From a virus, in the IMG/VR virus record IMGVR_UViG_3300021142_000002, positions 62,001-126,000 of that record: a DNA stretch of 64,000 bases; one strand, written 5' to 3'. The notes below the pieces were generated by a model. The model had not been told where the DNA came from and ran no database searches. It worked only from the letters and a program-made list of their open reading frames with translations. This document shows, in pieces, positions 1 through 64,000 of the stretch (position 1 is the first letter of the stretch; every line of letters starts with the position of its first letter). A program made the translations under genes and the position numbers.

Positions 1-143
1 GCAACGCCTGAAATAGAGTACATAGGCTCAATAGTGCCATTAATTTCAGCAAAGGCATGCTGAGCATCAATGGAAATATCTGTTCTTTTAAAGGTAGGAA
101 TTAATCGCTTAAAATAATTCCCTAAGTTTGATAATTTAAACAT
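1..143 (-). CDS. N-terminal part of an unknown protein, cut by the window edge
   Basis: An open frame begins with ATG at 141-143 on the minus strand, preceded by an AGGAA ribosome-binding site (in ctatcAGGAATTAAATT), and stays open to the left edge. The visible product begins MFKLSNLGNYFKRLIPTF, about 47 residues. It lies just downstream of 165-1268 on the same strand, so it is probably in the same operon of virion genes. Function not recognised. Confidence 0.6.
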   Translation of the reverse strand, partial: MFKLSNLGNYFKRLIPTFKRTDISIDAQHAFAEINGTIEPMYSISGV

Positions 144-164
144 AATTTAATTCCTGATAGTAGT

Positions 165-1268
165 TTATAGTTGAGCTGCATTGCCTAGATTATAAGCTCT
201 CATGATATCATCAATATTAACACCATTAGCCTTTTTAGAATTTTGTTTAATATCATCTAGCGTATACTCACCATAATGATCAATACCTCTTTGATACATG
301 GTGAATCTTTCCATTCTGGTATCAACAACTATTAACATCATAGTAAAGTTATTTTCAAAATACTTATTTCTAACATGAGTATCTTTTAAACTACCTTTTA
401 AAACGAGTTCTAAATCAGAAGCTGTTTGCTTACTGATAATGACCATAGTGGAAATAGAGTTAGGTGATCCATAACCAGAAGCTAATGACGCTAATGCATC
501 ATTGATCTTTTTACTACGTGCTTTAGATAATAAACCTGTTTTATCAGCTAAGATAGCTTTTTTATCAGCTTCAATTAAATCCTGGCATAATAAAAAATCT
601 CTAAAGAAAGAAATCTCACCAGAGCGCCACTGGTGATAACGAGTACCAAAGTTTAAATCAGCAGAGTTAGATTTAGCAATGAATAAAAAATCATCAGGTT
701 CAATAGATTTAGGGTTTAAACGACAAACCACAGGAATGCTGACTGTATTATTACCTTCTCTTAATTTTACATCTAATAGCTTGCCGACTGCTAAATTACT
801 CTCTTCCGTGATATTGTGTATAGTCTTATCAAACTCAAAAGACTTCTGTGAAGAAGATTGATCACCTAGTGCTTCGGTGCCATAAGAAGGTAGATAATGA
901 GCCGTATCATCAATGGAATTTAATCCAGTCCATCTCGATAACTCAGCGGCATGCATAACTGTTCTATCAGTAGAAAATTGGTCTAAAACCTGCATAACCC
1001 TAACACTATCTACTGACATAGCAATATTTACTGCAGATAAATAATATCCACAATAAATAGATAAAAGAGTTTGCATTAAAGATGAAACTTGTTTTGGATC
1101 TAAACCTAAAACTCTTTTGTCGATCAAGACAACTGGATTGAGTTGAGTCGGTTTAGTATATTCAGTTAATGAGCCATTAGACATACTGGCAAACTGATTA
1201 GCTGACTGAGCTGCAATAGATAATAAACTAAGGTCAGCACCTGCAATAGCACTTAAAATTTTAGACAT
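165..1268 (-). CDS. Unknown phage protein, probably virion-associated (367 aa)
   Basis: A 367-residue protein starting MSKILSAIAGADLSLLSIAA with a good AAAGGA ribosome-binding site. Sequence shows an Ala/Ser-rich, mildly hydrophobic N-terminus (residues 1-30) and a hydrophobic helix near 65-85 (QTLLSIYCGYYLSAVNIAMS); the rest is soluble, mixed alpha/beta. No enzyme motif was seen. Its start lies 39 nt from the start of the divergent gene at 1307, so the two share a regulatory region. The neighbours on + look like tail or baseplate genes, which makes a virion role likely; this is inference from context only. Confidence 0.75.
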   Translation of the reverse strand: MSKILSAIAGADLSLLSIAAQSANQFASMSNGSLTEYTKPTQLNPVVLIDKRVLGLDPKQVSSLMQTLLSIYCGYYLSAVNIAMSVDSVRVMQVLDQFSTDRTVMHAAELSRWTGLNSIDDTAHYLPSYGTEALGDQSSSQKSFEFDKTIHNITEESNLAVGKLLDVKLREGNNTVSIPVVCRLNPKSIEPDDFLFIAKSNSADLNFGTRYHQWRSGEISFFRDFLLCQDLIEADKKAILADKTGLLSKARSKKINDALASLASGYGSPNSISTMVIISKQTASDLELVLKGSLKDTHVRNKYFENNFTMMLIVVDTRMERFTMYQRGIDHYGEYTLDDIKQNSKKANGVNIDDIMRAYNLGNAAQL

Positions 1269-1306
1269 ACTACTTTTCCTTTTATAAATATTAATTTGGA
1301 CACGTT

Positions 1307-2488
1307 ATGAGCGATATCGGCAAAATAGACAGCGGACTAATAGATATCTCATCTAGAAGCCAACCCTTTGGGGGCAGTAACATATCCACTTATTCTGTCT
1401 TTAGAGGACTGAATGCTTTAGGGGGTATTCCTGCTCTTCTTCCTAACACCGACAACCAAGGCTATGTATTCTTTACAAAACCTTGCCTAAACTTATCATA
1501 CGATAATGTTATACCTTTTAGAAAATTAGTATATTTGGCGGATACTAGACCTACCTCGATGGGTAATGCTATTCGCTGTATGTTAAGTCCTAGCTTAATG
1601 GAAGGTAATGAAAACAATAGATCATTAATAGTAGATGATAAATGCGCTTTTTTACCCATTAGTAATTTACTTAGAAAACTCAGCGCACCACCTGATATTG
1701 TTGCTGATGTTTATACCTCTAGTGAAGGCTATAATAAAGAGCAGATTAGCTTTATTGATAGTAAAACAGGTATCTATAATGCCTATGATTTAACAGCTGA
1801 ATTCCAAAATATGGAGGGTGATCCCATTACTAGCATTTTTGATAGCTGGATCATTTATGCACAACGAGTCCTTGATGGCACTATGCTACCCTTTCCTAGA
1901 AATCAAATAGAAAGGCGAGTAGATTATCAAACGAGAATCTATAGATTGATTATGGATAGAAATAAAGAATATGTGCAAAAGATATCAGTCTCTGATGCAT
2001 GCTTTCCTACCTCAGTTCCAAGAGGTGGCGTGATGGGCTACGATAATACAGTTCATATTACACCAGAGAATGATGTTATACAAGTAAACTTTAGATGTAT
2101 TGGAGCAGAATATGATGATCCAATATTAATACAGGAATTTAATAACATTGTAGCTACGTTTAATCCTGCTATGTCAGAAAGTAACTATGGTGGTATGGTA
2201 AAGATTAAAGGATTAACAGATATTGGATTAAGCAAAAAAGCATTAATGAATTACAGAATGTATCCAAGGATTTCTGCAACAATGGAATTAGAATGGTATG
2301 CGGATCCCAACGATTATCAATTGATTATGGAAAATTCTAACAATTTATCACCTGCCCAGCGATCTGATTTTACCGATACTACCAGTACTGAATACATGTA
2401 TTCACCTTGGACTAATACAATCACTAAAGATAATGGTAATCCTAATGATGTATCTTACCCATCACAACCTACTACACTTATAGTCTAA
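1307..2488 (+). CDS. Virion structural protein, probably tail or baseplate (393 aa)
   Basis: A 393-residue protein followed after 12 nt by the 984-residue baseplate-like gene, so the two are co-transcribed. Beta-rich, with no signal peptide and no enzyme motif; the N-terminus is Gly/Ser-rich (SRSQPFGGSNISTYSVFRG). It reads like a tail or baseplate component, but the family is not one I can name. Ribosome-binding site is weak (TTGGACACGTT). The C-terminus is a flexible, Thr/Asn/Pro-rich tail (residues 365-393). Function inferred from position. Confidence 0.7.
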   Translation: MSDIGKIDSGLIDISSRSQPFGGSNISTYSVFRGLNALGGIPALLPNTDNQGYVFFTKPCLNLSYDNVIPFRKLVYLADTRPTSMGNAIRCMLSPSLMEGNENNRSLIVDDKCAFLPISNLLRKLSAPPDIVADVYTSSEGYNKEQISFIDSKTGIYNAYDLTAEFQNMEGDPITSIFDSWIIYAQRVLDGTMLPFPRNQIERRVDYQTRIYRLIMDRNKEYVQKISVSDACFPTSVPRGGVMGYDNTVHITPENDVIQVNFRCIGAEYDDPILIQEFNNIVATFNPAMSESNYGGMVKIKGLTDIGLSKKALMNYRMYPRISATMELEWYADPNDYQLIMENSNNLSPAQRSDFTDTTSTEYMYSPWTNTITKDNGNPNDVSYPSQPTTLIV

Positions 2489-2500
2489 GGAGAGCTATCA

Positions 2501-5455
2501 ATGACAACCACCACTACTCAGTTTTTACTCAGTCGAATAAATCAATATTACTATAATCCTAGCAGTATAATGCAGGGAATGCTAGATACACTAGAATTAG
2601 GATTAAATGGAAATGATATCGTTGATCCAACATCTCCTTTTGTTCAGTTATTAGAATTTGCAGCCACTGCATCTACAGCCAGCATTATTAAATCTGAAGC
2701 GGTAACTAGAGCAATGTATCCAGCACTGTGTTTAACTCAATCTGATTTATTTAATCATTTATCAGATACCGATTATGTTGGGTTATTTGCTAGCCCAGCC
2801 AGCACTAGCATAACCATGATGATTCCTTATCAGCAATTAATAGCTGCAGCAATTGCACCCGATGCTAGTAATTTAAATATTAAACAAGTCATTATACCTG
2901 CCAATAGTCAAATTACTGTTAATGGAATTAATCTAGTTGTTGGTTATCCAGTTAATATTACTATTCAAACGGTAACTAATCTAGGGAGTACTTCAACAAC
3001 CATATTAACCACTCTAGATACTACAGTTACTAATCCTTTAGTTAAATTAAAAACAAACATCATTAGTAATGCCGTTGTTGCTTACAATGGTAGTCAATAC
3101 TTACAGTTTAATTTACCTGTACAACAGCTTAGTAATACGAGTACAGTTTATTCTTTAAATAGTGCAACTACGTTTGGACAGACTATTAATTTTAGTGATT
3201 CGTTTTGTTATGCTAGAGCCTATATTAATTTAGCTTCCAGTCCTGGTCAATGGACTGAAATACTCACCACACACAGTGTGATTAATTATGATATTAATTC
3301 ACCCACATTAAAAATGCGTGTTAATAATGGATCATTATCAGTTGCATTACCAGATATTTATAATAGTCTAAATCTAACAGGTAATTCTATTAGGATAGAT
3401 ATCTATACCTGTAAAGGATTAATGGATTTAGATCTATCCCAGTTAAATGCAGGTAGCTTTTCTGGCAAGTGGATGGATTTTAATACTTTTAATTCAAAGA
3501 ATACAACAGCCGCTATTGGTAAAGTCAGTGATATTATTATCTATTCTAATGATAGCTTAACTAATGGTATTAATGGTTTAACTTTAGAGCAAATAAGAGA
3601 GTTAGTGATTTATAGATCAAACTCTAGTAGTACGCCAGTAAGACTCAGTGATCTTACATTAGGTTTAGGTAAGTTAGGTTATGTAGTTCAAAAGATTGTA
3701 GACTCCGTTACTGATAGAATATTTGTAGCTAGTAAAAACATTCAATCTAGAGTAGTGGATGGATTAGTCACTAATCCATTAATCGCTAACATTGCAGTTA
3801 ATCTAAATGAACATTGGGGCGATGTAGGTGCAGCATATACAGACTCTATTATTAACCATAATAGTAATGCAGCTACACTGCTCCCTAATGCATTATTTTT
3901 AATGAGTAATGGGAATATAAACCTATTAACTAATGCTGATCTAGATAGCATTAATAACTTAGCTATGGATAGTTTAGCAGTTGCATTAAGCAATAACTTG
4001 TACTTCTATACACCTTTTCATTATGTAATAGATTATAGTCTTCCAACGATTAATGTGAGACCTTATTATTTAAGTGGTCCAATTGTTGTTAATAATAACT
4101 ATATTGCTAATAACCCATACAGGACTTATGGTATTAATACCATTATTTCTACCATTTCATTAACGGGAAATAATTATACATTAAGTCTAACGACTAAGAT
4201 ACCTACCGGATTAACTAACATTTATTGTCAATTAGTCTATACAGATCCTAGTAGCTATAAAAGCTATTATCTAGATAGTACAAGTATTATTAATCAGGCG
4301 AGTGCTACTTTTACTTTTGTATTAAATACTGAATTTGATATCAATCAGCAAGATGATATAGAAATGATCAATTTCTACGATGATAATAGAATGGTAGACT
4401 TTATCAATGTTAATTTAACTCAGCAATTTAGCGTATACTATTTTGTACAAGCTAATGCTATTGACTTAGAAATAACGCCTTATGGCACTAACTTTGATAG
4501 CCAGTATATGCCACCTACCGGCATAACTGTCATTGGTGCTACGCATGAAACCATTACATTAGAATTTGGCAATAGATTAACTTCTTTATATTGTCCTACT
4601 AAACAGTTATTAGCAACGACTAATTATGTAACTTACACTCAAGTGGTTAATGCAACTTATGCTGAAAACATTTATAAAGAAGGTCCACTAGGTAAGTTGT
4701 ATACTGTTAATACGGATGGTACGATTAGTTTTGAATTACTACACGCTAAAGGTGATCCAGTACTCGATGCTAATGGTCATAATGTTATTTTACATAATGT
4801 AGGCGATCCAGTGATGGATGCTAATGGTAATTCTATTCCAATAGAGCCTGCTAGTAATCAAATCTTAAGACAGCTTGGTGTTACTTTTGTAGATGCTAAA
4901 TATAGATTTGCTACCACAGCTAGTACAGCTAGTTATAATTTATCTATACCGACTCAAATTATCAATTATTTAAACTATGATATTGAGCCCTATATAGATA
5001 CTCTAAATGAAAGAACTGAGCTGTACTTTAAACCAATGGGTGAGGCTAATAGCATTAAGGTAAACTTTGGTAATGGTACTACAGGCACTGTAAATAGTTT
5101 ACTAAATATTAATATTATCTTTTACTTAAATGTAACTGCAGATAGTATTAAGAAACAGACGGCGGAAACACAGAATCTAATTAATAATACGACTATATTA
5201 GTTAGATCATTGATTAGTAAATACTTATCTAAAACAACTATTTCAATGAGTGAATTTACTGCAGAGCTAAACAATAATAAATCCCCTTTGGTAAGTGGTT
5301 TTGATATAGTGAGTTTCTTGCCAAATAATGCATCCATATTAACTATATTAGATGTTGGGGTAAGTTTCTCAGTGGCAGAAACATTAACATTATTAAGTGA
5401 TGGAACATTAGACGTAGTAGATTCAGTAAATTTAGTATTTGAATCACTATTGTAG
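2501..5455 (+). CDS. Large baseplate-wedge-like structural protein (984 aa)
   Basis: A 984-residue protein with strong ribosome-binding site AAGGAG. The N-terminus (FLLSRINQYYYNPSSIMQGM, then a segment with TSPFVQLLEFAA and YPALCLTQSDLFNHLSDTDY) has the character of baseplate wedge proteins of the T4 gp6 / phage baseplate J group, where each copy begins with a helical domain and LY-hhh-D motifs. The rest is Asn/Thr/Ser-rich beta structure. A short internal repeat is visible near residues 750-780 (GDPVLDANGHNV and GDPVMDANGNSI). Downstream is a strong hairpin. The wedge assignment is by resemblance only. Confidence 0.6.
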   Translation: MTTTTTQFLLSRINQYYYNPSSIMQGMLDTLELGLNGNDIVDPTSPFVQLLEFAATASTASIIKSEAVTRAMYPALCLTQSDLFNHLSDTDYVGLFASPASTSITMMIPYQQLIAAAIAPDASNLNIKQVIIPANSQITVNGINLVVGYPVNITIQTVTNLGSTSTTILTTLDTTVTNPLVKLKTNIISNAVVAYNGSQYLQFNLPVQQLSNTSTVYSLNSATTFGQTINFSDSFCYARAYINLASSPGQWTEILTTHSVINYDINSPTLKMRVNNGSLSVALPDIYNSLNLTGNSIRIDIYTCKGLMDLDLSQLNAGSFSGKWMDFNTFNSKNTTAAIGKVSDIIIYSNDSLTNGINGLTLEQIRELVIYRSNSSSTPVRLSDLTLGLGKLGYVVQKIVDSVTDRIFVASKNIQSRVVDGLVTNPLIANIAVNLNEHWGDVGAAYTDSIINHNSNAATLLPNALFLMSNGNINLLTNADLDSINNLAMDSLAVALSNNLYFYTPFHYVIDYSLPTINVRPYYLSGPIVVNNNYIANNPYRTYGINTIISTISLTGNNYTLSLTTKIPTGLTNIYCQLVYTDPSSYKSYYLDSTSIINQASATFTFVLNTEFDINQQDDIEMINFYDDNRMVDFINVNLTQQFSVYYFVQANAIDLEITPYGTNFDSQYMPPTGITVIGATHETITLEFGNRLTSLYCPTKQLLATTNYVTYTQVVNATYAENIYKEGPLGKLYTVNTDGTISFELLHAKGDPVLDANGHNVILHNVGDPVMDANGNSIPIEPASNQILRQLGVTFVDAKYRFATTASTASYNLSIPTQIINYLNYDIEPYIDTLNERTELYFKPMGEANSIKVNFGNGTTGTVNSLLNINIIFYLNVTADSIKKQTAETQNLINNTTILVRSLISKYLSKTTISMSEFTAELNNNKSPLVSGFDIVSFLPNNASILTILDVGVSFSVAETLTLLSDGTLDVVDSVNLVFESLL

Positions 5456-5505
5456 AAAAAAAAAGTATAGAAAGAGAGTACACAGAGCCCAGGCTCTGTG
5501 TACTC
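5456..5505 (-). terminator. Rho-independent terminator between convergent genes
   Basis: A 14-bp stem (5476-5489 with 5492-5505, loop of 2) followed on the minus strand by a run of nine T (A at 5456-5464). It can end the minus-strand transcript of the convergent gene at 5545; the hairpin alone could also slow the + transcript from 2501-5455. Confidence 0.85.
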
Positions 5506-5544
5506 CACTGTTAAATTTCCATCAGAAATGCAACGTTTAATTAA

Positions 5545-6999
5545 TTACTCATAACACTTCATTGAACTATGGATATAAGAAGTATATGCTCTACACGCCG
5601 CAGAAGCTACTCCCAATAAACCCATGGCAGGCTGTACTGAGCTTATTGCTGTTTGTCCAGCATGTACCGCTATTTTTTTCTTAAGTTCAGTTACGGAGTC
5701 CATATTCATAATACCCAAACGCTCATACTCTTCAGTTATTTTTTCAAGTGCTTTTATTTTTGACTCTATTTTAGAAAAACTACTAGTATTTCTTACATAA
5801 TTAGTTGCATCTTTTAAATCAGCAATAAAAACTTTATTTACCATTTCAATGGCGTTTTCTGCCTCTTCTATCGTTAAAGATTCAACCTTTTCAGCAGTTT
5901 TAATTTTTAATGGGGTAACTTTAATAGAAAACCCAGATACTAGTTTAAGTCCATTACCATTAGTGTTAGATATTCCTAAAGCTGAAACATAAACGCCATA
6001 ACCACCTATAAGTTTAAGTTCCGTATCAAAATTAGTTTTATCATAGCCATCATTCCGGAAATGAGTTCCACCAATACGTGCTACAAGAGTTTTAATATCT
6101 AAAAGTCCATAATGATCTGCATGTTTAATAAAGTATTCAACAGCCTCTTCGCCAAATTTATTTTTAACACTAGAATTCAAAATTCTAAAAAGTTCTTTAA
6201 TTTCGGAATTAATATTCTTAGGTTTTGTTTCCCCTAGCATACATGTTAATGCCTTTAAAGTCTGTGCACTAATTTTAATAGCTTTAACTTCAGGCTTTTT
6301 ATGTATTTCATGTGTTTGAGATTTAATATTGTTAGCATTATAACTATGTTGATGGTTAACCATTTGAGAATGCTGACTACCTGCATCATGCTCACCTGCA
6401 GTAAACATAACTGGTTTACCCTCTTCCACGGGCTGTTCTGTTTTTACTTTTGCACGTTTAGCTTTCTTTCTTTTTACAATTTCTTCGGTACCTTTAGCTA
6501 CTTGTTCAGTAACTTCAACACTTGTAAATAGTGATTTAATCCAATTATAGATCTTTAATGACCAATGTTTTAAAAAAATCCAAATCTTTTCCCAAATCTT
6601 TTTAATCCATTCACCAACTGCTTGAATTTTTTCTTTAGTATCTTCTAGTCCGTAAGACAAAGACTCTAATCCTGCAGTGTCTATTTTATAATTATCACCT
6701 ACTAAAGTTTTAATGGCTAAAGTAGACATAGCGTTAGCATGCTTATCTAATCCACCTTTCTCCAATGATTTAATCATTAGATCTTTAATAGCTTCTAAGC
6801 CTTCAATAGTTTCACCAGCATCTTCGATAATGTCAGATACAGCTTCTACTTCTTCATGCTCTCTATCTACACCGTCTTCAAAACTTTCAGGCAATGTTTC
6901 ATCAACATCTACTTCTTCATCATACACATCTTCAGCGTTATTAGCGTCTTCTAATAACTCTTCCATAGCTGCTTTATAAATTGATCTACGTTTTCCCAT
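5545..6999 (-). CDS. Internal head protein-like virion protein (484 aa)
   Basis: 484 residues; ribosome-binding site AGAGGAT. Residues 1-60 are very acidic (EELLEDANNAEDVYDEEVDV), followed by an Ala/Ile-rich helical part, an amphipathic Trp-rich segment (IKKIWEKIWIFLKHWSLKIY, about 130-150) and a basic KRKKAKRAKVK stretch. Such acidic propeptide plus amphipathic core is typical of phiKZ internal head proteins that are cut by the prohead protease and ejected with DNA; possible cleavage sites of the S/A/G-x-E type are present (for example after GLE in DTAGLESLS). It heads toward a terminator at 5456-5505 and is the last gene of a three-gene run with 7004 and 7321. Confidence 0.6.
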   Translation of the reverse strand: MGKRRSIYKAAMEELLEDANNAEDVYDEEVDVDETLPESFEDGVDREHEEVEAVSDIIEDAGETIEGLEAIKDLMIKSLEKGGLDKHANAMSTLAIKTLVGDNYKIDTAGLESLSYGLEDTKEKIQAVGEWIKKIWEKIWIFLKHWSLKIYNWIKSLFTSVEVTEQVAKGTEEIVKRKKAKRAKVKTEQPVEEGKPVMFTAGEHDAGSQHSQMVNHQHSYNANNIKSQTHEIHKKPEVKAIKISAQTLKALTCMLGETKPKNINSEIKELFRILNSSVKNKFGEEAVEYFIKHADHYGLLDIKTLVARIGGTHFRNDGYDKTNFDTELKLIGGYGVYVSALGISNTNGNGLKLVSGFSIKVTPLKIKTAEKVESLTIEEAENAIEMVNKVFIADLKDATNYVRNTSSFSKIESKIKALEKITEEYERLGIMNMDSVTELKKKIAVHAGQTAISSVQPAMGLLGVASAACRAYTSYIHSSMKCYE

Positions 7000-7003
7000 T
7001 TTC

Positions 7004-7309
7004 TTATCCTCTTAATATTTTATCTAAATAAGTTAATACTGCTTCTTTGTTAACAGCACTTAAGTTATTAGTAAAGGTATATAAAGGCATTTCAATGCTT
7101 AATAATCCAGGTACTCTTTCTTCAATAGAATTAGCAACCATAGCATTTACACCATTCAATTCTATATCGGCTTTTAATAAGCTTAGATCTAGATTAGGAT
7201 CTTCTTCTACTTCTTGGTTTTGTACCTGCTCTTCTAACTCACATAGACCCAGTCTTGAATCTTGTCGTCTAATTCTAAGGCGAGCTAATCTTTCTTCAAA
7301 ATCCATCAT
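7004..7309 (-). CDS. Unknown small acidic protein (101 aa)
   Basis: 101 residues with ribosome-binding site AGGAG, lying 4 nt upstream of the 484-residue head-like protein and 11 nt downstream of the 755-residue one, so clearly in the same operon. The N-terminus is charged and probably coiled coil (ERLARLRIRRQDSRLGLCEL), the C-terminal half is hydrophobic and ends in ILRG. No family recognised; position suggests a virion or head-assembly role. Confidence 0.7.
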   Translation of the reverse strand: MMDFEERLARLRIRRQDSRLGLCELEEQVQNQEVEEDPNLDLSLLKADIELNGVNAMVANSIEERVPGLLSIEMPLYTFTNNLSAVNKEAVLTYLDKILRG

Positions 7310-7320
7310 TATTTATTCTC

Positions 7321-9588
7321 CTACTTTGTAGTATAATATTTTCTCAGTTTCATTAAATATTCTCTAGTAAATAATATCTCTGCACTCTTGTATCTAAGAA
7401 AGGCTGATTGCATTTCACTGAGTCTTTTACCGATAACCATTAAATCTTTCATGGATTGATAAGTACCTGATAAAGCAGAAAATTGTTTAGATAGAATATT
7501 CTTTATAATGAGGTCTTTAATAACGTGTGTTCCATTATAAGTACCTTCTTGCATTTGATAAGGTATTCCGGCACTATGTTCTGGCCACATGACTTCCGTA
7601 TTCATAATTGAATCAGGTTGTTTTTGTTTAATAAAGGCTTTAGTAATAACAGAAAGTCCGTCTATTTCATGGACTAAATTTCTTCCTTTATTCTCAGCTT
7701 TCTTGCACTGACTAATAGCATATTTAATAGAATGTTCTACTTCTTCAGAATGGAAATAAACATTGCTAAATTTATCAGCAAATCCATGAATGGGCTCTAG
7801 ATTATCTAATCGTTTAAACCATGAGTATGGCATATCATTGGATACAAAAGGAAGATCTCTGTTATTGTGATCTACTGCATAATTAGTCCAAAACGCATTA
7901 GCTCTATTAGCAATGACTCTGTAAGGAATAGTACATTTATTTAAAACATCGGAAGGATGTGGTAATTTACCACCGTATTGCTTAACAGAATCGAGTATAG
8001 GCAACTTAGTATGGGAAGATAGGTAATAGTCCTTAAATAAATAAGATTGCTCTATGGCAGCTACAGTGCTATTAAACGGTACTTCTGCACCATAGCTATT
8101 AGCTGCTTTCTTTAATAACTCGACCGTTTTACCCATTTCGACCATGACTTCTTCAATGACTTTAATATGAGCATCAGCAGTGGCCATTAGATCATTCCAT
8201 CTATAACCTTCTATCTGATAAACAATCAATTCATCTAACTTTGTTTTAAAGTTTAAAGAGATTTCGATACCTAATCTGTTTAGCGCTAATTGATCCATAC
8301 CTAACATATTAGGTGTTGCTTTCTTTTTACCACTGAGTCTCCTACCTAATAAATGCATTTCCTCAACTCTTTCTTTTAATTCCTTTAGAGTTTGATTCAT
8401 GGTTCTATGCGCTTTAGCACTTAATTGCTTGCCTAACATAAAACTTAATATTCCACCAATGATAATAAAGATAAGTGGAATAGCTTTATTTAAACGAGCA
8501 ATTAATGTTTCAATTACTGATTTAATAGTATCTAAAATACCTTCTAAAGCATAATCTACATTTTCACAATTAATGCCAAAGTCATTAATGGCTTCTAAGC
8601 TATAAGTGTTTCCTGATTCAATATCCCTATAAAGAGTAGTAAGCATCTCTAGTCTGCTAAAACTATAGCTGATAGATTCTAGAGATGCTTCAAGCTGTTT
8701 TTCTAATGATCTCTCTTCTTGACCGAAATAAACAGCTTCAGTATCAATAATAGAATAAGCACTGGGATCAATAGATTCTAAACAAGGTACAGGTTCTGTC
8801 TTTGTGGTCGCTATACCTTCATGCATTATATCTTGTTCAGATAACCATTTAAAGGTGTGATAAATCTCTAATATTGGTTTAAGATTTATATCAGATTTAG
8901 CCAGTAAAGGTTCAGGTAGGACTAATGAAAAGAATACATCATCTAAATAACTAGAAACCACTTCATTATCGTCGGAGCAATATTTATTATCTAAAATAGC
9001 ATTACAGTTATTAATAAAAGAAAAACAAACTTCTCTCCATTTAGACGGAGGTAGAGTTGTTTCGTGTTTTTTTGCAATAGTTTCAATAGCTGATGTAATC
9101 CCTTTATGAATTTCTTCACTATTGGAAAGTAATTCACTTATTGAGTTATGCTGATCACAAACCATGCCCATTGTTTCTAAAACCGCACAGTAATTACTGT
9201 AATTATCTTTTTCAATATCAATTTTATCTTTATCTATTAAAGATTTAAAAATGACATAATGAAGATGATGTGATCTTAAAGTATTTCTTTTGATATATAC
9301 ATTTTCAGCCATTGAGTTAATAGCCTGTGTGTTAATAGCGATAGCTGTTTTTAGTCTGGCTAAGACTTTCATCATATCAGGTTCAAATTTCATATCCCAA
9401 ACTTTATTAGCTTCTTCATCACAGCCAGTTTGAGTAACAATTCTAGGGCCAAAACCAAATATTAATGCTAGAGCAGCATTTCTAAAATCTGGTGTCAATG
9501 GCCTCAATACTCTAATCAGTTTAGACTCTGCTCTCTCTGGAGCATCATCTAGATCGTCGGACATAAATCTCATAGGTACATTCCTCAA
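7321..9588 (-). CDS. Large internal head protein-like virion protein (755 aa)
   Basis: 755 residues; ribosome-binding site GAGGAATG. Residues 1-330 are acidic and helical, followed near 345-385 by an amphipathic then clearly hydrophobic segment (AIPLIFIIIGGILSFMLGKQ), then a long helical C-terminal part. Several ALE/SLE/GLE sites lie before residue 350 (for example DYALEGILD), matching the consensus of phiKZ-type prohead protease cleavage. The same plan, acidic propeptide then membrane-like core, is seen in the 484-residue neighbour. Inference: a processed inner-body or ejected protein. An inner membrane protein made late is the alternative. Confidence 0.55.
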   Translation of the reverse strand: MRNVPMRFMSDDLDDAPERAESKLIRVLRPLTPDFRNAALALIFGFGPRIVTQTGCDEEANKVWDMKFEPDMMKVLARLKTAIAINTQAINSMAENVYIKRNTLRSHHLHYVIFKSLIDKDKIDIEKDNYSNYCAVLETMGMVCDQHNSISELLSNSEEIHKGITSAIETIAKKHETTLPPSKWREVCFSFINNCNAILDNKYCSDDNEVVSSYLDDVFFSLVLPEPLLAKSDINLKPILEIYHTFKWLSEQDIMHEGIATTKTEPVPCLESIDPSAYSIIDTEAVYFGQEERSLEKQLEASLESISYSFSRLEMLTTLYRDIESGNTYSLEAINDFGINCENVDYALEGILDTIKSVIETLIARLNKAIPLIFIIIGGILSFMLGKQLSAKAHRTMNQTLKELKERVEEMHLLGRRLSGKKKATPNMLGMDQLALNRLGIEISLNFKTKLDELIVYQIEGYRWNDLMATADAHIKVIEEVMVEMGKTVELLKKAANSYGAEVPFNSTVAAIEQSYLFKDYYLSSHTKLPILDSVKQYGGKLPHPSDVLNKCTIPYRVIANRANAFWTNYAVDHNNRDLPFVSNDMPYSWFKRLDNLEPIHGFADKFSNVYFHSEEVEHSIKYAISQCKKAENKGRNLVHEIDGLSVITKAFIKQKQPDSIMNTEVMWPEHSAGIPYQMQEGTYNGTHVIKDLIIKNILSKQFSALSGTYQSMKDLMVIGKRLSEMQSAFLRYKSAEILFTREYLMKLRKYYTTK

Positions 9589-9633
9589 GTAATTTATATT
9601 AAGAAAACTTAATCATAAGATTCTCTTTAAGGG

Positions 9634-9688
9634 CAAAAAAAAAACAATGATATAAATACTCTAGGATAGCTATATAGCTATCCTAGAG
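9634..9688 (-). terminator. Palindromic terminator of the NUDIX gene
   Basis: A perfect 30-nt palindrome (9659-9688, centre TATA) followed on the minus strand by a T-run (A at 9635-9644). It lies 6 nt after the NUDIX stop codon at 9695. Confidence 0.85.
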
Positions 9689-9694
9689 ACTATG

Positions 9695-10105
9695 TTAAAG
9701 TAAATTCTTTTCTAAAAGCAGTTCGACTGTTTGATCTAACTTACAGAGTTTACTCAAAGCTTTTAATTCAGCAATCGTAAACCATTTCACTGCTTTGTGT
9801 TTTAATGGTTCTTTATTGATTATAGTGCCACTAAAATTAACCACCTCAAAGTAGGTATAGTTAGCGATTTTGATTACACGATTTTCATTATAATCAATAG
9901 TCTCATTAGTAATAACCTTTAAGTTATTTACAATGATATCTAATTCTTCAAACAGTTCACGAACTATTCCATCATGAAAGGTTTCATTATTTTCTACCTT
10001 CCCTCCTGGAAACATCCAGGAATTACATTTGACATGATCTAATAGTAATATTTTACCATGTCTTTTTATAATTCCGGATACTGCTTTTACTTTATTATCA
10101 TTCAT
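9695..10105 (-). CDS. NUDIX hydrolase
   Basis: A 136-residue NUDIX protein. The Nudix box is complete: GGKVENNETFHDGIVRELFE then ELDI, matching G-x5-E-x7-RE-h-x-EE-h-x. Family knowledge: hydrolysis of nucleoside diphosphates linked to another moiety, with Mg2+ bound by the box glutamates. I chose ATG at 10105 (MNDNKVKAVSG) because AAGGAGAAACTATAAA sits just before it; a longer frame from 10138 has no such site. A second, larger NUDIX protein lies 1.6 kb away. Substrate cannot be told: mutT-like dNTP cleaning, NAD/ADP-ribose cleavage or mRNA decapping are all possible. Confidence 0.9.
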   Translation of the reverse strand: MNDNKVKAVSGIIKRHGKILLLDHVKCNSWMFPGGKVENNETFHDGIVRELFEELDIIVNNLKVITNETIDYNENRVIKIANYTYFEVVNFSGTIINKEPLKHKAVKWFTIAELKALSKLCKLDQTVELLLEKNLL

Positions 10106-10162
10106 TTTATAGTTTCTCCTTAGGGACAATACAGGCATTGTATTACTCTAGTAAATAATGTA

Positions 10163-11488
10163 TCAAACATTTTCATTTGTTTTTAAAGATAATGCTGCTG
10201 CTGCTGAAAACAAATCATTATTGTAGAGTGCTTCAATATCATGATTAAACTTTATAATAGCTTCTGTTTTACTACCAGAGAATGTTAGTATTCCATACAT
10301 TAACTCTATTAGTGTTTTATTCTCATGCATTTTATCCAGTACTTTTTCAATACCTTTATAATCTAGCAATAGCTTTTCTTTTTGTTCTTTAGCTAGAGTA
10401 GTATCCTTTAAAGCATCATTGACTTGTTGTTTTAATTTTAATATTCTTTTATCTAATGGATCATACTCTGGGATATCTGGAGAATGTTTTATTAGCATGA
10501 CTAATATTACAAAAAAACCAATCCCTAGTGTACTCAATCCTGTTGCTACTGCAAAAAATGCAGAGCCTGCAGTAATACCAAATAGTGGACCTACAACTTC
10601 TAGAAAGAAAAAAGTTTTAGGAGATACATATTCTCTAGCGCCTTGAGTTCTATATAGCTTATCAAAGCGAGTAGCTAAATGTCTACCATAACCAAATCTA
10701 GCACAAAATTGATCGGCTAATACTTCCCATGTTCTAGCATCATAAATATCTAAATCTAATTCTCTCTTACTTTCTTCAACGGCAGCATTAAATAATAAGA
10801 CTCTATAAGAAGTTTCATTTAGATTTTGATTAGCCAGTAATTGTTTATCATCAAAAGTAATATCATATTCTTTTTCTAAAGAATGTAGGATAATTACTTT
10901 CTGTTCTACCTTAGTGGCATTGGCTAATCTTTTTACACCTTCATTGAGTAACAGATTAGTCTTTAATATTTTCCCAATAATTACAAAGTAGTAAAACCAG
11001 TGGCCTATTTCATGGAGTAATACAGCAACCACTTCCTTTACAGTATACATACTGCTATTAGATAGAAATAAATTACCTACTTCACAATATGTTTTAATCT
11101 TAGAATAATCACCTGTTACTTTAACAGTTTGTAAATTAATAGTTCCTTCAAAGTATTTCTTTTCATTTAAAATATTTAAAAAGGTTGGATTACGCACCTC
11201 ATAGTTTTCAGAAATGGTGTGATTATTTACTAATGAAGGCATGTATATACCGGCACCCAGTAAGTTAGGTCTATTAAAAAACACAATAGATAGTCCAGTA
11301 TGTTCAGATACTATTTTAGATAATGCTGATTTCTCTAATGTATCTTTTTCTATAATTAGACTATTTCTAACCTTAGTAATTTCTGCTTCTAAATCAGGTC
11401 CTAGAGTAGAGTTAAATTGATGTACAATACTCTCTATGGCATAAAAGTCTTTAATGCTTAGTTTAGGTCTCATAGCTTTTATATCCAA
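10163..11488 (-). CDS. Putative membrane-anchored zinc metalloprotease (HExxH)
   Basis: 441 residues. The motif VVAVLLHEIGHWFYYFVIIG (about 170-190) gives the zinc ligands HExxH; a third ligand may be in EVLADQFCARFGYG (about 258-272), as in M48-like peptidases with a downstream acidic ligand and AD-x-F-A pattern. Two hydrophobic stretches (about 295-335, with GITAGSAFFAVATGLSTLGI) would anchor it in a membrane. Family is inferred from motif only. It sits between two NUDIX genes on the same strand, but a terminator (11528-11557) and its own promoter-like box at 11515 precede it, so it is probably transcribed separately. Possible role: processing of a host membrane or phage envelope-associated protein. 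Confidence 0.6.
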   Translation of the reverse strand: MDIKAMRPKLSIKDFYAIESIVHQFNSTLGPDLEAEITKVRNSLIIEKDTLEKSALSKIVSEHTGLSIVFFNRPNLLGAGIYMPSLVNNHTISENYEVRNPTFLNILNEKKYFEGTINLQTVKVTGDYSKIKTYCEVGNLFLSNSSMYTVKEVVAVLLHEIGHWFYYFVIIGKILKTNLLLNEGVKRLANATKVEQKVIILHSLEKEYDITFDDKQLLANQNLNETSYRVLLFNAAVEESKRELDLDIYDARTWEVLADQFCARFGYGRHLATRFDKLYRTQGAREYVSPKTFFFLEVVGPLFGITAGSAFFAVATGLSTLGIGFFVILVMLIKHSPDIPEYDPLDKRILKLKQQVNDALKDTTLAKEQKEKLLLDYKGIEKVLDKMHENKTLIELMYGILTFSGSKTEAIIKFNHDIEALYNNDLFSAAAALSLKTNENV

Positions 11489-11514
11489 AAAAAAATGGTT
11501 GGGTAAGTTCTATA

Positions 11515-11525
11515 AGATAATAAAG
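11515..11525 (-). promoter_or_regulatory. Promoter-like box, variant CTTTATTATCT
   Basis: The minus strand reads CTTTATTATCT, a variant of the TACATTATCT box, 27 nt upstream of the HExxH protein gene start at 11488. Confidence 0.4.
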
Positions 11526-11527
11526 AT

Positions 11528-11557
11528 AAAAAAAAAAGAAGGGCCGAAGCCCCTCTT
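11528..11557 (-). terminator. Terminator with UUCG tetraloop
   Basis: On the minus strand GGGGCTTCGGCCC (UUCG loop) is followed by a run of ten T. It ends the short transcript that carries the small ORF at 11563. Confidence 0.85.
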
Positions 11558-11562
11558 AATTA

Positions 11563-11670
11563 TTACATGCCAGAAATAACTTCTGACACGCAGTTAAAAT
11601 AATCAAGCATATTCACCTTTAATTCTTCTGCCGTTTTGGCAGATAGAACATAATTAAGCAAGGTAATCAT
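11563..11670 (-). CDS. Possible very small gene (35 aa, or 15 aa from an internal start)
   Basis: An open frame of 35 residues (MITLLNYVLSAKTAEELKVN then MLDYFNCVSEVISGM) lies between an AT-rich promoter-like motif (11671-11690) and a strong terminator (11528-11557). The first ATG directly abuts the motif and has no ribosome-binding site; the internal ATG at 11610 is preceded by AAAGGTGAAT, so the true product may be only 15 residues. The unit promoter-small gene-terminator is clear; which start is used is not. Confidence 0.4.
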   Translation of the reverse strand: MITLLNYVLSAKTAEELKVNMLDYFNCVSEVISGM

Positions 11671-11690
11671 ACATGAAAATAATTTGAATT
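11671..11690 (-). promoter_or_regulatory. AT-rich motif AATTCAAATTATTTTCATGT upstream of a small gene
   Basis: The minus strand reads AATTCAAATTATTTTCATGT. Near-identical text occurs at 54914-54937 and 12787-12803 and related text at 15842-15872 and 23828-23852, each time just upstream of a very small gene or a non-coding unit on the minus strand. Confidence 0.5.
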
Positions 11691-11699
11691 AACATAAAT

Positions 11700-11733
11700 A
11701 GATAGACTAGGGCTATATAGCCCTAGTCTATCT
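11700..11733 (-). terminator. Palindromic terminator of the second NUDIX gene
   Basis: A perfect 34-nt palindrome (centre TATA) that begins 4 nt after the stop codon of the gene at 11737. The minus-strand text after it is T-rich but has no long T-run. Confidence 0.7.
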
Positions 11734-11736
11734 AAA

Positions 11737-12336
11737 TTAATGCAATAAATTATTGGCTATTAATACATCCATTAATTCACCTAATAGTTCTAATCTACTT
11801 AGGTTTAATAACTCTTGATAACTCACCCATCTCATCTGTGGATGTTTATGGGGTTCTTTATTAGTTACTTCATTGTCATAATCAGTAACCTTTATTACTA
11901 CAAAGTTAGTATCTGGTTTATAGACTACTGCTTTTCCACTATAGATTAATTCCATTTCTTTAATTACTATTCCTAATTCTTCCCACATCTCTCTAGTAAC
12001 TGCTTGTCTAAAAGTTTCTTCAGCATCTACTTTCCCCGCAGGAAAAACAAACTTATTCATTTTTAAATGTTCTACAATTAAAAACTTTCCATCCTTTTTA
12101 ATCATACAACTAATGACATTCTTACCAATAGCCTGTTCATCTAGATTGATAATCCTTTCATCAATGTCTTCGGTACCATGAGAGTTCTTTTCTTTCTTTT
12201 TAGTACTTTGCCAAAGACCTTCTTTTTTATCAGCATCTAGAAATTCTTTAGCTGTTTTTCTTTCTTCATCGGTAGAGTCTTTATCATGTAATTTATAAAG
12301 CCAGTAATTATGCTGGGCTTGAGATTTTGAAGGCAT
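11737..12336 (-). CDS. NUDIX hydrolase with extra N-terminal domain (199 aa)
   Basis: 199 residues; ribosome-binding site AGGAG. The Nudix box AGKVDAEETFRQAVTREMWE then ELGI lies at about residues 99-122. Before it is an extra, basic, helical region of about 65 residues that starts MPSKSQAQHNYWLYKLHDKD, a pattern seen at the start of several phage proteins (MPxKSxAQ). The catalytic part is similar to the NUDIX protein at 9695, including the C-terminal WVSYQELLNLSRLELLGELM versus WFTIAELKALSKL, so the two are paralogues. Substrate unknown. Confidence 0.88.
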   Translation of the reverse strand: MPSKSQAQHNYWLYKLHDKDSTDEERKTAKEFLDADKKEGLWQSTKKKEKNSHGTEDIDERIINLDEQAIGKNVISCMIKKDGKFLIVEHLKMNKFVFPAGKVDAEETFRQAVTREMWEELGIVIKEMELIYSGKAVVYKPDTNFVVIKVTDYDNEVTNKEPHKHPQMRWVSYQELLNLSRLELLGELMDVLIANNLLH

Positions 12337-12383
12337 TTATAATACTCCTGAAAAGGGTTTTTAACTATATGATAAATAAAGGC

Positions 12384-12416
12384 AAAAAAAAAAGAGGATA
12401 ACATTAAGTTATCCTC
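12384..12416 (-). terminator. Terminator of the small-gene pair
   Basis: A 9-bp stem (12394-12402 with 12408-12416) followed on the minus strand by ten T, located 37 nt after the stop codon at 12453. Confidence 0.85.
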
Positions 12417-12452
12417 CCTGACTACAATGAGTCAAGATTCCCCAGGAGATCC

Positions 12453-12626
12453 CTAGGATGTTTCACCATCTCCTTCAGTAGGAGATTCAGTGCCATCCGA
12501 GGATGAAGACTGGTTGTCAGCAGATGCTACTGGAGCATCTGCAATAATGTACTGAATAAAGGCATTGGCCGCGCCAGCGACCATGGCAGCTGCACCTGCA
12601 GCTACCATAATTGTTCTATAATTCAT
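12453..12626 (-). CDS. Small membrane or exported protein (57 aa)
   Basis: 57 residues: MNYRTIMVAAGAAAMVAGAA, then NAFIQYIIADAPVASA, then a Ser/Glu/Asp/Gly-rich tail. The first part is one Ala/Gly-rich hydrophobic helix or an uncleaved signal-like segment; the tail is acidic and disordered. ATG at 12626 follows CCGGAGAATAAATA, and it is 3 nt after the stop of 12630-12734, so the two are translated together. Could be a small inner-membrane effector or a holin-type protein; nothing in the sequence decides. Confidence 0.65.
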   Translation of the reverse strand: MNYRTIMVAAGAAAMVAGAANAFIQYIIADAPVASADNQSSSSDGTESPTEGDGETS

Positions 12627-12629
12627 TAT

Positions 12630-12734
12630 TTATTCTCCGGGCTGGTTTTGTGGTTTAGTTATTACTTCAATTATGGTGGTTAGGATAACCATATAGATGG
12701 TTAATCTCCCTACCACTTTAAAGAACTCAAACAT
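12630..12734 (-). CDS. Small single-pass membrane protein (34 aa)
   Basis: 34 residues, MFEFFKVVGRLTIYMVILTT then IIEVITKPQNQPGE. One membrane helix (about 8-26) and a polar tail. It has a perfect ribosome-binding site AAGGAGG 6 nt before ATG, which is strong evidence that it is translated. First of a two-gene unit with 12453-12626, with a motif at 12787 upstream and a terminator at 12384. Confidence 0.7.
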   Translation of the reverse strand: MFEFFKVVGRLTIYMVILTTIIEVITKPQNQPGE

Positions 12735-12786
12735 GATATCCTCCTTATTAGGTTATACATGTAAATCCATTAAAATAATATATATA

Positions 12787-12803
12787 TATGAAAAAAATTT
12801 GAA
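12787..12803 (-). promoter_or_regulatory. AT-rich promoter-like motif before the two small genes
   Basis: The minus strand reads ATTCAAATTTTTTTCAT, then a TATATATATATTAT stretch; 53 nt upstream of the start at 12734. Same class as 11671 and 54914. Confidence 0.5.
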
Positions 12804-12863
12804 TCCATTATTTATTATCTAAATTCAATATCTTTTGTCTAAACCTTTCAGGGACTCTATATA

Positions 12864-14543
12864 ATGAATGAAAATAAATCTAGTATTAAAAGGGAATTTG
12901 TATTTGGTACTTACTGCCCTAATAGAGTAGATAGAAATAAAGATGCTGTTTTTGTTAAAGAGATTTTACATAAAGATGGTATGATAAAAAGAAACTTAAG
13001 GATGATAGAAAACTATCAAAGACCTTTTTATATTACTAAACCAAATTACAGAGATCATCAGCAAAAGAAAGAATTTGAACATTTAGCTAAATTAGATACT
13101 TACTATACGAATCAAGCTAATTTATCTAAAAGTATCTTTAAAGTACTCAACGGCTATAGACCTAATAATTATATTTCTATTCAGGATATGAATGAATCAC
13201 CTTATGTCTATGGCACTGATGTAGCTACACCAGTACTGATAGCTAATGATTATAAAACTAAATATCCAGATTTATTAACACCTTCAACACTGGCTGTGCT
13301 GGACTATGAAACTGATGTAGTCATGGGAAAAGAATATATCATTTCTGGTGTATTAGCTATGAAAGATAAACTACATATTGCTGTATCTAAAGAGTTTTTA
13401 GGTTACTTAGCTAAAGATGCTAAAGAACTGATTAAGCAAGCTTTAAATAAGTATCTATCTGAGTACATGGAAAAAAATAAGATAGAGCCTATTATTACTA
13501 TAGTGGATAAGCCCTCTGACGTAGTATTAGCTTTAATTAAATCAGCTCATACTTGGCAACCTGACTTTGTAGCTTGCTGGAATATTAAGTTTGATATGAA
13601 TAAAATGCTAGAAGCTTTAGCGATGGATGATATAGACCCTGCTTTTGCTTTTAGTGATCCATCAGTACCTCCTGAATATAGATTTTTTAGATGGCGAGAA
13701 GATAAGGATAAAAAATCAACAGCCAGTGGTAAAGTAACCCCTAAACATATAGCTGATAAATGGCATACAGCAACCTGCCCTGCTAGTTTTTATTTTATTT
13801 GCTTAATGGCAGTCCATAGAACAGTAAGGGCCAGAGATCCTTATAGATCTAGTTATAAATTAGATGCTGTATTAAAAGACTTTGGTGTGGGTGGGAAATT
13901 AAAGTTTGAAAATCTACAAGAAGGTTTAACAGAGTTAGATTGGCATAAGGAAATGCAAAGGATGTATAAGATAGAATACATGGTCTATATGGCATGGGAT
14001 GGTGGGTCAGCGATAGAGCTAGATCAAAAAACTAAGGATGCTAGTAACTCTGTTAGAGGAATGATTGGATTATCTGAATTAAGTAATATGAAAAGTAATC
14101 CAAAAAGACTATCAGATGACATGTACTTTGAACTATTAAAAGAAGATAAAGTATTAACGGGTACTAGCAACTGTATGCGTGATGAACTCGATGCTCTTAC
14201 ACCATCCCTTGTAAATTGGATAATAACTTTACCTTCTGAGTTAGAACATCACATGGGTAGAGCATTAATCAATGAATATCCAAAGATGCATACTAACATT
14301 ACTACCCATGCCTTTGACATTGACGTAGTATCGGCCTATCCTAAAACAGAAATAGCTTTAAATGTTTCTAAAACGACTAGAGCATTAGAATTATGTAAGA
14401 TTAGCGGATTAAGTGATAAACAGCAAAAGTCATTGGGCATTAATATGACTAATGTTAAAGTCAATGCCTTATCATTAGCTGAAAAAGCTTATAAGTTTCC
14501 TGATGTAGATGTTTTACTACAAGCTTTTATAAATCAAATGTAA
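12864..14543 (+). CDS. Family B DNA polymerase, N-terminal half (exonuclease plus palm motif A)
   Basis: 559 residues. 3'-5' exonuclease motifs are visible: Exo I LAVLDYETD (D147, E149), Exo II ACWNIKFDMNKM (N240, D244), Exo III YMVYMAWDGG (Y375, D379). The last recognisable element is palm motif A, DIDVVSAYPKTE (485-496). After it only about 65 residues follow; the fingers motif (K-x3-N-x-YG) and motif C (DTDS) are absent. The stop is followed by a proper hairpin terminator, so the gene ends naturally here. The matching C-terminal palm/thumb half appears at 63207-64000 on the other strand, which suggests a polymerase made of two polypeptides. Confidence 0.8.
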   Translation: MNENKSSIKREFVFGTYCPNRVDRNKDAVFVKEILHKDGMIKRNLRMIENYQRPFYITKPNYRDHQQKKEFEHLAKLDTYYTNQANLSKSIFKVLNGYRPNNYISIQDMNESPYVYGTDVATPVLIANDYKTKYPDLLTPSTLAVLDYETDVVMGKEYIISGVLAMKDKLHIAVSKEFLGYLAKDAKELIKQALNKYLSEYMEKNKIEPIITIVDKPSDVVLALIKSAHTWQPDFVACWNIKFDMNKMLEALAMDDIDPAFAFSDPSVPPEYRFFRWREDKDKKSTASGKVTPKHIADKWHTATCPASFYFICLMAVHRTVRARDPYRSSYKLDAVLKDFGVGGKLKFENLQEGLTELDWHKEMQRMYKIEYMVYMAWDGGSAIELDQKTKDASNSVRGMIGLSELSNMKSNPKRLSDDMYFELLKEDKVLTGTSNCMRDELDALTPSLVNWIITLPSELEHHMGRALINEYPKMHTNITTHAFDIDVVSAYPKTEIALNVSKTTRALELCKISGLSDKQQKSLGINMTNVKVNALSLAEKAYKFPDVDVLLQAFINQM

Positions 14544-14592
14544 AAAAAAAGACATAGTATTCCATACAGTAGCATTATGTTACTGTATGGAA
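14542..14592. terminator. Hairpin terminator between convergent genes
   Basis: A 12-bp stem (14560-14571 with 14581-14592, loop of 9). On the minus strand it is followed by nine T (A at 14542-14550), ending the transcript of 14605; it also lies directly after the + strand polymerase gene. Confidence 0.8.
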
Positions 14593-14604
14593 ATATGTTT
14601 ATTC

Positions 14605-15087
14605 TTATTCTTCTTTTTTAAACAAAGGGTCTAGTAACTCTACACAAGCTATTTGTAGAATTTCTTCAGTTGCTTCATAAGCATCCACTAATGATATCCT
14701 AGATAGAATGATATTGGCTATTAAGCTAAAGCATTCTCTAACACATTCAAACCATTCTTTATTAATACCGTTTAAACTGTACATATAAGCTACTACACCC
14801 TCTTTGTTAAAGAGATATTGTATTAGCCCTACCATTACATCGGTATTCATTTTATTGTCTTTAACAGCATTGTAGAGGTTTGTAATGTAATTAGTAATTA
14901 GATCATCACTAAAGCATTTATCAATAACTGTAGAGTTTTCTTTAGTTAATTGCAATAGTCTTTGAAATAACTCTTTTAAGTTAGTTTCTTCAATAGGCAT
15001 TCTGCAATTATAATCAGCTTTACTATTGGTATAGAAGACTGAAACAACGTAGTTTATTTTGTCAATTGCTAGTTCATTTAGTTTCAT
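14605..15087 (-). CDS. Unknown protein (160 aa)
   Basis: 160 residues beginning MKLNELAIDKINYVVSVFYT; mostly helical, acidic at the C-terminus (LLDPLFKKEE). ATG overlaps the stop codon region of 15084-15296 by 4 nt (translational coupling). No motif recognised. Confidence 0.7.
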   Translation of the reverse strand: MKLNELAIDKINYVVSVFYTNSKADYNCRMPIEETNLKELFQRLLQLTKENSTVIDKCFSDDLITNYITNLYNAVKDNKMNTDVMVGLIQYLFNKEGVVAYMYSLNGINKEWFECVRECFSLIANIILSRISLVDAYEATEEILQIACVELLDPLFKKEE

Positions 15088-15296
15088 AACTCATTAATTC
15101 CTGATAGTCTTCTAATGTTAATGTTGTTATTGAAAAGCATTTCTACTTCTTCATTGCTCGTACATCTATACCAATATAAATCATTCATTCCGGCATCACC
15201 GGTTACCGGATCATGCGTTATTCTTAAACCTTCCCACAAGACATGAGCTGTTGTACCATAGTCAGCTTTATCTTTTTCCCACTGTAATTTGTTCAT
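15084..15296 (-). CDS. Unknown small protein (70 aa)
   Basis: I chose ATG at 15296 (MNKLQWEKDKADYGTTAHVL) because it is preceded by AGAGGAAAT; a longer frame starts at 15338 but that ATG directly abuts the promoter-like box at 15341 and has no ribosome-binding site. With this start the box lies 45 nt upstream, like at other genes. The protein ends RRLSGINEL. First gene of a two-gene unit with 14605. No family recognised. Confidence 0.65.
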   Translation of the reverse strand: MNKLQWEKDKADYGTTAHVLWEGLRITHDPVTGDAGMNDLYWYRCTSNEEVEMLFNNNINIRRLSGINEL

Positions 15297-15340
15297 ATTT
15301 CCTCTAAATAAATAGTCATGTCTATGAAAGACATCCATTG

Positions 15341-15350
15341 GATAATGTAG
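15341..15350 (-). promoter_or_regulatory. Promoter-like box CTACATTATC
   Basis: Minus strand CTACATTATC, 45 nt upstream of the ATG preferred for 15084-15296. Confidence 0.5.
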
Positions 15351-15398
15351 TTATCAACATTTTTTGAATCTGTCCATACTATTTAAGTAATTAGGTAC

Positions 15399-15453
15399 AA
15401 AAAAAAACTGAACATAAGTAGTACTACACTACCCAAACGAGTAGTGTAGTACT
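15399..15453 (-). terminator. Strong terminator of the putative ncRNA
   Basis: A 13-bp stem (15420-15432 with 15441-15453, loop of 8) followed on the minus strand by a run of nine T (A at 15399-15407). No protein gene ends here, so it must end a non-coding transcript. Confidence 0.85.
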
Positions 15454-15841
15454 GATAGGCTAAGTGCTGATCACCGACGCCGCTGAGCCACTAATAATTA
15501 CATAGGTTATGAACCCCAGCTACTTTACTATAAAAGCGCTGGTGAATATATTGATTGCTGTTCGACATCAATGATTGAGGTTAATTTCATCGCCGAAATA
15601 TTTTGTTTAATGTCTCGTACTAGGAGAAAGAAATACTAACATTAAAACAAAGAATCAATATACTCATTTTTACTGGAGATTTCCACTATGGGTTAGACCG
15701 TAAACCATACAAAACGGAACATCATAATCTACTTTCTCAACAAACCATTTTCGCCAAATGTTCGCCAATAAAATGGTAGGCTAACTAAGAATGTTTCACT
15801 GGGATTCATATCCCATGCAACTACTAGTAGGTACTGCAATA
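15454..15841 (-). ncRNA. Putative structured non-coding RNA, about 390 nt
   Basis: Between the stop of 15889-16512 and the terminator at 15399-15453 there is no convincing ORF: the longest frames are about 20 codons without ribosome-binding sites. A promoter-like element is at 15842-15872. The stretch can form long-range pairs: 15544-15556 with 15653-15665 (13 bp, one G-U) and inside it 15602-15614 with 15638-15651 (about 12 bp). Short local hairpins also occur (for example GGGATATGAATCCC on the minus strand). It lacks the group I intron core seen at 44.6-45.9 kb and no tRNA cloverleaf fits. Role unknown. Confidence 0.55.
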
Positions 15842-15872
15842 AGATAATGTATATTTCAAATTATCTTGAATT
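15842..15872 (-). promoter_or_regulatory. Composite promoter-like element upstream of the putative ncRNA
   Basis: On the minus strand AATTCAAGATAATTTGAA is followed by ATACATTATCT. It combines both motif classes found in this window: the AATTCAA element and the TACATTATCT box. It lies 17 nt past the stop of 15889-16512 and directly before the gene-free region. Confidence 0.55.
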
Positions 15873-15888
15873 CACTCAAATAATAAAC

Positions 15889-16512
15889 TTACTGAATATT
15901 AAAAAATTTCTTTACTCGATTTAAAATAATTTCTGAAGTAGAAGAGACTAATGTACCTCTAATAGTTTCCCAGCTAATACTCTTAGCAGTAGCAAACCGA
16001 GACCCTTCATGTGCACAATCAACAAAGATCTTTACTAAAGAGAAAAACTCTCTTTGTTGTTCATTAGTGAGCATAGGCATTTTATCAACCGATGCAAACA
16101 TGTTTTCTGTCGTAAAGTGAGTGTTGAAGTTAGCATTAATGTATTTCAATAAATTTTGCATAAACTCAATAGCTTCTTCTTCTGAACCTTTAGATAAGAT
16201 TCTAGAGATACAGTTATAGAAAGTAGTTTGAGCTGCACCTACATCAGCAGGTGATCCTTGAGTAATACCTCTAAGCAGTGCAAAGGCTGATTCAAGGCGA
16301 GATGAGTTTAGAGCATCATTAGGGCACATATCTTTACCCAAAGTAGCAGGATGCACTGCATCTTCTACAACAGGGGCTACTTCTTTAGCGAGTGTATCAA
16401 AGACATTAACTACAGGTTCAGGTTGAGCAGGTACATTAGTTTCTGGCATAGCAGGGGCTATATCAGCAACCGCTGTAGTTTGTTCAGTAATAGTTTCTGT
16501 ACTATCGGACAT
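15889..16512 (-). CDS. Unknown protein with Pro/Ala-rich acidic N-terminus (207 aa)
   Basis: 207 residues; ribosome-binding site AGAGGAAAA. Residues 1-60 are low-complexity (Thr, Ala, Pro, Val, Glu), probably disordered; residues 70-207 are a compact helical domain (SRLESAFALLRGITQGSPAD to VKKFFNIQ). Codon choice is less AT-biased than in its neighbours, which would fit high expression. No family recognised; not related in sequence to the SSB-like protein at 37685. Confidence 0.7.
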   Translation of the reverse strand: MSDSTETITEQTTAVADIAPAMPETNVPAQPEPVVNVFDTLAKEVAPVVEDAVHPATLGKDMCPNDALNSSRLESAFALLRGITQGSPADVGAAQTTFYNCISRILSKGSEEEAIEFMQNLLKYINANFNTHFTTENMFASVDKMPMLTNEQQREFFSLVKIFVDCAHEGSRFATAKSISWETIRGTLVSSTSEIILNRVKKFFNIQ

Positions 16513-16572
16513 GGGATTTTCCTCTTAATAGGATATTAAAGTGATAGAGTAAATTCTCTATATGATAAATAT

Positions 16573-17085
16573 TTATTTTGGTTTAATAGTGTAAAGTTTT
16601 AATTTCATAATTAATACATCGAGTACATTATGAAATTCTTGAATACCTCTGTTATTGTTAATAACAATATTGCAATCTGCCTGAGTAATGGTCATAGACT
16701 CTACATCTTCAGGTGGTAATCTTTCAGAAGCATCTACCCAGATAACTGTATCGACTAAACCAATCTTACGCATTTCTTTGAGCTCTTCAATGTTTCTTAA
16801 GCCACAGTAGATATTAGATTGACTAAAGATCAATTTACCCATTTTAGCTTTATCTTCTTCGTTATAGTCACAGATTAAATCATACCATTCTTTTCGATGA
16901 TTAACTCTATCGTTATAACACTCTTCTAAAGTCTGATAACCATATAACTCTTTTAGTTTAGGAAAGATATATTCTTCTGCTACTGCAAAACTAGAATTAG
17001 TAAATGTTAATCCAGTCTGTTCTTTAATATAGTCACAAGCAGTATCCTTGCCATGTCGTTTATGACCGGTTATAATTATATTCAT
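16573..17085 (-). CDS. Phage deoxynucleoside monophosphate kinase-like P-loop protein
   Basis: 170 residues. P-loop IIITGHKRHGKDTACDYI at about 3-20 (GxKxxGKDT type, as in phage dNMP kinases such as T4 gp1), and a late segment DTVIWVDASERLPPED that fits the nucleotide kinase fold. Known role of the family: phosphorylation of dNMPs to dNDPs for phage DNA synthesis. It is the gene directly upstream of 15889 and downstream of the RNA polymerase gene at 17142 on the same strand. A dephospho-CoA-kinase-like or other P-loop kinase is the alternative. Confidence 0.75.
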   Translation of the reverse strand: MNIIITGHKRHGKDTACDYIKEQTGLTFTNSSFAVAEEYIFPKLKELYGYQTLEECYNDRVNHRKEWYDLICDYNEEDKAKMGKLIFSQSNIYCGLRNIEELKEMRKIGLVDTVIWVDASERLPPEDVESMTITQADCNIVINNNRGIQEFHNVLDVLIMKLKLYTIKPK

Positions 17086-17141
17086 AATTTAAATGTCTCT
17101 TAATTTAAACAAATAATATTATAATTACTTTATTTAATATT

Positions 17142-18398
17142 TTAGGTTAATCTATCAAGATAGTTATAACGATGGGTTGTTAAAGCTTGTGTATGAACTA
17201 GTGCTAAGAAGATAGAGGTAAAGGTAGAAGTAATAGAGGTCATCTGAGCATTGATACCAACTTCAGACGTTGATACAATATCGCCCATACATTTTTTACA
17301 AAAAGAGGTATGCTGAGTAATGCAGTAAGTAGGTGATCTAATGATAACATGTTTGCCAATATAATGCTTTAATTCACCTGGCTTAATAGGCTCTTCTTTA
17401 CCCAATAGGTATCTGCCGATATAGTTATCATAATTATCTGATTTAATAACTATAATCAAGCCTCTAGGCGTGTGGCAATCTTCATTATTAATATTATAAT
17501 TTTGAAAGATACGTCCAGTAATCTTTACTTCTACACCTGCTAAAGCGGTTGATTGACCTCTATTAAATGATCCACCTCGAATCATATTAGCAATAGCAGG
17601 TATCTCTTTAATACCCCAGCCTTCAGATAAAGAATTAGTCATGACTGATATCTTAGACTCATCAATAAAGTCTTGTTCAGCTCCAACCATAGCGTGCGTT
17701 CTTAAACGACTATTTAATGTTTTAGGTGAAATATAAAACCGCTCAGATGGATCACCTTTTAAATACTGTTTATCTAAATCCATTAACTGATTTTGAATAT
17801 CAGATACAACAGATGGGTCATGTAATTCATCTTTATGTTTTTCTAATAATTCTTTTTTTAGTTTTTCAGCTTCAGGGTTTAGAGTCAATGTTTTACGCGT
17901 AGCACAAGGTACCGATACCATAGATAAAACAGTAATCATACAGACGGCGTTTTCAAAACGATGATGCATAGCTGTCGTACATTCATCCTTTTGCAACACA
18001 TCATACGCTATTTTGTTTAATATCTTAGGTGTCATTTCATCATTAAAATAAGGCACTAATCCCTGATAAGGATACTCTATTAATAGAGCATTCATTAATA
18101 GTCTTCCATAGATAGTTTCTATATCTTCCTTAATACACTTTAAGGTATGAGCTTTTATTTGTATTTTTTCATAGCGATCATATAAAGGTTTATCGAACTC
18201 ATAATCAGTAATGATTTCTTTTTTGCCATTATCTAAATGCACAGTTAGATGATGTCCGTCCGTTACTATACCTGTTTCATGGGATATTTTATCATCATGA
18301 TTTTTCTCAGGTAAAATACCAAAACAAGACAGTAACCAAGCTCTTTCTAAATACCTTTCTGTTTTTAATGAATAAATCATGTATTCTAATTTAGTCAT
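17142..18398 (-). CDS. RNA polymerase beta' subunit, C-terminal part (first copy, 418 aa)
   Basis: 418 residues from ATG 18398 (MTKLEYMIYSL); I prefer it to an upstream frame at 18419 because GGGAG precedes it and it overlaps the stop of 18391 (ATGACTAA). Beta' landmarks in the expected order: MIRGGSFNRGQSTALAG (272-288, like the bridge-helix region SGARGS...QLAG of bacteria), then EDCHTPRGLIIVI (306-318, like EDCGTxxGI), then a CxxCxG zinc-type element FCKKCMGDIVS (367-377) and TSITSTFTSIFLALVHTQAL (like QSIGEPGTQLTMRTFH). It ends within the trigger-loop region, so other parts must come from another subunit. Probably the non-virion polymerase homologue of phiKZ gp55, by size; a second, longer copy is at 28687. 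Confidence 0.8.
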   Translation of the reverse strand: MTKLEYMIYSLKTERYLERAWLLSCFGILPEKNHDDKISHETGIVTDGHHLTVHLDNGKKEIITDYEFDKPLYDRYEKIQIKAHTLKCIKEDIETIYGRLLMNALLIEYPYQGLVPYFNDEMTPKILNKIAYDVLQKDECTTAMHHRFENAVCMITVLSMVSVPCATRKTLTLNPEAEKLKKELLEKHKDELHDPSVVSDIQNQLMDLDKQYLKGDPSERFYISPKTLNSRLRTHAMVGAEQDFIDESKISVMTNSLSEGWGIKEIPAIANMIRGGSFNRGQSTALAGVEVKITGRIFQNYNINNEDCHTPRGLIIVIKSDNYDNYIGRYLLGKEEPIKPGELKHYIGKHVIIRSPTYCITQHTSFCKKCMGDIVSTSEVGINAQMTSITSTFTSIFLALVHTQALTTHRYNYLDRLT

Positions 18399-19245
18399 TT
18401 TTATTCTCCCTATAAGCATCTATCAAACCAGTTACTCTGATGATATCAGCTAGATTATCTAGTATATGTTCAGTGACTTCACTCATGGTAATATACAGAA
18501 CATTGTTAGGCGTAGAGCTACCTAATACCATTAGAATAATTTCATTAGCAATTAACTGCAGACTTTCAATAGTTGATTTACCTGTTAATTCTTCTTCTCT
18601 AATATCAGAAATAATTTCTGCATGCGCAACTAAGAAACTATCTAGATTATAGCCAAAATGATTAATAGCTTTAATAGTATCTACAACCACACCTTTCATA
18701 GGCAGATTACTATTTTTAAAGCGAGCTTCAGCCATTGCTTGAGTTTCTTTAATAATAGGCATAATAGGTTTATCTTCAGTTAAGTACTGAATGACTTCAG
18801 GTATGACTCGCTCTACATGTAATAGACTATCAGTAATTGATAAATCTGATAAAACAGATAAGATATGAGCAAACTGTATTTCCTCTGAATTATTTAAATC
18901 TATTGTAGTACTTGCAAATAATTCATGGGGTGGCTGAGTGGCTAGTAATACGACTACACCGAGTATCTTTACTAATGGAAATAGTTTATCTGCAAATGGA
19001 TTGGTTAAAAATATTCCTTGCATGGATAAAACTGTATTTAAATGTTCTCTATAAATACTATCAATCATATTAGTAATATCTTTACTGGTTAGATCCCCTG
19101 TATCTTCAAAAACAAAATCTACATCATCTTGATGAGCTTCATAATTTAAAGCTGCAAAACTATTCTCTATAGAAGTATACATCTCTATAACTTCTTCAGG
19201 ATAAATACCCACAAAATGATTAAAGTAATTTGGCAAAGTAGCCAT
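18391..19245 (-). CDS. Unknown protein upstream of RNA polymerase beta' (284 aa)
   Basis: 284 residues, acidic and helical, with a hydrophobic helix KLFPLVKILGVVVLLAT at about 88-104. Its stop codon overlaps the start of the beta' gene by 8 nt, so they are translationally coupled. No motif recognised; no zinc or catalytic pattern. Coupling to a polymerase subunit suggests, but does not show, a polymerase-associated role. Confidence 0.7.
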   Translation of the reverse strand: MATLPNYFNHFVGIYPEEVIEMYTSIENSFAALNYEAHQDDVDFVFEDTGDLTSKDITNMIDSIYREHLNTVLSMQGIFLTNPFADKLFPLVKILGVVVLLATQPPHELFASTTIDLNNSEEIQFAHILSVLSDLSITDSLLHVERVIPEVIQYLTEDKPIMPIIKETQAMAEARFKNSNLPMKGVVVDTIKAINHFGYNLDSFLVAHAEIISDIREEELTGKSTIESLQLIANEIILMVLGSSTPNNVLYITMSEVTEHILDNLADIIRVTGLIDAYRENKND

Positions 19246-19351
19246 TCTAATACCTCTACAAATTAGATATAAATAAATAGCTAATATATATTAGCTGTAC
19301 CATACGATAAACTCGTATACTTACTATAACATTTTTAGTTGGAATATAATA

Positions 19352-20074
19352 ATGAATTTAGACTCAGACAATCAATCTTTAGAAGAAAATCCTTGGACAG
19401 ATGCCAGTATCGTTAATTTACCCCCTTCAGATATGGTAGCTACATTAGAAGAACTAAAAAAAGTATCTAACTATATTGAAGATAAAGTAGCGATGCCTCA
19501 AGATGGTGGTGAGATTACTGAAGAGCAAATGGCCATTATCATTGCTAATAGCAATCTAGTATCCATTGAGCCCGTTACTGAAGAACAAGCATCTTCTTTA
19601 AAAAAGGATGTTGCTAAAAGAAAAGCTAGAAAAAAAGAAAGGGAAAAAGAGATAGAGTTAGAAAATATTGAAAAAGCATTGGAGGAAACTAATGTTAATT
19701 GGTCCGAAGCACATGAACTCTATGGACTGCTATTTAGTGGATTAGCTGAATATTCTAATATTGGATTAGCTGCACAAACAGTTATGTCATTGTTAGATGC
19801 TGAAAAACAAAAATTAATGACTTCTACTTTAACTAGCTTCTATAGAGATATTACTGCTTTTTCAAACAAACTAACAGCTATCTTTAGAAGAATTAAACCC
19901 CATAATCAAAAAACAACGACTGATGATCTAATGGAGTTTTATTCCATCTATGAAGATTTAGATGCTTTAAGAGTAGACTTTACCACTACATTAACTGAAC
20001 CATCTATTACTTTAACAGAAATCGTAGAAACATTAAGAGCTACTACTGCAGTAGTGGAGGAAGCAAATGCATAA
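19352..20074 (+). CDS. Unknown acidic coiled-coil protein (240 aa)
   Basis: 240 residues; ribosome-binding site TTGGAATATAAT. Very charged (KKDVAKRKARKKEREKEIEL at about 88-107), predicted coiled coil, followed by a helical domain. It overlaps the next gene by 8 nt (GCAAATGCATAA), so it is part of an operon with 20067 and the dUTPase. First gene of the + strand run that starts divergently from 18391-19245. Confidence 0.7.
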   Translation: MNLDSDNQSLEENPWTDASIVNLPPSDMVATLEELKKVSNYIEDKVAMPQDGGEITEEQMAIIIANSNLVSIEPVTEEQASSLKKDVAKRKARKKEREKEIELENIEKALEETNVNWSEAHELYGLLFSGLAEYSNIGLAAQTVMSLLDAEKQKLMTSTLTSFYRDITAFSNKLTAIFRRIKPHNQKTTTDDLMEFYSIYEDLDALRVDFTTTLTEPSITLTEIVETLRATTAVVEEANA

Positions 20075-21662
20075 TTACACACCTATTGATCCGACTGAAA
20101 TTATTAATGAAGTTAAAGCTTCATTAGAAGAAGAAATTATTGAAGTTAAAAAGCCAGAACATCAATATACTGCCTACACACCCTTTCTTTCTTTTGAAGA
20201 GGAAGATGTAAATCCATTAGATAGTACGCATTATCTTCCTATGGAAATATCTACAGATGAAGATTTAAACACTTGTTTTAAACTCTGTCAAGAAGAAATT
20301 AGAAAAACAAAAGATGATGATAAAAGAAGTGATTTAAGGAATTTAGTCGATGCATTTATTAACGTATCGCTGAACACCCATGGTAGTGACTATCTAACAT
20401 TCTTTAACAAGAATGTGGGTAACTTAGTTCAGTATGTTATTGGGGATAGAAATAGAAAGATCTGTATTAATCATCCAAAGATATCAATCCCTGATGATGT
20501 AGATACTTTAACTGGTAATATGGCCGTTCGGTTTATTGGAACCATTGCTAAAACTGGTAAGCCTACTCATGTTCCGTTATTTTCATCTTGTTTTTGGGTC
20601 AACATAACCCCATTTACTGAATTAGAAATGGCTAATTTAACAATGTCTTTGCAACAGACTAATGTTAACTTAGGTATTAATACTAGAGGTGCAGGTTTAA
20701 CAGGTGAAGATATCCACATTGTAGGAAACATCGTGGAATTTATTTTATCACATGTTGAAGACTGTAGCATTAAAGGTTACGAAAGAATAGATTTGCGAAA
20801 AATAATTAGTGCGAATGATATTAAAGTTTTAATGGCGGCAGCACTATCGGCTATCTATCCATCAGGTTATCCCATTTGGCATGTTTGCACCAATGTTGCT
20901 AAAGGACTTTGTTCCCACAACATCATGCCTCAAAGAAAGGAAAATGGCGACTATAAGCCAGATAGTTTATTAGACTTTACCAAAGTAGTGTGGACTAATA
21001 GGGAACATCTTTCTACCGAACAAATAACCCTACTGGATAGTCCATCTAGATCGGTAACTTATGAAGATGTTGTTAAAGCGCAAAAGGCATTGCAAAAAAG
21101 AATTATTAGTGATAAAAATAAAGTAAAGATAATTGACTTTGGTGACAAATCAATTAGCATTGGCTTTAAAGTACCTTCTTATGCTGAATACTCAATGACC
21201 AGTAATAACTGGGTAAACTCTATTAAGAAAATGGTAGAAGATGCTATTATGCATGATGAAACTGTAACGGCTGAAAATAGAGAAGAAAAAAGAAGTGCAT
21301 TTCTTAATACCTCTATTGCAGTTAGTAACTTAATTAAACATTTATGCTGGGTAGAGTTTATTGCCATTACTTATTCGTCTGGTAGAGAAATTACTATCAG
21401 TGATGATAAAACAATTAAAGCTGTTTTAGAAGATCTAATTAAAGCCAATGGATTTACACCAGCCTTTGAGAGAGCTGCACAAACCTTTAAAGAAATTAGC
21501 TTACTTTCTTATACAGGTGTAAACAACTATGTGTGTCCTCAATGTGGTGGCACTCAAGTCCATGAACACAGTCCTACTCCCAGTTTAATCCCAATTAATG
21601 TGGTGAGCTATTTTTTGTCTACAATGGTGTGGAGAGGGTCGACCCGTCAGGGGATGGAATAG
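20067..21662 (+). CDS. Unknown protein with C-terminal zinc ribbon; likely frameshifted (531 aa in zero frame)
   Basis: 531 residues; ribosome-binding site GGAGG. An acidic N-terminus (residues 1-60), a long alpha/beta region and a C-terminal zinc-ribbon half YVCPQCGGTQVHEH (about 490-503). The reading frame then meets T TTT TTG at 21611-21617 and ends soon after with an unlike tail (WRGSTRQGME). A -1 shift there opens 142 further codons (21617-22045), giving a 659-residue product. Zinc-ribbon proteins of this size with a following overlapping frame occur among phage tail and baseplate assembly genes; that is only an analogy. Confidence 0.7.
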   Translation: MHNYTPIDPTEIINEVKASLEEEIIEVKKPEHQYTAYTPFLSFEEEDVNPLDSTHYLPMEISTDEDLNTCFKLCQEEIRKTKDDDKRSDLRNLVDAFINVSLNTHGSDYLTFFNKNVGNLVQYVIGDRNRKICINHPKISIPDDVDTLTGNMAVRFIGTIAKTGKPTHVPLFSSCFWVNITPFTELEMANLTMSLQQTNVNLGINTRGAGLTGEDIHIVGNIVEFILSHVEDCSIKGYERIDLRKIISANDIKVLMAAALSAIYPSGYPIWHVCTNVAKGLCSHNIMPQRKENGDYKPDSLLDFTKVVWTNREHLSTEQITLLDSPSRSVTYEDVVKAQKALQKRIISDKNKVKIIDFGDKSISIGFKVPSYAEYSMTSNNWVNSIKKMVEDAIMHDETVTAENREEKRSAFLNTSIAVSNLIKHLCWVEFIAITYSSGREITISDDKTIKAVLEDLIKANGFTPAFERAAQTFKEISLLSYTGVNNYVCPQCGGTQVHEHSPTPSLIPINVVSYFLSTMVWRGSTRQGME

Positions 21663-22045
21663 TTAAAGCACCTAACTTCATAGCAGATTCTGAAGGTATA
21701 ACAGATCCATTGTGGTCATCATTTCTTACAATGGATTCAACTGATAATAGCATTAGTAATCAAATGCTGCTGTTAGAGAAATATGAAAAAGCCTTTGGAA
21801 TACAAACTGACTATGATAGTCCCATTGCCCTATGTACAAAGAAGTCTATTACTGATGTTTTTGAGGATAGTTATTTAGAGGCGGTATACTCTAGATTGCT
21901 CTATGAGAAAGCACCACAGAAGACAGGGATGTCTTTATCAGAACTAATAAACTTACCTAATTATGAATTGCATATCATTCTTAGAATACTAGGTAAGATG
22001 AGAAAGAAAGAAGATAAAATAATTGATAATTTAGATTTGGAGTAA
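21617..22045 (+). CDS. -1 frame extension of the 20067 gene (142 aa)
   Basis: Codons continuing from the slip site T TTT TTG read VYNGVERVDPSGDGIVKAPN and run to a stop at 22045. As an independent gene it would have to start at GTG 21629, which lacks a ribosome-binding site, so a frameshift product of the upstream gene is more likely. The extension is acidic and helical (YEKAFGIQTDYDSPIALCTK; ends KEDKIIDNLDLE). A small palindrome GGGTCGACCC lies at 21636-21645, 18 nt after the slip site. Alternative: a one-base error or deletion in the run of six T. Confidence 0.6.
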   Translation, partial: VYNGVERVDPSGDGIVKAPNFIADSEGITDPLWSSFLTMDSTDNSISNQMLLLEKYEKAFGIQTDYDSPIALCTKKSITDVFEDSYLEAVYSRLLYEKAPQKTGMSLSELINLPNYELHIILRILGKMRKKEDKIIDNLDLE

Positions 22046-22048
22046 ATA

Positions 22049-22618
22049 ATGTTTTCTGATTTATATAACTCAACAAAAGTAAGTAGAGATAATACTTATA
22101 CTGACTTAAAGGTATTAGATCCATTAGACACTGGGTTAGATTGTACACCTAAGTATGCTACCGATGGATCGGGAGCTTGTGATGCAATAGCCTGTATTAA
22201 AGAAGAGATTACTATATTGCCTGGTGAACATGCAATGATTCCATTAGGTTTTGCTTTGCATATTAAAGATCCTAATATTGTCTGTTTATTAACAGGTAGA
22301 TCAGGTATGTTCCATAAACAAAAATTAAGAGCTGGAAACTGTGTAGGTGTTATTGACTCAGACTATCAAGGTGAAGTCAAAGCTTTAATTCAAAATGATG
22401 GTAAGGAAGAACAAGTAATTAAACCAGGTGATCGTATTTGCCAGTTACTATTTATGCCTGTTAAAAGAGCATGGTTTAATGTCGTTGAAGAATTTGAATC
22501 TACTACAGAAAGAGGTGCTGGTGGATTTGGACATACTGGCATGACTGCCATCTTAACTGCACCTAATACAACTATGTTATTCCCAACACAAATAAAAGAA
22601 GCAGAAGGTGTATTTTAA
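22049..22618 (+). CDS. dut: dUTPase (dUTP diphosphatase)
   Basis: 189 residues; ribosome-binding site TTTGGAG. All five trimeric dUTPase motifs are present in order: 1 GSGACDA (40-46), 2 GRSGM (83-87), 3 GVIDSDYQGEVKA (100-112, catalytic Asp), 4 PGDRICQL (126-133), 5 RGAGGFGHTG (155-164). Converts dUTP to dUMP and PPi, lowering uracil in DNA and feeding dTMP synthesis. Slightly longer than the usual 150 residues because of a C-terminal tail after motif 5. Lies in the + operon directly before a deoxyribosyltransferase-like gene. Confidence 0.95.
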   Translation: MFSDLYNSTKVSRDNTYTDLKVLDPLDTGLDCTPKYATDGSGACDAIACIKEEITILPGEHAMIPLGFALHIKDPNIVCLLTGRSGMFHKQKLRAGNCVGVIDSDYQGEVKALIQNDGKEEQVIKPGDRICQLLFMPVKRAWFNVVEEFESTTERGAGGFGHTGMTAILTAPNTTMLFPTQIKEAEGVF

Positions 22619-23052
22619 TGGCTAAAGTATTTCTAGGTGGTACATGTTCGCACAGTAAATGGAGAGATCTACTCATTGAAAATAAAGCAATGGGCGCTAA
22701 ATTAGAAATAGACTATTTTAATCCTGTCATTGATGATTGGAAACCAGAATGTCAGGCTGAAGAAATTAAGCAAAGAGAAGAATGTGATTACTTTCTCTAT
22801 GTTATTACACCTAGAATGTCTGGCGTATACAGCATTGCTGAGGTAGTAGAAGATAGTATTAAAAGACCTGAAAAAACTATCTTTGCTATTATTAATGCGG
22901 ATACCTTAGATGATGTATCTCAGCAAATTACTCATTTTAGTGATAGTCAATTAAAATCATTAAAAGCGGTGGCTGGTTTGGTTAAAAGAAATGGTGCTAC
23001 AGTATTAAATAGTTTAAAACAAATAAGAGATTATTTAAATAGTAAAGCATAA
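22618..23052 (+). CDS. Nucleoside 2-deoxyribosyltransferase-like protein
   Basis: 144 residues, start overlapping the dUTPase stop (TAATG). The start MAKVFLGGTCSHSKWRDLLI, then YFNPVIDDW and CDYFLYVITPRMSGVYSIAE, matches the nucleoside 2-deoxyribosyltransferase fold of the phage-type family (FLGG motif; acidic residues in the middle; SxxE near the catalytic end). Known chemistry of the family: exchange or hydrolysis of the base of deoxynucleosides. With dUTPase next to it, a role in phage nucleotide pool remodelling is likely. Confidence 0.75.
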   Translation: MAKVFLGGTCSHSKWRDLLIENKAMGAKLEIDYFNPVIDDWKPECQAEEIKQREECDYFLYVITPRMSGVYSIAEVVEDSIKRPEKTIFAIINADTLDDVSQQITHFSDSQLKSLKAVAGLVKRNGATVLNSLKQIRDYLNSKA

Positions 23053-23059
23053 ATATGGT

Positions 23060-23093
23060 ATGCTAAATGGGTAAATATTTACCCATTTAGCAT
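23060..23093 (+). terminator. Perfect 34-nt palindrome after the deoxyribosyltransferase gene
   Basis: A perfect 34-nt inverted repeat (centre AATATT) starting 8 nt after the stop at 23052. No T-run follows, and the next gene starts 9 nt later, so it may act as a pause or RNA processing site. Confidence 0.6.
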
Positions 23094-23101
23094 TATGACT
23101 A

Positions 23102-23575
23102 ATGATTATTAAAACAGAAATAATAAATACTAAAACTACAGATTTAAATAAATTATTTAATATAGCTAATAATGTTTATACCATTCTTTCTAATTTAAAA
23201 AAAGATTATCCAAATTTTAAACAATGGTATACGATTAATGTATTTAATGGGTTATTGAGTGGTAATAGAACATTAATCATAAATATTGTAAATGACGAAA
23301 TAGCTGCTATATCCATAATTAAAAATGAAGTAGAAAAGAAAATATGTACTATTTACGTATTGTCAAAATATAGAAGATTTGGATTAGGAACTGATTTATT
23401 TATAAATAGCATGGATATATTAAATGAAGATAAGCCTTTGTTTAGTATATCTAGTAAAAAAATAAATGAATTCAGTAGGATTATAAAATATTTTGGTTAT
23501 GAATTTACTGAAGAGTATAGTGGGTTATATATTCCTAATAATAAAGAATTATCATTTAATGGATTAATAAAATAA
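23102..23575 (+). CDS. GNAT-family N-acetyltransferase
   Basis: 157 residues. A GNAT core is visible: strand IAAISIIKNEVEKKICTIYV followed by the acetyl-CoA binding motif YRRFGLGTDLF (R/Q-x-x-G-x-G/A, about 96-106), then a segment with FSISSKKINEFSRIIKYFGY typical of the alpha4/beta7 end. Substrate cannot be told. The gene has an AT-richer codon use than its neighbours and no clear ribosome-binding site (ATTATGACTAATG), so it may be a recent arrival. Ends 17 nt before a strong palindrome. Confidence 0.78.
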   Translation: MIIKTEIINTKTTDLNKLFNIANNVYTILSNLKKDYPNFKQWYTINVFNGLLSGNRTLIINIVNDEIAAISIIKNEVEKKICTIYVLSKYRRFGLGTDLFINSMDILNEDKPLFSISSKKINEFSRIIKYFGYEFTEEYSGLYIPNNKELSFNGLIK

Positions 23576-23591
23576 AAAAGAAAGGCATAAT

Positions 23592-23625
23592 GTACCATAC
23601 GGTAGCCTAGGCTACCGTATGGTAC
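23592..23625. terminator. Perfect 34-nt palindrome between convergent genes
   Basis: A perfect 34-nt palindrome (centre CCTAGG) between the GNAT gene (+) and the small membrane protein gene (-). The minus-strand side is followed by a T-rich stretch. Confidence 0.75.
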
Positions 23626-23629
23626 TATG

Positions 23630-23788
23630 TTAATGTTTTACTATATAAACATACAGTAAAACAACTATCACGTTTATACTCCACATCCAGTCAGGATATG
23701 GCATATTCTTTCTTATGTTACCAATATACCATGGTATATTGGCTAAGAATATTAAACCTAAGATTGGCAAGGCTGTTCCTATTATCAT
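23630..23788 (-). CDS. Small two-pass membrane protein (52 aa)
   Basis: 52 residues: MIIGTALPILGLIFLANIPW forms the first helix, WSINVIVVLLYVYIVKH the second, joined by a short polar stretch (NIRKNMPYPD). ATG at 23788 is preceded by ATGGAGTAATAAA (GGAG). It stands alone between a palindromic terminator and a promoter-like motif (23828-23852). A holin-like or host-membrane-acting role is possible but not shown. Confidence 0.7.
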   Translation of the reverse strand: MIIGTALPILGLIFLANIPWYIGNIRKNMPYPDWMWSINVIVVLLYVYIVKH

Positions 23789-23827
23789 TTTATTACTCCA
23801 TTGATTAAAGGATATATCTAATCAATG

Positions 23828-23852
23828 ATGTATATATTCAAGTTATTTGAAT
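23828..23852 (-). promoter_or_regulatory. AT-rich promoter-like motif before a small membrane-protein gene
   Basis: The minus strand reads AATTCAAATAACTTGAATAT and continues ATACATCATTG, about 40 nt upstream of the ATG at 23788; same class as 11671, 12787, 15842 and 54914. Confidence 0.5.
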
Positions 23853-23876
23853 TTATTGAGATTCTTTTATTTTCCC

Positions 23877-24959
23877 CTATGCCTTATTTACCCGTCTTTC
23901 CATTCTAGCACAAAAGCCTCTTATGTCTAAAGTTTGCTGAATCAAAAACTCTGCAATGTCTACTATTCTAGACGGCAATGGGTCACCTTTAGATTCAAGT
24001 ATTTTAATTAACTCTAACGCTAATGGACGACTAAAGCTAACATTAGCAATATTTTTATTCTTCAATACTTTTAATGTATGGCTAATAACGATACTAATTA
24101 ACTCCAATGCATCCTTATCATTATTACCTTCATAGTAACCTTCAAACAATTCAACAATGATATCATTTAACTCTAGCCTAGATAGGAAATTGGTAACACC
24201 TTCTAACTGTGGAAAATAACTAACAAAAACTTGGCAAATAGCTTGACGCCGTTTTTCATTAAGCTCATCAATTTCTTCACAGGTTAAAGCAATAGACTCA
24301 TTGTAATTGGCATCGTTATCATCACCCACCAAACCTGTTGCACAAATAGCTTTTTCTAATTTATTTAATCCATCTATGCTTTTAAAAACTGCTTTATTAA
24401 CAATGCCTTCTACAACATCACCAACTCCATTGTTGATAATGTCATTCATTAAGTCTTTTGAGTTTCCATAATTAATGACTAAAGGATAACTAGATCCTTC
24501 ATAGTTGTTAGCAGTTATATCTTTAAAGAACTTTTCCTTTTCTTTAATTTCTTTCTTAGCTCGTTCTTTTTGTAGTAATTGAGTTAACTCATTCATTTTG
24601 TCTGCTTTAACAAAACGAATTAAGATATGATTTTTACCTCGTTTATTAACTGAGTAAATTTCATATTCATTTAGTAACTTAACAATAGTTGGGTTACTAG
24701 TAAGGTTATTAATACCCTTACCAATAACTCGCATTGCACTTCTTAAATCTAAATCATTGTAATCTACTGAAATACCATTGACTTCTCTTTGAAATCTCAG
24801 TTCATCAATGGTGTCATAAAACGTTACAGGATCGCCTGTAGCGATGAATTCTAAATACCCATGTATTCCATCAGTGATATTAGAATAATAGCTGTGAGCT
24901 AAATCTAAGCCTTCTAATTCCACTAATACATCTTTCAAGTGATTGTTTGTTTCTAACAT
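23877..24959 (-). CDS. Unknown protein (360 aa)
   Basis: 360 residues; ribosome-binding site AGAGGAAAG. Helical, charged, with a Lys/Glu-rich stretch (KERAKKEIKEKEKFFKDITA, about 130-150). The stop lies just before the upstream regulatory region of the small gene. It is the last gene of a run with the four small paralogues at 24960-26362 (its start is 1 nt from the stop of 24960). No family recognised; no membrane segment. Confidence 0.7.
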   Translation of the reverse strand: MLETNNHLKDVLVELEGLDLAHSYYSNITDGIHGYLEFIATGDPVTFYDTIDELRFQREVNGISVDYNDLDLRSAMRVIGKGINNLTSNPTIVKLLNEYEIYSVNKRGKNHILIRFVKADKMNELTQLLQKERAKKEIKEKEKFFKDITANNYEGSSYPLVINYGNSKDLMNDIINNGVGDVVEGIVNKAVFKSIDGLNKLEKAICATGLVGDDNDANYNESIALTCEEIDELNEKRRQAICQVFVSYFPQLEGVTNFLSRLELNDIIVELFEGYYEGNNDKDALELISIVISHTLKVLKNKNIANVSFSRPLALELIKILESKGDPLPSRIVDIAEFLIQQTLDIRGFCARMERRVNKA

Positions 24960-25316
24960 TTAACTTTCCTCTACTGTGTTGTAAGGTGTTTGCCAATCAT
25001 TGTTTTTATACAATGTTAAAATAGTCTGATTACTAATAGCTTTGGCATCGGTTAATATATAGCCGTCTCTATAGAGCCTCTGTAGCATATGTTTAGTATT
25101 CATTAATAAATTAGTAAGATTAGATCTTATCATACCTTCTATTATCAGGTATTGAGTGTCCGCATTAGGATCATCTCTTACTAACTCACTGATGCCTAAC
25201 TCTAATTCAGTTAATGTAAACCAATCATCTATAATAGCCTCTATCATTAACTGCAGGACATTAAACCTGCAGTGTAATAGATGATAATTGAAATTTACAA
25301 GGACATTAATGTTCAT
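24960..25316 (-). CDS. Unknown protein, member 4 of a tandem paralogue group (118 aa)
   Basis: 118 residues. Shares a plan with the next three genes: beta strand (VLVNFNYHLLHCRF), helix with hhxAII (LMIEAIIDDW), acidic middle (ISELVRDDPN), long helix, then a C-terminal beta strand (NQTILTLYKN). The most diverged of the four. Start overlaps the stop of 25313-25687 by 4 nt. Confidence 0.7.
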   Translation of the reverse strand: MNINVLVNFNYHLLHCRFNVLQLMIEAIIDDWFTLTELELGISELVRDDPNADTQYLIIEGMIRSNLTNLLMNTKHMLQRLYRDGYILTDAKAISNQTILTLYKNNDWQTPYNTVEES

Positions 25317-25687
25317 TTCTTAATATGTTCATTAACTATCCTTGTTCTGCTGAATATAAGGACCGTGTTGCCACGGTAGCACTGAATAGAGTCTAAGGTA
25401 TACCTCCTCTCTAATTTACTCAGAGAATACAATACAGGCCGCATATGAGCTATTAACACTTTTCGTTTAGCTACATAAATTTCATGTAATCTATTTTGCT
25501 CAACCAGTAAGTCATCTTCTCTCTCAAAGAAATCATCAGTGATATCTAATATTTCGTCATAGATAAAATCTTCATCATTTCTAATAATACCTTCCATAAT
25601 GGACATGATAAAGAAAATATCAAACTCAACATCTCTGGTATCAACTGGTATTTGAAACTTGATTATTTGTTGAATGTCAGAATCCAT
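25313..25687 (-). CDS. Unknown protein, member 3 of a tandem paralogue group (124 aa)
   Basis: 124 residues; ribosome-binding site GGGGAGAGG. Plan: IIKFQIPVDTRDVEFDIFFI, then MEGIIRNDEDFIYDEILDIT, then a long charged helix and a C-terminal strand with YRGNTVLIFSR. The pairs hhEGII / hhEAII and the final RG-x-x-V-h-I element are shared with 25663 and 25976. Overlaps both neighbours. Confidence 0.72.
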   Translation of the reverse strand: MDSDIQQIIKFQIPVDTRDVEFDIFFIMSIMEGIIRNDEDFIYDEILDITDDFFEREDDLLVEQNRLHEIYVAKRKVLIAHMRPVLYSLSKLERRYTLDSIQCYRGNTVLIFSRTRIVNEHIKK

Positions 25688-25998
25688 ACACCTCTCCCCT
25701 TAATCGTAACATCTTCCAAGTAGTAATGGAATGTATTAATTTTTGCTTTAATGAAATGTAAGTTACAATGAATCCTATTATAAAACTGTTCTATTATTTC
25801 GTACAGCTCACTTAGCTCTCTATCTCTACCTTTTTCATCAGTAGGATCTAACATTCCCTCAGTCACATCAAAAATAACAGAATCATCATTTTGCAAAAAT
25901 GATATAATGATAGCTTCTATTAGATCATCTGGTATAAGGTCTTTCGTCCAAGAAAAGTCTACTACAAACTGTACATCACCAGTTGTTATTGTGCCCAT
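25663..25998 (-). CDS. Unknown protein, member 2 of a tandem paralogue group (111 aa)
   Basis: 111 residues. VQFVVDFSWTKDLIPDDLIE then AIIISFLQNDDSVIFDVTEG, ending DVTIKGRGVWILTFNK. Overlaps the next gene by 25 nt and the previous one by 23 nt. Weak ribosome-binding site, so probably translated by coupling. Confidence 0.72.
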   Translation of the reverse strand: MGTITTGDVQFVVDFSWTKDLIPDDLIEAIIISFLQNDDSVIFDVTEGMLDPTDEKGRDRELSELYEIIEQFYNRIHCNLHFIKAKINTFHYYLEDVTIKGRGVWILTFNK

Positions 25999-26362
25999 AT
26001 TTAGGTTGCATCTCCATTATTATACTTGTGCCACGTATTAATACATCGTGCACATAGTGAGTATCTATATACTTCTTAATAAACTTATCTATACCAGCAC
26101 GCATTAGATGGGCTTCCAGTACATTAGCCATCCCACCATAATAGTTTTGCATGGCATAAATAACACTTTTATCATCCATGATATTTTTATTAAATAGTAA
26201 ACTCTCACTGACTAAACAATCAAAAATATAACTATTATTATCAAACTTTAAATGGATAATACCGGCAATCATATACTCAATATCAGAGATTGAATACAGC
26301 ATGTCGGTATGTCCCAACGGAATAATAATTTTAATAGCTGATAGGGGTATGTCCTCGTCCAT
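25976..26362 (-). CDS. Unknown protein, member 1 of a tandem paralogue group (128 aa)
   Basis: 128 residues; ribosome-binding site AAAGGA. IKIIIPLGHTDMLYSISDIE, YMIAGIIHLKFDNNSYIFDC, ending DVLIRGTSIIMEMQPKYG. First gene of the group, 9 nt downstream of the helicase gene on the same strand, so the five-gene run is probably one operon under the promoter-like box at 27927. Confidence 0.72.
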   Translation of the reverse strand: MDEDIPLSAIKIIIPLGHTDMLYSISDIEYMIAGIIHLKFDNNSYIFDCLVSESLLFNKNIMDDKSVIYAMQNYYGGMANVLEAHLMRAGIDKFIKKYIDTHYVHDVLIRGTSIIMEMQPKYGHNNNW

Positions 26363-26371
26363 AAATATCCT

Positions 26372-27895
26372 TTAAATTTTATAACTCGTTTTAATACAAT
26401 TGATTATTTTTACCTTAGGGGTAAAAATAGCTACCTTATCTAAATGATAGTCCACATGCTTTTGTATGCTCATACAGACTAGATAACAAAATAATGGATC
26501 TAGATTAGGATATAGGTCACTAATGTCTCTAAGCCTTCCTAGCATTTGAATATTCTTTTCCATCGCATTAATGGCTACAGTCGATATAACAACCACTAAT
26601 CCTTTAATGTCTTTACCAGTACCTGCTTTATTGGGCGTAGAAACTACAATATCATGAGAGTGTAAAACCTCATCTTCATGCTTGCCATTATAAGCTGTGA
26701 TTCTAAAGTCTTTGCAGTTATAATCTCTTTTTATATACTTAGCGAGTCTTTCACTAAAATCAATGCTCGATACATAAATAAGAAGTTTCTGCTTAGGTAA
26801 GTAATTAGTTACGAATAGCTTAACGACTAAATTAGTGATCATATTCATGTAGTTTTCTAATAAGACTTTTTTAGCCATAATAGATTGCTCAAATAAGTTA
26901 TGGCTATAGCCCATAGACCCATTATACTTAATACTCTCTGGATCTATTAGATTATACCCAATAGCTTTAACTGCAATATATTTATGCCAATCTAAACCTT
27001 CATACCTAAGATGCCTAGGGAATATAATCTCATACATTCTGTTAGTAAAGCTATCATTAGACTGAATAGTAGCTGATAGATAGAGTACTTTAGAGATATT
27101 AGTTTCTATCGAATGCCTAAAATTAAAGTGTAAGTTTTCGTGAGCTTCATCAACAACTCTAAAGCCAATGCCTAATACTTTATAAAGATCTTTAGGTAAA
27201 CACCCATAAGTAGACTTTCCAGTTTTCTCATGATCTGTTAAATAATCCCTAATAGTGCCTGTAGTAAAGATTAATATAGAGGCATCTAGATCCCCAGATC
27301 TACCCAAAGATATTGCATTCTTTAATTCTTTTTTACCACGAATAACAACGACTTCTTTTCCCGCATTAGTAAATATCCAGTTAGCATCCTTTAACCATGT
27401 TTCTACATGAGATGCACCCAGCGTTATAGCTGCTCGTTTTTTATTCTTGTAAATAGAGTATAAAGCACAAAAGGTTTTTCCTTTACCTGTTTGTAGTGGT
27501 AATACTCTAGTATCATCTGCCTTATTAATAAAATCAATAATGGGGGGCTGATAGTCTCTAGGCTCTACACCTTCAGCTAAGATTAATTTATTATCTTCAC
27601 CTTTACAAGATCTATGATGAATGGTTTCTATTTCAGATTCAGATACATGAGATTTCTTTAAATGATCTAAAAAAGAAGGCATAAGGTTTTTATGCAATCC
27701 ATAGGTCATTGTCCTAGGGATATAAATGCTATAGCTGAGTTTAAATTTTCTAATGGATCGTTTTGCTCGCCAATCAAATCTAGATTCATAAACATTTAAG
27801 TTCTCAGTGAAACTAGACATAATCTTCTTATCTTGCTGAAAATTTACACTGATGGTAAAACCATGGGTGTAAACATTTAGTTTAAATCGGGTCAT
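26372..27895 (-). CDS. SF2 DNA/RNA helicase (UvsW-like)
   Basis: 507 residues; ribosome-binding site AGGTGAATAG. Motifs in order: Q-like YQPPIIDFI (about 115-123), Walker A PLQTGKGKT (133-141), motif II VVDEAH (247-252), motif III LSATIQ (273-278), motif V STPNKAGTGKDI, motif VI NIQMLGRLRD. This is an SF2 helicase of the RecG/UvsW-like phage group, roughly T4 UvsW size. Known role: unwinding or annealing at forks and recombination intermediates. It carries a short N-terminal domain of about 110 residues before the helicase core. Confidence 0.88.
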   Translation of the reverse strand: MTRFKLNVYTHGFTISVNFQQDKKIMSSFTENLNVYESRFDWRAKRSIRKFKLSYSIYIPRTMTYGLHKNLMPSFLDHLKKSHVSESEIETIHHRSCKGEDNKLILAEGVEPRDYQPPIIDFINKADDTRVLPLQTGKGKTFCALYSIYKNKKRAAITLGASHVETWLKDANWIFTNAGKEVVVIRGKKELKNAISLGRSGDLDASILIFTTGTIRDYLTDHEKTGKSTYGCLPKDLYKVLGIGFRVVDEAHENLHFNFRHSIETNISKVLYLSATIQSNDSFTNRMYEIIFPRHLRYEGLDWHKYIAVKAIGYNLIDPESIKYNGSMGYSHNLFEQSIMAKKVLLENYMNMITNLVVKLFVTNYLPKQKLLIYVSSIDFSERLAKYIKRDYNCKDFRITAYNGKHEDEVLHSHDIVVSTPNKAGTGKDIKGLVVVISTVAINAMEKNIQMLGRLRDISDLYPNLDPLFCYLVCMSIQKHVDYHLDKVAIFTPKVKIINCIKTSYKI

Positions 27896-27926
27896 TTCTA
27901 TTCACCTATTAAGTGCTTATCAATAT

Positions 27927-27936
27927 AGATAATATA
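27927..27936 (-). promoter_or_regulatory. Promoter-like box TATATTATCT
   Basis: Minus strand TATATTATCT, 32 nt upstream of the helicase start at 27895. Confidence 0.5.
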
Positions 27937-27969
27937 GGTATAGTGATTAAATGAATAATCACTATACCT
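27937..27969 (-). terminator. Terminator of the gene at 27979
   Basis: A 14-bp stem (27937-27950 with 27956-27969, loop of 5); on the minus strand the following text is T/A-rich and contains the promoter-like box of the helicase gene. Confidence 0.7.
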
Positions 27970-27978
27970 TATTTAAGA

Positions 27979-28620
27979 TTATTTCCAAACAAATAATCTT
28001 AAATCTTTATAGCCGTTGAGTAAAGCCCTGCCATTATAGTCCCAAATTCTATCCGCACCAACAGTATCAATGTAAAAGGCTTCCGGATAACCAGCAGGCG
28101 TACACACTGTACCTAGGGCAATTAAGTAACCTTCGGAATCAGTAATGACACCAGGTCTATGACCTTCTAATATTTCACTGGCTGTAAAGAAATCAAAACT
28201 TACTTGGTTAAGCGTTTTTATCACGTAATCAAAAGAACCGTCATATAGCCCAGCACCTGATTTATCAGCCATCACTGTGCCTGTAGGTATAGCTATGTCT
28301 GATCCAACACCAGAAATAAAGGCTGGCTCTTCAGTAAACATTGTCACACCTTTTTGTTTTTTAGGCGCACTTCTATTAAATGAAGCATTCTCAAGATCTA
28401 CCCTATAATCACCGTGCGGGTATCTTTCCACAAATTCCTTTTGTTTAGCAGCAATAGCTTGTTCAGCTTCTGTATAGACAATTTCTACCTTTTCTAGTAC
28501 TTCTTCCACTGTTTTATTAATCTGTTTAATCCCTTCATGAAACCTGCATGGTATTTGTTTTTCTTCGAATACATTAATTACTTTTTCCATTGCATTGTCA
28601 AACATTTCTTTAATACACAT
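27979..28620 (-). CDS. Unknown protein (213 aa)
   Basis: I chose ATG 28620 (MCIKEMFDNAMEKVINVFEE) because CAGGAGATTGAGAGT precedes it; a frame from 28671 begins inside the terminator hairpin at 28651-28678. The N-terminal half is a charged helix (residues 1-75), the C-terminal half is soluble alpha/beta (FISGVGSDIAIPTGTVMADK, YLIALGTVCTPAGYPEAFYI). No motif recognised. Transcribed separately from the helicase. Confidence 0.68.
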   Translation of the reverse strand: MCIKEMFDNAMEKVINVFEEKQIPCRFHEGIKQINKTVEEVLEKVEIVYTEAEQAIAAKQKEFVERYPHGDYRVDLENASFNRSAPKKQKGVTMFTEEPAFISGVGSDIAIPTGTVMADKSGAGLYDGSFDYVIKTLNQVSFDFFTASEILEGHRPGVITDSEGYLIALGTVCTPAGYPEAFYIDTVGADRIWDYNGRALLNGYKDLRLFVWK

Positions 28621-28650
28621 ACTCTCAATCTCCTGATTACATTTAAAAAT

Positions 28651-28678
28651 ATAGACTATGGGATATCCCATAGTCTAT
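28651..28678 (-). terminator. Perfect 28-nt palindrome after RNA polymerase beta' C-terminal gene
   Basis: A perfect palindrome (centre GATATC) followed on the minus strand by TATATTTTTAAATG. It ends the polymerase transcript from 28687-30684. Confidence 0.75.
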
Positions 28679-28686
28679 AGTATTGG

Positions 28687-30684
28687 TTACTTTACTTTCA
28701 AAATATCATCTAGCATATGTTTGGTCTTTAACTTACCAGTACGCCAGTGTATACTTAATAAAGATTTATACTGTTCTTGATGGGCTAACATTGAAGTCAA
28801 TGTCCTGTTATTAATAACCCAGGGTAATACTTTAAAGTTAAAATCATCACCAGGTCTTGGTAATTCATTTAACCTTTCTGGATTATTAGCTACTACCATT
28901 AGTGATCTAACAAATATTTCAGCTTGAGTGATATTAAACTCTTGACCATTATCTTTATTTAATCGTCTTCTTAGAACAGTAATTAATCCTTCAATAGCAC
29001 CTGTTACTGTTTTAAAGTCTGTTATCTTTTCATTAGATTTTCCTTGTGGTTCAATATAGGATTTAACATCATTAAAGAATGACATGATGTTATCACCTTT
29101 TCTTGGAATAATAAATACAGGTGTATTTACATTCCAGTTCTTTAAAGTAAATTCTACATAGTTCTTACCAGAACCCCAACCATGTTCTTTAAGATAAGTT
29201 AGTACTTGGGTAGACAGTGAAATGCCCATGCCCGATACTTCTAATTTCTTTAAGATATCAAAAGATCCAGACATCATACCTGACTTATCAGTTAAACTAA
29301 TACCAAGCTCTGGTATTCGAGTAATTCGGCTAGGCGATAGTTCGGTCGCATCAATGTGTAGAATTTGAGATAGATACTTTACATAATCAGAATCTATTCT
29401 AATCAATACATTTCCCTTACTAGCAAATTCAGTTAAGAATAACCTATCAGGCTGTTTTGGACTAATCCTAAACCATCGACTAGAATTTGAATCCAGTGTT
29501 AGTTTCTTGGATATGGAAGATCCCTCATAATGTTTAGTAGACATGATGATTTGGGATATCATAGCACACAGTGGTGTGGATAAAGAAAAGCCTAGATTAC
29601 TCTTAGGTGGAATAATTAAACTAATCCAACCTAAACAGACTTGACAGACTTCTTGAGCATCATGACATCCGCAGCCAGTAATTGTTCTATACTCAATGAC
29701 TTTACCAATCAGATGATCAATGCTGTCCCAGATTAATACAGGCTTATCAGTTTGCTCGTCCATATAGTACTTACCCTTTAATAGAGTAAGATCATCTTTA
29801 CTGACTAATCTTTTAGCGGTAATATAATTACTACATCCTCCTTCTATATAGACCTGTCTAAGAATAACAGAAGCTGCTAACTGCACCTTTCTATTAAACC
29901 ATTCAGACTGTTGCAATGGATCAGTATTCATGATAGAAGCTCTAGAGGCTGATCTAGATTCAATCATAGAGTCATATAAGTTATCTAATCCTTCACCATA
30001 GCCTACATCAATTGGATAAGGGAATACTGAACCATCAATGTCATGTACATAGCCACGAGGTCCTACCATTTGAATAACCTGACCTTTATTAACTAATCCA
30101 GCCATCGTCAGCTTCTTAATACCATTATGTTTTAGGTATTCTCTATCGGTATATAAAACCTTACTAACAACAGAATGTACTTTAGCAATTTCTTCTGCAC
30201 AGACATGTTCTGCGTAATCTGATTCTTCTGCTAATTTTCTATAATTATCTTTAGCTTCAACAATAGTAAATTCTTCCATTATCTCTATTAGATCAAACAA
30301 AGAAACTGTTGTTACATATTCAGATAGTTTTAAACAGCTAACATTATAGATCTCATTAGTAACTTCGTAAAAAGCTTTACTAAGATCCCATACATCAGCT
30401 CTAATACCTTTACTATTTAAATCATTAAATATGTGCCAGAATATTCTAGAGCCTATTTTTCTATGGGTAGATGCTCCAAAATCACCCACTAAACCAGTCT
30501 CTGAGATTAGTTCAGCACCTGGAAAACAACGATAGAGTTCCCAATATATCCAGCTAAGAATAATATTGGGTCTAGTCATTACTATCTCTTTATCAGAGAA
30601 TCTAATTAAATGTTCATGATCTGGTAAATTCCATACATCATTAAAACTATATTTATAAACTAGATCATTAGCTTCAATACTCAT
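28687..30684 (-). CDS. RNA polymerase beta' subunit, C-terminal part (second copy, 665 aa)
   Basis: 665 residues; ribosome-binding site AGAGGAATAA. Beta' landmarks: AGLVNKGQVIQMVGPRGYVH (about 195-214) and IDVGYGEGLDNLYDSMIESR then SASRASIMNT (bridge-helix side, like the EGL..YFxSTHGARKGLxDTAL region), then a zinc-type segment CGCHDAQEVCQVCLG (338-352) and ISQIIMSTKHYEGSSISK (like TQLTMRTFHxGG). It then continues past the trigger loop for 275 residues. Together with 30696-32726 it is an operon of polymerase parts. By length it resembles the phiKZ virion polymerase component gp80; the virion/non-virion assignment is inferred. Confidence 0.82.
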   Translation of the reverse strand: MSIEANDLVYKYSFNDVWNLPDHEHLIRFSDKEIVMTRPNIILSWIYWELYRCFPGAELISETGLVGDFGASTHRKIGSRIFWHIFNDLNSKGIRADVWDLSKAFYEVTNEIYNVSCLKLSEYVTTVSLFDLIEIMEEFTIVEAKDNYRKLAEESDYAEHVCAEEIAKVHSVVSKVLYTDREYLKHNGIKKLTMAGLVNKGQVIQMVGPRGYVHDIDGSVFPYPIDVGYGEGLDNLYDSMIESRSASRASIMNTDPLQQSEWFNRKVQLAASVILRQVYIEGGCSNYITAKRLVSKDDLTLLKGKYYMDEQTDKPVLIWDSIDHLIGKVIEYRTITGCGCHDAQEVCQVCLGWISLIIPPKSNLGFSLSTPLCAMISQIIMSTKHYEGSSISKKLTLDSNSSRWFRISPKQPDRLFLTEFASKGNVLIRIDSDYVKYLSQILHIDATELSPSRITRIPELGISLTDKSGMMSGSFDILKKLEVSGMGISLSTQVLTYLKEHGWGSGKNYVEFTLKNWNVNTPVFIIPRKGDNIMSFFNDVKSYIEPQGKSNEKITDFKTVTGAIEGLITVLRRRLNKDNGQEFNITQAEIFVRSLMVVANNPERLNELPRPGDDFNFKVLPWVINNRTLTSMLAHQEQYKSLLSIHWRTGKLKTKHMLDDILKVK

Positions 30685-30695
30685 TTATTCCTCTA

Positions 30696-32726
30696 TTAAG
30701 CATTTTTAATCTCTAAGCCGAATGAAAACAAAACATGGTTGATAAACATAAGGGGTCTAGAAGTACCCATCTTCATATCCATAATAGGCTCAAGTCTAGA
30801 GGGTGTACGAGAGGCTAATAAATTAGCCACTACATTTTTATGGGATTCTGGGCTATTAGACATGGTTAATAATTCTGCGATAATTTCTCCTCCCATATAC
30901 GCGCCATACATTCTTACTTCAGTTTCAGAAAATACTTTAACAGCTTGTACCTTACTAGGACTGCCCCATCTAGATATTTTATTAGGGCCAGCTAAAACCC
31001 CATGATGTTGTAGTTTACCAGAAGATACCGACATTGGATGCTGGTCAGTCTTTTCTAGAATGATGATTTGCTCAACGCCAATAAAGACATTATCCTTAGT
31101 GGTAACCATATTCCCTGCTAAATCTCTATAGGATACAGGTCCATAGCAAGGTTTAAATACTTTGAGTATTCTATTTAATATACCTATATCTACGTGTTCA
31201 CTGTCTACAGGAATATATAAATAAATCCCATCTTGAATAACAGTATCTAAATGTACCTTTCTTTGCTCAAATGTTCTGTAATTAGAATTAATGGTATTAA
31301 ATGTTAAAGGTGATGCTACTTCATAAAACTCCATTAATTTACCAAATACAGTATCGAAGGGTAAAGATTGATAATTGTTTCTAATCCACGTTGTTAAGTC
31401 TCTAGAAACTCCACCGATAAAGCCTTCATAGAGCTGACCATAATTCATCCTAGACACTGTCGATTTAGAAAACTTAATTAAATCTGCTCTATTACCGTAG
31501 GCGTCAACGGGCATATCTTCATCTTTAAAGATATAGCAAATGACTCCCTTATTTCCGCAATTTCCGGTCATCTTTGATCCAAGACTGATAGGCTGTTCTC
31601 TATAACAGAATATTTCTACTCTATATTCATCTAATGGTATCCTTTTTCGAGTACGTCTTATGATACCGCCTTGAGGTACTTTATACTTAGTTAAATTAGG
31701 TTTATCTGCAATCGCTCTAGTTATTAGCTGAGTTAATCTAGGTGATATATTTAAATTCTTGTCTGATCGTACCAGACTCTCATAGATGTTTACTATACCG
31801 GCATAATACTCACTGGCATGAGCTATATACCTTTCTGGCTGTACCGCCATGGCAGGTGGTGTTAATGGCTTAGCTTTAGTTTCACCAATACCAGATTCTA
31901 CGATAATATCATAGACTGTAGCACCTGGTACACCATAGATTCTAATATCATGCACCATGTCAATTTCCATGAGTGCTTTATTACTCATTTCTATTGCATC
32001 AAATGCATCATCATATTCAGCAAAGGCAAAGACTAATCCATCTTCTCTAATTTTATCACCGACTTCAGGATAGGGCTTAAAATGATTCTCATCCCCATAT
32101 GTGTTTTTAGGGTACATTTTCTTACCCCATTCACCGACTACTGAAGGCAATTCTAATAGACTTGCTCTTTCGCAAAATGATTCAGATGCACCATAGCCGT
32201 CTTCAATAGAGGCGGGTACTGATAGATTAACTACATTACAACTTAAACCATTACTATAAATACCACCGTCTTTAACATTAGGTGATTTAGCCAATATAGT
32301 ATCCTTTGCTATATGAGAGCCTGCTCTTAATTGCTTGACAATAGGATTTAATACCATTCGATTACCATATGTTCGATGTCTGGTATCGTATGTGTTAATG
32401 TCTAGACAATCATATTTGCCCGTTATCTGGCATTGATAGATAATTGTAATAGATGGGTTTTCTTTTATCTGATATTCATCTAATGTCTTTTTAAACTTTT
32501 GATGAACAGAAATAACAATACCATCTGTTGGCATCGTTACATTAAAGGCTTCTAGTTGAGTTTCTAAGCCTGTTAATATTCTGGGTATATCAGATTTCTT
32601 AGGCGTTACAGCTTGTGCTAAATGATGAGATAGCATAGCTAGTCGACTACTACTATTAAACCTAATAAAAGGATTAACAGCAGCCATAGCACCATAGGTG
32701 ACCAACGTATTTCTTCTTTTTAGCAT
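30696..32726 (-). CDS. RNA polymerase beta subunit, C-terminal part (676 aa)
   Basis: 676 residues; ribosome-binding site AAGGAGAATAAC. Landmarks: FNSSSRLAMLSHHLAQAV (23-40, like NDHNRALMGxNMQRQAV of bacterial beta), GYGASESFCERASLLE (178-193, like GYNYEDAIVISER), KMTGNCGNKGVICYIF (385-400, like GRHGNKGVISxI with catalytic-site Lys), DMPVDAYGNRADLIKFS (404-420, like EDMPYDENGTPVDIVLNP), MYGAYMGGEIIAELLTMSN near the C-terminus. It begins in the middle of beta; the N-terminal (Rif-region) half is not in this window. Corresponds to phiKZ gp149 or gp71-73. Confidence 0.9.
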   Translation of the reverse strand: MLKRRNTLVTYGAMAAVNPFIRFNSSSRLAMLSHHLAQAVTPKKSDIPRILTGLETQLEAFNVTMPTDGIVISVHQKFKKTLDEYQIKENPSITIIYQCQITGKYDCLDINTYDTRHRTYGNRMVLNPIVKQLRAGSHIAKDTILAKSPNVKDGGIYSNGLSCNVVNLSVPASIEDGYGASESFCERASLLELPSVVGEWGKKMYPKNTYGDENHFKPYPEVGDKIREDGLVFAFAEYDDAFDAIEMSNKALMEIDMVHDIRIYGVPGATVYDIIVESGIGETKAKPLTPPAMAVQPERYIAHASEYYAGIVNIYESLVRSDKNLNISPRLTQLITRAIADKPNLTKYKVPQGGIIRRTRKRIPLDEYRVEIFCYREQPISLGSKMTGNCGNKGVICYIFKDEDMPVDAYGNRADLIKFSKSTVSRMNYGQLYEGFIGGVSRDLTTWIRNNYQSLPFDTVFGKLMEFYEVASPLTFNTINSNYRTFEQRKVHLDTVIQDGIYLYIPVDSEHVDIGILNRILKVFKPCYGPVSYRDLAGNMVTTKDNVFIGVEQIIILEKTDQHPMSVSSGKLQHHGVLAGPNKISRWGSPSKVQAVKVFSETEVRMYGAYMGGEIIAELLTMSNSPESHKNVVANLLASRTPSRLEPIMDMKMGTSRPLMFINHVLFSFGLEIKNA

Positions 32727-32763
32727 ACTCTAGTTATTCTCCTTATTTTTAGTGTTTGCTATT

Positions 32764-32774
32764 AGATAATGTAT
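32764..32774 (-). promoter_or_regulatory. Promoter-like box ATACATTATCT
   Basis: Minus strand ATACATTATCT, 38 nt upstream of the beta-subunit start at 32726. The divergent + gene at 32806 begins nearby. Confidence 0.55.
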
Positions 32775-32805
32775 TTATTAAAACTTTTTTAAATATGGAG
32801 CAAAA

Positions 32806-33150
32806 ATGACACTTTCAGTTAGTCGTTTTCAATTACCAATGGGTCAGGTTAATGTAAACAGTTCTGGGTTTAGAAACCTAATAGAGAACCATGTCCTATA
32901 CTTACAAACAAGTGTTAATACTAAAATATTAATTTTAGATCCTGCCGATGAATATAAATGGCAGGGTGATTTTTATGGATTACTTAATAAGTTGGGTATT
33001 ACCCAAGATATGTGGTGGATTACAATGAGGGTAAATAATCTATACTCTCCTGTTGATTATTCAGGTGATCTAGGACAAATTTATAGTCCAGGCATTGTAG
33101 ACATTACTACACTATTGTCTAGATACCTAGCCACAGCTACTGTTAAATAG
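32806..33150 (+). CDS. Unknown small protein (114 aa)
   Basis: 114 residues; ribosome-binding site ATGGAGC. A soluble, aromatic-rich protein (DEYKWQGDFYGLLNKLGITQ, YSPVDYSGDLGQIYSPGIVD). Ends 14 nt before the hairpin 33165-33188, which separates it from the convergent gene 33200. The style of a short virion component, such as a tail or baseplate accessory, is a guess. Confidence 0.68.
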   Translation: MTLSVSRFQLPMGQVNVNSSGFRNLIENHVLYLQTSVNTKILILDPADEYKWQGDFYGLLNKLGITQDMWWITMRVNNLYSPVDYSGDLGQIYSPGIVDITTLLSRYLATATVK

Positions 33151-33188
33151 AAAAAAATAAAGGTGAGTAGATGCAACTGCATCTACTC
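33151..33188 (-). terminator. Terminator of the gene at 33200
   Basis: An 11-bp stem (33165-33175 with 33178-33188, loop of 2) followed on the minus strand by CACCTTTATTTTTTTCTAT. It lies 12 nt after the stop codon at 33200 and also after the convergent + gene. Confidence 0.8.
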
Positions 33189-33199
33189 GCTTTATGCCG

Positions 33200-34576
33200 T
33201 TATATCCGATAAGGATTATAAGGATATGGTTGCTGAGGTATGCCATTGTGCATAGGCGTTTGTTGATACCCAGTTTGATAAACTGGTAGCTGCTGCATAG
33301 GTGCACTACCAAAGGCTGCAGGTCTAGCAGAGGGTATACCTTGCTGCTGCATAACACCATATTGTGGTGGTTGCTGACTTCTTAGATAAGCATTGATAGC
33401 TTGTTCAGGTGTCATATTGACGGGTGGTGCAGCATACTGCTGCTGTGGTACTTGCATAGGTGGATATTGATTATAAGGATTTTGATAAACTGGTTGCTGA
33501 GGGGGAGCAGCATAATACGGTGTATTATTTACCATATTGCTAACCTGTGGGGCAGGGGCTGGATATTGCTCTACAGGTCTTTGCTGAGTTACATTGCTGC
33601 CAATAGGGACGGTTTTTACTAAACCAGAACTCAATACTACTTTCTTATAAGCACCTTCATTAGATAGCTCTTCATAAGCTTCAGAAACATCTTCAGCAGG
33701 TTTATTAATGTTGCCCTTAATACCTACATTGCCAGGCAATGACTGAGATAAATGACGCTTTGCCAATGCTGCTAAATCAGATAAGTTTTCATACCAGCTC
33801 ACAGGAATATCAGACATCACTGAATATTTACCTAGGATATTTCTAATCTTATTTAAGTGAACAGCTGTATGGTAATAACACTCTAATAATGCTTCAAGAT
33901 ATGGATAAGTATTGCTATTACTCCCATATGTATTTTCAGCCGGAATAACATACTCATATAAACTCCTTACTACTCTTTTAGCTTTTTCAGAAGAATTTTT
34001 AATACCACAAAAACTATCTTTACTGTTTAGAATATGAGGAATTAAAGTAGCTGTTCTGCTAAAGACTTCATCATTTACTTTACCACCACGCTCTAAGCGA
34101 ATAGAGATAATAGGATATCTTCCAGAAATACCTGTATTCTTTTTCTGTATTTCCATAAAGAGCTTTTCAGCACCGCCTTCAACGGCATCAAATCGTCCAA
34201 TCAATTCTAATTGTTTTTGATTTAATTTACTGTGAGCTTCTTTATTTAGTTTTAAAGCTATAATGCTACCCACAGCTCTTTGGATACTGTCATGAATTTT
34301 ACAGCTAATTAAAGTTTGATATACATTGAGTACTTCAGATTGACCTGATACAATGCTTTCACAAGCTGGATGAAAAGCTACAATCTCATTCCAGTTACCA
34401 TCTTTTAATATTCTTCTAGTAGGCAATACTAATCGCTTAACTTTACCTTCTAGCTTTACTGTAACGATCTCTGGATCTTTGTTAATGTCATGAGAATAAA
34501 TGACATTATCATCATTATCAATTTTACAATCTACTGCCCTTAGCAGTTCTTTATAATATTCGGTGACTGGATTCAT
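33200..34576 (-). CDS. Unknown protein with Pro/Gln/Asn/Tyr-rich C-terminal tail (458 aa)
   Basis: 458 residues. Residues 1-320 are a folded helical domain (starts MNPVTEYYKELLRAVDCKID); residues 325-458 are a disordered tail rich in Pro, Gln, Tyr, Asn and Met (PVEQYPAPAPQVSNMV, QPYPYNPYRI at the end). The stop of the next upstream gene (34580) is 3 nt away. Such tails also occur on 34580 and 47772. Function unknown; tail could mediate assembly or phase behaviour. Confidence 0.72.
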   Translation of the reverse strand: MNPVTEYYKELLRAVDCKIDNDDNVIYSHDINKDPEIVTVKLEGKVKRLVLPTRRILKDGNWNEIVAFHPACESIVSGQSEVLNVYQTLISCKIHDSIQRAVGSIIALKLNKEAHSKLNQKQLELIGRFDAVEGGAEKLFMEIQKKNTGISGRYPIISIRLERGGKVNDEVFSRTATLIPHILNSKDSFCGIKNSSEKAKRVVRSLYEYVIPAENTYGSNSNTYPYLEALLECYYHTAVHLNKIRNILGKYSVMSDIPVSWYENLSDLAALAKRHLSQSLPGNVGIKGNINKPAEDVSEAYEELSNEGAYKKVVLSSGLVKTVPIGSNVTQQRPVEQYPAPAPQVSNMVNNTPYYAAPPQQPVYQNPYNQYPPMQVPQQQYAAPPVNMTPEQAINAYLRSQQPPQYGVMQQQGIPSARPAAFGSAPMQQLPVYQTGYQQTPMHNGIPQQPYPYNPYRI

Positions 34577-34579
34577 TTT

Positions 34580-36124
34580 TTATCCTATAGAAAATGGATT
34601 TTTGGCAATAGGTGTTTGAGTAAACGGCTGCTGAGGCTGCTGTGTAGTAAATGGATTATTTAATGCAGGTGTAGTAACTGTATTGGGCTGAATTGGCTGA
34701 ATGTTAAATGGATTACTGCCTCTAAACCCAGTATGCATTCCCGGCGTTGCTATTCCAGATACGAAGCTATTAGCTAATGATTCAATATCATGGCTAATAT
34801 TAACAATAGAATCTGCTGTTAATCCAATCATTGGGTTATAGCGATTGTGGCAGAACATTGGTGCTGAATAAGGAATCTGATGATTACCATTAATAGAGAT
34901 TACAAAATGGCTATTAGTTGTTAAATCCATAGATAATAATACACTAAAGCTATAAGCCTTTTGTGCCAATAGACCACGAACAACATCTAATTCTAATCTA
35001 CCAATCAATCCATGCATAGAGACTTCATCCATAGTCTCATCAAACATTTCATGATAACTCATAACCTGTATTTGCAATTGTCCACCAATAGTTTCATTGG
35101 TAATACTCACAACCATTTTTGCAAGCATGTAACGGGACATAATAGCTGGCATGATATGGGTTAAACTAAAAGCGATATTAGTTTCAGCAGTGGCGCCGCC
35201 CCAGTGCTCGTTATTATCCATGATAGATAATACTCTCGTTTTATCAGGTCTTAATACTGTCCAAAAACCAGCATCTCTAGGCCAACAGCGATTTAATTCC
35301 TCAAATGTAAAAGTATAACTAGTCGTTGGATTATTGCTAGACAAGCTATTGAACAAAAAGGATGTATTCATAGACTTTGCTCTAACATGTTCAACTACAG
35401 TCTCATACCCATCATAAACGTCATCGCTATAGCCTTGATCATTGCTAAATGGATTTAATGACCTTACATAGGCTTTAGAGATATCTGACAAATACTGCGC
35501 TGGAACATTATGATCTGTATTAGCTGTTTTTGCAATACCCATTAACATTGAGTCTGTGATATAGACTGGAATATCATTAGATCTAACTAATTCAGTTTGT
35601 TTATATCTAACAGCATCTTCAGGACGAAGAGCAACGGCTTCTTGATACTGAGGAATTTCAGTTAAAACAGCATTCGATTGCTCGATTCTATTATTAATGA
35701 TCTGGCCACGATGACCAACCGTTTTAGTGCCACGTACAGTAATTCTACTATTAACATAAAAGCGCATATTAGGATCAATATGACCATTGGCTGATACACC
35801 TTCATAGTCAGTATACCCAGAAATAATTTCTCGCTCGTTACCTAATGGAGTAGTCGTTGTGATTTCTAGATAAAATGCATAACGCCAGTTTTCCAGACCA
35901 TTAGTAATGATTACTCTATCTCTAGGCGTACTAGCCGGCGCTAATATAGTAGAGGCTACATCAACCATAGAGGCTGAAGATAAATTTCTACCACCGCCTG
36001 TGGATTCCATTATTTGGTTTAATGTCTCACCATTTAGATTAGATTCAAAAGGTCTATAAAAGACATCGTGAGTAGGTGGTAATGGTAATAAAATAGCTTT
36101 GGTTAGTTCAATTCTTGGAACCAT
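34580..36124 (-). CDS. Structural-type protein with P/Q/N-rich tail (514 aa)
   Basis: I chose ATG 36124 (MVPRIELTKAILLPLPPTHD) because AAAGGAGAGAGAAAT precedes it; a frame from 36160 lacks such a site. 514 residues: a beta-rich folded part, then a tail rich in Asn, Pro, Gln, Thr and Phe (NPFTTQQPQQPFTQTP). The segment SMHGLIGRLELDVVRGLLAQ, then SFSVLLSMDL, resembles in pattern the segment VTGLISRFFFNNDFINTIEE ... IAVTIEGL of 47772, so the two may be distant relatives. No enzyme motif. Probably abundant and structural. Confidence 0.6.
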   Translation of the reverse strand: MVPRIELTKAILLPLPPTHDVFYRPFESNLNGETLNQIMESTGGGRNLSSASMVDVASTILAPASTPRDRVIITNGLENWRYAFYLEITTTTPLGNEREIISGYTDYEGVSANGHIDPNMRFYVNSRITVRGTKTVGHRGQIINNRIEQSNAVLTEIPQYQEAVALRPEDAVRYKQTELVRSNDIPVYITDSMLMGIAKTANTDHNVPAQYLSDISKAYVRSLNPFSNDQGYSDDVYDGYETVVEHVRAKSMNTSFLFNSLSSNNPTTSYTFTFEELNRCWPRDAGFWTVLRPDKTRVLSIMDNNEHWGGATAETNIAFSLTHIMPAIMSRYMLAKMVVSITNETIGGQLQIQVMSYHEMFDETMDEVSMHGLIGRLELDVVRGLLAQKAYSFSVLLSMDLTTNSHFVISINGNHQIPYSAPMFCHNRYNPMIGLTADSIVNISHDIESLANSFVSGIATPGMHTGFRGSNPFNIQPIQPNTVTTPALNNPFTTQQPQQPFTQTPIAKNPFSIG

Positions 36125-36149
36125 ATTTCTCTCTCCTTTGTTAATAAAA

Positions 36150-37574
36150 CTATTGTGCAATTAAGATGAGTAACTGTGCAATTTCTATTGCAATGTTTTC
36201 AAACTCACCTATTTGAAATTGATAATCAAAACCACTCACCTCTTTGATAATGGTTTCAATTAATTTTAAGCCAGGATTTTGATTACCCGCATATCTGTAG
36301 ATAGAATGCAACTGAGCATTAATTTGACTCATCAGAATATTCTGATTTTTGTTATTATTAACGCTCATGGTATTAAAATTCTTTTGTTTTGGATTGGATA
36401 TTATTAGTTCTGCCAGTGCTAATAAATTCCATCTTATTAATTTAATATGGGCTATTGTAATTAAATCAATCAATGGCTCATACCGAATCAATCGAATATT
36501 TCTACCACCTATTTCTTTGCCACAGACTGCGGCTAGAATTGGTGTATGATATTCTTTAATATCAAAGCTGGGTGGTAAAAGAGATCTTACTCTATTAAAC
36601 TCATCAGGGCTAATGTTTTCATACCTAGCATAATTGTTTTGAATAAAATAAGAGGTAATTACCTCAACTGAGGGTGGAATTCTTTGGACTATTTTATAAG
36701 TATCAACAATGCTGCGCTCAGCTTCTTTTTCATCATTGATATTCTTTTGATTAGGCCCACCGCCATTAATTCTATCACATCTATCTTTAAGTAATGCATG
36801 GATGTTTCTAATGATTGAATCATTATAAACTCTAGGATCAAAAATACACACTTTCTTCCATAAAGCAAAGGCTAACAGATAATCAGGTATCTCTTCACTA
36901 CCGATATCATTGGTAATACTAAAGCCAGTAATTTTAATCTTTTCACTAGCAATCGTATTAACATATTGCTCTAGTTTAGTAAAGGCTGGATTACTATCAG
37001 TATAATCATTTCTGATTAACTCCAATGCTGATAATAATACATATTCTTTACCTACTAATCTATTGAGGTTGTTATAATACATTCCCCAAATAGGCATAAT
37101 AGCTTTCATTATAATGCTAAAGAAAACTAAATCTTCATAGTCTTTAGTAAAATAAGTAAACTCTATTGAGTCTTTCTCACCGAGTTCATCTTTAATTCCG
37201 ACCGTTAGATTAAAGTCCCCATGAATAATGCACCAAAGCTTAAATCTATTCCAATCAAATAAACTCATTAGATTAAATATGATTCTATTAAGCTCTATGT
37301 TTAATTCATTTAATTCCAATTCAGAATCTAATGTATTATAAGCTTCTATATAAAGAGCTTCAAACTTTAACAATTCTTGCTGTGTTTGCATCCCCCAGTA
37401 TTTATTAATACAATTATAAAGATCTGGATTAACTTCTTCATCTAAACTATCATGAAGAATAATCTTATCTTTTATTTTAGATCTACTCCATATCTTACAA
37501 TTAAACTCCAGTACAGTTCCATCAAGTAGAAATGCTCTGGTAGCAGATAGGGTTGGTATCCACTCTAACTTCAT
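36150..37574 (-). CDS. Unknown protein (474 aa), operon with 34580 and 33200
   Basis: 474 residues, starts MKLEWIPTLSATRAFLLDGT, helical and rich in Ile/Leu/Asn. No zinc, catalytic or membrane motif seen. Its stop is 25 nt before the ATG of 34580. Promoter-like box at 37604. Its size is close to that of the fifth, non-catalytic phiKZ polymerase subunit, but I saw no sequence feature that supports that. Confidence 0.68.
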   Translation of the reverse strand: MKLEWIPTLSATRAFLLDGTVLEFNCKIWSRSKIKDKIILHDSLDEEVNPDLYNCINKYWGMQTQQELLKFEALYIEAYNTLDSELELNELNIELNRIIFNLMSLFDWNRFKLWCIIHGDFNLTVGIKDELGEKDSIEFTYFTKDYEDLVFFSIIMKAIMPIWGMYYNNLNRLVGKEYVLLSALELIRNDYTDSNPAFTKLEQYVNTIASEKIKITGFSITNDIGSEEIPDYLLAFALWKKVCIFDPRVYNDSIIRNIHALLKDRCDRINGGGPNQKNINDEKEAERSIVDTYKIVQRIPPSVEVITSYFIQNNYARYENISPDEFNRVRSLLPPSFDIKEYHTPILAAVCGKEIGGRNIRLIRYEPLIDLITIAHIKLIRWNLLALAELIISNPKQKNFNTMSVNNNKNQNILMSQINAQLHSIYRYAGNQNPGLKLIETIIKEVSGFDYQFQIGEFENIAIEIAQLLILIAQ

Positions 37575-37603
37575 TTAAGCTCCTTTAAATAATGAGATCT
37601 ACT

Positions 37604-37614
37604 AGATAATGTAT
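37604..37614 (-). promoter_or_regulatory. Promoter-like box ATACATTATCT
   Basis: Minus strand ATACATTATCT, 30 nt upstream of the start at 37574. Confidence 0.55.
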
Positions 37615-37639
37615 ATACTAATATTATTTAAACTAAAAC

Positions 37640-37671
37640 ACTCCTATAGAGCTCAATAGCTCTATAGGAGT
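37640..37671 (-). terminator. Terminator of the SSB-like gene
   Basis: A 14-bp stem with loop CAAT, 14 nt after the stop at 37685; on the minus strand the next text is TGTTTTAGTTTAAAT. Confidence 0.75.
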
Positions 37672-37684
37672 AATATTTAGTCTA

Positions 37685-38362
37685 TTAGAAACTTACATCA
37701 TCATCCCAGCCTGCATCGGCTGGTTTGGTTTTAGAATAGCTAGAATTTGAAGATCCTGCATTAGATTGTTTCTCCTTTCCGGCTTCTGGATCTTTAGTTT
37801 GTGTAACTAAGAAAATTGCAAACATATTTTCCATTAATCTAGCCCATCCTTTAGCCATTAAGCTAGAACATAGACTAACATTTAATGACTCGCCTGTGGC
37901 ATCTTGTAGTGATGCAAAGTAATCATCTTGGAATAAGAAGATTGCAGGGTCTTTTTCGCCTTTAAATGAAAAGGCTAAGTAAACATAACCTTCGGTATCG
38001 CGGCCAATCGTTACTCTAGAAGTAACCATAGGTTTATCTAGTTTTTGCCCACCCATGTAACTTTCTTTAATGTCAAAAGTATACTTATCGGTCGCGGTAT
38101 TTTCAGCTACTAACTTTACAGTTTCTAACATTTGCGAAAAGATAAAAGGCGCTACTGCAACTGTCTTGCTGTTAGTAGAGCCGGGCGTATTGTTCATGTA
38201 GAGTCTAAATCTTGGATTACCATTGTGCACCTTTACAGTACAGTTAGGTGCTGCATTATCATCTCTGCTCCAAGGTTTTCCCTTTAGCTTTAATTTTGCT
38301 AAATCAAAAATATCCCATGGTGGTTTTGGGAAACTTCTTTTTGGATAATCATTTTGTGCCAT
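37685..38362 (-). CDS. Putative single-stranded DNA-binding protein
   Basis: 225 residues; ribosome-binding site AGAGGAATAA. A folded region with basic/aromatic strands (RFRLYMNNTPGSTNSKTVAV, EGYVYLAFSFKGEKDPAIFL) is followed by a Ser/Lys-rich linker and an acidic aromatic tip GWDDDVSF. Such a tip (like DDDIPF of bacterial SSB) binds partner proteins in SSBs. Two genes upstream lies the SbcD-like nuclease. No OB-fold motif is provable by eye; assignment rests on the tip, size and context. Confidence 0.55.
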   Translation of the reverse strand: MAQNDYPKRSFPKPPWDIFDLAKLKLKGKPWSRDDNAAPNCTVKVHNGNPRFRLYMNNTPGSTNSKTVAVAPFIFSQMLETVKLVAENTATDKYTFDIKESYMGGQKLDKPMVTSRVTIGRDTEGYVYLAFSFKGEKDPAIFLFQDDYFASLQDATGESLNVSLCSSLMAKGWARLMENMFAIFLVTQTKDPEAGKEKQSNAGSSNSSYSKTKPADAGWDDDVSF

Positions 38363-38420
38363 TTTATTATTCCTCTGTAGTTTATATAGAATGAATTAGT
38401 TAGGTATAATATTATTATAT

Positions 38421-39233
38421 TCAAATTAGCTTAACATGGGACATATTTAAAAGAATAGAAGCTAAATATTTATCATTTAACTTTCTAATATCATATTGTA
38501 CTTTAGCCATGTTAGTATTCGCATTCCAGTTATGATCAGTTGCTAACTGAACTAAATATTTAGTAAACTTAGTACCCATTGACTGAAACTGGTTATTATT
38601 ATCCCCTAAAATTTGAATAGATAAGATATTAAAGGGGATGTTTCTATAGATTTCATTTTTATTTAACTTAGTAATCCATTCCGTTTTTAACTTAATAGCT
38701 CCGGTATGAGATTCTAGTAATCCTAATTTCCTAAATAAATGACTGCTAATAAGATCTAAGGGTAAATGACTAACCATTAATGAAGATGTATTATTGCCTT
38801 TAACTAAACAGTTATAATTTTGTACATTAATATCTTTATTAGCCTTTAATGCTAGAGCAAATACAACTCTTTCTAAGTCGTAATACTCTTTTTGTTTAGG
38901 CGTATGAATGACTTTTAATTTAGCATCAGTAATTAATGAAGGAAGGGATGAACAACTGGCTAGATAAAATATGGGTTTTAATCGTCCAGGAATAGTTTCA
39001 GTAATTAATGACTGTATTGTTATTAGCTCTTCTAGAAAATCTTTAGCCATTACTTTACTAGTAGGGTATTGATCTCTAGGATAAGCACCATGAAAGTTTC
39101 TATACAGCGTTCTTAAATTAAGATAGATGAACTCATAGCCTTTATGAATATTATCAGCTAGCATTAATTCAAGAGGGATTGCTGTGCCAATAGAAACTCC
39201 TAATGTTTCCCCGAATTGTCTTTCTATTTTCAT
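38421..39233 (-). CDS. Unknown protein (270 aa), coupled to the SbcD-like gene
   Basis: 270 residues; ribosome-binding site AAAGAG. Start overlaps the stop of the SbcD-like gene by 4 nt (ATGA type). Helical, soluble (ERQFGETLGVSIGTAIPLEL; ends SILLNMSHVKLI). No motif. Its coupling to the nuclease suggests a DNA metabolism role. Confidence 0.68.
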   Translation of the reverse strand: MKIERQFGETLGVSIGTAIPLELMLADNIHKGYEFIYLNLRTLYRNFHGAYPRDQYPTSKVMAKDFLEELITIQSLITETIPGRLKPIFYLASCSSLPSLITDAKLKVIHTPKQKEYYDLERVVFALALKANKDINVQNYNCLVKGNNTSSLMVSHLPLDLISSHLFRKLGLLESHTGAIKLKTEWITKLNKNEIYRNIPFNILSIQILGDNNNQFQSMGTKFTKYLVQLATDHNWNANTNMAKVQYDIRKLNDKYLASILLNMSHVKLI

Positions 39234-40372
39234 AATCTCTTTATTTCATTAAGTAACTCCATTGAACAACCTATTAATTCCTCTTCTATCCCTAATGAAT
39301 TTAATCTATTTAATATAATTCCATTAATAGTATTTTCATTAATAGGAACTGGTTTATAAACTAAAGATGAAGTTATTGTTTTTTTGTCTTTTGAATCAGC
39401 TTCTTCAACTTCTGTAGTCCATTTGATATTAGCAAAACAACGTTTAAAGGCGTTGATAACATCATCATATCCTCCATTTTTCTCTAAGATTAATTTAATA
39501 TGCATTTCTTCTTCAGTTAAATTAGGTTTTAAATCTAAAATTAACTGGTTTAATATATCCTCTACTTCTTCCTTATCATAGCCTACTAAATTAAGTGTCT
39601 TAAAAATAGTAGCTTCTTTATTAACAATAAAGATAATGGTGTCTTGATCAAAAGAATCGTCATAAGAGACAACATTAAAAAATCCTTTATCATGTTCCTC
39701 GCCATGACATAATCTATCCGCACTCCCTTGAGCTAATATTCTATCATATCTGGACATGTGATGATGATGTCCAATGAAAATATATTTTCTTGTGATTGAT
39801 AAATAAAAGTCTGCATCGTGGTAGCTTAAATGTTTTAAATCAGGTAACTGATACTTAAAGCAGCCATGCATAAAGGCATAGTCTACTTTATCTATATTGT
39901 TTTCTTTTAATAGCTCAATGACTTCTAATTTAGTCTGGTTAGTATCCCCTCTCCACTCGTCTGGAACATAGAGAAAATGTTTATCAAATTGTTCATTATA
40001 TTCAATGGATAAAGTTTCTACATATTTCAGATCTACATTTAACTTAGTTACTCTATTTAAAATATTAAATTGTTTAGATTGCTTCCTATCATGGCTAGGT
40101 GTTCCGTATAATACCCTTAGAACAATGTTATAACGCTTACAGAGCGTCAATAATCTAACTATCCATATCTGTATATAGGCAATTGATTTATCGCCTAGAC
40201 TAAGATCTGCATCGAATACATCGCCTACCAAAACAATTAAATCAACTTCATTCATTGAATCATTAAAAGGGAGTAACTTATTTAACCTTTTAATGATGGT
40301 TTCAGCCTTTACCCTGCGATGACCTAAGTGAATATCAGATATAGAAATGATGTTAAGTTTATTACCAACCAT
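39230..40372 (-). CDS. SbcD/Mre11-like (T4 gp47-like) metallophosphoesterase nuclease
   Basis: 380 residues; ribosome-binding site GAGGATATAG. Calcineurin-like metal-binding motifs in order: IISISDIHLGH (D/H, 9-18), VLVGDVFDAD (about 46-55), GTPSHDRKQ (GN/THD motif, about 92-100), FMHGCF (about 168-173), IFIGHHHHM (about 205-213). Known role: nuclease subunit of SbcCD/gp46-47, which processes DNA ends for recombination. The ATPase partner (SbcC/gp46) is not in this window. Length is typical. Overlaps 40362 by 11 nt. Confidence 0.9.
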   Translation of the reverse strand: MVGNKLNIISISDIHLGHRRVKAETIIKRLNKLLPFNDSMNEVDLIVLVGDVFDADLSLGDKSIAYIQIWIVRLLTLCKRYNIVLRVLYGTPSHDRKQSKQFNILNRVTKLNVDLKYVETLSIEYNEQFDKHFLYVPDEWRGDTNQTKLEVIELLKENNIDKVDYAFMHGCFKYQLPDLKHLSYHDADFYLSITRKYIFIGHHHHMSRYDRILAQGSADRLCHGEEHDKGFFNVVSYDDSFDQDTIIFIVNKEATIFKTLNLVGYDKEEVEDILNQLILDLKPNLTEEEMHIKLILEKNGGYDDVINAFKRCFANIKWTTEVEEADSKDKKTITSSLVYKPVPINENTINGIILNRLNSLGIEEELIGCSMELLNEIKRL

Positions 40373-40850
40373 CTATATCCTCACTATAAAAGTTTTGATC
40401 TTTTATATCAGCACTCGCTTCTTTTTCATAGACTTCTTGATAGCCATATCTATCGAGTATAGCTTGCCATTCTTTAACATGTTCATTATCTCGATCTACT
40501 GTAAATTTAATTAATTTTGGCAGAGTCTTCTCAAGCAATGCGTATCCATAAACAGATTTAGCCTGTATCTCTAACTGAATATAGCCTAGTGTTTGACTAA
40601 CTACACTGTTAGTATCTGCTAATGGAGAATTCCTAATTGGTGGAACACTGAATAAAGCTTTATTTGTTTTACCATCGACCACATAGACTCTAGCATGAGG
40701 ATTACCAGCAACTTCATTTAGCCATCTATGATTAAATAAACCTGGATCTTCATTAAAGATTAAAGGAAGATAAAATCTAACAAACTTATCTTCAAAGATA
40801 GTCGGTGCAGACCCGTGAATGAGTCTTTTACAATCATCTTCAAAGCTCAT
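40362..40850 (-). CDS. Unknown protein (162 aa)
   Basis: 162 residues, starts MSFEDDCKRLIHGSAPTIFE. Contains a possible lipid- or virion-type region (RVYVVDGKTNKALFSVPPIR) and acidic C-terminus (NFYSEDIDGW). Start overlaps the stop of 40847 by 4 nt. No motif. Virion/tail role possible from the upstream neighbour. Confidence 0.68.
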   Translation of the reverse strand: MSFEDDCKRLIHGSAPTIFEDKFVRFYLPLIFNEDPGLFNHRWLNEVAGNPHARVYVVDGKTNKALFSVPPIRNSPLADTNSVVSQTLGYIQLEIQAKSVYGYALLEKTLPKLIKFTVDRDNEHVKEWQAILDRYGYQEVYEKEASADIKDQNFYSEDIDGW

Positions 40851-41239
40851 TTGTTAATAGCCTTAAATAGATTAGTTAATACCCCACCAGCTACAGTAAA
40901 GGCTTGATTTAAAGAATAAGGTATTTGATTCCAGGTAACATTAACTGAAACATTTAACTGATACTTACCATCAGTAGGCGTTGTATTGCTAATAGTAACG
41001 TCAGCGGTATCAAATCCTCTTAGAAAATAAGTACTCAAAGCTGTTTCTAATTGGTTAGTCATTTCTATTGTATTATTTTGATAGACTCCAATTATGTAAG
41101 GTATTGATGTAATACTACCATTGTAGATAGTAGACTGCGAATTGTCTGCCAATAATGCATGAGCAAACATTAAAGTAAGTTTTTTATTAGGATCACTTAC
41201 CCAAGAATCACTTCCTAGATTTGGAATTACAGATGCCAT
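40847..41239 (-). CDS. Unknown beta-rich protein (130 aa)
   Basis: 130 residues; ribosome-binding site GGGAGG. Beta-rich, Asn/Thr-rich (ADVTISNTTPTDGKYQLNVS, WNQIPYSLNQAFTVAGGV). It reads like a small phage tail or baseplate protein. First gene of the run 41239 to 38421; this links a structural-looking protein with the recombination nuclease in one unit. Confidence 0.65.
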   Translation of the reverse strand: MASVIPNLGSDSWVSDPNKKLTLMFAHALLADNSQSTIYNGSITSIPYIIGVYQNNTIEMTNQLETALSTYFLRGFDTADVTISNTTPTDGKYQLNVSVNVTWNQIPYSLNQAFTVAGGVLTNLFKAINK

Positions 41240-41305
41240 TTTAACCTCCCAATTGTTGATAACATAAGGTTAGTTTAAGTCCTAAAAAAGAAAGGTTAGA
41301 AATAG

Positions 41306-41337
41306 AGATACTACCAGCTCATATGCTGGTAGTATCT
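41306..41337 (-). terminator. Terminator of the gene at 41352
   Basis: A 13-bp stem (41306-41318 with 41325-41337, loop of 6) 15 nt after the stop; the minus strand continues CTATTTCTAACCTTTCTTTTTT. Confidence 0.8.
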
Positions 41338-41351
41338 AATAATTTACTTAA

Positions 41352-42845
41352 TTACGACATACCATCGGATAATGGTAGAACTTCACCACGAGCATGTGCT
41401 TCTAGCCACGCTTTAACATTTTCTTGAGACATATGTTTAAGCTCTTCTTTAACAGCATTTGATAAGTCATACTGATCTAAGTCAATTTCACCAGGAGCAT
41501 ATTCTTCAAGATGTTCCCAATCTTTAGCTAATTCATCAACTGAATCCTGGCCCACTTCTTCAGTATCTTCATTTACGTCAGTAAACTGAGCATAGGTTTC
41601 TTCAGGGTTAATCAATTGCAGCTTGTAGATGGGGATATAACCATTAACATCAATTGCCAGAACTAAACTAGCCAGCTTATCATTTTCAATTACGGTGCCA
41701 TTTTTGGCAACCAAAACAATATTACTAGCCGCTAATCTTTCTACTACGATATATGGACTAATAATGCCATATTCTGTCCCACTGGCCATTCTGCCAGTAT
41801 CATCATGACCTGTGGTAATTACAAGATCTAAATCAAAGTTAAAATTACCTAAGGCATCGCTAGTATCGCTATCTAAACCCAACACATCATTAATTTGACT
41901 AAATGAATTTATTAGACTCTCCATATTTTCAGGACGAGCCATGATATTGGTAATTTTAATAGTTTCTTGTGTGGTTACCTCACCAATAGCTTGTTCTACT
42001 TTAAGCGGAACAACAGGATCTTGCACCCAAACATGGAATGGAATTGCATTTGTTTCAAACTCACCGGACGATGGGTCAGTAACAGTGTAGAGTAGGTCAC
42101 ATACTACACCTGTAATAAAGGAGTCTTTATGTAGCCATACTTTACCTTTATACTCTTCTGGAACTGGCAGGGCCACTGGCCAACCATCTTCAATGGCCGC
42201 AGCATTGATAGTAACACCTTCCATATTAAGTGCTGGAATACCTTCATATCCCTTTAAAATGTAAATATTAAGATAACTGTTAGGCGTTTCAATAATTTCG
42301 TCATAGTTAATGCAGAAAGGCATATTTAAGCGTCTTTCATATTTGATTTGCTCAATGGATTTACCGGCATCTAATTCTTTTTGCTGGTAAGAATCATTGA
42401 TTAGCATATTTAACCAACCGTTAATAGTGGCTAACCAATCTTTATAGCTGGCAATGATTTCTTCTTCGGTAGCCATAGAAAGCATTTGAAGAAATAGTTT
42501 ATTCCAGTCTACAAATTGATTGCCTTTTTCCCAATGTAGATTATTATTAACCCACTCTGATTCATAGGCTAAAGCTAAAGTACCTAGATTACCAAAAATG
42601 AAATGCATGATCTCTTCACAGCGTTTATCTAGGATTTCACCAAAACCATTTTGCTCACGCAACGCATAGACCTCACGCTCAACCATAACAGGTTTAACAT
42701 AGGTCATTAAAACATGTTCCATAGAACGATCTAACTCAAATAGAGTAACACTAGCATCTTCAGCTTGAAGTTTAGTAATAGCTTCATAGTCTGGCACGCC
42801 ATCTTGTGCGCTCATAATTCTTTTATCTTTAAATACAATATGCAT
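41352..42845 (-). CDS. Unknown acidic protein, paralogue of 42923 (497 aa)
   Basis: 497 residues; ribosome-binding site CGGAGC. The first 150 residues follow the same plan as the 205-residue gene upstream: MHIVFKDKRIMSAQDG versus MFVFMKGGRVLAYGDN, then AEDASVTLFELDRS versus GEGVELITIEGR, then VKPVMVEREV versus VRPKVLGDAI. The rest is acidic, with a long beta-rich part and an acidic tail (FTDVNEDTEEVGQDSVDELA). Codon use is less AT-biased than in most neighbours, fitting high expression. Function unknown. Confidence 0.72.
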   Translation of the reverse strand: MHIVFKDKRIMSAQDGVPDYEAITKLQAEDASVTLFELDRSMEHVLMTYVKPVMVEREVYALREQNGFGEILDKRCEEIMHFIFGNLGTLALAYESEWVNNNLHWEKGNQFVDWNKLFLQMLSMATEEEIIASYKDWLATINGWLNMLINDSYQQKELDAGKSIEQIKYERRLNMPFCINYDEIIETPNSYLNIYILKGYEGIPALNMEGVTINAAAIEDGWPVALPVPEEYKGKVWLHKDSFITGVVCDLLYTVTDPSSGEFETNAIPFHVWVQDPVVPLKVEQAIGEVTTQETIKITNIMARPENMESLINSFSQINDVLGLDSDTSDALGNFNFDLDLVITTGHDDTGRMASGTEYGIISPYIVVERLAASNIVLVAKNGTVIENDKLASLVLAIDVNGYIPIYKLQLINPEETYAQFTDVNEDTEEVGQDSVDELAKDWEHLEEYAPGEIDLDQYDLSNAVKEELKHMSQENVKAWLEAHARGEVLPLSDGMS

Positions 42846-42878
42846 TTGTTGCTCCGAAAAATTAGGGAAAGAAATAAC

Positions 42879-42912
42879 ATATACTGAGACTAATTAATTA
42901 GTCTCAGTATAT
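42879..42912 (-). terminator. Perfect 34-nt palindrome after the gene at 42923
   Basis: A perfect palindrome (centre TTAA) 11 nt after the stop codon, before the ribosome-binding site of 41352. Confidence 0.7.
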
Positions 42913-42922
42913 TAATTAAATT

Positions 42923-43540
42923 TTAAGCATTTGCAGGGATTAGCTCACCTTCAATAGCAGGCTCTTGCATAGCGCTGTCTATGTCAGCCGCAGTGGCAAT
43001 AGGTGCCATAGTAGCATCAGACGGCATTACCGTGGCTTCTTCACCATTAGCAGCGACTTCTTCATCATAAGCCTGTGCATCAGTCAACATTTTGTTTTGT
43101 TTAGCGATAATATCAGCATTAACCGATTCACCATTAGCAGCGACTTCTTCATCATTCCAGATTTGCAAGAATCTGACCTGGCGAATGAACCAAACATTAA
43201 ATTCCTGCATAGCTTCTTCGTTATATTTGCGACCGCTGAATGCCCACAATGTATCAAACAAATAACGCAGCAGTGCTAAGCTATTAATCAAGTTAAACAA
43301 TGTATTAGCAGTTTCATGCGTAATATTACCTACACCATTTCCAGCACGACCAGAAACAATTGCATCACCTAATACTTTAGGGCGAACTACTTGCTGAATA
43401 GTATCTTCAACTGTTCTGCCTTCAATAGTAATAAGCTCAACACCTTCACCGTGTTCTGCAGCTAACGCATCTTGTTGGCCTTCTTCAGGCTGATTATCAC
43501 CATAAGCGAGTACACGACCACCTTTCATAAATACAAACAT
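42923..43540 (-). CDS. Unknown acidic Ala-rich protein with an internal duplication (205 aa)
   Basis: 205 residues; ribosome-binding site AAGAGG. N-terminal domain resembles that of 41352. The C-terminal half is Ala/Glu-rich and contains a repeated motif DEEVAANGE at about residues 131-139 and 160-168, encoded by a 29-nt exact direct repeat (43040-43068 and 43127-43155). Likely abundant (less AT-biased codons). Function unknown. Confidence 0.72.
   Translation of the reverse strand: MFVFMKGGRVLAYGDNQPEEGQQDALAAEHGEGVELITIEGRTVEDTIQQVVRPKVLGDAIVSGRAGNGVGNITHETANTLFNLINSLALLRYLFDTLWAFSGRKYNEEAMQEFNVWFIRQVRFLQIWNDEEVAANGESVNADIIAKQNKMLTDAQAYDEEVAANGEEATVMPSDATMAPIATAADIDSAMQEPAIEGELIPANA
43040..43155. 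repeat. 29-nt exact direct repeat within the gene at 42923
   Basis: The 29-nt text at 43040-43068 (TTCACCATTAGCAGCGACTT and the following nine bases) recurs exactly at 43127-43155, 87 nt apart (a multiple of 3, keeping frame). It encodes the repeated peptide DEEVAANGE. Confidence 0.9.
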
Positions 43541-43623
43541 ATTTTTCCTCTTCTTTTAAACATTTAAGTGAAATTAGAGTTACCTACAATAGATAACTCT
43601 AATGGTTTAATTTTAATACTAGA

Positions 43624-43733
43624 CTATAAATCCTTAACTACCATTTCAGAAGACTCTTCTTTGATTAGTAATACTACAGGCTCATTATTACTTCTGTTAC
43701 CTGGATCTAATAAAAATCTAAATCTCTACTCAT
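43624..43733 (-). pseudogene. Small gene interrupted by a one-base deletion in a T run
   Basis: ATG at 43733 follows GGGGAGATTAAG, an excellent ribosome-binding site, but the frame MSRDLDFY stops after eight codons. With one extra T in the run of five T (coding strand GATTTTTATTAG), the frame continues DFLLDPGNRSNNEPVVLLIK and EESSEMVVKDL to a stop at 43624, giving 36 residues. So either the gene is broken here, or a base is missing in the sequence, or there is recoding. It lies just downstream of 43749 on the same strand. Confidence 0.5.
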
Positions 43734-43748
43734 CTTAATCTCCCCTGA

Positions 43749-44378
43749 TTAATATAACTCATTCCACTGACTCGTGTGATCATGATTATCACCACTGTCA
43801 ATATGCCTCTTAATAGTATCCCAAGAACCTAAGATACTCGTTTTATCCACTAAGCTCAGTATATCTTCACTATTGATAATTTCTTCATAGTAAACAGTAT
43901 ACTCACTTACTCCATCATCATTTAATGCAACTACACCATCCATTACCCTACGATAATCATAATGGCTATTACCCACGCCAATACGATCACTAGATGTGTA
44001 GCAATTTCCATAACCAGATATAGCTCCATTTAAATACCTCTCTCTAGTGATAGGCTCAGCCATAATCCATCGCCTCATGGTTTCTGATGCATTTTGAATA
44101 CTCGTTACATCAGACAAGTATCGAATGCTATCTGGCTGCCATATGCTATTAATTCTATTTTTCAAATTATTAACATATTGGATAGCTGCACTATTTTTTA
44201 TCTCTGCATATTTCTCTCCTACTATTCTAGCAAAATTAGGCGCTACATTTTTAACTGCACTCATGTAGCTGTTTACACCCTGATGGATATACTCCTGCAT
44301 AGATTGACTCGGTCTATAAAAGATCGAGTCAGTGGCTGCATTTAGATCATCCACCATTATTACATTGGCTTGAGCCAT
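43749..44378 (-). CDS. Unknown protein, probably virion-associated (209 aa)
   Basis: 209 residues; ribosome-binding site CAGGAGAAAAC; promoter-like box at 44409. Starts MAQANVIMVDDLNAATDSIF; Tyr/Asn-rich, soluble, no motif. Directly follows the RNA polymerase beta' exon 4 on the same strand, but has its own box. Confidence 0.68.
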   Translation of the reverse strand: MAQANVIMVDDLNAATDSIFYRPSQSMQEYIHQGVNSYMSAVKNVAPNFARIVGEKYAEIKNSAAIQYVNNLKNRINSIWQPDSIRYLSDVTSIQNASETMRRWIMAEPITRERYLNGAISGYGNCYTSSDRIGVGNSHYDYRRVMDGVVALNDDGVSEYTVYYEEIINSEDILSLVDKTSILGSWDTIKRHIDSGDNHDHTSQWNELY

Positions 44379-44408
44379 TGTTTTCTCCTGTGAATACTAA
44401 TAGCCAAT

Positions 44409-44419
44409 AGATAATGTAT
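44409..44419 (-). promoter_or_regulatory. Promoter-like box ATACATTATCT
   Basis: Minus strand ATACATTATCT, 31 nt upstream of the start at 44378 and 19 nt after the stop of the polymerase gene. Confidence 0.55.
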
Positions 44420-44437
44420 TGATCTATTTTCATTGAT

Positions 44438-44605
44438 TTATCTGTTAATAAAATTACTCCAGATACTTGTTGTTACATCGGGTAAATTGATAACACTACT
44501 TAATTGCCCTAGATTAGTCGAATCATGAATACCATAGTGCGACTCTAGTAATCTACCCGCTTCTTGATGCCTTTTATCCATTAAAAGGAACATATTCATT
44601 TCGTC
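44438..44605 (-). CDS. RNA polymerase beta' N-terminal subunit, exon 4 (C-terminal 55 aa)
   Basis: After intron C ends with ...AATACG, the frame reads GAC GAA ATG AAT ATG, giving DEMNMFLLMDKRHQEAGRLL and on to SIWSNFINR, then TAA at 44438-44440 (56 codons with stop). The first Asp supplies the third catalytic aspartate of the NADYDGDEM motif. The exon is not an ORF with its own start, so it would be missed by any gene finder that ignores splicing. Confidence 0.9.
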   Translation of the reverse strand, partial: DEMNMFLLMDKRHQEAGRLLESHYGIHDSTNLGQLSSVINLPDVTTSIWSNFINR

Positions 44606-44958
44606 CGTATTGTTCAGATAGAGTCGTTAATTCTATCCCGTAGTGATTAACTACTGCTAATACTCTCGTATTAGACCAGATCATGTCTTTACCGATTAGT
44701 ATTTCTTTAAAATACTAATGAAGGTACCTCCCATTTCTTCCCACTTGGGTTCTACTCCGCATAACCGGATGATCGTTGAACTTTTTCCATATACAAATAC
44801 TGTACTTAGGAACTTAGCTGCATAGTTATCTCTATTTACTATATTTTCAAACTGTGGCATTATCTTTCGATAATACAGTAGTATAGTAACTTAACAAGAT
44901 GTTCTAGCAATTAAAGAGGGTTCTATCTTAATATTTCTATTAAGTAGGGCATTTGCAT
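44606..44958 (-). ncRNA. Group I intron C (353 nt, ORF-less)
   Basis: Lies between exons 3 and 4. Minus-strand core: P-type AATTGCTAGAAC (44901-44912), R-type GTTCAACGATC (44771-44781) and S-type AAGACATGATCTGG (44677-44690). P1 is convincing: exon-intron text GGT/ATGCAAATGCC folds so that GGUAU pairs with AUGCC with the U-G wobble exactly at the splice site. The intron ends in G (TACG), as required. No protein is encoded. Confidence 0.9.
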
Positions 44959-44967
44959 ACCATCATA
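44959..44967 (-). CDS. RNA polymerase beta' N-terminal subunit, exon 3 (9-nt micro-exon, Tyr-Asp-Gly)
   Basis: Only TATGATGGT. Intron B ends in ...GAACAATACG just before it and intron C begins ATGCAAATG just after it. Both flanking introns obey the U / G rule (exon 3 ends in U; intron B ends in G). Exons 2-3-4 join as GCNAD-YDG-DEMN, rebuilding the universally conserved NADFDGD-type motif with the usual F replaced by Y. Unspliced reading gives YDGMQM, which would lose the third aspartate, so splicing is essential for activity. Confidence 0.9.
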
Positions 44968-45378
44968 CGTATTGTTCAGATAGAATCGTTAATTCTATCC
45001 CGCAGCTTTACCTGCATCGCTAACACTTTCATGTTAGACCAGACTATATCTTCTACTAACTAGATTTAATTAGTAGCCCACCACTTCGAGATTACTTAAT
45101 CTCTACACCACGCAACCGGTTAGTCGTTGAACTTTACTCATATGCTCAGTAGAGCACTTAGAGTCTTAGCTGCTGATTGCCCAATCTTTATTATTTTTAA
45201 ACATTCATATTTCTTTTCAAAAATACAGTAGTTAATAAAGCTCTAAGGGGTTTCCAGCAATTCAATGGGATTCTTTATAACCTTACGACTATAAAGGACT
45301 CTAATTTCACTTATACTTAATTTAAATACCATCATAAAAAAGATGCTAGATAAAATAGGAATTATATAAGCATTTGAT
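44968..45378 (-). ncRNA. Group I intron B (411 nt, ORF-less)
   Basis: Between exon 2 (ending GCAGAT) and exon 3. Core: P-type AATTGCTGGAAACC (45249-45262), R-type GTTCAACGACTA (45121-45132), S-type AGATATAGTCTGG (45038-45050). It ends in G (ATACG, like intron C). The P1 pairing to GCAGAT is not obvious. The intron carries an 11-nt copy of micro-exon sequence (TATGATGGTAT at 45326-45336, minus strand), suggesting past copying of intron C with its flank. No ORF. Confidence 0.85.
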
Positions 45379-45492
45379 ATCTGCATTGCATCCACGCAGC
45401 ACTAGAGTAGAAAAACTGATTGTTTTATCCTTTAAATCATTTTTTACTTTAGTTATATAAAAACATTGTGCAGATAGTCTTCCAAGACTAGG
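45379..45492 (-). CDS. RNA polymerase beta' N-terminal subunit, exon 2 (38 aa)
   Basis: The frame CCT AGT CTT GGA reads PSLGRLSAQCFYITKV then KNDLKDKTISFSTLVLRG and CNAD, joining exon 1 (...MVLFQRN) as RN-PSLGRLSAQ, matching the conserved R-x-P-(T/S)-L-H/G-R region of beta', and running into the catalytic NAD. The exon is in frame and has no stop. Intron A ends G (TATATG) just before it. Confidence 0.9.
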
Positions 45493-45929
45493 CATATATC
45501 TTTAAATAAGGTCGTTAATCTTATTTCTACTAATGTAGCTCTTACTCTCGTAAGATGTTGAGACTATATCATTACCTTTTACTTACTTTGTAAGTAAGCA
45601 TTCAGGCACACACCACTTCGAGATTACTTAATCTCTACTCTACTCGATTCAATTTATTCAATCGTCTTTCGATAGTCGTTGAACGTTCTCCTTATCTCGA
45701 TAATAGACTTAGGAGCTTCGCTGCTGATTGACTCTATTTACTATTTTTCAAACTATGGTATTATCTTTCAATAATACAGTAGTATAGTAACCTAACGAGT
45801 GATTCCAGCAATTAGATGTGTTTAATCAACAATATTTCTATTGAGGGGAACCCAATAACTTATGGTTATATGAAATAATAGTTTACAGAAATAAATCTGA
45901 TGATATTAAACTATAAATTATTTATATAA
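45493..45929 (-). ncRNA. Group I intron A (437 nt, ORF-less)
   Basis: Between exon 1 (ending CAACGGAAT) and exon 2. Core: P-type AATTGCTGGAATCAC (45799-45813), R-type GTTCAACGACTA (45673-45684), S-type GATATAGTCTC (45559-45569). P1: exon GGAAU pairs with GUUCC in the intron (in GGGTTCCCC), with U-G wobble at the splice site. The intron ends in G. Large stretches are nearly identical to intron C (around 45730-45790 versus 44830-44890). Confidence 0.9.
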
Positions 45930-47087
45930 ATTCCGTTGAAATAAAACCATAATCCCTCTGCATGGTAAAGGCGTTATTTCAAATTTTGTAACTCGTTTTA
46001 TTTCTGGCCCTTCATTAATTAGTTCTTGTATAATTTCGTCTATTAACTTATTATACATATTGCCACTATTTTCAACTAAATCATAGGCTCTTTTAGAACT
46101 AAAATTTCGCTGCATTAATTTAGAAACAATATGAACCTTTAACATCTCTAGACCCTGGGCCCAGGGTACATGTATTTCACTATATGAATGAGGTACATTT
46201 AAAGATGTGATCACCGCCCGCATACAAAAGTGTGATCTAGAACAATATAACTGTCCTCTAAACCATCCCTTCTTTAAACAGAATGTACCCTTAATCGTTG
46301 CAACATGATAAGCTACTAGATTAGCTATAACAGAGACTACTTTAGTTTCTATCTGGTTATCCGTTAATGGCTTAGACCTAGGCATGCTAATGTTAGCGAT
46401 TGTTCTACAAGCATCAATAGCGCCTGTAATAGATCGTTTATCTGCCCATGCGCCTGTTTGGGTATTTTCTACAATTAACATAGCCTTGGTAGGCACGGGT
46501 AAATACTTTGGAAATATTTTATTTCTAATGGCTTTAAGAAAGTAACAATAATCCAAAGCTTTATTCTTAGTTAATATAGGCAATATCTCTAAGAATTTAT
46601 CAAAGTTTCTAATAAAGTAATTTAATCCTCGCTCCCAACCTATGGATTCTAAATACTTTATTTTCTTTTGTGACTCTTTTGTTAAGTTACTAGGTACTTT
46701 AGCTCTGGAGTTTGTTAAATACTCCATGATGGAATAAGAGCCTCCTAGATGAGTATTTAACTGTACCCAGACTTCAGGTACAATAAATCCATCTATTCCA
46801 TCCGGTACTCTTATCCATGTTCGCATATCTATATTGCCTTCAGCAGGATAAGTAACAGGGGTATTGCAATTATCACAATACTTGTTTTCTTTAAATCCAT
46901 ACTTAGTATGCCCACAAGCGCAAGTAGGTACAGAGCCCAATACATCTGATTCATAAGTCGTTAGAATTAATGAATTAAAGGCAGCTCTATCTTCCTCTGT
47001 TTGATAAGGCACATCATTTAATACAACTGGTTTGACTACCTTAGTAAAAACAGTATCAAAGTCCGGTATATCAATGTAGTTTGACAA
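45930..47087 (-). CDS. RNA polymerase beta' subunit, N-terminal part, exon 1 (386 aa)
   Basis: 386 codons from TTG 47087 (ribosome-binding site AGGAGATTATAAA) to CAACGGAAT at 45930. Whole spliced protein: 482 residues (386+38+3+55). Landmarks: a zinc-binding element CACGHTKYGFKENKYCDNC (residues about 56-74, four Cys), then the long clamp/lid region, ending in PLPCRGIMVLFQRN, where exon 2 continues PSLGRL. The read-through frame would add only LYK before stopping inside intron A. In phiKZ this subunit is encoded as a separate gene (gp74 or gp180), supporting the identification; which polymerase it serves cannot be told here. Confidence 0.9.
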
Positions 47088-47099
47088 ATTTATAATCTC

Positions 47100-47192
47100 C
47101 TATAATAAATGTTCAAATAGATAATTTCCTATGGCAGAAGCTGTAATAAAAATAACTAATATATAGACTAACTCCCTGATAAAATGATACAT
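47100..47192 (-). CDS. Tiny single-pass membrane protein (30 aa)
   Basis: MYHFIRELVYILVIFITASA then IGNYLFEHLL; ATG 47192 with strong ribosome-binding site AAAGGAG. One membrane helix. Fourth of four tiny membrane genes in a row; it ends 12 nt before the TTG start of the RNA polymerase beta' gene, so it may be co-transcribed with it. Confidence 0.7.
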   Translation of the reverse strand: MYHFIRELVYILVIFITASAIGNYLFEHLL

Positions 47193-47196
47193 TGAC

Positions 47197-47331
47197 TTAC
47201 TCCTTTCTTTTATAGAAAAGAACTGTTAAACGCTTAGCGATAAAGTTAGCAATAGATTTTTCAGATGTTATCATTACTATTAAGAAAATGATAGCCAATA
47301 TAAAGGCCAATAAATCTGGATCAATTATCAT
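47197..47331 (-). CDS. Small single-pass membrane protein (44 aa)
   Basis: MIIDPDLLAFILAIIFLIVM then a basic tail (ITSEKSIANFIAKRLTVLFY then KRKE). The start ATG shares one base with the stop of 47331-47537 (TAATG), which means translational coupling. N-out/C-in single-pass topology is suggested by the basic tail. Third gene of the set. Confidence 0.7.
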   Translation of the reverse strand: MIIDPDLLAFILAIIFLIVMITSEKSIANFIAKRLTVLFYKRKE

Positions 47332-47537
47332 TAATGTCCTATTTGTAAAATGTTAAGTATAGTAGAAATAGATGAAATAATAACCGTTAATAAAAACCCT
47401 ACTAATAAAGGAATAGAAACATAAGGCACTTTATTATTAGCATCTAAATCCTTTAATTCTAAACGAATGATGTTTCTAATGAAGTAGGTTAATCCTAGCA
47501 TCATTATTATTAACATCAAAGAAATAATATACATCAT
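47331..47537 (-). CDS. Small two-pass membrane protein (68 aa)
   Basis: MMYIISLMLIIMMLGLTYFI as first helix, then NIIRLELKDLDANNKVPYV as a polar stretch, then PLLVGFLLTVIISSISTILN as second helix. Ribosome-binding site TTTTGGAGAA. The arrangement of two helices in 68 residues is holin-like, but no lysis gene is near. Second gene of the set. Confidence 0.72.
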   Translation of the reverse strand: MMYIISLMLIIMMLGLTYFIRNIIRLELKDLDANNKVPYVSIPLLVGFLLTVIISSISTILNILQIGH

Positions 47538-47574
47538 AAAAATTCTCCAAAATTATTGACTAGATTTAAATGGG

Positions 47575-47691
47575 TTATTGAGTGAGCCCAAATAAAGAAA
47601 GTAATTTAGCCGCACTAGATGGATAAAAATTATATATAGTTATAGCTATAATTGTTGTTACTACCAGCACATAGCTGAGTATAAATAGCAT
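47575..47691 (-). CDS. Small single-pass membrane protein (38 aa)
   Basis: MLFILSYVLVVTTIIAITIY then NFYPSSAAKLLSLFGLTQ; ATG 47691 preceded by AGGAGAAAACA. One membrane helix and a polar C-terminus. First gene of the set, lying 40 nt below the terminator of the abundant-type protein at 47772, so it may rely on read-through. Confidence 0.7.
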   Translation of the reverse strand: MLFILSYVLVVTTIIAITIYNFYPSSAAKLLSLFGLTQ

Positions 47692-47708
47692 TGTTTTCTC
47701 CTAAAATG

Positions 47709-47760
47709 AAAAAATAAAAGGGCATAAGAAAGGGATAGCAGATTTAAATCTGCTATCCCT
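47709..47760 (-). terminator. Perfect 30-nt palindromic terminator of the gene at 47772
   Basis: A perfect 30-nt palindrome (47731-47760, centre TTTAAA) 12 nt after the stop, followed on the minus strand by TTCTTATGCCCTTTTATTTTTTC. Confidence 0.85.
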
Positions 47761-47771
47761 ATTTTACTTAA

Positions 47772-49757
47772 TTATCTTTGGTTCCAAGTAGAAGCCAAAG
47801 GTGATGTTGTTCCATAGTGCTGTGGATTATAACCTGGTTGGTTATAATTTCTTTGGTAGTAAGAAGAAACACCATGACCTTGCAGCGGAGTAATGTACTC
47901 GCTATTAAATGATTGACGTTGTACCATAGAAGACATATCAGATAGACCTTCAATAGTTACAGCAATGCCGCATTGTGCGTGCATTTCTTCAATAGTATTG
48001 ATGAAATCATTATTGAAGAAGAACCGTGAAATCAATCCAGTCACTGTAAAGTTAGGCGCCATTTGTTTACGGATATTACGTTTGATATCCATGTCTTCTA
48101 AAGAGTTATTGCCTGGATAGAAACCTAAGGCAAATGAATCAAAGAATGTCATGTCGCCTGCTGAATAACTTAAGCAGGTCAGATAATCAATAGTTCGACC
48201 ATCACGTGCTCTACCATTTGTATCAGTGTAATAACCGGCATGTAAATCCACACGCAGCGTAGAATTAGTAGCACGATCGTATTGCATGATAGGTTTATTC
48301 TTTGGCAGCCATAATTTGCTGAATACACCGCCTGAATAAGCATCCAATTCATTAATAATAATAGATTCTTCTTTAGAACCCGGTACAGCACCTGCAAACA
48401 AAGTTTGTAACCATTCAGTTGGACTGCCTTTAATGATATCCATAGCGACCAGCACAGTACGAGTGCAATACATAGCTGCCATCGCTTGAGCAGTTACTTT
48501 ATCTTCACCCACCATAGGGTCAGAGCCGCTAACAACAGTTAGTTCTTTAGGAACAAATTGTTTTTGTGGCATTGGCAATGGATCATGTTCAAGACCTAAG
48601 ATACCTAAGTTAGGTTTCAACTGATTATCACCTACAAAAGGTTCAAAGATAGTAGCCCATTTATTTTGGGTAGGGTCTAGTAATGGTAATAATGATGGCA
48701 GCGCTAATAGCTGAGTCAACAAATTATCATTAGACCGACTAGATGCACCTAAAGATGAAGTGTTTGTAATCACAAACACTGGATCATAGCCTGGAGTAGG
48801 TACTGGGTAACCAGTATAAGGTGCTTGCTGAGTAGGTACTCTGCGGTAGAAATCCATATAGCCCGCAATAGCCGTTAATGCAATTTCATCTTGTTGATTA
48901 CTAATAGCACGAACATCAGTGCTAATTGGTTTACCTGCTTGGCGTGCATAAAGGACCACGTTAACATCGGCGACATAAGGCTGATTAACAGATGATAAAT
49001 AAATGCCGCCTGGAGTGACATCAAACTTAGATACCAACTGTACAGTATTGTTAGCCAATACATTAACAGTGACTGGCGAGGTTGGTAAGTTTTGTTTGCT
49101 GCGCATAGTAGCGCTGATGGCAGCCAAGGCATGGTCATAGAACTTAGCGAGTGAATTAATATTCAACAACTCAACCGTTTTTGGCACCACCATGTTAGAT
49201 GCACAAACACTGCCATTTGATTTACCCGATACATTGCCAATAACATTTTCAACGATTTCTCGAGTTTGTTTGTTCCAGAATAGAGCTGGAAACATGTCAA
49301 TTTCAACCGAGCGATTATTTCTACCAATGTTTGCATGCTTATTAGCTAGTGGGCGAGCCATTTCTTCAAACATTAATGTACTATAGTACACTAAGTTTGT
49401 TCTGCTACATTTAAACCAAAGTGCAACAATCGCAATTGGAATGCGTGGATCTTCAACTGGAAGGACTTTAACTTGTAGAATGGTTGGATTATTTTCAACC
49501 CGTTTTTGCACATCCGCCAATGCTTTCAGCAATTCAGTAGTATTACCTGAACCTACATTGCCAGATGCAGTAACTGAAGATAAACCCATTAAGGCATCAA
49601 AACCGACTGTAGCTGCTGAACCTGCATTGCCACTTACATAGGCTGATGCTTGAGATTCAAACGTATCATTAGTTTTGTGCTGTTGCTGATTGCCACGACC
49701 TGTGGTTAGAATTACTTCATCTTCCTCAAAGCCTGGGCGATTAGTAGTATTATTCAT
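47772..49757 (-). CDS. Large abundant-type protein; candidate phage nucleus-shell protein (chimallin)
   Basis: 661 residues; ribosome-binding site CAGGAGC, with a 140-nt leader from the promoter-like box at 49897. A short unstructured N-terminus (NRPGFEEDEVILTTGRGNQQ), two folded domains, and a flexible C-terminal tail (YQRNYNQPGYNPQHYGTTSP). Codons are less AT-biased than average, as expected of a very abundant protein. Size, plan and tail fit chimallin (about 630-660 residues, N-terminal segment, two domains, flexible C-terminal segments that link subunits) of phiKZ-like phages. The major capsid protein is the main alternative. No motif proves either. Confidence 0.45.
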   Translation of the reverse strand: MNNTTNRPGFEEDEVILTTGRGNQQQHKTNDTFESQASAYVSGNAGSAATVGFDALMGLSSVTASGNVGSGNTTELLKALADVQKRVENNPTILQVKVLPVEDPRIPIAIVALWFKCSRTNLVYYSTLMFEEMARPLANKHANIGRNNRSVEIDMFPALFWNKQTREIVENVIGNVSGKSNGSVCASNMVVPKTVELLNINSLAKFYDHALAAISATMRSKQNLPTSPVTVNVLANNTVQLVSKFDVTPGGIYLSSVNQPYVADVNVVLYARQAGKPISTDVRAISNQQDEIALTAIAGYMDFYRRVPTQQAPYTGYPVPTPGYDPVFVITNTSSLGASSRSNDNLLTQLLALPSLLPLLDPTQNKWATIFEPFVGDNQLKPNLGILGLEHDPLPMPQKQFVPKELTVVSGSDPMVGEDKVTAQAMAAMYCTRTVLVAMDIIKGSPTEWLQTLFAGAVPGSKEESIIINELDAYSGGVFSKLWLPKNKPIMQYDRATNSTLRVDLHAGYYTDTNGRARDGRTIDYLTCLSYSAGDMTFFDSFALGFYPGNNSLEDMDIKRNIRKQMAPNFTVTGLISRFFFNNDFINTIEEMHAQCGIAVTIEGLSDMSSMVQRQSFNSEYITPLQGHGVSSYYQRNYNQPGYNPQHYGTTSPLASTWNQR

Positions 49758-49896
49758 ATATTTTCTTGCTCCTGTTTAAAACGTTTTAAGGGTATTATAC
49801 CCTAGTCAATAAGACTAGAGTACGAAGACTACTTTATTGTAGCTACATAATATCTACAATAAATACTTTTTTACATCATATCTAGATACTGCTAAC

Positions 49897-49907
49897 AGAT
49901 AATGTAT
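49897..49907 (-). promoter_or_regulatory. Promoter-like box ATACATTATCT with long leader
   Basis: Minus strand ATACATTATCT, 140 nt upstream of the start at 49757, unlike the usual 30-45 nt. The leader contains small inverted repeats (for example AGGGTATAATACCCT and a CTAGTCTTATTGACTAG element). Confidence 0.5.
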
Positions 49908-49926
49908 CTGTTAGATATTTTTGGAT

Positions 49927-50472
49927 TTAGTCAAATAAATTTGGTACTAAAGTGATTAATACTTTAACCTTTTCTTCATCATTCTCATTAGCATGTGTTA
50001 AGTACTCAGCTATAAAACTAATAATAGCATGATGCTTTAAAGTTAGTATATAGAAAGTAGTTAAAGGGTTTTTTGAATTAACGACTTCCTCATAGGTCAT
50101 TAATCCATTATTAATTTGATAAACAGCACTAGGGTCTAGATTAAGGTACTTATTAGCAAAATCTATTAATGACTGCAGAGTTGAAATAAGATTAACTGCT
50201 GCTTCATTAATGTCTTTTAATAGATCTTTTACATTAACCATGTAATTAATGTATACATCCTCACCAATACTTAACTGTATGTCATTTAAACAACCTTCCT
50301 CTTCCATTAGAGTAATTTCATCATAAGTAGTAATAACTGATCCTAGAAATTCTTTTAATTTCTCTTTCCAGCCAGTCTCCCCAATGTTATCCATCGCACC
50401 CATTGCATTTGATAAGAAGTTCCTTTGCAAGATGAGTTTAGTTTTTAATATCTTTGCTCTTTCCTCTAGCAT
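49927..50472 (-). CDS. Unknown acidic helical protein (181 aa)
   Basis: 181 residues; starts MLEERAKILKTKLILQRNFL; ribosome-binding site AAAGGGG. Helical, acidic. Its start overlaps the stop of 50466 by 7 nt. No motif. Last gene of a run of small acidic genes 52370 to 49927. Confidence 0.68.
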   Translation of the reverse strand: MLEERAKILKTKLILQRNFLSNAMGAMDNIGETGWKEKLKEFLGSVITTYDEITLMEEEGCLNDIQLSIGEDVYINYMVNVKDLLKDINEAAVNLISTLQSLIDFANKYLNLDPSAVYQINNGLMTYEEVVNSKNPLTTFYILTLKHHAIISFIAEYLTHANENDEEKVKVLITLVPNLFD

Positions 50473-50852
50473 AATAGCCCCTTTAAATTGTCATCAATAA
50501 CTACAATAGTTATTGTTTTTGTTTCATCATTAAAAATTGTAGTTAAAGAAAGATTAAACTCATCCTTAGTCATAACAGTCTCTTCCTTATCTTTGATAAC
50601 TAAGTAATCAAAAGGTGTAGAGAGTTCATCTTGCTTTCTAGAAATAATTAAGGTATAAGAAGGGTCATACTTATCAATAAGTAATCTAGTCTTTAACATT
50701 AAGGTTAATGCTTTTTCTACATTACTGCTACAGTCAATGAAGTATTCATAATCACTAACATTGATAAACCCTAATCTGTACAGCGCAGCATCTAGCATAG
50801 CTGAATTAAAACAATCTTTAATAACGTCTTTAAACCATTTAATAATACTCAT
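50466..50852 (-). CDS. Unknown protein (128 aa)
   Basis: 128 residues; ribosome-binding site AGAGGTATTA. Alpha/beta (MSIIKWFKDVIKDCFNSAML; ends TIVVIDDNLKGLLC). No motif. Confidence 0.68.
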   Translation of the reverse strand: MSIIKWFKDVIKDCFNSAMLDAALYRLGFINVSDYEYFIDCSSNVEKALTLMLKTRLLIDKYDPSYTLIISRKQDELSTPFDYLVIKDKEETVMTKDEFNLSLTTIFNDETKTITIVVIDDNLKGLLC

Positions 50853-50862
50853 TAATACCTCT

Positions 50863-51297
50863 TTAAATTAATTTATTAAACCATTTGATATATTGATTTT
50901 TATATTCAGTAAAAAAGGATTTAAACATTTTTAACGGAACTTTATTATCAATATTAAAAAAGTGCATCATTGCCATTTTAAAATCAGACATGACTTCACC
51001 TAGCTCATCTTTATTATCATCAATTTTAATTAGGCGATGATATAAATTATTAAACTGATCTTGTAAAAATATACATTTATTAATATGGTAAAAGATATTT
51101 TCATCTTGTTCAATCAATATGAGCTCATTAAAATACCAAATTTTAAATTCCCCTTCATGAGGATCCGTTACCAAATAATAACACAGACCAATGTTTTTAT
51201 CAGCTTCTACAAATTCTTTTATAGTTAATAACTGTATGCTACTTAACCAATTTCGTGTAATCCAAATAACTTTATGACCATTGGGTATTGGATGCAT
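50863..51297 (-). CDS. Unknown protein (144 aa)
   Basis: 144 residues, starts MHPIPNGHKVIWITRNWLSS; ribosome-binding site GAGGTAAAT. Aromatic-rich. No motif; same operon as neighbours (10 nt from 50852). Confidence 0.66.
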   Translation of the reverse strand: MHPIPNGHKVIWITRNWLSSIQLLTIKEFVEADKNIGLCYYLVTDPHEGEFKIWYFNELILIEQDENIFYHINKCIFLQDQFNNLYHRLIKIDDNKDELGEVMSDFKMAMMHFFNIDNKVPLKMFKSFFTEYKNQYIKWFNKLI

Positions 51298-51318
51298 TAT
51301 TTACCTCATAATTGTTAT

Positions 51319-51807
51319 TTATACCGAATGTAGACAAAGATCCATTAATTCTTCAATAAATCCTTTTATAATTATATCATTTTCCTCAGTAGTATTTCCT
51401 GTAAGCGGATGATAGGCGGTTCGCAGATGACAATCAATACTAAATTTTAAGAGCTTAATATCTGCTTCTTGGTCTGGGCATTCACGTAAAATACAGTTTA
51501 ATAACTTTTTAGTACGGAATAATCTATCTACCCTTTTCATTGAGCTTTCTGTTTGTTTTAAAGGTATGATATCTTCTGCCTTACATTTTAAACTTACTTC
51601 AATTCCGTCATAGACATCAACCAAGATTTCTTCAACGACTTTTGTTTCTGGACAATCTTTAAGATCTTTAAATTCTTGACAGCTTGTAACCAAAGTTAAT
51701 TTACGTTTTTCTATGCCAAGAATTTCCACCAATACTAGATTATTTTTAAAACCTATTAAGGCTTTATCTTCTTCTTGAAATAACAATTCTTCAATCTTCT
51801 TTTTCAT
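51319..51807 (-). CDS. Unknown acidic protein (162 aa)
   Basis: I chose ATG 51807 (MKKKIEELLFQEEDKALIGF), which overlaps the upstream 33-codon gene (stop 51791) and so is read by coupling; a frame from 51819 would start inside that gene without a ribosome-binding site. Contains a segment rich in Cys/Lys (NCILRECPDQEADIKLLKFS). No motif recognised. Confidence 0.66.
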   Translation of the reverse strand: MKKKIEELLFQEEDKALIGFKNNLVLVEILGIEKRKLTLVTSCQEFKDLKDCPETKVVEEILVDVYDGIEVSLKCKAEDIIPLKQTESSMKRVDRLFRTKKLLNCILRECPDQEADIKLLKFSIDCHLRTAYHPLTGNTTEENDIIIKGFIEELMDLCLHSV

Positions 51808-51892
51808 CTTTATTCCCATTAATTACATATATTATATTTTCAGTTATTACATTGCCATACTTAGAATCAATTGTAATATTTTCAATATTCAT
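51791..51892 (-). CDS. Small gene (33 aa) overlapping the next one
   Basis: MNIENITIDSKYGNVITENI then IYVINGNKDEKED; start 51892 follows AAGGATAAATTTATT at 7-8 nt after the stop of 51900-52370. It overlaps the start of 51319-51807 by 17 nt. Short and acidic; kept because it fills the gap and explains the coupled start. Confidence 0.5.
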   Translation of the reverse strand: MNIENITIDSKYGNVITENIIYVINGNKDEKED

Positions 51893-51899
51893 AATAAAT

Positions 51900-52370
51900 T
51901 TATCCTTCACGCCAAGCGCCATAGTCTGAAAAATCAACTTCAAAGTAATATCCTTTTTCAGGACCAACGTTCATTTTAATATCACCGAATAGTCTATTAC
52001 TACTAATTTTACAATAAGTCAGTAAATGGCTAAGTGGGTCAGTAGATGTATTATCATTTAAGTGATGGTAATAATGATGATAGAGCACTATTCCGCCTGG
52101 CTTTTTACCCTCTCCTTTAAACTTAAAGGTAATATCATTAGCCTTATACTTACCCAGTATGGGTTGAAGCATATTGTCAGTATGTTTATTAACCAATAAA
52201 GGATTGCCGCCCTCACAGTCAATGACATAGTCAGATATCTGCCTATAGACATAGCTATCTTTAAAGAATAAATACTCATCATTAACCAAGGCTGCTCTAA
52301 TGGGCGATTCCAACCACTTAGTCATGCCCCCGAATAGTCTAACTAAAGCATTATCGTAAAATTCAAACAT
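51900..52370 (-). CDS. Unknown protein (156 aa)
   Basis: 156 residues; ribosome-binding site AGGAGAAAATA; promoter-like box at 52402. Starts MFEFYDNALVRLFGGMTKWL; contains HHYYHHLNDN (about 114-123), a His-rich stretch. No motif recognised. First gene of the run down to 49927. Confidence 0.68.
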   Translation of the reverse strand: MFEFYDNALVRLFGGMTKWLESPIRAALVNDEYLFFKDSYVYRQISDYVIDCEGGNPLLVNKHTDNMLQPILGKYKANDITFKFKGEGKKPGGIVLYHHYYHHLNDNTSTDPLSHLLTYCKISSNRLFGDIKMNVGPEKGYYFEVDFSDYGAWREG

Positions 52371-52401
52371 TATTTTCTCCTATTTAATATTAACATCAGA
52401 T

Positions 52402-52411
52402 AGATAATGTA
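52402..52411 (-). promoter_or_regulatory. Promoter-like box TACATTATCT
   Basis: Minus strand TACATTATCT, 32 nt upstream of the start at 52370. Confidence 0.55.
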
Positions 52412-52431
52412 AGTATTAAAATAACTCCAAT

Positions 52432-52486
52432 TTTAAACAAAAAAAAACATAAGTGTGGATACTAGGGAGTACTCCCTAGTATCCAC
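52432..52486 (-). terminator. Perfect 32-nt palindromic terminator
   Basis: A perfect 32-nt palindrome (52455-52486, centre AGTACT) 10 nt after the stop codon at 52496, followed on the minus strand by ACTTATGTTTTTTTTTGTTT. Confidence 0.88.
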
Positions 52487-52495
52487 AAAAGCAGT

Positions 52496-52926
52496 TTAGT
52501 CTATAACAGAAATAATGTTTTCTAACTTAATGTTTCTATATGGATTACTATTACTCTCCCGTGTTAAATCATTCTTCACACAAGTAATAGAGTATTCTGT
52601 AAATTCATTGCCTTCTGAATCTAGACTAATAGCAGCTGAAACAATCATGCCAACTTTAGCTGAAATTCCTTTTTCATCTTTCCACACAACAATCTGACCT
52701 AATCTATAATCAAATTTAACAGTTTCTGCCTGATGTATACGATACAGATAAATAAGAAGCAGTTCATCACTATTGCTAAGGGAGATATAACGTGATAAAC
52801 ATCGCCGCTTTTTCTATCAGAAATTTTAACTTTGACAGTTCTTTCTTTTATTAACTCTACCGAGCCGGAATAGAAAACTCCATTTTCTATAAAACTAACT
52901 TCATCACCTCTTCTAAGTTCATTCAT
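52496..52926 (-). pseudogene. Gene for an SH3-like protein, split by a one-base frameshift
   Basis: ATG 52926 (ribosome-binding site AGGAG) starts MNELRRGDEVSFIENGVFYS, a KOW/SH3-like strand pattern seen in neighbours. The frame then runs into an unlike hydrophobic tail. Adding one A in the run of five A (coding strand; T at 52809-52813) joins it to a second SH3-like unit, TVKFDYRLGQIVVWKDEKGI, down to a stop at 52496 (143 residues). The mix of good start and better downstream frame shows a frameshift: decay, recoding or base error. Confidence 0.6.
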
Positions 52927-52927
52927 T

Positions 52928-53452
52928 TTATTTCTCCTCTGTTTCAAACAAATCTTTATAGTTTTCAATTCTAGCAATATCATTAACATCTAAATCTGTG
53001 GTAATGTGGGAGAAATCTGGTTTTCCGCGATTACCCATTTTAGCTACAGAGTAATGCTCACGTATAGAACCATTACATCGTTTAGAAAGTCCTTGACCTG
53101 CAATAAAACCAACTTCCACAAAACCATTAGACGTGTGTCTAAATATAACGGCTTCATCTAACTGATATTTAAAACGAGTAGAGTTAGCGCCAAAGATTAA
53201 GCCAAATTCTTCTTTAGTGATAACATCATCTATCAGAATTATCCATGATTTTCCATTAATAATTTTTTCTGGAATACCTTGGTTAAGTAAAGGCTTAACA
53301 TATACATAATGTCTTCCTTCTTCAGGATTACCACACACTACTTCAGCCGCTATTAAAATACCACAATGTATATAAAATACATTATCTCCTACTTTAATTC
53401 CCCTTTCGTTTGGGGCTATAGAGGCTACATCAATATCTTTTTTCTTACTCAT
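52928..53452 (-). CDS. Unknown SH3-like protein (174 aa)
   Basis: 174 residues; ribosome-binding site TTAGGAG. Two units of the pattern GIKVGDNVFYIHCGILIAAE and RFKYQLDEAVIFRHTSNGFV that look like SH3-like beta-barrels found in several genes between 51.9 and 62.1 kb. Ends in an acidic helix. Its stop lies 1 nt before the ATG of the frameshifted gene. Confidence 0.68.
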   Translation of the reverse strand: MSKKKDIDVASIAPNERGIKVGDNVFYIHCGILIAAEVVCGNPEEGRHYVYVKPLLNQGIPEKIINGKSWIILIDDVITKEEFGLIFGANSTRFKYQLDEAVIFRHTSNGFVEVGFIAGQGLSKRCNGSIREHYSVAKMGNRGKPDFSHITTDLDVNDIARIENYKDLFETEEK

Positions 53453-53477
53453 TTTTTTCTCCTAAATTAAAACTAAC

Positions 53478-53585
53478 TTATAATACAAAAATTATTTCTT
53501 CTGAGGTGATTGTTCTTGCACAGCAGCCAAGATCAGGTGTTCCATCTTGGTTAACATTTAATAAGTAACAATCGAAATTCTTCAT
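53478..53585 (-). CDS. Small protein (35 aa)
   Basis: MKNFDCYLLNVNQDGTPDLG then CCARTITSEEIIFVL; start 53585 with AAAAGAG upstream; overlaps the end of 53551-53895 by 35 nt in another frame. The amino-acid text looks like a genuine protein (Asp/Gly turn motif, two adjacent Cys). Function unknown. Confidence 0.55.
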   Translation of the reverse strand: MKNFDCYLLNVNQDGTPDLGCCARTITSEEIIFVL

Positions 53586-53895
53586 TAACTCTTTTGCTAA
53601 AATGTTCTATTTCATCTGCAGATGAATAGAGCTTTTTGGGTTCAAATAATGCATTTAATACCTCATCACGAAGAAGTAGTAATTTAGTTATACTTTCCTC
53701 AGCATGAATTATCTGCTTCCTTTCAATTGCATATTTTAGTCTAGCTAAAATAAACCGTAAATCCTGCAGTGTCAACATATACCGCATGTTATCATTATTT
53801 AATTTAAATATGAATCTATTGCGAAGATAAAAAGTATCAGCAGAATAAATAAAATATTTATGTTTATTAAACCTTTCTTTGTTTCTTTTTAACAC
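53551..53895 (-). CDS. Unknown basic helical protein (114 aa)
   Basis: 114 residues from GTG 53895, ribosome-binding site AGGAGAAATTAAAC. Basic N-terminus (LKRNKERFNKHKYFIYSADT), long helix (KYAIERKQIIHAEESITKLL). No motif. Confidence 0.66.
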   Translation of the reverse strand: MLKRNKERFNKHKYFIYSADTFYLRNRFIFKLNNDNMRYMLTLQDLRFILARLKYAIERKQIIHAEESITKLLLLRDEVLNALFEPKKLYSSADEIEHFSKRVNEEFRLLLIKC

Positions 53896-53910
53896 GTTTA
53901 ATTTCTCCTA

Positions 53911-54033
53911 TTAACATCTTTCGTCATCTGGAAACCAAGGCTCTTCAAAAGCCTCTAAAATTGTCTCTGTGGGTATTTCTGCAATTACCATAGGCTTAGT
54001 ATCACTTTCCAATAATAATTCAATAGAGAGCAT
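53911..54033 (-). CDS. Small acidic protein (40 aa), in frame with the gene upstream
   Basis: MLSIELLLESDTKPMVIAEI then PTETILEAFEEPWFPDDERC. It has no clear ribosome-binding site and is in the same frame as 54079-54345, separated from it by two stop codons (54079 and a TAA near 54058). It could be an independent gene or a cut-off C-terminal part of the upstream gene. Confidence 0.4.
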   Translation of the reverse strand: MLSIELLLESDTKPMVIAEIPTETILEAFEEPWFPDDERC

Positions 54034-54078
54034 TTCAGGATCATTATCAGGTATTTATCTATAAACTTTAACTCTACT

Positions 54079-54345
54079 TTACATCTTTCTTCTCCCCATT
54101 AGTAATAACACTTTAGGATCAAAAACAAACTTTTCATTAACCCAGCCCACAACAGACTTTTCAATCGTATCCAAATCACGATCTACTCGCTGAATATAAT
54201 ACTCAGTTACTTTATTTACCGTATTATCAGACATAATCACTTCACTTAACCGTATCAGTGTTACCCTACCTAAAGACAGATGGTCACCATTAGTTTCTAC
54301 TAATACAAAATCATTTATCCCAAACTGTGTTTCAAAAATAGCCAT
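54079..54345 (-). CDS. Unknown small SH3-like protein (88 aa)
   Basis: 88 residues; ribosome-binding site GGGGAAAATAAAG; promoter-like box at 54390. The core FGINDFVLVETNGDHLSLGR then VTLIRL follows the SH3/KOW-like strand pattern of neighbouring genes. Same-frame continuation to 53911 is blocked by stops. Confidence 0.68.
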   Translation of the reverse strand: MAIFETQFGINDFVLVETNGDHLSLGRVTLIRLSEVIMSDNTVNKVTEYYIQRVDRDLDTIEKSVVGWVNEKFVFDPKVLLLMGRRKM

Positions 54346-54360
54346 CTTTATTTTCCCCTA

Positions 54361-54753
54361 ATATTACTATTGATATTAATACATCTAATAGATAATATAT
54401 AAATAACTATATATTGATTAATATTAGTATTATTAATATCTACTATAAATACTAGTATTAAAGATTACTAGTATTATTAAATGAATAATAGAAACTATAC
54501 GTTTCTATTATGCTATATATTTACGTACCTATTATTACCTAAATGAGGATTAATACACTTAAGTGTATTAATCACTATTAGTATACATTAAAGAAGTATT
54601 ATTTATATACGTTAATGTAGTAGTCTATTATATACGCTAAGGAAGGTTGTTTATATATTGTTTTTACCCCCACTCCAGACCACGATTCCATCAACCCCTC
54701 GCAACCAGATTTCTCTAGTCGCGGGTAATGTATTAGTTATTCACTAAGACATA
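54361..54753. other. AT-rich gene-free region with dyads
   Basis: About 390 nt without an acceptable ORF. Contains the promoter-like box 54390-54400, a perfect 26-nt palindrome (54549-54574, centre TTAA), an imperfect AATAGAAACT/AGTTTCTATT-type hairpin around 54486-54508, and many short ATTA/TAGTATTA repeats. A C-rich stretch (TTTTTACCCCCACTCCAGACC, first half) stands out at about 54661-54680. Could be a control region or replication-related; nothing proves it. Confidence 0.5.
54390..54400 (-). promoter_or_regulatory. Promoter-like box ATATATTATCT
   Basis: Minus strand ATATATTATCT, 45 nt upstream of the start at 54345. Confidence 0.5.
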
Positions 54754-54840
54754 CTATACTGGTAATAGTAATATAAAAATAAAGAAAAAAAAAAGAATAA
54801 GTAATACAGTGCCAATAACCAAATAAATTAATTCAGTCAT
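54754..54840 (-). CDS. Tiny single-pass membrane protein (28 aa)
   Basis: MTELIYLVIGTVLLILFFFF then IFILLLPV; ATG 54840 with ribosome-binding site CAGGAGATTAAA. A single strongly hydrophobic helix fills almost the whole protein. Preceded by the AT-rich promoter-like motif at 54914. Confidence 0.68.
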   Translation of the reverse strand: MTELIYLVIGTVLLILFFFFIFILLLPV

Positions 54841-54913
54841 TTTAATCTCCTGCCCTTATAGGGACTTAAATGTTATAGTTAAATGGATTACTGGTGTAAT
54901 TCCAATTAAATGG

Positions 54914-54937
54914 TATATACATGAAAATAATTTGAAT
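54914..54937 (-). promoter_or_regulatory. AT-rich promoter-like motif ATTCAAATTATTTTCATGTA
   Basis: Minus strand ATTCAAATTATTTTCATGTA, then TATACC; 74 nt upstream of the tiny gene at 54840 and almost identical to 11671-11690. It lies between that gene and the divergent + gene at 54983. Confidence 0.5.
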
Positions 54938-54982
54938 CCATTCTTACCGTATGTATAGCAGTCTACTAATAGAGGATAATCA

Positions 54983-56083
54983 ATGTATAGACTTTTTCCT
55001 AACCAACCTTTTGAGTTGAGTAAAACTAATTCTCCATTAATGCCTAGAATTAGAAATTTAATTTTTGATCATTATAAATACCAGCTAGAGTTTTATAATG
55101 AATATGGAGCTTACTATAATGACTCCTCTGTGATCCCTAGTAACCATGTTTTACTAAAGTTACTCTATCTATTAGCTGATTATGTTTCATATGGCAAAGA
55201 CGTTTATAGAGCGGTTAATGAGCATGTTCATCAAATCTGTTCAGTGCTTAGAATTACTAGTGAGTTTACACCAGGCGTTATTCACACCGATGCCCTATAT
55301 ACGGATACCTGTATCATAATGGCTCAGTCTTATGAAACAGAATTGTTTAATAAAACAGACTGGAAGACCATGAGGCCTTTAAGGTGTTTAACTCATCCTT
55401 TTACCAGTATGGAACTGCATGTACCTAAAGTTACTAAATCCCAATTAGGTAAAGGAATATCAGCCGTAGGAATAGATCTAGGACTATTAGGTTATATGCT
55501 ACAACAATGGCTAATTGAAAACAATATAGCCGTAGAGACTATAGCCGATGAAAGAGAATCTATTAATTTATTTCTATCCAGATTTGTAGTACCTGGATTA
55601 CTGCCTGAGCAAATAGATATTAGTTTAAGAAATAGAATGATGTTTATCTACACTGATTCTAAAGTACCTCTAGAACAGCCTGAGAGGTCTTTTGTAAAGA
55701 CTTATGAAGAAGCCCTAGTGCATCCTATGAAAATGATTTTTAATGTCATAGATACCAGTAGAGCTCGTTATTTACAGGCTTTAAAAGAAATACCTTTAGT
55801 ATTCACTGAAACTTATTTTGAAGCTATCCCTAAAGATCTCTATGGATTAAATACCTATACATACTGGGCTATGGCATTAATACTACTCGACTGGATAGAG
55901 CCCTGGATAGAAATAGTAAAAGGAGATCAAACCAGTAATACGGATATAATGAAGATATTAATTAGAGCTGATAGATTTATCTATGGAACGGGCTGTATGA
56001 GATATTGTCGATCTGATATACGAGGAGATTTCTTTAATAGGTACAAAAGACTAAAAGAAGTATTAATGAGTATGAAAGAATAG
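54983..56083 (+). CDS. Unknown protein (366 aa), lone + gene
   Basis: 366 residues; ribosome-binding site AGAGGATAATC. Helical, soluble (RLFPNQPFELSKTNSPLMPR; ADYVSYGKDVYRAVNEHVHQ); no motif recognised. It is the only + gene between 33.2 kb and the right end and is flanked on both sides by gene-free AT-rich DNA with short ATTA repeats, which makes it look like an inserted unit. Confidence 0.68.
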   Translation: MYRLFPNQPFELSKTNSPLMPRIRNLIFDHYKYQLEFYNEYGAYYNDSSVIPSNHVLLKLLYLLADYVSYGKDVYRAVNEHVHQICSVLRITSEFTPGVIHTDALYTDTCIIMAQSYETELFNKTDWKTMRPLRCLTHPFTSMELHVPKVTKSQLGKGISAVGIDLGLLGYMLQQWLIENNIAVETIADERESINLFLSRFVVPGLLPEQIDISLRNRMMFIYTDSKVPLEQPERSFVKTYEEALVHPMKMIFNVIDTSRARYLQALKEIPLVFTETYFEAIPKDLYGLNTYTYWAMALILLDWIEPWIEIVKGDQTSNTDIMKILIRADRFIYGTGCMRYCRSDIRGDFFNRYKRLKEVLMSMKE

Positions 56084-56370
56084 AGTATTATTTTATTACT
56101 ACTAGTATTATAATATGTCTTTCTAGACATCTTCTCTGAGTGGAGGGGATTATAGGGGAGGTATTAGAGGGGTAGTGTGTGAGTGAAACGAACACACTCT
56201 CTACTAAAGTAATAATAGTAATATAGAGAGATAATAACAATCTCTTGTATTAATATCAATCAGTCATTATTAGTATTAGTATTTAATATAGTAATAATGA
56301 TATATTAAAAATTTGTATGAAAAATAAAGTGTAATATTATTAGATTAAAAAATAAAAAAAAATACAATGA
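56084..56370. other. Gene-free region with G-runs and AT repeats
   Basis: About 290 nt without an ORF. Contains three runs of four G (56145-56148, 56155-56158, 56169-56172) preceded by GG at 56142-56143, a hairpin AGTGTGT...ACACACT (56173-56200), then long ATTA/TAATA-rich text. The G-runs are striking in such AT-rich DNA and could fold into a G-quadruplex on the + strand or its transcript. Confidence 0.5.
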
Positions 56371-56402
56371 ATAGAGTAGAGTGCCTAGGCACTCTACTCT
56401 AT
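56350..56402 (-). terminator. Perfect 32-nt palindromic terminator
   Basis: A perfect 32-nt palindrome (56371-56402, centre CCTAGG) 6 nt after the stop at 56409, followed on the minus strand by TCATTGTATTTTTTTTTATT. Confidence 0.88.
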
Positions 56403-56408
56403 GTATGA

Positions 56409-56885
56409 TTACTCGAAAGGAGGAAAGATTGTTATATAAGAAAGATCGCTTTTATTTCTTTCAAAGTATTCTGCATAAGGATCATCAATAGGCTTACACC
56501 GAATGATATCCGATCTATCTAAATCAAAGTTGTAGTCAAAGACGAGTACTAGCTCTGAGGTTACTTTATCCTTTAGTGGTAGTCCAGCCATGTATTCTTT
56601 TTTATAACTACAGCTCATGTGCATTAGGAGAAGATTAGCTCTTGTATAGAAATCTAAGCTCTTATCACTAATGTTGAAAAAGTAATGGAGTACAGTACGG
56701 TGGAATATGATTCCCATTGTCTCTCTAAGGACTGTAGTTTTTATAGCAATCAGTAGTGTTAAAAGGACACAGGTCTGTTCGACTAACTGTCTACTTCTTA
56801 CTGTTTCAATATCGAATACTTTAAAGCTATCGGCGTTATAACGTTTTATTAGTTCATTGACTAATAATAGGATGAGTTCTTTCAT
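56409..56885 (-). CDS. Unknown protein, tandem paralogue 3 (158 aa)
   Basis: 158 residues; ribosome-binding site AGGAGATATAC. Shares with the next two genes an N-terminal LLVNELI-type helix (MKELILLLVNELIKRYNADS) and a middle ANLLLMHM...YMAGLPL element. C-terminus ends in IFPPFE. Confidence 0.7.
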   Translation of the reverse strand: MKELILLLVNELIKRYNADSFKVFDIETVRSRQLVEQTCVLLTLLIAIKTTVLRETMGIIFHRTVLHYFFNISDKSLDFYTRANLLLMHMSCSYKKEYMAGLPLKDKVTSELVLVFDYNFDLDRSDIIRCKPIDDPYAEYFERNKSDLSYITIFPPFE

Positions 56886-56898
56886 TTTTGTATATCTC

Positions 56899-57360
56899 CT
56901 AGATATTGTTTAGAAACATAAAGTCTGCTTCAGTAGAGTCAATGACAATTTGCTTTTTGCCATTGGGTGATTTAAGACAAGTGAGCACAGTAGAGCCATC
57001 ATTGTAATTAATGACTTCTATGACCTTAAGGTAAGAAAAGTCAGTATTATGACGGAGCATTACACCTGGCATGTAGGTGGATGTAAAGAAGCAATGCATT
57101 TGAAATAATGCTGCATTAGCTTTTTCAATCGTCTTAAAAAACTTTTTATTAGGTGAAATGAGTTCTTTATGAAATTGGCTCGATAGACGCTTAGAGACAT
57201 TAGGCTTAGAGCAGATTTCTAATAGCGATACTAATGTTTTGGCTGTTTCTATTTCCTCCAACATATTTTCAATGAAGATTTCACTAACAACTTTAATGTC
57301 ATCTATTTCATTGTAATTTTTGATGATTTTATTAATGGTGAGTCTTAATAGCTTAGTCAT
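56899..57360 (-). CDS. Unknown protein, tandem paralogue 2 (153 aa)
   Basis: 153 residues; ribosome-binding site TGGAGTACC. MTKLLRLTINKIIKNYNEID; KANAALFQMHCFFTSTYMPG; VMLRHNTDFSYLKVIEVINY. Overlaps the upstream paralogue by 8 nt. Confidence 0.7.
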   Translation of the reverse strand: MTKLLRLTINKIIKNYNEIDDIKVVSEIFIENMLEEIETAKTLVSLLEICSKPNVSKRLSSQFHKELISPNKKFFKTIEKANAALFQMHCFFTSTYMPGVMLRHNTDFSYLKVIEVINYNDGSTVLTCLKSPNGKKQIVIDSTEADFMFLNNI

Positions 57361-57847
57361 AAAGGTACTCCAGCTCAGGGTAAATAACTTCAGTGGTTGA
57401 TTTAATAAGGGTAGTTTTACCTCTAGGATAAAGCCTGCACTTTAAGGTAATAGGTACTTGGTTAATGACTTCAATAACAATCATTTCTTTTTGGGTTTTA
57501 GAGCATGTTACTAACATGCCTGGTAAATAGGCTCTATTAAGGTAAGCTTCAATAGTCCTTAAGTAAAGATTAGCTTTATTGCAGAATCGAGTAAAGTTTT
57601 TAGAAGGACTACTTAACTCTTTGATTAAGTTAGGTGACTTATTGTAAGTATTTTTAAACCTACTTTCAGTGACCACTAGAGCTGTATTGAAATACTGTAA
57701 TTGGGTGACTAGATAAATGATTTTTTGAGCACTAGTTACCTCTTTTAGTATTTCTTCTACTCTTCCATCAATGTTAGATGAAAGACCGAAAGCGGATTCA
57801 TAGTCAGTTATTAATGGATTGACCAAAAGTTTAATTGCATTTTTCAT
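57353..57847 (-). CDS. Unknown protein, tandem paralogue 1 (164 aa)
   Basis: 164 residues; ribosome-binding site AAAGGAG. MKNAIKLLVNPLITDYESAF; KANLYLRTIEAYLNRAYLPG; MLVTCSKTQKEMIVIEVINQ. The closest relative of paralogue 2 (shared A-Y/Y-MPGM and VIEVIN elements). Confidence 0.7.
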   Translation of the reverse strand: MKNAIKLLVNPLITDYESAFGLSSNIDGRVEEILKEVTSAQKIIYLVTQLQYFNTALVVTESRFKNTYNKSPNLIKELSSPSKNFTRFCNKANLYLRTIEAYLNRAYLPGMLVTCSKTQKEMIVIEVINQVPITLKCRLYPRGKTTLIKSTTEVIYPELEYLYD

Positions 57848-57877
57848 TTTTTATTTCTCCTTTAATTCATGAAAGTA

Positions 57878-58540
57878 CTAACCTGTTTTATAGACCTTTA
57901 ATTGATTAACAGGAATATTTAAAACATACTCATCTTCTACTGCGGTAATTTGGTTAGTGACTATGCTATAAAGAATGGCATTATCAGATTCAGAATATCT
58001 ATAATACACCACTTTACCAGCATATTGGTGTTTATCATCCGGGCAGTACCAAATTTTATCATCTAAATTAAATGATAAATTAATAGGGGAATTGTTTTCA
58101 GATAGCAATTCCCCCTTAAGTCCCCCATAATGCCATAATCTTAATTGATTTTCACAATCCAATAGAGTAAAATTCACATCATAGTAGAAATCAGTCCCTA
58201 TTCTTTCTATGTTAGTAACAACGCCTTCATAAGTGACATCTTGGGGTAAAACACCACTTCCTTTAAAGGTCGCTAACTGACCTTTAACAAATTTATTAAA
58301 GATAGGTTTAAAGCAGTTATCGGTAGCCATGTAAATATCTTCTTGCAATACTTTAAGTTTTATATCACAGGCTGTGATATTGCCATTGAGTCTTACTGCT
58401 ACTAAATAAATCCATTTATTTAAAAAATCGCTAAAGAAAATTTTTTCTATCTTCCCTCTTAATAATATTCGTTCATTACTATTTTCTTTTTTATTCTCGT
58501 AAAAGAGTATTTCATCATTTACTTTATGTTTTGAACTCAT
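57878..58540 (-). CDS. Unknown protein with SH3/KOW-like units (220 aa)
   Basis: 220 residues; ribosome-binding site AGGAG; promoter-like box at 58572. Three units of the V-x-D/G-x-h-h-h-h-x pattern: KVNDEILFYENKKENSNERI, KFVKGQLATFKGSGVLPQDV and NLDDKIWYCPDDKHQYAGKV. Beta-rich. No other motif. First gene of the run to 56409. Confidence 0.7.
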   Translation of the reverse strand: MSSKHKVNDEILFYENKKENSNERILLRGKIEKIFFSDFLNKWIYLVAVRLNGNITACDIKLKVLQEDIYMATDNCFKPIFNKFVKGQLATFKGSGVLPQDVTYEGVVTNIERIGTDFYYDVNFTLLDCENQLRLWHYGGLKGELLSENNSPINLSFNLDDKIWYCPDDKHQYAGKVVYYRYSESDNAILYSIVTNQITAVEDEYVLNIPVNQLKVYKTG

Positions 58541-58571
58541 TGTTTTCTCCTATTTAATATTAACATCAGAT

Positions 58572-58581
58572 AGATAATATA
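58572..58581 (-). promoter_or_regulatory. Promoter-like box TATATTATCT variant
   Basis: Minus strand ATATTATCTA, 32 nt upstream of the start at 58540. Confidence 0.5.
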
Positions 58582-58606
58582 AATATAAAAAATAATAGAA
58601 CATAGA

Positions 58607-58638
58607 GGAGTAGGGATAGCCTAGGCTATCCCTACTCC
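58607..58638 (-). terminator. Perfect 32-nt palindrome downstream of the zinc-ribbon gene
   Basis: A perfect palindrome (centre CCTAGG), 46 nt after the stop at 58685; it precedes the promoter-like box of the next unit. Confidence 0.75.
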
Positions 58639-58684
58639 ATTTTAGTCTAAGATTACTGAGGATATCCTCAGTGCTCCAGTTGTT

Positions 58685-58858
58685 TTACCAATACATTTCT
58701 GCCATATAACAGTCTTCACAAACATTTAAAGTTTGTTGTTCATCCTTAATGGGTTTAATGATTGGTTTTAAAAGATAAACTTCTCGATGACATAAATCAC
58801 ATGTTAAAGGGAGTATTATAATTTCCTTCTTAGTTTTTTTAGGCTTTAGTAAGTTCAT
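58685..58858 (-). CDS. Small zinc-ribbon protein (57 aa)
   Basis: 57 residues, MNLLKPKKTKKEIIILPLTC, then DLCHREVYLLKPIIKPIK, then DEQQTLNVCEDCYMAEMYW. Two CxxC knuckles (CDLC and CEDC, about 27 residues apart) form a zinc ribbon. The start lies inside the end of 58839-61457 (overlap of 20 nt, GAAGATGAACTT), so it is translated by coupling. Possible DNA- or RNA-binding adaptor. Confidence 0.72.
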   Translation of the reverse strand: MNLLKPKKTKKEIIILPLTCDLCHREVYLLKPIIKPIKDEQQTLNVCEDCYMAEMYW

Positions 58859-61457
58859 CTTCGGTGTATCTATAAATACAGCCCATTGGCATGACCATTA
58901 CATCATACCAGTTTGCATCAATGCCTTTGAACTTTGATGTACCTCTATTGATAATTGTACCTTCCTGCTTACCCTTATTGAGTACTTGAGAATCTATTTC
59001 AAAAAGGAAAACATTAGTTTCTCTGTGTCGTTCAGTTAGTGTATTGATACCATCCTCTACTGCATTAAGAATAAGGGTGATATCAGGAACTCTTCTTAAT
59101 ACATTAAAAAGACCTGTTAAGATGTCTATATCTTCTTCTAAGCAACGTTCAGTGATTATCCTTGATAACCCTTCAGGTAGAGTAAAACGTTCAGTAGAAC
59201 GCCTTGTATCGCGTTTTACAGTATCCTTTGGAACGATGGCTGTTAACTGACCTTCATAAGCAAAATCAGTGAATTGTAAATCGCCGAGCGATGCCGGATA
59301 AAGATATTCAAAGGCATATTTAAGACTAGATTTGTCAATATCGGTTATCTTTACTTTTCTTTTACCATACATGACTTCTTTACCGACTCTAGGATCTTTA
59401 TAGGGAAAGAGTTCTTCTTCTGCAATACCACTGTAACACCAGCCATCCAAAGCCTTGTTATTAAAGACATCTAAAATAGCATAGAAAAATTTATGCTGTA
59501 GGGATGAATATTCAATCTTAGTTATTTTTACAGGAAGACCTCTGTACAGTACTATATTGCCTGGAACGTAACGAGATTGTCTAGGATGACATTGAGGAAT
59601 TGGGGAAAATACAGGATTATAACTGGTCAGCGGCAATGGCCTAAAGGTCGAATTAATTTCATCATTAATCTTTTCGCATTGGGTCGCAGCCCAAGCTATA
59701 AAATCTAATGTCATTGGCTCCACTACAGTAAGGCTTTCATAACTTACAAGTAAGGGTGGCACAACCATCATATTGGGTGGACGAGAATGTGGTTTTACCA
59801 AAATACCATTGGTTTGATAGATGTCAGTAACCCTTCCTCTAATGGGATGAATCTTAAGTTTGTGTTGAGCTTGTAGATAGGCGAATATGTCTTCTATAAC
59901 TCTATTCCCAGTGACCGGATCTTCTACTAAAAAGAAGACTACTTCATCGTCTATTTTAATCAAAGAATCTATGTGTTCCATAGGCTTATGACATGAAGCT
60001 TTTGCTTCAAGTTTACTCACTACATCCATTACCTCTTCACTTTGTGGGAAAATTAACCAGTCATTAACACTATAGGTGTCACCTAAGAGACTTAATTCTG
60101 GTACCTTATCAATGAGTTTAATCATTGATATGGACTTCTTTTCATCCTTACGCAATATTAGACACTTAACCGGATATACTTCCTTCGTTAAAGAAATAGA
60201 ATCGTTATCTGTTTTGTTTTGCATTTTAATGTCATCCAGCTTTTTTCTGGCTAAATCTAAACTTATTACATCCCATTCAGAAAGGTCAAATGATTCTTTA
60301 AAAATGAAGATAAATCCTTTATCTCCAACTTCTAAAGCAGGTTCTTTATCTTCGCTTAATCTATCTATGCTTCCTTGAGCTAATATTTTACCATGAAAGG
60401 CATTTTCTTTAGTTTCTTCTTCTTCATTCATAAATTCCTCTGCCAATTGTTTATCTACATCAGTTATCTCTTCATCCACAAAGGCAGCAATGGCTACCCT
60501 GGTAATACCTTCATCTTGATATACACTATCAATCCCGCCAGCCCAGATGACAGAATATTTCCATCTGTTAGGTTCAGCACCAATATCGGAGATAGCCTTA
60601 ATAGTGGCCGGCGTATACCCACTAGGTTTAGCGATATTAACCTCATCCCCAATATTAAAGAGAGGATACTCATCACCATCTAGTGTTAAGCAAACGGCCG
60701 ATTTGCTATATTCTTCTGCCTTACTATCGGCAAAGTCCAAATAAACTGTATTGGCAACCATATTAGTTACAATCCTTCTTTCTGGCATCCCATTAGTTGG
60801 GAATAGCCAAACCGTACAACCCACTTCAATATCGTCCCTAGTAGGCTTTCTTAAAGACTGTTCAGAAATTCTACCATATGTGTTTTTACCTCTTTCTAGT
60901 AAATAGACCCACCCTTTGCTTTTATTTGCCATTTCTTCCAGCTTTGTTTTAACAACTGTACAAAGGCCTAGTTTGCTCTTTTTATCATGGTGCAGTACAG
61001 TTTCACCTTGAACAAACTTTGGACCAGATGCCTCGGTTAGAGTTTTTAGCAAAACAGGAGACACTTCAACGATATCGTCATCCTTAACAAATCTTTTTTG
61101 ACCGTTTGGATTGCCATAAGGCTGACAAATATACTCAAAGGAGTAGTGAGATGGGAAGACGTTAACTTTATGCCCAATTACTGTAAGATAGCCAACATTG
61201 TTTTCAACCCGAATTACATTGCCAACAATGCACTTCATTTTTACATGGTCAGCCACTGGTCTAGTTATCCTTATTAGTCTATCTATGTTCACCTGTTTGA
61301 TTGACGTTCTAGGTGTGCCGATATGGTAAATAATCGAGTGGATTATAGCCAGTTTATTAAGTGTGGAATGGATATACCAAGCACCCATTCCATCTTTAAA
61401 CTGAACGACATCACCTTGGACTAAAGGCGGGTTAAAAGGGTATTCAACTTTACTCAT
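58839..61457 (-). CDS. Large modular protein with repeated SH3/KOW-like units (872 aa)
   Basis: 872 residues; ribosome-binding site GGGGAAATAA. At least seven repeated units of the type h-x-x-G-D-x-V-x-h: LVQGDVVQFKDGMGAWYIHS (13), KFVQGETVLHHDKKSKLGLC (about 150), VGCTVWLFPTNGMPERRIVT (about 215), FNIGDEVNIAKPSGYTPATI (about 270), KIDDEVVFFLVEDPVTGNRV (about 515), YVPGNIVLYRGLPVKITKIE (about 645), VGKEVMYGKRKVKITDIDKS (about 700). Small barrels of this type bind nucleic acid or other proteins. A linker at 340-470 has a long acidic stretch. No catalytic motif. It is the largest member of a family spread over this region. Confidence 0.72.
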   Translation of the reverse strand: MSKVEYPFNPPLVQGDVVQFKDGMGAWYIHSTLNKLAIIHSIIYHIGTPRTSIKQVNIDRLIRITRPVADHVKMKCIVGNVIRVENNVGYLTVIGHKVNVFPSHYSFEYICQPYGNPNGQKRFVKDDDIVEVSPVLLKTLTEASGPKFVQGETVLHHDKKSKLGLCTVVKTKLEEMANKSKGWVYLLERGKNTYGRISEQSLRKPTRDDIEVGCTVWLFPTNGMPERRIVTNMVANTVYLDFADSKAEEYSKSAVCLTLDGDEYPLFNIGDEVNIAKPSGYTPATIKAISDIGAEPNRWKYSVIWAGGIDSVYQDEGITRVAIAAFVDEEITDVDKQLAEEFMNEEEETKENAFHGKILAQGSIDRLSEDKEPALEVGDKGFIFIFKESFDLSEWDVISLDLARKKLDDIKMQNKTDNDSISLTKEVYPVKCLILRKDEKKSISMIKLIDKVPELSLLGDTYSVNDWLIFPQSEEVMDVVSKLEAKASCHKPMEHIDSLIKIDDEVVFFLVEDPVTGNRVIEDIFAYLQAQHKLKIHPIRGRVTDIYQTNGILVKPHSRPPNMMVVPPLLVSYESLTVVEPMTLDFIAWAATQCEKINDEINSTFRPLPLTSYNPVFSPIPQCHPRQSRYVPGNIVLYRGLPVKITKIEYSSLQHKFFYAILDVFNNKALDGWCYSGIAEEELFPYKDPRVGKEVMYGKRKVKITDIDKSSLKYAFEYLYPASLGDLQFTDFAYEGQLTAIVPKDTVKRDTRRSTERFTLPEGLSRIITERCLEEDIDILTGLFNVLRRVPDITLILNAVEDGINTLTERHRETNVFLFEIDSQVLNKGKQEGTIINRGTSKFKGIDANWYDVMVMPMGCIYRYTEDELTKA

Positions 61458-61678
61458 TTTATTTCCCCTATAGTGTTGTACATTTCATCAACTTGTTCTT
61501 TTGAAGCAGTTTGAATAGTTTTAACATCATCCTCATACTGGGCCTCCATAGCTGCCAGTATTTCTCCTAATGTTTTCCCATCTCCTGTTAATGGGGTTGA
61601 ACGTTTTGGCAGTTCTCTACCTTCTTTATTCATCTTTTCCATTCTTTCGATATGGCGTTGTACTCTTAATGAATACAT
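61454..61678 (-). CDS. Unknown small helical protein (74 aa)
   Basis: 74 residues; ribosome-binding site TTAGGAG. Basic helix at the start (MYSLRVQRHIERMEKMNKEG), then LPKRSTPLTGDGKTLGEILA, ending in an acidic helix. Start of the unit with 58839 (overlap of 4 nt); promoter-like box at 61720. Confidence 0.68.
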   Translation of the reverse strand: MYSLRVQRHIERMEKMNKEGRELPKRSTPLTGDGKTLGEILAAMEAQYEDDVKTIQTASKEQVDEMYNTIGEIK

Positions 61679-61719
61679 TTTGCTTCTCCTAAGATTAGTT
61701 TATTGTATTTACTACATGC

Positions 61720-61730
61720 AGATAATATAT
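61720..61730 (-). promoter_or_regulatory. Promoter-like box ATATATTATCT
   Basis: Minus strand ATATATTATCT, 42 nt upstream of the start at 61678. Confidence 0.55.
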
Positions 61731-61740
61731 TTATTAAAAA

Positions 61741-61774
61741 TAGTAGAATAGAGCATTAATGCTCTATTCTACTA
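61741..61774 (-). terminator. Perfect 34-nt palindromic terminator
   Basis: A perfect palindrome (centre TTAA) 5 nt after the stop at 61780, followed on the minus strand by TTTTTAATAAATATATTATC. Confidence 0.8.
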
Positions 61775-61779
61775 TAAAT

Positions 61780-62064
61780 TTAATTAGTGTTTACCGAAGC
61801 CCACGTATCTGTTAACCAAATACTACAATCTTCTTTATTTTTAATGATTAAATAACCATCACTGGTTATTACTTTAACATCATAGCTAAAGTATTTAATT
61901 TTCTTATAGCTACCTGCTAGCCAGTAATAATCAGTTTTAACCTTTAAAATAGTGCCTGCTAAGATATCACCACAGACATTAACATAAACAGGTTGACCTA
62001 CTTTAAATCTCGGAATAAATTTGTTATCTATTAGCCATTGTTTAATTTTACAAATCATGAACAT
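61780..62064 (-). CDS. Unknown SH3-like small protein (94 aa)
   Basis: 94 residues, with RFKVGQPVYVNVCGDILAGT as an SH3/KOW-like unit and a Trp at the C-terminus (SIWLTDTWASVNTN). The start overlaps the previous gene by 10 nt. No motif. Confidence 0.68.
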   Translation of the reverse strand: MFMICKIKQWLIDNKFIPRFKVGQPVYVNVCGDILAGTILKVKTDYYWLAGSYKKIKYFSYDVKVITSDGYLIIKNKEDCSIWLTDTWASVNTN

Positions 62065-62693
62065 TTACTCCATGAACAACTTAAACAGGTTTTACAACCA
62101 TCCATCACAACCACTCCATATTCTCCGCAGGAGGGACATAATAATTTATTGGTGCTAGTACTACCTTTTGTTTTTTCTTCAATGATGGCAATTACATGAG
62201 GTTCTAGGACAGGTTTAATGATCATGTTTAGTTTAGTTAAATGATCTTCAATACAAAGACCAATTTTAGCCACTAAACTAGGCACAAAAACACCTTTCTC
62301 CCAATGCCCACCTTTAGGGTCAAATACATCTTTTAATTCTTTTACTAAGAAACAGATGTCACCACCTTTTCTAAAGACTGCTGAAGCTAGTCGAGTTAAT
62401 GCGATTACCCACTGGAAATGCTCCATGTTTTTAGAGTTAATAAATATCTCATAGGGATGCTTTTGTTCAAACTCAGTACCTTCATTAAGAATGATATCAT
62501 TAATGGTTAAATACAGAGCATGTTCAGACTGAGGTGTTTTAATTTTGTAAGTAGAGCCCGTAAGCATTTCAGGACGTTTAATACTTTCGTTCATGGTATC
62601 AAACTGAGCTGTTTCAGTAACCCCATCGACTGTTTCTGTATTTTTATTTTTTACTGCAAAGCCTACAATTTTCTTAGTAATTTTAGTGGTCAT
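62055..62693 (-). CDS. TSCPD-domain protein related to the C-terminus of B12-dependent ribonucleotide reductase
   Basis: 212 residues; ribosome-binding site AAAGGATCG. Residues about 35-150 (RPEMLTGSTYKIKTPQSEHA; YLTINDIILNEG; HPYEIFINSKNMEHFQWVIA; LTRLASAVFRKGGDICFLVK) match the TSCPD region (Y-x-T-I-N-D, then P-x-E-h-F-h, then R-h-x-S-x-h-h-R). It ends in a zinc module LLCPSCGEYGVVVMDGCKTC, then LSCSWSKCS, as in NrdJ. Here it stands alone, without the catalytic barrel. Known role of the domain in NrdJ: C-terminal module. Neighbours are DHFR and a DNA polymerase part. Confidence 0.78.
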   Translation of the reverse strand: MTTKITKKIVGFAVKNKNTETVDGVTETAQFDTMNESIKRPEMLTGSTYKIKTPQSEHALYLTINDIILNEGTEFEQKHPYEIFINSKNMEHFQWVIALTRLASAVFRKGGDICFLVKELKDVFDPKGGHWEKGVFVPSLVAKIGLCIEDHLTKLNMIIKPVLEPHVIAIIEEKTKGSTSTNKLLCPSCGEYGVVVMDGCKTCLSCSWSKCS

Positions 62694-63205
62694 TAAGCGA
62701 TCCTTTTAAATATTTTAAATGCATAGTTAAAGTTAACGGTTTTATCATCAAGAATTAGTTTATCATCTATTAATTCCCAATTATCCATTGAGAAATTAGA
62801 AAAAAAAGTATCTCCTGGCATAAAGGTATTAATACTGGTTAAATATAGGTGAGTAGCCATGTCTATAAAGTAATTATAGATATCAGCACCGCCAATAATC
62901 CATACTTTATCAGCCTCGGTATTCATCGCATAATGCAATGCCATATCTGGATTATTAGTATATTTTACACCCTCTTTTTCACCATATTGAGATCGACTAA
63001 TAACAATATTAGTTCTATTGGGCAAGGCTCTACCAATAGAGTCAAAAGTATGTCTACCCATAATGACAGGATAGCCTGTGGTGAGTTCTTTAAATCGTTT
63101 TAAATCAGCACTGCAGTGCCAGGGTATTTTACCTTCATTACCTATTACATCGCCGTAAGATACGGCTGCAATAATGTTAATTTCTATTTGTCTAGTCGCA
63201 TTCAC
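62693..63205 (-). CDS. folA: Dihydrofolate reductase
   Basis: 170 residues from GTG 63205. I chose it because CCAGGAGATAATTAGA precedes it and it starts 1 nt after the stop codon of 63207; a longer frame from 63256 would start inside that gene. Motifs: NIIAAVSYGDVIGNEGKIPW (9-29, nicotinamide/folate loop with IPW), DLKRFKELT (substrate helix with Asp 34), PVIMGRHTFDSIG (NADPH), VWIIGGADIY (GG motif about 101-110). Makes tetrahydrofolate for dTMP synthesis. Confidence 0.95.
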   Translation of the reverse strand: MNATRQIEINIIAAVSYGDVIGNEGKIPWHCSADLKRFKELTTGYPVIMGRHTFDSIGRALPNRTNIVISRSQYGEKEGVKYTNNPDMALHYAMNTEADKVWIIGGADIYNYFIDMATHLYLTSINTFMPGDTFFSNFSMDNWELIDDKLILDDKTVNFNYAFKIFKRIA

Positions 63206-63206
63206 T

Positions 63207-64000
63207 CTAATTATCTCCTGGTAATCCAAATTCTTCTCTATAGGGAATATCATCATGCAGTAGCATCGTACTGTTTTTATTCTTTACATACATACCCGTC
63301 ATTTCTAGTACTATATAAAAGCCTGCTACTAACTCTGATACAATTGATCTAATGTTAATGGTGTTAACAAAATCTTTAGGTAATCCACCTTCAAATAATT
63401 CATAAGGCAATAATAGATTGCCACCTAAACCTGTTTTATTATTGACAGCCATCCACTCTTTTAATGGGGTAGAAATAACCACATCTAAACTATCTACCCA
63501 GTTAATAAATTCTCTTTTATTATCAATCTTAGTCGTAATCTTAACGGCTCTGTAAGGGGGCAGTGCAATCTGACCGTATTTATTAGAGAATACTTTCTCC
63601 CATAAGTCATAATGCATATACTTGCTACTCATTGGTTTCTTATAGCTACCAATACCTGATATGTTAACGGTTGATAAATACTCTATTTTACCTTCTTCTA
63701 AAGATCTAGTAATAACATGCTCTAGATTAGCAATCTTTTGCATAAGAGGATAAATGTCAATGCCTTGCCCACTCATTAAACCATCCATGGCTATTTCAAT
63801 AGCACCTTCCAACTTATTCATGATATTCTTAGGTATCTTAGAGTCTTTTAACCCCACCCCTTTAATATCAATCTTAGGTTTTTTATAAACAACACCTTCT
63901 CGACTAGTAATCATTGTTGCATAATGCTTAGCTCTATTTGCCCTCATGTAGATAGCAAAGGCATATTCATTTTTCATTTGCAACGTAAATAACTCATCCT
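63207..64000 (-). CDS. Family B DNA polymerase, C-terminal palm/thumb part (cut by window edge)
   Basis: The frame is open to the right edge (DELFTLQMKNEYAFAIYM), so the start lies outside the window; a TTG at 63983 is only a possible internal start. Landmark after motif C of PolB: KxY, here RANRAKHYATMITSREGVVY followed by KIDIKGVGLKDSKIPKNIMN, matching KKRYVTNVYDxEGVRYxxPHLKVMGLExxxSSTPK of T4 gp43. The rest (INWVDSLDVVISTPLKEWMA, GGNLLLPYELFEGG) fits a thumb region. With the N-terminal half at 12864, this is probably the second polypeptide of a split polymerase; whether this part also has its own motif A cannot be seen. Confidence 0.72.
   Translation of the reverse strand, partial: DELFTLQMKNEYAFAIYMRANRAKHYATMITSREGVVYKKPKIDIKGVGLKDSKIPKNIMNKLEGAIEIAMDGLMSGQGIDIYPLMQKIANLEHVITRSLEEGKIEYLSTVNISGIGSYKKPMSSKYMHYDLWEKVFSNKYGQIALPPYRAVKITTKIDNKREFINWVDSLDVVISTPLKEWMAVNNKTGLGGNLLLPYELFEGGLPKDFVNTINIRSIVSELVAGFYIVLEMTGMYVKNKNSTMLLHDDIPYREEFGLPGDN

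Follow-up and report, generated by a model that had tools for sequence, protein, structure and literature searches.

phiKZ is among the closest described systems to the locus reported here. Its nvRNAP beta'N gene (gp55/gp56/gp56.1) is interrupted within the codons of NADFDGD by a group I intron with an RF00028 core (75.6 bits), and the deposited gp55 open reading frame (ORF) ends at the intron, with 420 codons unspliced. The joined protein is present in PDB 7OGP, whose chain A (phiKZ nvRNAP) was deposited as PHIKZ055 + PHIKZ056.1. The gp55 recovered from infected cells has been reported as 56 kDa (Yakunina et al., PMC4666361), and the nvRNAP structure paper places 417-DFDGD-421 in gp55 (PMC7618050); the word "intron" is absent from the nvRNAP papers searched. 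Among further phages that interrupt this gene more than once are Pseudomonas phage KEN49 (PP456877) with three group I introns and Aeromonas phage PS1 (MN032614) with two. In phage PhiPA3, the gp210 group I intron is inserted at conserved aspartates of another chimallivirus RNAP gene, the virion RNAP (vRNAP) beta gene, and its nuclease has been shown to act as a weapon against phiKZ (Birkholz 2024, PMC11620839). Phage Twort has a gene with three group I introns that resemble one another, with possible exon skipping (Landthaler and Shub 1999, as cited in PMC3073962 and PMC11878797).

In the present study, we analysed a window of 64,000 nucleotides (the whole stretch of DNA given above) from a metagenomic phage record of 220,366 bp. 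Positions 44438-47087 of the window, on the minus strand, very probably hold a phiKZ gp55-type nvRNAP beta'N gene of a giant, nucleus-forming phage, split by three ORF-less, self-excising group I introns. The single intron of phiKZ lies at N/ADFDGD (the slash marks the insertion) and carries an HNH/NUMOD endonuclease, whereas the three ORF-less introns of the present phage lie at RN/P, NAD/Y and DG/D. KEN49 has its first intron at the identical RN/P site, but its second and third are at N/A and DGD/Q, its middle intron has an ORF, and its introns match those of other Pseudomonas phages site by site. The two introns of PS1 occupy exactly NAD/F and DG/D and enclose a 9-base FDG micro-exon; however, its RN/P site is without an intron and its second intron contains an HNH endonuclease. 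The PhiPA3 intron differs in subunit and site and has a nuclease, which introns 1-3 here do not. In the Twort case, according to the papers that cite it, the gene and the phage family are unrelated and splicing was demonstrated experimentally, whereas the splicing activity of the present introns, like the order of splicing and the route of their arrival, is what we infer from sequence.

Results

The four exons listed in Table 1 join in frame, with no internal stop, into an ORF of 482 residues, whose junctions read QRN/PSLGRL, GCNAD/YDG and YDG/DEMN and restore the motif NADYDGDEM. The exon coordinates, the join and the motif had been given by an earlier, sequence-only reading of this DNA, and all were reproduced. 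Its assignment of the gene to a phage RNAP beta' subunit was confirmed as well, as the joined protein covers almost all of the phrog_2987 profile ('RNA polymerase beta subunit'; residues 4-481 of 482 on profile positions 4-475 of 478, E 1.1e-123), and also matches Pfam RNA_pol_Rpb1_2. In addition, 7OGP chain A aligns with it across NADFDGDQLN. The chimallin gene adjoins beta'N in the same gene order as in phiKZ, and its place upstream of beta'N marks the phage as nucleus-forming (a chimallivirus). An intact beta' gene elsewhere, one of the circumstances that the sequence-only reading had named as refuting its claim, did not appear in a search of the whole 220-kb metagenomic record, where these exons were the only beta'N sequence found. 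The uninterrupted string GC-GAY-TWY-GAY-GGN-GAY occurs once in the record, in another RNAP gene. The remaining nvRNAP genes of the window are full length, and the DNA polymerase gene (window 12864-14543) is intact.

Table 1. Predicted exons and introns of the beta'N gene and related features of the same genome (window positions, unless a prefix is given)
Feature	Position	Strand	Remarks
Exon 1, nvRNAP beta'N	45930..47087	-	386 codons; TTG start; 3' end ...CAACGGAAT (QRN)
Group I intron 1	45493..45929	-	437 nt; RF00028 core 45539-45867; no ORF >=60 aa
Intron 1 IGS GTTCC	~45847-45851	-	pairs with exon end GGAAT
Exon 2	45379..45492	-	38 codons; PSLGRL...GCNAD
Group I intron 2	44968..45378	-	411 nt; RF00028 core 45020-45316; site NAD/YDG; no ORF >=60 aa
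Micro-exon	44959..44967	-	9 nt; TATGATGGT (YDG); holds one of three Mg-binding aspartates
Group I intron 3	44606..44958	-	353 nt; RF00028 match 44657-44966; site YDG/DEM; no ORF >=60 aa
Exon 4	44438..44605	-	DEMNMFLL...FINR, then stop
Chimallin / nuclear shell protein gene	47772..49757	-	upstream of beta'N; PF25677 E 8.8e-13; phrog_4795 E 5.3e-34
Intron, virion RNAP beta'	G000:C1:168022-168534 (L005:8022-8534)	-	513 nt; without nuclease; RF00028 77 bits; after ADFDGD/K
Intron, virion RNAP beta	G000:C1:162424-164064 (L005:2424-4064)	-	after MNCGD/K; partial RF00028 match, 32 bits, below gathering

A cmscan search of the 64-kb window against Rfam gave exactly three gathering-level matches, all to RF00028, all on the minus strand and all in the gaps between the exons. 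The scores were 91.3 bits for intron 2 (E 4.3e-22), 68.0 bits for intron 1 (E 4.2e-15) and 54.3 bits for intron 3 (E 5.1e-11), the last being only 4 bits above the gathering score of 50 bits. This covariance search, which the sequence-only reading had proposed as a check, agreed with its claim of three group I introns, and the details it had listed were also seen: the P, R and S core elements are intact, G stands at the 3' end of each intron and T at the end of each upstream exon. The introns were likewise found to be ORF-less, as no homing endonuclease ORF, and no ORF of at least 60 aa lying wholly inside, was present in introns 1-3 on either strand; the transcript strand has stops in all frames within them. 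In introns of subgroup IA with P7.1/P7.2, additional stem-loops separate the 5' strand of P7 from the 3' strand of P3. In the RF00028 alignments, an insertion of 35-55 nt with a hairpin such as GAGATTAAGTAATCTC was observed at this position.

The ends of the upstream exons can pair with guide sequences in the introns as GGAAT/GTTCC (intron 1), GAT/GTC (intron 2) and GGT/GCC (intron 3). In introns 2 and 3 this pairing consists of only three contiguous base pairs, and both PS1 and Kodama pair more strongly at the DG/D site. For a wider comparison, the final exon bases of 29 introns (5 here and 24 elsewhere) were scored for pairing with a guide that starts with G and lies directly 5' of the ribozyme core, and other positions ending in T within these exons served as controls. 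The mean pairing was 9.4 at the splice sites, probably an underestimate since the scan window was shortened for several introns, against 5.4 at the control positions (n=194). Among introns of the same site, GGAAT/GTTCC of intron 1 corresponds to GAAAT/GTTTC in kmuB and KEN49, which is a compensatory change. RNAfold returned the expected P1 hairpin of intron 3, GGUAU-GCAA-AUGCC (z -2.6). With the introns folded in isolation, the complete pairing of exon and guide in intron 1 did not emerge, and neither intron 1 nor intron 2 gave a significant fold, so that the pairing in these two rests on comparison.

The beta'N protein was found by tblastn in 285 phage records, and many of the matches break off at residue 386 or at residues 419-428, which are the positions of the introns in the present phage. 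Seventeen phages were fetched because their protein match broke off at these positions (kmuB, fnug, PhiPizzaParty, phiKZ, Goslar, PA7, Kodama, PS119XW, Miami, PS1, Aphrodite1, SaP7, PDCC-1, KpGz_1, Yong XC32, AerS_266 and KEN49), and RF00028 matched in the gap in 17/17; in the uninterrupted relatives FLC9, pVa-21 and PhiPA3 it had no match (0/3). In an IMG/VR sample chosen via patterns outside the active site (N-terminal alignment), the gene was interrupted at the catalytic loop in 4 of 21 members, all four with an RF00028 match in the gap. An alignment of three members based on the NADFDGD pattern was left out of the frequencies because it favours intron-free genes. When IMG/VR was scanned with one protein at a time (joined beta', chimallin or nvRNAP beta), no close relative was found. 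Overall, catalytic-loop introns in beta'N are widespread among chimallin-encoding phages, with the present phage as the most extreme of the cases found.

When the exons were read at the nucleotide level, insertions were located after codons 1, 2, 3, 5, 6 and 7 of N-A-D-F-D-G-D. The N/A site is occupied in phiKZ, kmuB, PhiPizzaParty, KEN49, KpGz_1 and AerS_266 (where G replaces N); A/D in SaP7 and the IMG/VR member L134; D/F by intron 2 of the present phage and in PDCC-1, PS1 and L120 (IMG/VR); D/G in Yong XC32 and L116; G/D by intron 3 and in Kodama, Miami, Aphrodite1, PS1, AerS_266, L125 and L120; and D/Q in PA7, fnug, PS119XW and KEN49. Intron 1 occupies the RN/P site, which lies 38 codons upstream of intron 2 and also has introns in kmuB, PhiPizzaParty, KEN49 and fnug. 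All mapped insertions (Goslar was excepted from the map) fall between codons, and the upstream exon ends in T each time; the 5' splice sites assigned in SaP7 and KpGz_1 are based on the frame and a weaker pairing. Exact counterparts of the 9-base micro-exon, likewise 9 nt long, are present in PS1 (TTCGACGGT) and L120 (TTTGACGGT), and longer micro-exons occur in AerS_266 (15 nt) and KEN49 (18 nt). As a side observation, the exon pairing in AerS_266 (L026:3700-4095) implies GADFDGD in place of the near-universal NADFDGD. In Goslar (167154-173398), an insertion with an HNH gene lies near NAD and the 3' exon begins MNNHIV; neither an FDGDE micro-exon nor a clean pair of splice sites was found in this interval.

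The genome contains five group I introns in total, all of them in RNAP genes, the other two being in the virion RNAP (Table 1). The vRNAP beta intron encodes a 409-aa HNH_3/NUMOD1 endonuclease. For the vRNAP beta' intron, a 5' site after ADFDGDS was considered and dropped for ADFDGD/K, where GAT is matched by the guide GTC, a pairing also seen in the sister introns; relatives read DGD-x-V-S or similar, which favours the latter site. Differing pairs of the five introns share exact stretches of 81, 28, 27, 22 and 21 nt, with an abrupt drop to ~60% identity. The 81 identical bases are common to intron 2 and the vRNAP beta intron, the 28 to introns 1 and 2, and the 27 to the two vRNAP introns. The resemblance of introns 1 and 3 (80-90%) is confined to the first ~100 bases of the core. 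By identity, the nearest introns to intron 1 are those of the same site in PhiPizzaParty and kmuB (75%), and the two vRNAP introns and intron 2 have their closest counterparts among themselves, with uneven tree support. This mosaic similarity suggests conversion between introns, and it would fit a shared intron pool together with exchange within the genome.

Discussion

In the reading that we prefer, each intron would excise itself from the transcript by the two-step reaction started by guanosine, the 5' splice sites being set where the three exon ends pair with the guides beginning GTTCC, GTC and GCC, just 5' of P2. NADYDGDEM would be made when all three introns leave and the 9-base exon stays, and we soundly infer that the removal of all three is needed for an active enzyme. 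Introns 2 and 3 finish in nearly identical 34 bases, both ending ...ATCTGAACAATACG, and the ribozyme of intron 2 might therefore use the 3' site of intron 3 and skip the 9-base exon. The product would remain in frame but be a catalytically dead beta' (NAD-DEM), which might act as a decoy or brake. In Twort, exon skipping has been reported between group I introns that resemble each other (Landthaler and Shub 1999, as cited in PMC3073962), and micro-exons recur in PS1, L120, AerS_266 and KEN49. However, a crowded insertion hot spot would also yield recurrent micro-exons, and those of KEN49 and AerS_266 lie between other sites; we consider such functional alternative splicing quite unlikely.

It is very unlikely that the gene is in decay, with at least one intron no longer splicing and the phage depending on the host RNAP or the virion RNAP. 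The short P1 pairing in introns 2 and 3 and the low score of intron 3 would agree with this, but the exons all keep the frame and the full phrog_2987 profile, the core elements are preserved, and no other nvRNAP gene of the window is shortened. An assembly artefact, in which repeats of related introns became chimeric in the metagenomic record, is highly improbable: long identical segments common to introns can confuse assemblers, but the same architecture is present in the cultured-phage genomes PS1 and KEN49 with unrelated sequence, and the exons here are single copy and in frame. A split gene with trans-acting subunits and no splicing, or inteins, is scarcely credible even though phiKZ-like RNAPs are known to consist of several polypeptides (PMC7598289), since a 9-base exon cannot be a subunit, every frame of the introns is closed by stops on the transcript strand, and the introns score as group I under the covariance model.

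Regarding the origin of these introns, they most likely came by endonuclease-driven homing and by intron-to-intron recombination in a pool shared among chimalliviruses. The nucleases would have been lost later from introns 1-3, while one sister intron still has its own. The Mg-loop codons may be a favoured landing place because their residues cannot change, which preserves the targets of homing nucleases, and because U, required at the 5' splice site of a group I intron, is a possible third base in many of these codons. A spacing of nine bases between two introns is nevertheless a problem for homing; ordinary homing would explain it poorly, because the nuclease target would span both sites and be disrupted by the other intron. 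In a wider scenario, which we offer tentatively and regard as rather unlikely, both RNAP catalytic loops are under recurrent attack by the nucleases of co-infecting relatives. Stacked nuclease-free introns would be kept as immunity, because an occupied loop would be immune to those nucleases; neighbouring introns would convert segments and thereby gain new insertion specificities inside one genome; and several introns in an essential early gene would be tolerable because the phage nucleus separates transcription from translation.

The arrangement had been regarded as new by the sequence-only reading, and this holds in part. Introns in the loop are widespread (17/17 checked and 4/21 in the unbiased sample), phiKZ included, and KEN49 also has three introns and PS1 two at the same sites. 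What remains distinctive is that all three introns are ORF-less, that segments recur among the introns as a mosaic, and that introns have also entered this phage's second polymerase. As far as we found, the combination of three ORF-less introns with two more at the catalytic centres of the other polymerase is new, and so are five introns that are mosaics of one another, with up to 81 identical bases. Within a partial coverage of the literature, by which priority is not proven, no description was found of the multi-site hot spot, the 9-base micro-exon or the intron mosaics. The present phage is thus a real and striking case, yet it is part of a widespread chimallivirus pattern and no solitary oddity.

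Across this phage family, introns crowd into the codons that specify the most conserved motif of multisubunit RNAPs, with at least six insertion positions in seven codons plus the upstream RN/P site. As a result, the deposited RNAP proteins of many such phages break off at the catalytic aspartates or ahead of them. The present phage may serve as a test case for homing introns nine bases apart, for the faithful retention of a 9-base exon by group I ribozymes, and for ORF-less introns as a shield of an essential gene against the nucleases of rival phages. The sequence-only reading had placed the phiKZ intron "in another RNAP gene". An interruption of that kind does exist, but the statement was imprecise, as phiKZ also has an intron in the same gene. 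The virion RNAP gp180 of phiKZ (185289-191743) ends at GAD and resumes at FDGDTVSFNAV; between the two lie a 92-bit group I intron and, within it, gp179 (site GAD/FDGD). Together, the gp180 and gp55 interruptions mean that phiKZ has catalytic-loop introns in both polymerases, for which the annotation gives truncated proteins. Lastly, the IMG/VR members L115 (without an intron) and L116 (with an intron at D/G) have flanks that are 76-79% identical in DNA and constitute a natural empty/filled pair.
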